Program-made: the position numbers and the translations under genes
Part shown: positions 1 to 20,339 of the stretch, piece after piece
Layout: every line of letters starts with the position of its first letter
How positions within the stretch are numbered: the stretch's first letter is position 1
DNA from: a virus
IMG/VR virus record: IMGVR_UViG_3300025141_000998
Location: 1 to 20,339 of that record
Length of the DNA: 20,339 nucleotides
Strand: one strand, 5' to 3'
Notes under the pieces: generated by a model
Told to the model about the DNA's origin: nothing
The model's database searches: none
The model's input: only the letters and a program-made list of their open reading frames with translations

Positions 1-382
1 CCGATTGGGCCTGAATATATAACAGATTTTCTAAGTTACAACCCCCGCTTTCCAAAAAATATGGGTCAATAGCACTTTCAGAATCAAAGTAAATTACATC
101 AATGCCCATTTTTTGAGCATTGGCGGCGACTTGCGCTGCCATATAAGATTTACCCGTTGCTTCTAGGCCGGCGATCTCACTGATTTTGCTAACGGGAATA
201 CCACCCCACTTACCACGACGAACGATACCATCTAACCATTTAGAGCCAGTTGGAATAAATTCGTTAACTTCAGTTGGGTTCTCGTCATTTAAAGAAAACG
301 CCACGTTGGCGCCTGCTGTTTTATTAACCAGTTTTTTCATATCAGCAATGCTTAATCGGCCTGCTGTGCTTTTCTTAGCCAT
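1..382 (-). CDS. uvsX: UvsX/RecA-like recombinase, N-terminal part (gene runs off the window)
   Basis: The first 127 codons are visible; the rest lies beyond base 1. RecA/UvsX proteins form filaments on single-stranded DNA and drive strand exchange for recombination-dependent phage replication and repair. A Walker A loop (GLEATGKS, residues 72-79) is preceded by KISEI and followed by the hydrophobic strand IDVIYFDSES (94-103), which matches the strand carrying the RecA catalytic glutamate. The start is an ATG at 382-380 with GGAG a few bases upstream. The gene follows the gp32-like gene, and gp32 and UvsX act together in T4. A strong hairpin terminator lies between the two, so expression may depend on read-through. 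A bacterial-type RecA or a Sak4-like ATPase cannot be fully excluded from this fragment. Confidence 0.85.
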   Translation of the reverse strand, partial: MAKKSTAGRLSIADMKKLVNKTAGANVAFSLNDENPTEVNEFIPTGSKWLDGIVRRGKWGGIPVSKISEIAGLEATGKSYMAAQVAANAQKMGIDVIYFDSESAIDPYFLESGGCNLENLLYIQAQS

Positions 383-390
383 GTTTCTCC

Positions 391-422
391 ATAAAGCAAA
401 GCGGGGGGCCGAAGCCCCCCGC
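391..422 (-). terminator. Rho-independent terminator after the gp32-like gene
   Basis: A perfect 9-bp GC-rich stem (409-401 pairing with 422-414) closes a four-base loop. In the minus-strand RNA the loop reads UUCG closed by a C-G pair, the very stable cUUCGg tetraloop. The transcript then continues UUUGCUUUA, an imperfect U tract. It begins 8 bases after the stop codon of the gp32-like gene and ends just before the leader of the recombinase gene. It probably ends or attenuates the strong gp32 transcript. Confidence 0.82.
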
Positions 423-430
423 CCGCTCTG

Positions 431-1174
431 TTAGCTTGCTAGAAGCTCCTTGAAGGAGGATTCAATTGAGTTCTCCTTGTTTTGTGCTTGGTATTGCTTT
501 GTTTCCGCCTTCTCTACATCTGACGTTCCATTCCGGTAATTTTCAAAAATCACCTTCACTTCATCAGAAGTCTTCGGGGGAAAGAGAGTCGCATAAGGGA
601 ACTCAGTGCTTACCCACTCATTCGCCGACTCAGCCTTCTCGCTGAGAGCGCTACTGCGACGGCGAGGCTGCAGTTCTGTGGCTGGGAACAAGGCGCCTGC
701 CTTCTTGCCATACTCCATAACGAGATCAGTACCTTCCTTGGGGTCGGTAATATCACCGTAGTCCGGATTAAGCACCAGATTCAGCAACTTCTCATAGACG
801 GTGCGGCTATAGCCCCACAAGCGTGGACCTTCACCCTCGTCACCACGAACGATGACCGGCGAGAAGAAGCGCTGCTTGGCTCGCGTCTGATTGGCGAGCT
901 TACGATCTTCCTCGTCACGAGTGTTATACAACTTCTGAACAAAGTCACATACTACACATTCCTCTCCGTGATTCTTCTTCGGACAAAGAAAGGCCGTTTC
1001 ATCACCGATGCCATAATGGAACCAAAACTCCTTGAAAGGATCGCCATCGGAATCCGGCAGAATACGAATAGTCTGCTCGCCATCCTGTGGCTTCCAGAAG
1101 AATTTCTTCCCATTGTTATCTCGGCTTTGAAGAGCCTTTTGCTTTTGTCGCATTTTATCAAAATTAATACCCAT
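431..1174 (-). CDS. 32: gp32-like single-stranded DNA-binding protein
   Basis: This 247-aa protein is predicted to coat single-stranded DNA at replication forks and recombination intermediates. The diagnostic feature is a gp32-type zinc site: His53, Cys64, Cys73 and Cys76 (H-x10-C-x8-C-x2-C), the same order and near-identical spacing as T4 gp32. A basic N-terminal segment rich in Lys, Arg and Gln (residues 8-28) precedes the core, as expected for the cooperativity region. The C-terminus is Glu/Lys/Gln-rich and less acidic than that of T4. An in-frame ATG five codons upstream (1189) is rejected: its sequence ATGGAGG is itself the Shine-Dalgarno site, lying 8 bases before the ATG at 1174. The gene has its own strong promoter and a leader hairpin, consistent with high and regulated expression. 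It sits between the tubulin-like gene and uvsX. Confidence 0.9.
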   Translation of the reverse strand: MGINFDKMRQKQKALQSRDNNGKKFFWKPQDGEQTIRILPDSDGDPFKEFWFHYGIGDETAFLCPKKNHGEECVVCDFVQKLYNTRDEEDRKLANQTRAKQRFFSPVIVRGDEGEGPRLWGYSRTVYEKLLNLVLNPDYGDITDPKEGTDLVMEYGKKAGALFPATELQPRRRSSALSEKAESANEWVSTEFPYATLFPPKTSDEVKVIFENYRNGTSDVEKAETKQYQAQNKENSIESSFKELLAS

Positions 1175-1190
1175 GTTTTTTTCCTCCATA

Positions 1191-1212
1191 GAAGTGGCTG
1201 TATTCCCACTTC
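1191..1212 (-). promoter_or_regulatory. Leader hairpin immediately before the gp32 ribosome binding site
   Basis: A perfect 7-bp inverted repeat (GAAGTGG/CCACTTC, extendable by one G-U pair in RNA) encloses an 8-base loop. The hairpin ends two to three bases before the TATGGAGG ribosome binding site. T4 gp32 represses its own translation by binding a structured leader in its mRNA. This hairpin is in the right place for such an operator, but no pairing that would make it a pseudoknot was seen. Confidence 0.55.
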
Positions 1213-1230
1213 CGCATGTTTACTTACTAT

Positions 1231-1258
1231 AGTATAGCAGATTCTACGGTTCTGTCAA
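1231..1258 (-). promoter_or_regulatory. Strong sigma70-type promoter for the gp32-like gene
   Basis: On the minus strand a perfect -35 box TTGACA (1258-1253) is followed after 16 bases by TATACT (1236-1231). The TGC just before the -10 box gives an extended -10. The -35 box overlaps the last codons of the upstream 282-aa gene. The predicted start near 1224 gives a leader of about 50 bases containing the hairpin and the GGAGG site. Confidence 0.82.
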
Positions 1259-2092
1259 CCATTTTTCCATGCCTTGTACCAAATTAGTATAAGATACAGT
1301 GCACGCATAACTATTCTCATGATAGGACTCTGCGACTGCAAATGATACAGTTTCAGATTCCATTTTTAATCGATCTGTGTGCTGGTTAATTAAGGACATT
1401 AAATTTTTATTTGTGGTTAAGTCGTGGTTAGTCAACAAATAAAATATTTGTTTTTCCCGAATCTCCTGCAAATCAAAAAACTTCTCTTCTTCTCCTGTTT
1501 CGATATTGAAAAGTCCAATCGTGCATATTCTATTTATCGGATTAGGAGAGAGCAGCTTATCAATTATCTTATCTGCGTGGTGTAGATAATTCAATAAATG
1601 CACAGCGTCTACGATCGTTTTACTAATTATCTTAGAGTGCTCCAGAACGGGCACATCGCCTATAATGGTTTCCACTTGTTTATAATCTACCAAGTAAATT
1701 TTTTCAAAAAGCCCAGAGCGTGCATATTCTTGAAGTACCCCAAACACCATTCGTTCTATCTTTTTCTTGTAGGTGTTCAATAAATTTAAATTGGGTTTTA
1801 TATACAAAATATTGATTGAACGATCTTTTATTTGCTCCAAAATACGCAAAGCATAGGCGCTTGTTTCTTCTGCCCCATTTAAAACAAAAATAACTGGCTC
1901 TTTATCTATTTGTTTTAACGCCTCAAAGTTAACTTCGGCGTGCTCTGCATCTTCCACCTTTTTTATAGAAGGCAAACTAAGACCATCGGATTGGTTGTAT
2001 CCCTCCTTACAGTAAAAAATATCATATTGAGGATAAGTGCCAAACGTGGCAGCTAGCGTACAGGCCTCATTTCCCAATGCTATAACATTCAT
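1244..2092 (-). CDS. 282-aa protein, possibly a degenerate tubulin/FtsZ-fold protein
   Basis: There is no confident family match, but the layout resembles the FtsZ GTPase domain. It opens with a beta strand and loop (VIALGNEACTLA, residues 3-14) in the place of the FtsZ T1 loop. After a spacer comes a strand and loop (VIFVLNGAEETSAYALRIL, 67-85) where FtsZ has its Gly-rich T4 loop. Then INILYIKPNLNLLNTYKK (93-110) parallels FtsZ VAVVTKPFNFEGKKR. A long helix follows, then a strand plus helix (KIYLVDYKQV, 131-140) parallels LITIPNDKLL. The nucleotide-binding glycines are largely lost, so GTPase activity is doubtful. The start codon overlaps the polymerase stop (ATGA), so the two are probably cotranslated. 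The -35 box of the gp32 promoter lies inside its 3' end. It could instead be an unrelated Rossmann-like protein. Confidence 0.42.
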   Translation of the reverse strand: MNVIALGNEACTLAATFGTYPQYDIFYCKEGYNQSDGLSLPSIKKVEDAEHAEVNFEALKQIDKEPVIFVLNGAEETSAYALRILEQIKDRSINILYIKPNLNLLNTYKKKIERMVFGVLQEYARSGLFEKIYLVDYKQVETIIGDVPVLEHSKIISKTIVDAVHLLNYLHHADKIIDKLLSPNPINRICTIGLFNIETGEEEKFFDLQEIREKQIFYLLTNHDLTTNKNLMSLINQHTDRLKMESETVSFAVAESYHENSYACTVSYTNLVQGMEKWLTEP

Positions 2093-3279
2093 GATACTTT
2101 CCCCAACGAACCAAAATTGCTTCCTACGCCCACATTTGCTTTAAAGGCGCCCAATTCAGTTTCGGAAAATGTTTCAATCATCTTTTTTAATATCTCCTTA
2201 TCTTCATTGGCGAAATCAACAATGAGAGAATCATGAATAGTAAATGCTATTCTCGATTTGCGCCCACTTAAAAGCTTATATAAAGCTATTGCCCTTCTCA
2301 AAAAAAGATCTGACGTGGTGCTTTGTATAATATAATTTAATGCGTGAAAGTCGTCCGCTTCTATTTTTCTACCAAATGGTGTCGTTACTATTTTACCATC
2401 CCAATATTTTTCTTTAACGGCGAATCGGTCATAAGCTCGATTTGCTAGGCAATCTTTAGATTCCGAATTATATAGCCAAGCAAATATACGCTCCTTGGCT
2501 TCTTTGCGCGTAACAAGGCCCCTAAACACATTTTTTGCGTTCCACTCGTGGATGTCTCCCTCTGGTTGTTCTTTGCCGCACAAAGCCAACAGAGTTCGGA
2601 GTTCTGCTGCGTTGAAGTCGAGTTCTACAAACAAATCGTTCTGAGGTTCGATTCCTTTTCGAAATTCTTTTTTAAGTGTCAATATCGGAAATGAGCCACT
2701 ATTTGTCGTCAAGCGCCCCGTGCGCGTTCCATACATGTTATAAGAGATGCGACCCTTTGAACTATTAATTTTTTTGATTAAATTTTTATTTGATTTACGG
2801 GACAGCAACACTGCATCAATATTGCCCATGTTAAACTTTAATGGTTGATCTTTTATGTCAGAAACAAGCATTGTTAAATCGCGTAAAAAATTATAGTTGT
2901 GTGGTTTTTTGTGCTTCTTTAAAACATGTTGTGTAATTCGATTTTTGACTTCAAAAAACTCCAACAAAAAGTGTTCGGGGACCATGTCATAAAAACAATG
3001 CTCTTCCAAAGAAATCTGGGCATGTACAAAACACTTTAAATATGCCTTCATTCTTTTTGAAATCTGTTCCCACCTTTCCTCTAGCACAGAAGGGCACACT
3101 TCCCCCAGAGAAGCCCCGTGGCAATATAGCTGGGCGTATTCAAGATCCGCGTCGGGGAAATTTGTTGAAAAATTCCACGTCCCATCAAATTCCGACATAT
3201 CGATATCGGATATAATTTCCCCATTATAATATATTTTATTACAAAAACTTTTTTGATCCGCTGGCTGGAAACACTTCAT
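2089..3279 (-). CDS. polA: Family A DNA polymerase, polymerase domain only
   Basis: At 396 aa this protein carries the palm and fingers of a Pol I-type polymerase. Motif A is DFNAAELR, with catalytic Asp221, Glu226 and Arg228. The O-helix keeps the exact Pol I spacing R258-x3-K262-x3-F266-x3-Y270, although the usual following Gly is Asn271. Motif C is IHDS with Asp350; the usual Glu after it is Ser351. A TGRL signature (187-190) corresponds to the Pol I TGRLSS segment. No Asp/Glu exonuclease motifs are visible in the first 170 residues, so proofreading must be absent or come from another gene. The split polymerase of Rhodothermus phage RM378 is a known precedent. T4 itself uses a family B enzyme. 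The ATG lacks a Shine-Dalgarno site and lies at the predicted transcription start. The stop overlaps the next gene. Confidence 0.9.
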   Translation of the reverse strand: MKCFQPADQKSFCNKIYYNGEIISDIDMSEFDGTWNFSTNFPDADLEYAQLYCHGASLGEVCPSVLEERWEQISKRMKAYLKCFVHAQISLEEHCFYDMVPEHFLLEFFEVKNRITQHVLKKHKKPHNYNFLRDLTMLVSDIKDQPLKFNMGNIDAVLLSRKSNKNLIKKINSSKGRISYNMYGTRTGRLTTNSGSFPILTLKKEFRKGIEPQNDLFVELDFNAAELRTLLALCGKEQPEGDIHEWNAKNVFRGLVTRKEAKERIFAWLYNSESKDCLANRAYDRFAVKEKYWDGKIVTTPFGRKIEADDFHALNYIIQSTTSDLFLRRAIALYKLLSGRKSRIAFTIHDSLIVDFANEDKEILKKMIETFSETELGAFKANVGVGSNFGSLGKVS

Positions 3280-3285
3280 GTGTTT

Positions 3286-3314
3286 ATATTAGCACTGACG
3301 TGCCTTAAAGTCAA
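3286..3314 (-). promoter_or_regulatory. Sigma70-type promoter predicted to give a leaderless polymerase mRNA
   Basis: On the minus strand TTGACT (3314-3309) is followed after exactly 17 bases by TAATAT (3291-3286), preceded by TGC as an extended -10. The -35 box overlaps the TGA stop of the 1322-aa gene. Seven bases after the -10 box is the A of the polymerase ATG, so the transcript would begin at or within a base or two of the start codon. Confidence 0.6.
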
Positions 3315-6300
3315 CCAGTTTTTACATTATTATCACGGCCGGCGACAAAAACCATTCCCCACGGTGGCATCGAAGGGTTATTCAAAACAACAGGCCCTTG
3401 TTTGGAATCGAGAACATCCACTACGTTCTTAAGGCCGGACTTCTTCTTAAATATTTGATACTTGACTCCCGCTAAAATTTGAGCATGATAAACTGCTTTT
3501 TCAATAGAATCACTGCACGTATTCCAATAAACTTTTTGATTTTCAGAACAATAAGCTCCACACTTTCCCTTATTAGTATATGCACTACTAGCCATGCCGC
3601 TGCTAAATTGATCGCAAGAATCAACATCAAACCACGCTGCGCAATCTTTATAAGTTTCTAGAGGCTTTTTTATTAATTTAGAATTGAGGGAGGCACATTT
3701 AGCTTTACACGACTTTTTAATATATTCGTTGTCTTCTGAAAATGCATCGACACACTTAATATAACAAGAAGCATCCGTAATATATTTTTCCGTAGAAGCA
3801 AAGATGGGATCGGTGGCCCACTCAGCGGAAATTTTCTGTTGTTGGGCTATCGACAAGTTTGCTATAGCGGCATGACCTGTGGCCCTGTGGCCAATTCTAT
3901 ACCAGCCCTTGCGCGCTTGCCACAACGATTCGATGGTGACCGCCGTTCTTTCATATTTATCCGACCAGAGATTGTCCCATGTGCCGGGGATGGTCTTACA
4001 TTGCCACCCGTACCAGTCGTAAGTATACTGAGCCTTGGATACATTAGGGTTATAATCTGCCTTCATCCAATAAAAATCATAAGGGTCAATCCAGAATTCA
4101 TAGCTCCAACCGCTGTTTGGGGGGCTATAATCAGGTAAATATTTTTGAGGGTGCACGCAGCGTGTCCAAACACCAAAACCCTCACACTCATCCGGGCCTT
4201 TGCATGGGGTCTTCTTTTCTGGTGGGCAATGGGCTTTATCATAGCTCTTAATACCAGTCCACCGCCACGTAACGACGTTTTGTGCATATGGAACTGCAGA
4301 AGACGCTTTAGTCCTCCACAGTTCTACCCGATATTCATCAACGGGAATATAGGGAGCTTTCTGTGGCAGTTGAGTTATTGGTGTATCTGTTACACAACTG
4401 GCTCCCCCCAAGTATATGCCACTTTCATTTTTGTTCCATGGAATCATTTCTTTATGGGAAACACTGTGTTTAGTGCAATCTGGGTCTTTATATTGAAAGG
4501 CCGGATCGAATGACCAATTCTTGCATGGAAGTGCACACCATGCATCCATGTCTGCGCTGGGGCACTTACAAATTTCCGTAGAACAACCACCCAATGTAAT
4601 GCACGACCCAAACAATGCTTTCTTCTCTGGCGTGCAGTCTAAATTACTTTTGCAACTCTCTTTGTGATGAGGCCCCCCCGCGCACTTATTATTCTTACAC
4701 GGGAAAAGGACTTCTTTCTTTTTAAATTTCTTATCCAAACACTTAAGAACACACTCAGTCATTTTAGAGGCCGCTTTCTTTTGTTCTTCCTCCGAGGCGA
4801 CCGCGATGTCGCCGCCGGTGGTGGGCCCGGGCGCCGGATAAAGCTTTTTTTGACACTCCACCCTACACGCGCCTTCTTCTTTTGCCCACCACCATGGAAC
4901 ATAATGAGTAGTTTCTCCTGTTGTTGGATCTTTGTCGCCCGTTCCTCCGGGGCCGGTTTTATCACGGATCCCGTTAAATTTTGTTTTCCACCACCCATCA
5001 TAATCCCAGTCCCCGCCGGGTGGCTTCCATGGAGATCCAAACGGCGGGGGTTTATCCGGAGGGCCCGGGATGCGCTTCTTGGGGACGCCGGGGAACGGCG
5101 CATCACAAGCTTCTGGCTCCAATGTTGGTACAAGAAATCCCTCTGGCGATAAACAAATACGGTCCAGAAGAAGTTTTGGTTTTTCAAAATTGTCCCATGT
5201 TTCCTTTAAAAGAAAAAAAATGTTCTTTTTAACATTTTTTAGCCATGTATCAATCGGCAAGTTTTGATTGCTGGGGGTTCCAAAGATTAGTTCTACAAGC
5301 TGTATTAATCTGTTTTTAATACTTCGAAACTTTTTTTCGTCCTTTGAACTGTTTTCGGCTGCCGTGTACAGCGCGCTAATTTCGTTAAACAACAATTGCA
5401 TCTGCGGAAGGGATATCTGAGTATTATTTTCGCTATTTCTTAACCGCACGTAGTCCTTAACATATTTAATATCGTATAAAGCGCTTCCTTTGAGGGCGAC
5501 CACCTTTTCATCATTTAAAGAACGTGAAGGTCGAACATCTTTCTTAAATTTACTAAAAGCCTTGTTCTTAGAAGTCAAGACTTTCCCTGAAAATGGATAA
5601 GTTTCTATATACTCGCTATAAAACTCAATGGCCTTCGAGGGAAAATAAGAGAAAAACTGATAATCATAAACGTTGTAATAAATGTTTTCATAAAAATGTT
5701 GAGTTGGGGTTGGAACGCCGAACACAAAACTTAGCTGCTTCATAGATCTCTTTAATAGTTCTTTTAAGGTTTTAAATTCTTGTTCTTTCTTGTTAAAAAA
5801 GGGCTGATAGCTTTTTGTTATATTGAATATTAATTCTGTTTTTCCCTTTAAGCCTTGTTTTTTCTTAATAGAGGTAATTGTTCCCGGGTCGTATTTAAAA
5901 TATATTCTTATGGTATCAAGAAGCCCTATATACATCTCTATTTCATTTTCTAGCGCCTCAGTGGCTTCTTCGATCTTCTCACCACGAGCCTCAAGTAATT
6001 TATCAGTATCGGCCTTTAAAGCCTTGGTGTTCTTCAAGTCTTTTAATTTATTTTTAATTGCTTCGGTGTTGTCATCCATTGTTTTTCGGACAATGCGTAT
6101 TAGCTCAAACCATCCGGGCTTGTCGTCACCAGCACTTACATCCAGCTTTTTCATTTCGGCCAGATAATCAACAATAGTATCTTTAATGGCATCCATAAAA
6201 CGATCTGAGGCCACATCAGCTATAAGGCGCCATGGCTTGTTTGGATCAATTGCAAAGCCGCTTTCTCTGGCGGCATATGCATAAGCGGGGTAATTTAAAT

Positions 6301-7279
6301 CCTCTAAAAATTCTAATTTATCAGCATCTGTATTTTCAAGGTTGGTCTCTTTAACATCAAAAGCAAGATAGGAATCATATATATCAGCGCCTAAGCTCTC
6401 AGCGAACCCAGTAAAAGTAAGAGTAATATCATTATTAATTACAAAATCTACAAAAGTTTTATAAAATCCATCGTAATCGCTAATACGCTTGCTATAGCGT
6501 AAATCAAAGCCCGCTTTATTCATAAAACTAGCAAACACCCCCTCTAGGTGTGCAATATATTTTTGTTCTAAGCGAATAGTACTGCTTGGGCCGAACACAG
6601 CTTTCAACTCTGCGAGATGTTTGCTGTCTTTGCTGAGTTTACAACACAGTCCCGTATTGCCGATGGTGTTAAAAGTCTTTTTCATGTTTTCAAAAGCTTT
6701 CGCAACAAAATCAAAAACACAAATGGGAGTATCTCCCTCTTCGGCAATGTTTCGATATATAAAATAATTGGTATAAATAAGGTTATTTTTATTGCACACT
6801 CGGCCGTAAAAAGGCTGCTTGTACCAAGTATCAACCTGATTTACATAGGAAAACGGTTTCTTTTTAATAACCACTTCCCAAAATTTCCCCCCTTGTGCTT
6901 TGGACGTTTTTGCCAATATGGAAATCGCTTCATATCCCTGATATTCTTTGTTTGTGCTTAAGTGTTTAAGTACATCGTCTTTGGCCTTAAAAAGGTCGGG
7001 GTTCAAAATAAGAGTTTTTTCTTTCGGAGATACCTCAAGGCCTCTCGGATAATTTAATTCATTAACTAGTTCTTTATAGTTTTGATGTCCTTCGAACTTT
7101 TCTGCAGTCGTTGCTTCGTTGGAAGCGTTAGATATGTCAGGGTTTTCTTGTTGAAGGAAGTATTTTTTAATTAAGTGAATCCCAATTTGGTCAAACAAAT
7201 CTGCCGGCTCACTAAAATAATATTTTTTAGCTGCGTCAACCTCTTCTGTTAATTCTTCTTTTGTTTTAAACTTTTTCAT
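3311..7279 (-). CDS. Giant two-part structural protein with a cysteine-rich C-terminal half
   Basis: This 1322-aa protein has no recognised family. Residues 1-705 are Lys-rich and mostly helical in character, with a likely coiled coil at 402-450 and only four cysteines. A Pro/Gly/Trp-rich linker (728-800) leads to a C-terminal half with 32 cysteines. These include six CX3C pairs (805/809, 843/847, 915/919, 1172/1176, 1191/1195, 1240/1244) and two copies of C-x7/9-C-K-x4-C-x8/10-C (866-893 and 1018-1041). Such density suggests disulfides or metal binding in an exposed virion part. No signal peptide or membrane segment is evident. The ATG overlaps the stop of the 971-aa gene (ATGA) and has no clear ribosome binding site, so translational coupling is likely. 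As the last gene of the tail/baseplate block it is probably a baseplate, fibre or host-contact protein. That role is inferred from position only. Confidence 0.6.
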   Translation of the reverse strand: MKKFKTKEELTEEVDAAKKYYFSEPADLFDQIGIHLIKKYFLQQENPDISNASNEATTAEKFEGHQNYKELVNELNYPRGLEVSPKEKTLILNPDLFKAKDDVLKHLSTNKEYQGYEAISILAKTSKAQGGKFWEVVIKKKPFSYVNQVDTWYKQPFYGRVCNKNNLIYTNYFIYRNIAEEGDTPICVFDFVAKAFENMKKTFNTIGNTGLCCKLSKDSKHLAELKAVFGPSSTIRLEQKYIAHLEGVFASFMNKAGFDLRYSKRISDYDGFYKTFVDFVINNDITLTFTGFAESLGADIYDSYLAFDVKETNLENTDADKLEFLEDLNYPAYAYAARESGFAIDPNKPWRLIADVASDRFMDAIKDTIVDYLAEMKKLDVSAGDDKPGWFELIRIVRKTMDDNTEAIKNKLKDLKNTKALKADTDKLLEARGEKIEEATEALENEIEMYIGLLDTIRIYFKYDPGTITSIKKKQGLKGKTELIFNITKSYQPFFNKKEQEFKTLKELLKRSMKQLSFVFGVPTPTQHFYENIYYNVYDYQFFSYFPSKAIEFYSEYIETYPFSGKVLTSKNKAFSKFKKDVRPSRSLNDEKVVALKGSALYDIKYVKDYVRLRNSENNTQISLPQMQLLFNEISALYTAAENSSKDEKKFRSIKNRLIQLVELIFGTPSNQNLPIDTWLKNVKKNIFFLLKETWDNFEKPKLLLDRICLSPEGFLVPTLEPEACDAPFPGVPKKRIPGPPDKPPPFGSPWKPPGGDWDYDGWWKTKFNGIRDKTGPGGTGDKDPTTGETTHYVPWWWAKEEGACRVECQKKLYPAPGPTTGGDIAVASEEEQKKAASKMTECVLKCLDKKFKKKEVLFPCKNNKCAGGPHHKESCKSNLDCTPEKKALFGSCITLGGCSTEICKCPSADMDAWCALPCKNWSFDPAFQYKDPDCTKHSVSHKEMIPWNKNESGIYLGGASCVTDTPITQLPQKAPYIPVDEYRVELWRTKASSAVPYAQNVVTWRWTGIKSYDKAHCPPEKKTPCKGPDECEGFGVWTRCVHPQKYLPDYSPPNSGWSYEFWIDPYDFYWMKADYNPNVSKAQYTYDWYGWQCKTIPGTWDNLWSDKYERTAVTIESLWQARKGWYRIGHRATGHAAIANLSIAQQQKISAEWATDPIFASTEKYITDASCYIKCVDAFSEDNEYIKKSCKAKCASLNSKLIKKPLETYKDCAAWFDVDSCDQFSSGMASSAYTNKGKCGAYCSENQKVYWNTCSDSIEKAVYHAQILAGVKYQIFKKKSGLKNVVDVLDSKQGPVVLNNPSMPPWGMVFVAGRDNNVKTG

Positions 7280-10191
7280 GTCTTTGAACTAGTTTTTTTC
7301 ACTTGTTGTTTTAATGTCGGAGGAGGAAGCGGAGCGGACCACGGTGAAGTGGAGCCGGCCTTGGGGTCACCGGTGGCTTTGAGGGCGCCCAAAGTGTCGA
7401 GGTACGGCTGGTTAACATTCTTTTTTTCCTTTTTAAGATGTTTCAAACTAAAGTTGGTCGCCATACCGGGCGACGCTGTTAATACATCACCGGCGTATTC
7501 CGCCAAATCGTGTTCCACATAAATAGGAATCGATTTTTCCACCTTCTTTTTCTTCGATTTTGATCCTTTTTTGCACTCTGGGCAATCGGGGTTGTCGGCC
7601 TTTGATTTAGGCGCCGGAGGCGAATACACATTTGTAGCATTAACCGTTGTAGTATAAACTCCATTGGTAATACTATCGGTAGTGCTCTCAATTCTATAAT
7701 AACCAGTTATACCAAAAGGATCTCTATCTTTTTGAATATTAAACTGATTCACAGGAATGGCAAAAAAAGCTGAACGTCCATAATATAAATTATTTCCAGT
7801 AAAAGTTACGCCGGCCTTATAAGTATACCTTAAATATGGCTCTAAATCATTTGGATTGCGGAGAGCTAAAAGCGTATTGAGATAAGCATCATTTAAATAG
7901 CTGAATCTTATATTTTGAACAATTCCACTGTCTTGGCCAAGATAAACATGATAAATACCATCTTTAAAGTCCTTTACGGCATTAAACTCACGCTCTCCAA
8001 ATCTTTTTAAGAACGCTGACGAGGCCTGCTTGACACTGTCGGTTGCATATGTTTCTTGATAATAATATAAAAGAGATTCTTTTATCTCTTTTGCAGAAGC
8101 ATCGGTTCTAATACTGCCTATTAAAGCACTTTCAAGGGCGGTGGCTTGAGCGAATTGTTTGGCGTCTTCTATAGAATATAAAGAAACCTTTCTTTTTTTA
8201 GCCATGTTTGTACGTTTCCAATTTTTCCTGAAAGAGGGCAAAATTTCAAACTGGTTTTGAACTATTTTTCCATGGGAATCGGCCGGATAATGTCCCGTCC
8301 TCATGCTCAAGGCCTGTGGTACAAGATCATTAAAAATAGAACTTAAAAACTGATCAATTGTAGGTGAAACCTGATCGCTTAAAACGAATTCATTGTAAAG
8401 CCACCTTTGAAACACCCCGACTTCAATTAATATATCTCCCATGTTTAACCAATAATCTTTTCCATGTGATGTATGAACCATATTGCCCAAACAAATACTG
8501 GGGAATTTATCAATTTCGCTTGATCCATCACCGGGGTTGGTATGCCCCTTGGCGAATTCATAAATGGAGGCTAAAAGTGCCCTTAGTGGGAAAAATGTAA
8601 AATGACCATAATCTACATTTTGATATGTACCATATTCTTTTTCGCCCTCAGAGTATTGACGTGGAATAGTTCCTAGCGTAACAACATCCATGAAGCGCTT
8701 TAAACTATATTTAAGCCAAACGGTGCCCGCGTCGTCGGTTGGTGGAAAACCGTAAATCTCTCTTACTTCTTTTTCATTAGTAGCATTCTTTCTAAGGGGC
8801 GCGAAACTGGTCTTCAGCTTTTCATAAAGGCCGCTAAGGGTGGGCGTGACTTCCTTTTCTAGAGGCTTTGCAGTTTTTTTCTCATCATACCTCGCTATTC
8901 TCATTCTCACTATGGGATTTGATTTATGGGTAATGTTCTCTGCCATGCTGCTAAAGCTTGTTTGAAAGTGTGTGTAAAATAATTGCTGTCTAACATAAAA
9001 ATAACGTATAAAAACCTGCTGCATTTCTGCAAGTAACTGTTCCCTCAAAGTTGTTATTTCTTTATTAAGGCTTTTTTCCGCTATAGCGTATTGTTCTTTT
9101 TCCGATTTGGGGATGCACTCACATTTAATCGTTTTTTGTTTAAGCTCCAAAAGTCCTTTTAGCCTAAGCTGGGCCGCTTTAATTTGTTCTCCCAACTCCG
9201 AAACACCAGTTTTTTTGGAGAACATCTGATTAATCAAAGTTTTATTAGAAACAGAAAATGCATCGTTTTTTTGATTCTCATCCCTCGTGCGAATCGTCGC
9301 GAGGGGCGCGGCAACGTAAGAGACGTTTAACATTATTTCGCCAGTTTGGTTAAACGTAAATTGGTGCTTATGGCAATAAAGTCGCAACTCCTTTTTTTCC
9401 TGTTCTTGAAACAGTGTTCTTTGTTCTTGGGTAAAAATATCAGTGTCGACATCAGGAGGTAGTTTCCACCCATATTCTAGAAATAGGTGCTCCTGTATGC
9501 GCTTTGCGTCCTGCCGCTTACCCATGCGTTTAATAAGATATATGTAATCGCCACCCTTCGGGACGCTTGTTAGCTTATCATTGTAATAAACATCGTTCGT
9601 TTGCGGAGACCCAGCAGCAAACGTATGCATGTTTTTAAAAAGATAGGCAATATTAATATTATATCTATTATCCACCCCCATAAACTGAAAGGAGCGGCTC
9701 ACGTTCACACTTTGGATGCCAGCGTCGTTGCCGATGGTTTGTTCTGTTTTTGATCCAAGCTCATACCATGCGCCTTCTTTATCATTAACGCTTGTATAGG
9801 TTTTAAAAATAATATCTTTTTGTCCTATTACTTTTTTGGTTTTTGGTGTTACAAATTTAACATATAGGCGCACATATGGCACGCAAGCTGCTTGTTGTGA
9901 TGGCTTAAGGTGGCTTAGCAAATTAACATAGTTGGCCATCTTGGTGGCGTCCTTCTCTGGATTGCCCGTTGGATTTTTTGGAGTTTTCGGCAAATACTCT
10001 GTTTCAAACAAATTTTCAAACATTGGGTGGAAAGAAAAAAGCTTATAATTCGTTTTCTCTAGAAAATCATCATGATGCACATATTCGCGGACTTTCTTAA
10101 AATCCTCAGAATACATCTGCGCAGTTAAAAAATCGTTGATAAAACCTTGGGGGGTGAGCCCGTGTGGAAAGAAAATATTTGTCTTGGACAT
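7276..10191 (-). CDS. Large baseplate or hub-like virion structural protein (971 aa)
   Basis: No named family is assigned with confidence. Residues 158-192 (GIQSVNVSRSFQFMG followed by a strand-rich stretch) and 276-300 (HQFTFNQTGEIMLNVSYV) resemble paired beta segments seen in large phage virion proteins. A coiled coil is likely at 332-392. Near the C-terminus, FAIPVNQFNI is followed by DPFGITGYYRIESTTDSI and a strand ending in TTTVNAT. This resembles the beta-barrel segment of tail hub proteins, where a GxYxV strand is followed by a G-x-[YF]-x-T strand. The C-terminal tail is Lys-rich with a CPEC pair and then Pro-rich. The ATG follows the stop of the LysM gene by 3 bases with no good Shine-Dalgarno site, so coupling is likely. 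The block context (hub, LysM, tape measure) supports a baseplate role, and the hub assignment is inference. Confidence 0.55.
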   Translation of the reverse strand: MSKTNIFFPHGLTPQGFINDFLTAQMYSEDFKKVREYVHHDDFLEKTNYKLFSFHPMFENLFETEYLPKTPKNPTGNPEKDATKMANYVNLLSHLKPSQQAACVPYVRLYVKFVTPKTKKVIGQKDIIFKTYTSVNDKEGAWYELGSKTEQTIGNDAGIQSVNVSRSFQFMGVDNRYNINIAYLFKNMHTFAAGSPQTNDVYYNDKLTSVPKGGDYIYLIKRMGKRQDAKRIQEHLFLEYGWKLPPDVDTDIFTQEQRTLFQEQEKKELRLYCHKHQFTFNQTGEIMLNVSYVAAPLATIRTRDENQKNDAFSVSNKTLINQMFSKKTGVSELGEQIKAAQLRLKGLLELKQKTIKCECIPKSEKEQYAIAEKSLNKEITTLREQLLAEMQQVFIRYFYVRQQLFYTHFQTSFSSMAENITHKSNPIVRMRIARYDEKKTAKPLEKEVTPTLSGLYEKLKTSFAPLRKNATNEKEVREIYGFPPTDDAGTVWLKYSLKRFMDVVTLGTIPRQYSEGEKEYGTYQNVDYGHFTFFPLRALLASIYEFAKGHTNPGDGSSEIDKFPSICLGNMVHTSHGKDYWLNMGDILIEVGVFQRWLYNEFVLSDQVSPTIDQFLSSIFNDLVPQALSMRTGHYPADSHGKIVQNQFEILPSFRKNWKRTNMAKKRKVSLYSIEDAKQFAQATALESALIGSIRTDASAKEIKESLLYYYQETYATDSVKQASSAFLKRFGEREFNAVKDFKDGIYHVYLGQDSGIVQNIRFSYLNDAYLNTLLALRNPNDLEPYLRYTYKAGVTFTGNNLYYGRSAFFAIPVNQFNIQKDRDPFGITGYYRIESTTDSITNGVYTTTVNATNVYSPPAPKSKADNPDCPECKKGSKSKKKKVEKSIPIYVEHDLAEYAGDVLTASPGMATNFSLKHLKKEKKNVNQPYLDTLGALKATGDPKAGSTSPWSAPLPPPTLKQQVKKTSSKT

Positions 10192-10194
10192 TTT

Positions 10195-10551
10195 TTATAA
10201 ACCGTAAAAACCTAAAACCTGATTGATTGGAAGGGGTATTTTAACTAGGTCGCCTAGTTTAAAATGGGCATCGGTGGGCTTCTTATTAAACCATGCTATA
10301 ACCCACCAGTATTGTGCATCGCCATAGTGCTTTTCGGCATATTTATATAACCGGTCGCCGCTTTTCCAGAATTCGCTGGCCATGTCAAATTGAATAACTT
10401 CCGCGCCCTTCGGATAAGACAGTTCTAATGTCTGATATTGGGTAAGGCTCGTGACCTGTTCATTGTTTCCATAGCGTTTTCTAAAAGTTTCGTAATAACC
10501 CTCATCATCATTTTCGAACACAGGTGTGCGTGCATATCGTGAAATAGTCAT
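10195..10551 (-). CDS. 53: gp53-like baseplate wedge protein with LysM domain
   Basis: This 118-aa protein has a C-terminal LysM-like domain (about residues 62-108). It includes WKSGDRLYKYAEKHYGD, then YWWVIAWFNKKPTDA, and ends GDLVKIPLP, the usual pattern of short phage baseplate LysM proteins. T4 gp53 is a baseplate wedge component of this kind and joins wedges around the hub. The N-terminal 60 residues are strand-rich and would hold the assembly contacts. AGGAGA lies six bases before the ATG and overlaps the stop region of the upstream gene, so the pair is one translational unit. A lysis role for the LysM is unlikely, because no catalytic domain is attached and the neighbours are baseplate genes. 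Confidence 0.75.
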   Translation of the reverse strand: MTISRYARTPVFENDDEGYYETFRKRYGNNEQVTSLTQYQTLELSYPKGAEVIQFDMASEFWKSGDRLYKYAEKHYGDAQYWWVIAWFNKKPTDAHFKLGDLVKIPLPINQVLGFYGL

Positions 10552-10560
10552 TGTTTTCTC

Positions 10561-11382
10561 CTAGAAATCAGTTAAACCGCCGGCGCCAAATATTTTTCCA
10601 AATTGTAAATTTTGGCCTAGGCCAAACATTCCTGCCGTTGCAGTAACAACATCGCCTAGGCGAGTCTTGGTGTTGTAAGGAAAATCGTTCGAACGGCCAA
10701 ACCAAGCGCCACTTTTACCAGATACCCAACCTACCGTCTCTTCGTGGAGTGGAGTAAAAGAAAAGCTGAATTCTATCACGCGTGGAAACAGCGCACCCAT
10801 CCCGGCGATGCCCGATTCAATAAAAAAGCCATTGTTGGGGCTGACTTGTACACTTAAGTTGGTAATAAACCCCAACAAACCAGAGCCGGGGCTATTAGTG
10901 TTCGTAATCAAATTGGCAAACCGAACTCGCGTAAGGGGCGAGCCGGCAATAACCCGGTTTCCTTCATAGTTGCCTTTACTCCCTAGGGTTTCATAGGAAG
11001 GGTAAAGATTTTGAATAAGGCGGTTTAATTTCTGTACAGTAAAATTGGCATCAGTGCTATCAAAACAGGGAATAGAAAAGCCTAGCGAGATACTTCGACT
11101 TGTTCCTTGATAAATGGCAATCGGATCGCTGCGGCCAAAGACGGTTTGAGGGTTCCACCGCGGACTAAAACTATCACTTAAGTTCGTTATATAGGCTGGA
11201 AATTTTAAAACTGTTTTAGGATCAGTAACCGGGAAAGTAAAGCGCAGGTTCGCAAAACTATAGGAATTCCTAATATGTATTTCACTTGCATCCGCTGATG
11301 AATCTGTGGGGTCACTTCCTAGTACATTCTCTATTCCCTCTTTAAGGTTTGCGGTTATTCCATAATTGTCATACCAAGCCAT
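10561..11382 (-). CDS. Baseplate tube-initiator or hub-type structural protein
   Basis: The protein has 273 aa from the ATG at 11382. That ATG overlaps the tape measure stop (TAATG) and has AGGAGA five bases upstream. A longer frame from 11523 exists but would overlap the tape measure gene by 140 bases and encodes an Arg-rich out-of-frame segment, so it is rejected. Characteristic segments are FPAYITNLSDSFSPRWNPQ (61-79), VFGRSDPIAIYQGTSRSISL (81-100), a helix ending LIQNLYPSYE, then RVRFANLI and IEFSFSFTPLHEE. This pattern is seen in tail-tip proteins of large T4-related phages that lie between the tape measure and LysM genes. Its likely role resembles T4 gp48 or gp54, which cap the baseplate and start tube growth. 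The exact equivalence is inferred from order and from tube-like strands. Confidence 0.6.
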   Translation of the reverse strand: MAWYDNYGITANLKEGIENVLGSDPTDSSADASEIHIRNSYSFANLRFTFPVTDPKTVLKFPAYITNLSDSFSPRWNPQTVFGRSDPIAIYQGTSRSISLGFSIPCFDSTDANFTVQKLNRLIQNLYPSYETLGSKGNYEGNRVIAGSPLTRVRFANLITNTNSPGSGLLGFITNLSVQVSPNNGFFIESGIAGMGALFPRVIEFSFSFTPLHEETVGWVSGKSGAWFGRSNDFPYNTKTRLGDVVTATAGMFGLGQNLQFGKIFGAGGLTDF

Positions 11383-12977
11383 TAAAATCTCCTGCCGCTC
11401 AAGCTCAGGCCCAAATCGCTGACGGGGGTCTGCAAGCCTGCCGTTCCCAAGAAGCCGCCTACCACAGTAGCCGCTATAGTAAGCTCGCCCGCGTCGTATT
11501 TTGCTTTTATCACGCGGGCCCACTCCTCGGCGCCAACGGCGTTGGCGGTTGCCATCAACTTGTTGTACATTTCTTTAGTTGCGTCCTTCTTACCCCAGTC
11601 ATCAAGAGCCTTGGCCACAGAGACCCCTACGTTCTCACCCATAGTTTTCATCCGTTCTGGCGTAAAAAACCTTGCAGGAAGTTCTGCAAACTCTACAAAC
11701 ATTTTTCGTGGATCAATAACTTCACTTAGCGCTTTGAATTCTTTTGTTTTGGCCAAAATTTCTTTGGCTGCCATGGCCGCTTGCTGTTTGGCGAATTCTA
11801 AAGCAGCCGCTTGTTGTTTTTGCAAAAGAGTAATCTGGCGGGCGAGATCTTTTTCTGCCTGCTCTGACATCAAAGTCATGCCTTTTCCGGTGCGCGCCTC
11901 TTTTTCAAAAGCGGTTAAACGACCGCCGGGGGCCCCTTCTGCTCCTAGGCCACGAATAGTTTTGACATCGACGCCCAAGCTCCCAGCCAAAGAGCGTGTC
12001 AACAAGCGAGCCTCGTGGTTGGTAAAATCTCGACGGGCCTTTTTAAGAGCCTCATTTACTTTTTGGGAAATATAACCCGTCCGCTCCTCCATGCTCATGT
12101 CTTGAAGCTTCAACGCGTTGAACTCAATACCAAGAGCAGTAAAAGTTTGATTTAATCTGCCGCCGATTTCATTAGCACTATCTATTGTATCAAACTTTTG
12201 TGCAATACCATAAAGCGTATTAGCTTCCATGTTCATTCTTTTAGCCTGAGCTTGAAAGGTCATAAAGGCCTGATTCATGCGTCGCGGGTCAAGCATGTCC
12301 ATAAACGAACTAATATTTTTATTATAATCGGCCGCAACGGCCTTCACGGTCTGGCCAGTTGCTTGAGCGAATGTACTTAATTCCCTTCTTGTTAAGATGG
12401 TCTGTTCTGCAGTTTGCCCAAGAGTGCCTCTAAGTGTGTCAATAATACCAATTGAATCGCTAGTTGCAACATTCAAACCATCAAAAAGGGAAATACTTTT
12501 TGACAATGGCCCGAAAGTCTTATCAAAGCCGGGAATAAGCTTGGTGGATGTAGACGTAGCGAATTGAACTATAAGCTTGTTGTTTTCCGATATCGTTTTG
12601 CCCCACTGCATAGACTCTAAGGACAAGCGGTGCATTTTGTCACGCACGTTGTCAAGAGAGAGACCAAAAATATCTCCTGTAGAGCTAGCAGCCTCTTTCA
12701 AGCCCTTTGAAAGGATTTCCGACTGCTCGGCAGTAAATTTTAGTGATTCGCCAAAAAATTTAGAGGCCGGGTTGGCCTTTTCGAGTGCAGCCGTAAAGGT
12801 GTCAAGAGCGGCTTTCACCTCCATGGCGCCACCAATGCCACCGACGCCGGCTGCAGCCATCATTGCAGCAGTTTCGGTAGCACTGAGGACTTTTTTCGCG
12901 GCCTCTTTCCCTTTGTCTTTTAGGCCGCTGGCGGCGGCGCCCGCCGTTGCCGCGGCGGTCGGTTTCTTATCTACCAT
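11382..12977 (-). CDS. 29: Tape measure protein (T4 gp29-like)
   Basis: This 531-aa protein is Ala/Lys-rich and largely helical. It begins with a low-complexity Ala/Gly segment (residues 1-53, including AAAGVGGIGG), continues as long amphipathic helices, and has a Gln/Ala-rich stretch around 385-410. Tape measure proteins set tail length inside the growing tube, and T4 gp29 (about 590 aa) also belongs to the baseplate hub. A similar length suggests a tail somewhat shorter than that of T4. Identification rests on composition, helix content and position: directly after the chaperone genes and before the tube-initiator gene, the conserved order in contractile-tailed phages. The ATG lies three bases after the stop of the small GpE-like frame with no good ribosome binding site. 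Its translation may therefore depend on ribosomes leaving that frame. Confidence 0.8.
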   Translation of the reverse strand: MVDKKPTAAATAGAAASGLKDKGKEAAKKVLSATETAAMMAAAGVGGIGGAMEVKAALDTFTAALEKANPASKFFGESLKFTAEQSEILSKGLKEAASSTGDIFGLSLDNVRDKMHRLSLESMQWGKTISENNKLIVQFATSTSTKLIPGFDKTFGPLSKSISLFDGLNVATSDSIGIIDTLRGTLGQTAEQTILTRRELSTFAQATGQTVKAVAADYNKNISSFMDMLDPRRMNQAFMTFQAQAKRMNMEANTLYGIAQKFDTIDSANEIGGRLNQTFTALGIEFNALKLQDMSMEERTGYISQKVNEALKKARRDFTNHEARLLTRSLAGSLGVDVKTIRGLGAEGAPGGRLTAFEKEARTGKGMTLMSEQAEKDLARQITLLQKQQAAALEFAKQQAAMAAKEILAKTKEFKALSEVIDPRKMFVEFAELPARFFTPERMKTMGENVGVSVAKALDDWGKKDATKEMYNKLMATANAVGAEEWARVIKAKYDAGELTIAATVVGGFLGTAGLQTPVSDLGLSLSGRRF

Positions 12978-12980
12978 ACT

Positions 12981-13145
12981 CTAATTAGACGCTTCATTCA
13001 TTTTTTTAGCCATTTCACACGCTTTATCAATATACCATGTGCGAAGAGCGACAGGTAGCATATACATTTCTGTAAAAGACCAATTATAATCTTTTATCAT
13101 AAAAAGGAAATTTTCGTAAACAGCTTGAATATACTCAGAGGTCAG
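12981..13145 (-). CDS. Small GpE-like tail-assembly chaperone frame, +1 relative to the hub-chaperone gene
   Basis: The frame is open from the stop at 13166-13164 to TAG at 12983-12981, with no ATG until 13100, where no ribosome binding site exists. Useful coding covers about 54 residues, starting LTSEYIQAVYENF and continuing into the ATG-started part. The core NWSFTEMYMLPVALRTWYI followed by DKA parallels the W-x3-E-M-x8-L-x2-W-x3-A pattern of the small P2-type chaperone GpE, which loads tube subunits on the tape measure. Without a normal start it may be made by +1 (or -2) frameshifting from the upstream gene at the T7 run 13155-13149, giving a fusion of about 315 aa. Other possibilities are initiation at CTG 13145 or ATG 13100. 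A one-base sequencing error in the T run would also join the frames. The coordinates given begin at the CTG. Confidence 0.6.
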   Translation of the reverse strand: MTSEYIQAVYENFLFMIKDYNWSFTEMYMLPVALRTWYIDKACEMAKKMNEASN

Positions 13146-13929
13146 GCCAAAAAAAGTTCGCCATTAAAGGCACGCCTCCTTTGTTGAGATGTTCACAATG
13201 TACACATTGGTGTTCATAAATGAAATCAACATCTGGGCTGTATTCAATATATATTTTGGCCAGATACCTAGAATCTTTAATCGGCATGTTGCTTACAAAG
13301 CTGGCAATATAGAGAGGGTCTGTGTTACCATTAACAGACTTAATTATTCTGCGATACTTTTCGATGGTCGGCTCTACCACCAATCCGTGCTTTTCTTTTT
13401 GTGCTATTTTCTTGTTTATTTCCACTTCATCGTTTGCTGTTAATAAACCCATCTCAACAGAAACATTGCTCACCGGCAAGTCTATCGTAAAGGTTCCATT
13501 GTCGGTGAACCTCGCATCAATGTTATCACGGAAATTTAATTCATCTAGATTGATCGTGAGGTCGTTTTCCTTGAAGCACTTCTCACACATATATGCAAAA
13601 GCATAAGAAGCCCCATAAGCATTTTTGCGTGCATTGATAATAATGGCGTTTTTATCACCAATTAAAAGACTGTTGACATCAATTTTTGTATTGACCAATA
13701 CGCTTTCAATTAGTTTATCTAATACAATGCCCTTTTCAATATATTTTTGATTGATCAGTATGTCTTCTTCTCTTGTAGACATATAACGTACTTCCACACA
13801 CTCTTCATCGTGAAGGGGGTGGGCAGGAGGGTAGAACTTACCCCTTGATGGCAGATCAACCAGATCTGTTGGAATTGTATATGCCCCAGCAGGCGCCTGA
13901 CGGCGACCCATGTTCTTATCAGCGTTCAT
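13135..13929 (-). CDS. 26: gp26/gp51-type baseplate hub assembly chaperone
   Basis: This 264-aa protein matches the T4 baseplate hub chaperone family (gp26/gp51). Characteristic segments are LPSRGKFYPP (26-35), VRYMSTREEDILINQKYIEKG (47-67), LIESVLVNTKIDVNSLLIGDKN (73-94) and the closing FFWPDL. Two CxxC pairs, Cys115/Cys118 and Cys242/Cys245, could form one zinc ribbon. The ATG has GGAG five bases upstream, overlapping the TAG of the tube gene. Near its 3' end is a full AAAGGAGG site ten bases before an in-frame ATG (13164), then a run of seven T. Both look more like signals for the overlapping small frame than accidents. Position between tube and tape measure genes fits a factor that prepares tail assembly rather than a major virion component. 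Confidence 0.78.
   Translation of the reverse strand: MNADKNMGRRQAPAGAYTIPTDLVDLPSRGKFYPPAHPLHDEECVEVRYMSTREEDILINQKYIEKGIVLDKLIESVLVNTKIDVNSLLIGDKNAIIINARKNAYGASYAFAYMCEKCFKENDLTINLDELNFRDNIDARFTDNGTFTIDLPVSNVSVEMGLLTANDEVEINKKIAQKEKHGLVVEPTIEKYRRIIKSVNGNTDPLYIASFVSNMPIKDSRYLAKIYIEYSPDVDFIYEHQCVHCEHLNKGGVPLMANFFWPDL
13149..13155 (-). promoter_or_regulatory. Candidate frameshift site: run of seven T near the end of the hub-chaperone gene
   Basis: In the chaperone frame the codons are AAC TTT TTT TGG. A Phe tRNA on the second TTT can re-pair perfectly after moving +1 (or -2), which opens the small GpE-like frame GGC CTG ACC. A -1 shift would reach TGA after two further codons, so it is not the useful direction. 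Confidence 0.4.
13175..13182 (-). promoter_or_regulatory. Internal strong Shine-Dalgarno site AAAGGAGG
   Basis: A full-strength ribosome binding sequence lies inside the hub-chaperone gene, ten bases before an in-frame ATG at 13164 and about 19 bases before the T7 run. It could start a short product that shifts into the GpE-like frame, or it could pause elongating ribosomes near the shift site. It also encodes Lys-Gly-Gly, so chance is possible. Confidence 0.45.
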
Positions 13930-13937
13930 GAATACTC

Positions 13938-14639
13938 CTAAATAATATCACCCAAGACGCCGTGCGATATCTTGCTTCTCTTGTCTTCTAGGTTTGCCGG
14001 GGAGTCGGTAACCATGGCAGCATAATTGTTGGGCTTTTTATCCAAATGTCGATGCAGGCGAGCAAAATCATAAGTTAGTGTAACCGATATACCCGTTAGT
14101 TCATCTGATGAATAGTTCATATCACTTGGTTTCATATCTGTAACCATGGCATTAATAAGCTCCCATTCTTCATAAACAACGCCCTCATCGTCTATCATCT
14201 TTATTCTAACTGGTCCAAGCCCATTAATTAAGTTTCTTTTATCAAGATCTTTAGGCTGAAACATGCCAACTTGGTCGGGGTTTGCCCACGACAAGTGGCC
14301 CAGCTTATCCATAAAAACGCCGACAGAAGTATTAAACAAGTCGCGATCAAAAACTTCCTTTAAAGTAAAATTGATGCTGTTCCACTTTAATTCCATTGGA
14401 TAATTAAAAGTCCAGTTTAACAGCTTAAAAGCTCGTGTATTGATGTTGTAAGATGGGCGCGACACGTTGCTAATATAAGCTGCGTCGAACCCTTCTATCA
14501 TTAGAATAAAACGATAAGACTGCTGTAAGGCACTTCTCGTGCCATCCACAACCGCGCTGCGCGGGAGGTTTGGAATTGACGGACTGTCCTGATATTTAGT
14601 GCGCGGATCGAGAGCGCCTTTTAAGAATGTTTCTGACAT
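13938..14639 (-). CDS. 19: Tail tube protein, gp19 family (second of two paralogues)
   Basis: This 233-aa protein belongs to the T4 gp19 tube family, whose hexamers stack to form the inner tail tube. Visible signs are the opening strand YRFILMIEGF (42-51), a central stretch around ELKWNSINFTLKEV, and a C-terminal signature (MNYSSDELTGISVTLTYDFA) that also occurs in the upstream 185-aa protein. About 40 N-terminal residues come before the fold and a basic tail follows it, so it is longer than its paralogue. The 27-base gap upstream is AT-rich and has no Shine-Dalgarno sequence. It does contain TATTAT three bases before the ATG, so initiation is unusual or coupled. One paralogue is probably the main tube. 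The other could be a terminal ring or tail-end variant. Confidence 0.78.
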   Translation of the reverse strand: MSETFLKGALDPRTKYQDSPSIPNLPRSAVVDGTRSALQQSYRFILMIEGFDAAYISNVSRPSYNINTRAFKLLNWTFNYPMELKWNSINFTLKEVFDRDLFNTSVGVFMDKLGHLSWANPDQVGMFQPKDLDKRNLINGLGPVRIKMIDDEGVVYEEWELINAMVTDMKPSDMNYSSDELTGISVTLTYDFARLHRHLDKKPNNYAAMVTDSPANLEDKRSKISHGVLGDII

Positions 14640-14666
14640 GCTATAATAAATAGCGCAAAACTAAAT

Positions 14667-15224
14667 TTAAGTTATTGTAACTAGCTCTTTATTGATAACC
14701 AAGTCTGCCCAATCGTACACAAGCGTTACATTGATTCCCAACAAGTCCTCAGATGAGTAGTCTAGATCGTCATATTCGACCTTGCTTACCCAAGTATTAT
14801 TTAAGGTCCACGTTTCAACAGTGTCGCCATCACCATTAAGAATTTGCACACGAACTGTGCCCAAGTTATTACTAACAAAATTTCTTTTAGAGGGTGATAT
14901 CTTATAATTGGTGTTCTCAAGATTCCATGTAGAGGGGGCTTTGTAGCCAGCTTTCTCAATAATCCCAAGCATTCCACTGGCAGCGTCAAAATCAATAGGA
15001 TCAACTAAGGCAACTGAAATATTATCCCACGTTACACGACCGGGGAATTTAAATTCATGAGCCATAAAATTGTGTTTTGCGCCCTCGCTTACAGTAACCT
15101 TCGGGCGCCCGGCAGTTTTGATAATCCATGCAGGCAAATCCCCCAATAAAAGAATATATTTATATTTTCTTTTAGGCTCTAAACCTGCTGTCTGCCATGG
15201 TGGTAACGGTGATGCTTGTACCAT
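14667..15224 (-). CDS. 19: Tail tube protein, gp19 family (first of two paralogues)
   Basis: This 185-aa protein is a gp19-type tail tube protein. It has the opening strand KYKYILLLGDLP (21-32), the central VTWDNISVALVDPIDFD and the closing signature LDYSSEDLLGINVTLVYDWA. Its C-terminal half aligns without gaps of note to the next gene: NLGTVRVQILNGDGDTVETW here against GLGPVRIKMIDDEGVVYEEW there. It sits directly after the sheath, where T4 has gene 19. The start has a strong AAGGAGAT eight bases upstream that begins within the sheath stop codon, so it should be translated efficiently. This is the better candidate for the abundant tube subunit. Confidence 0.8.
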   Translation of the reverse strand: MVQASPLPPWQTAGLEPKRKYKYILLLGDLPAWIIKTAGRPKVTVSEGAKHNFMAHEFKFPGRVTWDNISVALVDPIDFDAASGMLGIIEKAGYKAPSTWNLENTNYKISPSKRNFVSNNLGTVRVQILNGDGDTVETWTLNNTWVSKVEYDDLDYSSEDLLGINVTLVYDWADLVINKELVTIT

Positions 15225-15236
15225 TTAGTTATCTCC

Positions 15237-18200
15237 TTAGTCTTCAAACGCTGCGCCAGTATTTGTAATAACAAAATCAACAGCAATAAATTCAATAGCT
15301 CTTGCCGGCTTCAAGAATATCTTTGCATACATAATATTTTGATCAATCAAATCGGGTGTCGTGGTTGTCTTATCAAGTATCAACTTGTAGTCAGTAACGC
15401 CAAAGCGTGCCTTCACATCTGATAAGAAAGGCTCTGCTCTAGAAATAAACCTATCCCAAGTCTCTTGAACGTTTGGCTCAAAAAGTATGTCTTTGGCAAT
15501 CCGCGAAATGCCCTTCTTAACAAAGATAAGAAGCCTTCGCACGTTAATTCTATCAAGAGCACTTCTAGTAACTTGAAGGGTTTTCTGACCGAATATTACA
15601 ATACCCTCATTCGGGAATGAGGCGATTGGGTTGATATTGGCATCATAAAGCTTATCCCGGTCTTTGCTTGACAGTTTTTCAGTAACGTTAAATACTGGAA
15701 GCCCCGCCAACCCTGTAGACAAGCCACCTCTGTTAAAGCCTGCTGGTGCGAACCATGGTGCTTTAACTCTATCAGTATAAGACATAGCTCCAAACGCAAC
15801 AACTGAAGGGGGCATGTAAACCAATTCTGCTGTCAACGTGTCTCTGACCTGAACGTAAGGGTAATAAGCACACCCATAACTATTATTGATACCTCGGGAT
15901 TTAAGGTTGGAAATAGTAGTATCGATGTCGGGCAACACCACACTGCCTACAGGTGAGCTAGCTCCCTCTGCAGCAGGTTGGAAATCTCCTTCAAGATCAA
16001 TAATAGCCAAAGCATCTGACCTTTGTTCGGTTAGTTGCAGCAAATGAGAGGTCAGCACTGTGTTAGTTAAATTGGGAATAGTAACAAGATTGTATTCTAC
16101 AAATTCGGGGTCTCTTATACTATCAATAGCTTGCTTATAAGTGTTAAAAACGTAACTGCTTTCAGGCGTAGCCGCAGAGACGATACCACTATTGCGAAGA
16201 GGATCAAGCTCAGTGATATCCCAACCGTCAGTGCCCCCATAAAAGAGAGTGGTAAATGAATTTATTGCTACACTAGGATCTAATGTCGCTGCAGTGCCAC
16301 TGGTAGCGGTAAAAGAAGTACCAGCAATACGACAGCCCGGCGAATAACTAAAAGTATCAGTGCCGGCAGCGTAAATAATATCATCTAAACTAAATTGATA
16401 CATGTGCTCAACAAATGTATTAGTTTGGGACGGATCCATTGAAGTGAATGTAGAAGCCAAGGGCGCAGACATATCAATAACATCATCATTGAAAGTACTA
16501 TCAGTCATGCTCTTGCCAGTCCAGACGCCCCACGAAGCCTGCGTATAAACTGGCATGTCATCTTGGCGTGTGTCTGCGCGCATGCGAACTTTTGGAAACT
16601 GAAAACGATAAGAAGAGGATGGATTCACAGATGCGATTATCATACTGCCACTTACAGAATAGGAGTTGCCCGGGATTAGTTCATTGGTAGATGATTGGCC
16701 GGCAAATGTAAGAACCCCATTCTTTGCCATGGCCGTGGTTGCCGAGGCGGCGGGTGAATGGCCCCCATTGGCCATTATTGCGTTACTGCCTGTATATCCG
16801 CAGGGCCCGCCGGGGAGCGAACTGGTCATACACCGTTTAATATCTGGGTAGTTTAAACCGATTTGGCCTATTTTGCTATCAAAATTTCTATATTTAAGCG
16901 GCCCGAAAACTCCATACGGCAAAAGTACTTTATTTGCTTGAGGAGACTCCACCGAAGGGTCTAACTTAACTCGGATGTACTTAGATTTGTTGTGGAACGC
17001 GCCTTGGCGAAGAAGACTGCGCTTAGTGGCATCAAAAGTATAGAATTCGGTTCCAATTTTATTTCCTATAAAATGTGGCGATGAAGGATCCAAATTACAA
17101 TTGCTAAATCTTTCAATAACAATACGCGCTTTGTCCGTATCACCAACACTTCTTAAGACCACATCAAAGGTGCCGTATTCTACAAACTGATTTTCTGGCT
17201 TTTTAATATTTTCAATAGTTATTTTAGTATTTTTTTGTAGCCACTCTCCCTGTGCCAACCCTACAAACTTGAAAAGCTTTTGCATGTTGTAAGGATTGTA
17301 GTTGGCAGTGTCGTTGGTCGTATCTTGAGAAAAATACCATCCAGTCTCGGCGTCAGTAAATTGACGGTTATGTATTCCATGATCGTTGGCCGTGCTGCCC
17401 TGCGCCGCTTCGGTCAAATCTAATATAACTCCAAAGAAAGTATTGCCGTTAAAATCGCTGCCAGTTGGCACAGTCAAATCATAGTCCCCACTGTCAAGGT
17501 AGGATTCAAGGGCATCTCGTAAAGGGAAAGGGCTAGCCGTAGTAATATTAGTAAGCTCGCGTGCAAACGATTCTCCAAGCCAATAATTTTCTGTCGAATC
17601 GGACGGGGTGACGGAGTCATTAGCCAGTGTGGGGTTGGTGTTAAAAACCTTTCTAATATAATTGGCCGCCAGTGGATCAAAGCTAAATTTAACTTCTCGG
17701 TTTTTCAGCGGATTTGAACCAGTAATAACTACAGTAAAATCACCACCGTTGTCTTCGCTGGCAATAAACTCGGCTATAGCAAAATCGCGGCTGGCTGCGC
17801 TATAACCATCAAGGATCGGTTGAGTAACATACGTACTCTTGCCCTTTAGGCCAACTTGGCCTGCATTTACATACCAGATAGCCGCCAAAGAGCCCGTGGT
17901 GCCCATGACGGTGCCGACGATGGCGCTCGAAGAGGAGAGGTGAGTAGGAAATACAAAAAGGCCGTATGCGCCGCCGATTTCGTCTACGTCAGAGCCGCCG
18001 GCGAAGGTGTCGGTGTTTGTGCCACCGCCAACTCCATCAATGAGTTGGGTGCCGTCAGTATTGAGTTGAAAAGGCACCTGCGTGCGCCAGCCAGCCGAAG
18101 CGCTCGGGTCGGCGCCGGCTAACGGATGTTCCACACCACCAAGCCTCATAATTGTGATGGTAGAAGAATTCTTTAACCACGCTTGTGCAGCGTATGAAGC

Positions 18201-18446
18201 ATAGGTGGGGCTTAAAATGTTACCATTGCGCCAAACATCCGACCCCTTGTAGCCAGCATCGGGGGCGCCATATATTTGTACAAATTCTTCAAATGAATCT
18301 ACCATAACGGGGCGATTTGCGGGCCCGCGTACAGTTCTACCTATAACCAGCGGGCCAATATCTCTTGGTGCGTCTGGTAATTCTGAGTTATCTATCTCGT
18401 TAAGAAATATTCCCGGTGAAATAAATTTAAATGACTTTGCGCTCAT
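15237..18446 (-). CDS. 18: Tail sheath protein (gp18-like), unusually large
   Basis: This protein forms the contractile sheath around the tube. The N-terminus carries FKFISPGIFLNEID and GPLVIGRTVRGPANRPV, then VDSFEEFVQIYGAP, all typical of phage sheaths. The C-terminus carries INVRRLLIFVKKGISRIAKD from residue 967, then ILFEPNVQETWDRF and a closing strand with KPARAIEFI, the conserved domain that interlocks sheath subunits. At 1069 aa it is about 400 residues longer than T4 gp18. The extra length lies in the middle, which is rich in Ser, Thr, Gly and Asn (for example 150-480 and 560-760), and would form surface-exposed domains. GGAG lies ten bases before the ATG. A hairpin terminator ends the upstream gene, so the sheath may have its own late promoter, but none was recognised in the 68-base gap. 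Confidence 0.93.
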   Translation of the reverse strand: MSAKSFKFISPGIFLNEIDNSELPDAPRDIGPLVIGRTVRGPANRPVMVDSFEEFVQIYGAPDAGYKGSDVWRNGNILSPTYASYAAQAWLKNSSTITIMRLGGVEHPLAGADPSASAGWRTQVPFQLNTDGTQLIDGVGGGTNTDTFAGGSDVDEIGGAYGLFVFPTHLSSSSAIVGTVMGTTGSLAAIWYVNAGQVGLKGKSTYVTQPILDGYSAASRDFAIAEFIASEDNGGDFTVVITGSNPLKNREVKFSFDPLAANYIRKVFNTNPTLANDSVTPSDSTENYWLGESFARELTNITTASPFPLRDALESYLDSGDYDLTVPTGSDFNGNTFFGVILDLTEAAQGSTANDHGIHNRQFTDAETGWYFSQDTTNDTANYNPYNMQKLFKFVGLAQGEWLQKNTKITIENIKKPENQFVEYGTFDVVLRSVGDTDKARIVIERFSNCNLDPSSPHFIGNKIGTEFYTFDATKRSLLRQGAFHNKSKYIRVKLDPSVESPQANKVLLPYGVFGPLKYRNFDSKIGQIGLNYPDIKRCMTSSLPGGPCGYTGSNAIMANGGHSPAASATTAMAKNGVLTFAGQSSTNELIPGNSYSVSGSMIIASVNPSSSYRFQFPKVRMRADTRQDDMPVYTQASWGVWTGKSMTDSTFNDDVIDMSAPLASTFTSMDPSQTNTFVEHMYQFSLDDIIYAAGTDTFSYSPGCRIAGTSFTATSGTAATLDPSVAINSFTTLFYGGTDGWDITELDPLRNSGIVSAATPESSYVFNTYKQAIDSIRDPEFVEYNLVTIPNLTNTVLTSHLLQLTEQRSDALAIIDLEGDFQPAAEGASSPVGSVVLPDIDTTISNLKSRGINNSYGCAYYPYVQVRDTLTAELVYMPPSVVAFGAMSYTDRVKAPWFAPAGFNRGGLSTGLAGLPVFNVTEKLSSKDRDKLYDANINPIASFPNEGIVIFGQKTLQVTRSALDRINVRRLLIFVKKGISRIAKDILFEPNVQETWDRFISRAEPFLSDVKARFGVTDYKLILDKTTTTPDLIDQNIMYAKIFLKPARAIEFIAVDFVITNTGAAFED

Positions 18447-18501
18447 ATGAAATTTTCTCCTGCAGTCTCGTTGATACTACAAGTAAATAGTGTTTTAAAA
18501 G

Positions 18502-18534
18502 CCGAAAAGAAATATTAAGGCTTATAAAAGCCTT
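18502..18534 (-). terminator. Possible Rho-independent terminator at the end of the gp15-like gene
   Basis: An AAGGCTT/AAGCCTT perfect 7-bp stem with a four-base loop (18534-18517) spans the last codons and touches the stop codon of the gp15-like gene. The minus-strand RNA continues AAUAUUUCUUUU. The stem is short with only three G-C pairs, so termination would be partial. Confidence 0.42.
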
Positions 18535-19540
18535 CCTCATTCTCACTACTATAGTTATACATATCACCTAAAATAACGCGCTCACGAGGAAAACGAATCT
18601 TTACTAGATTTTCACGTATCGATACCTTTTGAACATTTTCATTAACACCTTTGCCGGTGACAAAGCCCAATACTCTCATTTTAATAACCGCCTCATATCT
18701 TTTTTCTTCGTCCCCCAAAGCGTCCAAATTGTCTGCGAGATTTAAGGAGTCATCAATAAAGGCCTCATACCTATGGTTTTCAGAATAGATCAAGAAAGTG
18801 TTAATATTGTCAGTATAGACGGCAAAAGGCTGTAAAACTTCGTTCATTTGCTGTTGGTAATCAGTCCTTATGTTAATAGAATACGATAATTTATAATATA
18901 TTGGAAGAGGGGACCAATAACGCTTATAAACAATTCTTTGATTTGGCGGAGTGGGGAAATTCAACTGACCATTTAAACGCAAGCTTGTTGAATTTGCGAA
19001 GTTCTTTGTTTTATCTTGATTGATCTTTTGTCCAACAAAATAAGGATTTGCTTTATATGTTCTTCCTGCATATTGTGATTTAAAAAGATTACCCGGAATA
19101 GGCCGTTCCCCCGATTTGGCTTTTTCGGCGCTGTCTCTTTTAATAGAGATTAAAGGAAATTCTAAAGAATCTGTATTTAATTGACGACGTTCTTTGTTGC
19201 TTTTAATTTGATAAGCTCTTTCTGCGGTAAGCCAGATAACAGGTACTTTTTGGAAACCTTCATTAGTCTTTGTCGACGCATTAACAATATTGTCTACCCA
19301 GTTATACACCGAGTAATCTATAGTTTCAAAGTTCGAAGAGTGTAAAACGATTTCTTCAAGTGGTGGTATTCCCACCGTTTTCTTTAGAGTGCTGATACTT
19401 TTACAGGGAATAAATTTTCCATTTGGTAGCGCATGGTAGCCTGTACATCCCAGTTCCATAGCCGCGGCAGCAGCGGCATGAAAGGAAACATATTCATATT
19501 TGGCAATTGCCGGATCGCTCCACTCTGGTTTACTTTGCAT
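18515..19540 (-). CDS. 15: Tail terminator / sheath-stabiliser protein (gp15-like)
   Basis: This 341-aa protein occupies the T4 gp15 position between the neck and sheath genes. gp15 caps the finished tail and joins it to the head. Supporting segments are NWVDNIVNAS (80-89), VPVIWLTAERAYQIK (99-113), LEFPLISIKRDS, YWSPLPIYYKLSYSINIRTD and MNEVLQPF, all typical of gp15-like proteins of large phages. Residues 1-75 form an added module: a helix SFHAAAAAAMELG, then Cys32-x3-His36-x9-Cys46 (GCTGYHALPNGKFIPCKS). That motif may bind metal, and T4 gp15 is not known to have it. The start overlaps the upstream gene by 11 bases, with GAGAGAGG upstream. A hairpin overlaps its stop. Confidence 0.72.
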   Translation of the reverse strand: MQSKPEWSDPAIAKYEYVSFHAAAAAAMELGCTGYHALPNGKFIPCKSISTLKKTVGIPPLEEIVLHSSNFETIDYSVYNWVDNIVNASTKTNEGFQKVPVIWLTAERAYQIKSNKERRQLNTDSLEFPLISIKRDSAEKAKSGERPIPGNLFKSQYAGRTYKANPYFVGQKINQDKTKNFANSTSLRLNGQLNFPTPPNQRIVYKRYWSPLPIYYKLSYSINIRTDYQQQMNEVLQPFAVYTDNINTFLIYSENHRYEAFIDDSLNLADNLDALGDEEKRYEAVIKMRVLGFVTGKGVNENVQKVSIRENLVKIRFPRERVILGDMYNYSSENEEGFYKP

Positions 19541-20021
19541 TAAATTTGCCCTCTCTCGCTCTCACACATTTTGCTGCTATTTCTACACGAGTATCATACT
19601 GGCCAAACATTTGTTTTGGCTCGCTTAATGATACTATTTCATAAAAAATATCCCCATATTTAACAAAGTCGCCCTCTCGGACGTACAAGTCTTGGTCTTC
19701 AGTTAAACGACGCTTGTGGAAATGAATAGTAATAGCCTGTCTTTTATCTACACCATACTTACCCGTTTCAGTTAAAAATTCGGTCCATTCAATTAAGGCG
19801 TATACCCTTACAGGGGGCAAAAACGTTTTTTCAATAGCTTCTCCGTAAACGGGGTGAAAATCTGTATAAGTTGGGTCGATAGGATAATAAAAGATTCCTT
19901 GGCCTATAACCCTTTCAACAACTTCATCGGTTACTTGCTTGGCAAAATTCTTTTCTTTTTGCCCGGTAAACAATGGAGGTGGCGGATTGGTTGGCTGTGT
20001 CCATTCATTTTTTTTTGCCAT
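19530..20021 (-). CDS. Neck / head-to-tail connector protein (gp14 position)
   Basis: This 163-aa protein starts MAKKNEWTQP and has a Pro-rich N-terminus. The core VTDEVVERVIGQGIFYYPID (30-49) and HPVYGEAIEKTFLPPVRVYAL (56-76), followed by a strand-rich half ending in YDTRVEIAAKCVRA, matches a family found before the tail terminator in T4-related phages. There it forms part of the neck or connector that joins the filled head to the tail. Its place directly before the gp15-like gene supports a role like T4 gp14. The ATG lies just after the upstream stop, with a weak GTGGGG site overlapping that stop, so the two genes are probably coupled. The 9-A run at codons 2-5 is noted but not interpreted. 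Confidence 0.65.
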   Translation of the reverse strand: MAKKNEWTQPTNPPPPLFTGQKEKNFAKQVTDEVVERVIGQGIFYYPIDPTYTDFHPVYGEAIEKTFLPPVRVYALIEWTEFLTETGKYGVDKRQAITIHFHKRRLTEDQDLYVREGDFVKYGDIFYEIVSLSEPKQMFGQYDTRVEIAAKCVRAREGKFNAK

Positions 20022-20025
20022 CTAT

Positions 20026-20339
20026 TTACCCCACATAAAACGGAAGCCCTATATTCCCATGCATTTTAGCAACATTTTCTGCAGTGGTTGCGTCCTTTTC
20101 AGCCAATTTGGCATATGTGAGTTCATCTAAAATAGTTTTTAATTCAGTGCGTAAGGCCTCTTGTTCTGCTTTTGCCTGACTTAAAAGCTCTCCCGCATTT
20201 AACGTTACATTGTCGCCCGGAATGGGAATAGTTGACAATTTTCCTCGTACTTGCCCCAACATTTCTTTGGTTAATGCCAATGCAAACCGCCGAATCCATT
20301 GTTTTCCAATGGAATTAATAGAGCTATAAATAATATTCC
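20026..20339 (-). CDS. Unidentified virion (neck-region) protein, C-terminal part
   Basis: The frame is open to the window edge, and 103 C-terminal residues are visible. A TTG at 20280 is not taken as the start, because the frame continues upstream with plausible coding (NIIYSSINSIGKQWIRRFAL). The visible part has a basic amphipathic segment, then GQVRGKLSTIPIPGDNVTLN, a helical stretch (about 50 residues, Glu/Lys/Leu-rich) that may coil, and the ending GLPFYVG. Position before the connector gene suggests a neck or head-completion protein such as T4 gp13, but the sequence itself does not establish that. No enzymatic motif is visible. Confidence 0.55.
   Translation of the reverse strand, partial: NIIYSSINSIGKQWIRRFALALTKEMLGQVRGKLSTIPIPGDNVTLNAGELLSQAKAEQEALRTELKTILDELTYAKLAEKDATTAENVAKMHGNIGLPFYVG

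What the first reader, a model, noticed from the sequence alone, without database searches (positions are those of the whole stretch)
12981..13182. Hidden GpE-like chaperone frame overlapping the hub-chaperone gene at a T7 run, just before the tape measure gene
Seen: a 54-60 residue frame in the +1 phase of the hub-chaperone gene has no usable ATG and no ribosome binding site of its own. It contains NWSFTEMYMLPVALRTWYI. A T7 run (13155-13149) lets the upstream frame slip into it, and a full AAAGGAGG lies shortly upstream. Known: many tailed phages make two chaperone products by frameshifting just before the tape measure gene (lambda G/GT, P2 E/E'). P2 GpE has a similar W...EM...L...W pattern. 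T4 is not a recognised example. Inferred: this T4-related phage may use a +1 (or -2) shift to fuse a gp26/gp51-type chaperone to a GpE-like tail, uniting two chaperone systems usually described separately.
Basis: partly seen in the sequence, partly recalled or inferred. Interest (0 to 1): 0.72.

Follow-up and report, generated by a model that had tools for sequence, protein, structure and literature searches.

The report
Frameshifted tail-assembly chaperone gene in phage
This phage gene almost certainly makes two versions of a tail-building helper protein, a short one and a long one, because some ribosomes slip forward one base at a run of seven T's; the trick is a known one in tailed phages, here in a forward-slipping form that is conserved across dozens of distant relatives.

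Summary
The PF12322 chaperone gene (13929-13135, minus strand) ends in FFWPDL*. A second frame, in the +1 phase, opens inside it at a T7 run (13155-13149), has no usable start codon before its first helix, and ends at 12981 just before the presumed tape-measure gene. It is not a sequencing error. Of 83 analysable loci (the window and 82 relatives; chaperones mostly 30-52% identical), 78 carry the same small domain in the +1 frame, 4 in the -1 frame, and 1 as a separate fused gene. The slip site is TTT TTT TGG in 65 of 78, with Phe-codon choice far from chance. The small frame is under purifying selection (dN/dS about 0.14).

Best explanation: a +1 programmed ribosomal frameshift makes a 315-residue long chaperone (TAC-NC) beside the 264-residue short one (TAC-N). 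The GpE assignment fails; the domain resembles DUF6760 and gp51-type C-termini. Tail-chaperone frameshifting in T4-like phages was already published (Vladimirov 2022). New here, as far as I could check: the +1 form with a conserved upstream Shine-Dalgarno-like element, switching of shift direction, and a parallel GGGGGA (-1) junction in bacterial contractile injection systems.

The parts
13135..13929 (-). TAC-N: short tail-assembly (hub) chaperone, 264 aa, zinc-ribbon type, ending ...VPLMANFFWPDL*
   Evidence: PF12322 T4_baseplate E=1.1e-9 over the cut-off; phrog_150 baseplate hub E=1.2e-12
13149..13155 (-). Slip site TTT TTT T|GG: P-site Phe tRNA re-pairs UUU->UUU one base on, A-site codon UGG
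   Evidence: Sequence; TTT TTT TGG in 65 of 78 loci, Phe TTT 149/152 vs 108 expected
13175..13182 (-). Shine-Dalgarno-like AAAGGAGG 19 bases upstream of the slip site; candidate stimulator
   Evidence: 83% of +1 loci have SD-like pairing <= -6 kcal/mol 12-28 nt upstream vs 4.8% of other windows of the gene; 25 of 30 clusters <50% identical vs 12.4 +/- 2.3 by synonymous resampling
12981..13148 (-). TAC-C: C-terminal domain read after the +1 shift (first codon GGC 13148-13146, stop TAG 12983-12981); the frame is open from 13163
   Evidence: Profile found in 83 loci; dN/dS ~0.14; confident three-helix model, pLDDT 93; DUF6760 in 32 of 68 members
13162..13164 (-). In-frame internal ATG of TAC-N; candidate internal start, not conserved
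   Evidence: Sequence; the ATG at this place is shared only with L002
11382..12977 (-). 531-aa ORF starting a few bases after the TAC-C stop; presumed tape measure by position
   Evidence: ORF; no Pfam or PHROG match; tape measure annotated at this place in Flavobacterium immuto and Bacillus SP-15
13938..14639 (-). Tail tube protein, gp19 type, copy 2
   Evidence: phrog_4542 E=6.5e-17
14667..15224 (-). Tail tube protein, gp19 type, copy 1
   Evidence: PF06841 E=3e-8, phrog_4542 E=2e-19
15237..18446 (-). 1069-aa ORF, presumed tail sheath
   Evidence: ORF and position only; sheath annotated at this place in relatives

Best explanation
The gene makes two chaperones. Most ribosomes end at the stop behind FFWPDL and give TAC-N (264 aa). 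Some slip +1 at TTT TTT T|GG: the Phe-tRNA in the P site moves from UUU to the overlapping UUU while the Trp codon UGG waits in the A site. They go on in the +1 frame and give TAC-NC (315 aa: ...VPLMANFFGLTSEY...EASN). By analogy with lambda gpG/gpGT, many TAC-N and few TAC-NC coat the tape-measure protein, and the C-terminal helical domain recruits tail-tube subunits before both leave the finished tail. Shown by sequence: the frame, the site, its conservation, protein-coding selection on the small frame, and gene order. Inferred: that the ribosome shifts, its efficiency, the stimulating role of the upstream Shine-Dalgarno-like element, and the assembly function.
For: 78 of 83 loci have the domain in the +1 frame, always opening before the TAC-N stop; 27 of the 78 have no ATG, GTG or TTG at or before the start of the domain, and 54 have no usable start before FF. 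TTT TTT TGG in 65 of 78, still in 24 of 30 clusters below 50% identity. Variants TTT CTT TGG, TTC TTT TGG, TTT TTT TAC and, in SP-15, TTT TTT C allow +1 re-pairing. TAC-C coding signal: dN/dS ~0.14; 186:120:410 changes at codon positions 1, 2, 3. In-frame fusions at the same FF junction exist: Bacteroidota L102 and L103 (...DMQSFFM.RLT...); a second, fused chaperone copy exists in phage contig L062. The fused 315-aa protein fits phrog_150 better and further (52.2 bits, to 267/282) than TAC-N alone (48.9 bits, to 232). The same position before the tape measure is seen in annotated phages.
Against: No protein or ribosome data. The tape-measure role of the next ORF rests on position. Sixteen +1 loci lack the classic Shine-Dalgarno words within 36 bases, and its distance (12-28 bases) is longer than the spacings I know from RF2 (about 3) or dnaX (about 10), so its role is unclear. 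No strong RNA structure follows the site (mean z -0.6). The relatives share ancestry, so counts are not independent. L004 (AAC TTT CTA TTC) fits less neatly.
Confidence: 0.88

Rival explanations
1. TAC-C is a separate small protein: the SD-like AAAGGAGG starts translation inside TAC-N (for example at ATG 13164, followed by a shift, or at a non-standard codon) and no fusion is needed.
For: AAAGGAGG lies ten bases before an ATG; SD-like sequences are strongly enriched at this place; a few relatives (L015, L023, L024) have an ATG in the +1 frame with SD spacing.
Against: ATG 13164 is in the TAC-N frame and reads MANFFWPDL*, so a shift is still needed. 54 of 78 loci have no usable +1-frame start before FF. 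Fused forms occur in L062, L102 and L103.
Confidence: 0.06
2. The T7 run works by transcriptional slippage (loss of one U in some mRNAs), not by ribosome slippage.
For: Seven T's is a plausible slippage tract.
Against: Relatives keep the +1 arrangement with no run longer than four T's (TTC TTT TGG) or three (TTT CTT TGG).
Confidence: 0.04
3. Sequencing error or broken gene: the true sequence has six T's and one long gene, or the small frame is a relic.
For: Homopolymers are error-prone; the two frames would join with one T fewer.
Against: T7 and phase recur in an independent contig and in dozens of relatives, including complete genomes of cultured phages; the frame is under purifying selection. 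FFWP is a conserved end of TAC-N, so the T7 is required by that frame too.
Confidence: 0.01
4. A -2 shift rather than +1.
For: In T7, -2 also reaches the small frame; Mu-type chaperones use -2 (established knowledge).
Against: At TTT CTT TGG and TTC TTT TGG only +1 gives good re-pairing (CUU->UUU as in RF2, UUU->UUU).
Confidence: 0.05

Closest known systems
Tail-assembly chaperones of T4-like phages (Vladimirov, Gautam & Davidson 2022, Virology 566:9-15; not held, cited in PMC12846349 and PMC10274946)
   Same: PF12322 gp26/gp51-type TAC-N, a small C-terminal domain, place before the tape measure; frameshift in several groups and two separate genes in T4 (the group detail is from my memory of the abstract)
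   Different: PMC12846349 describes the poly-T sites as -1 signals; here the shift is +1 in almost all relatives
Lambda G/GT and P2 E/E' (Xu, Hendrix & Duda 2004)
   Same: Short and frameshifted long chaperone just before the tape measure
   Different: -1 shift; unrelated proteins; no GpE (PF06528) similarity here
Vandenendeviridae/Andersonviridae chaperone locus (PMC12846349)
   Same: Conserved poly-T site at the end of TAC-N with a C-terminal extension routinely annotated as a separate hypothetical gene
   Different: -1 shift at GTTTTT
RF2 (prfB) +1 frameshift
   Same: YUU-U P-site slip to UUU; upstream Shine-Dalgarno-like element
   Different: Stop codon UGA in the A site and SD about 3 nt away; here UGG and 12-28 nt
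+1 structural-gene shifts in Listeria phage PSA and archaeal virus HSTV-2 (cited in PMC9024508 and PMC5009743)
   Same: +1 direction in tail or structural genes
   Different: Other gene families and sites
eCIS 'phage tail assembly protein' plus DUF6760
   Same: Same two-domain logic and order; TAC-C resembles DUF6760 (32 of 68 members)
   Different: eCIS frame is -1 with a conserved GGGGGA, or fused in one frame; no phage head

Membership tests
T4-like tail-assembly chaperone (PF12322, TAC-N) | PF12322 profile match over the cut-off | tested here: met
   38.8 bits, cut-off 24.5, E=1.1e-9
T4-like tail-assembly chaperone (PF12322, TAC-N) | Gene lies between tail tube and tape measure | tested here: inconclusive
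   Tube genes upstream confirmed; next ORF has no profile match, tape measure by position and by analogy
T4-like tail-assembly chaperone (PF12322, TAC-N) | Direct sequence similarity to T4 gp26 and gp51 | tested here: inconclusive
   TAC-NC profile against T4 proteins: gp51 E=0.0023 and gp26 E=0.0028 with only four sequences searched; hhalign weak; TAC-C not found in the T4 genome
Programmed frameshift | Overlapping out-of-frame extension without its own start, conserved in relatives | tested here: met
   78 +1 and 4 -1 of 83 loci; 54 of 78 without a usable start before FF
Programmed frameshift | Slip site conserved beyond protein coding | tested here: met
   TTT 149/152 vs 108 expected
Programmed frameshift | Frameshift product demonstrated | not testable with these tools
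   Needs proteomics or a reporter
P2 GpE (PF06528) | Phage_P2_GpE profile match of the small frame | tested here: not met
   Not among the families listed for 68 TAC-C members at E<=10 (25 of 26 shown); none in the window at E<=10
DUF6760 (PF20546) | Profile match over the curated cut-off | tested here: not met
   Window frame 16.6-19.1 bits vs cut-off 27; 32 of 68 members match at E<=10, best 1.7e-5: distant likeness, not membership
gp51-type 'baseplate hub assembly catalyst' (phrog_634) | TAC-C aligns to the C-terminal half of the family | tested here: inconclusive
   15 of 68 members, best E 0.0013, aligned to 60-120 of 121; the window member itself gives no match

The most novel reading that the evidence does not exclude
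Contractile machines with a PF12322-type chaperone, phages and bacterial extracellular injection systems alike, all make a short and a long chaperone from one junction: phages of this group by an RF2-like +1 shift with a conserved upstream Shine-Dalgarno-like stimulator, others by -1 shifts, eCIS by a -1 shift at a conserved GGGGGA into DUF6760, and some by gene fusion or duplication. The junction is old, the decoding trick is interchangeable.
Probability: 0.5. Interest if true: 0.68.

Novelty: new variant of a known kind. Interest (0 to 1): 0.5.

Why it matters
Large families of environmental T4-related phages are annotated with a 'baseplate hub' gene and a truncated or missing small gene. 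Reading them as one frameshifted chaperone pair corrects many records (for example LIS04 has no TAC-C gene annotated; immuto and SP-15 annotate it from an internal ATG). The +1 site gives a large natural alignment for studying +1 frameshifting in bacteria, including a conserved Shine-Dalgarno-like element at an unusual distance and switching between +1 and -1. The eCIS parallel suggests that tail-length control by a two-form chaperone extends to bacterial injection devices.

Tried and rejected
GpE identity: rejected. Homopolymer error: rejected. Transcriptional slippage: disfavoured because sites without a long T run keep the arrangement. Downstream RNA structure as stimulator: mean z -0.6, 24% below -2; not convincing. 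SD-like element as an ordinary start signal for TAC-C: 54 of 78 loci have no usable start before FF. SD in the -1 phage group and in SP-15, LIS04 and GXN1: no strong element (best -5.7 kcal/mol). Direct hhalign of TAC-N with T4 gp26 or gp51: uninformative. PDB fold search of the TAC-C model: no significant match. Structure of the fused protein: the four-letter reading was not accepted by the tool. A ten-sequence alignment was too diverse for a collection scan. DUF6760 in 14 control genomes: none. Literature for eCIS frameshifts: nothing found in the held library.

Full report
OBSERVATION. On the minus strand the chaperone gene runs from 13929 to 13135 and ends ...KGGVPLMANFFWPDL*. The T7 run at 13155-13149 is the TTT TTT TGG of FFW. 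In the +1 phase a frame opens after a TAA at 13166-13164 and runs to a TAG at 12983-12981, without ATG, GTG or TTG before the ATG of FLFM. Reading TTTT once as Phe gives one 315-residue protein. AAAGGAGG lies at 13182-13175, with an in-frame ATG ten bases after it.

WHAT THE PARTS ARE. The chaperone is a PF12322 (T4_baseplate) protein, E=1.1e-9, and phrog_150 baseplate hub. Two gp19-type tube genes lie upstream; the 531-aa ORF downstream has no profile match and is called tape measure by position only, as annotated at that place in Flavobacterium phage immuto and Bacillus phage SP-15. The small frame has DUF6760 as its best Pfam match (E 0.008, below cut-off) and no GpE match. AlphaFold2 gives a confident three-helix domain, pLDDT 93, without a significant match in the PDB.

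CONSERVATION. One close contig (L002) has the same T7 and an identical small frame although its chaperone is only 89% identical. Among cultured or named phages, Microcystis Mel-JY01, Flavobacterium immuto, an uncultured 484-kb phage, Bacillus SP-15, Listeria LIS04 and Streptococcus GXN1 carry a second frame in the +1 phase across the end of this gene; three jumbo or uncultured phages carry it in the -1 phase. A scan of IMG/VR gave 80 more loci (33-52% identical). A profile seeded from four small frames found the domain in 83 loci: 78 in +1, four in -1, one in frame 0. The small-frame phase is fixed by this profile and not by eye.

THE SITE. The codons at the FFW motif are TTT-TTT-TGG 65, TTT-TTT-TAC 5, TTT-CTT-TGG 3, TTC-TTT-TGG 3, TTT-TTT-CGG 1, TTT-CTA-TTC 1. 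Phe codons there are TTT in 149 of 152 against 108 expected from each gene's own usage; none of 200,000 simulations reached this. All but the last allow a peptidyl tRNA on UUU or CUU to re-pair with an overlapping UUU (UUC where the next base is C), the move known from RF2; in L004 the slip would be UUU to UUC one codon earlier. With clusters below 50% identity, 24 of 30 still have TTTTTTTGG. The four -1 loci share A AAT TTC TTY TGG, a classic -1 heptamer (X XXY YYZ). So direction has switched in this group while the domain stayed.

CODING. Outside the overlap, 14 usable pairs give a median dN/dS of 0.14, and changes at codon positions 1, 2, 3 are 186:120:410.

AN UPSTREAM ELEMENT. In the +1 loci, SD-like pairing of -6 kcal/mol or better occurs 12-28 bases upstream of the slip site in 83%, against 4.8% of comparable windows elsewhere in the same genes. 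Synonymous resampling gives 13.7 +/- 2.8 loci with SD words against 50 observed; Glu codons there are 39 GAG to 4 GAA, against 504 to 1083 elsewhere. In clusters below 50% identity, 25 of 30 against 12.4 +/- 2.3, maximum 19. It occurs in several codon registers. The four -1 loci and the SP-15-type phages lack a strong one. I infer a stimulating or pausing role, but the distance is longer than the textbook cases known to me, so this stays open.

GENE FUSION AND DUPLICATION. Contig L062 has a TAC-N gene ending FFWPNVSDN* followed by a second gene that is a TAC-N-like domain fused in frame to TAC-C: the two-gene layout described for T4. The fused window protein extends its match to phrog_150 from profile position 232 to 267, so the family already contains such long forms.

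BACTERIAL INJECTION SYSTEMS. DUF6760 genes lie directly behind a zinc-ribbon 'phage tail assembly protein'. In two Bacteroidota genomes the two are one frame, joined at ...DMQSFFM. In one Bacteroidota genome and in plasmid-borne loci of Actinomycetota, Cyanobacteriota, Pseudomonadota, Bacillota and Spirochaetota the domain is in the -1 frame relative to the chaperone, and the chaperone ends with GGGGGA in 15 of 17 loci against 1.4 expected by synonymous resampling. Several have no ATG, GTG or TTG at the conserved start of DUF6760; some Streptomyces and Rhizobium loci do have GTG or ATG there, so overlapping starts are a live alternative. The held literature showed no report of this.

PRIOR ART. 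The review PMC5009743 (2016) says G-T frameshifting is widely conserved 'except T4'. PMC12846349 (2025) reports a -1 site in Vandenendeviridae and cites Vladimirov et al. 2022 for poly-T sites in TAC-N genes of T4-like phages; PMC10274946 cites the same paper for separate short and long genes in some T4-like phages. I could not read that paper. Its abstract, as I remember it, says frameshifting is conserved in several T4-like groups and that T4 uses genes 26 and 51. So the core idea is known; the finding is a +1 variant.

LIMITS. No expression data; relatives are not independent; the tape measure is by position; I cannot exclude that the 2022 paper already lists +1 sites.

Noticed in passing
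L101 and L110-L126 (eCIS loci; DUF6760 match at 801 of the plasmid loci): Bacterial eCIS chaperone genes end in a conserved GGGGGA (15 of 17, 1.4 expected) with DUF6760 in the -1 frame and often without a start codon; PGAP starts one at ATA (Nostoc) and truncates another to TTG (Rhodococcus). Candidate -1 programmed frameshift in eCIS.
   Followed up: partly
L102 and L103, 859-1623: eCIS chaperone and DUF6760 domain are fused in one frame at ...DMQSFFM.RLT, the same place as the phage slip site.
   Followed up: partly
L062, about 2414-4209: Phage contig with a separate TAC-N gene followed by a second, in-frame fused TAC-NC gene, like the T4 gene 26/51 solution.
   Followed up: partly
L054, L058, L061, L067: Relatives that reach the same domain by a -1 shift at A AAT TTC, without a strong SD-like element.
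   Followed up: partly
L007 3203-3432; L005 3333-3443; L006 3294-3413: Public records of Listeria LIS04 (small gene missing) and of Flavobacterium immuto and Bacillus SP-15 (small gene started at an internal ATG) are mis-annotated at this junction.
   Followed up: yes
window 13938-15224: Two different gp19-type tail tube genes in tandem upstream of the chaperone gene.
   Followed up: no
window 3311-7279: A 1322-aa ORF with a cysteine-, proline- and tryptophan-rich middle region in the baseplate area; not identified.
   Followed up: no
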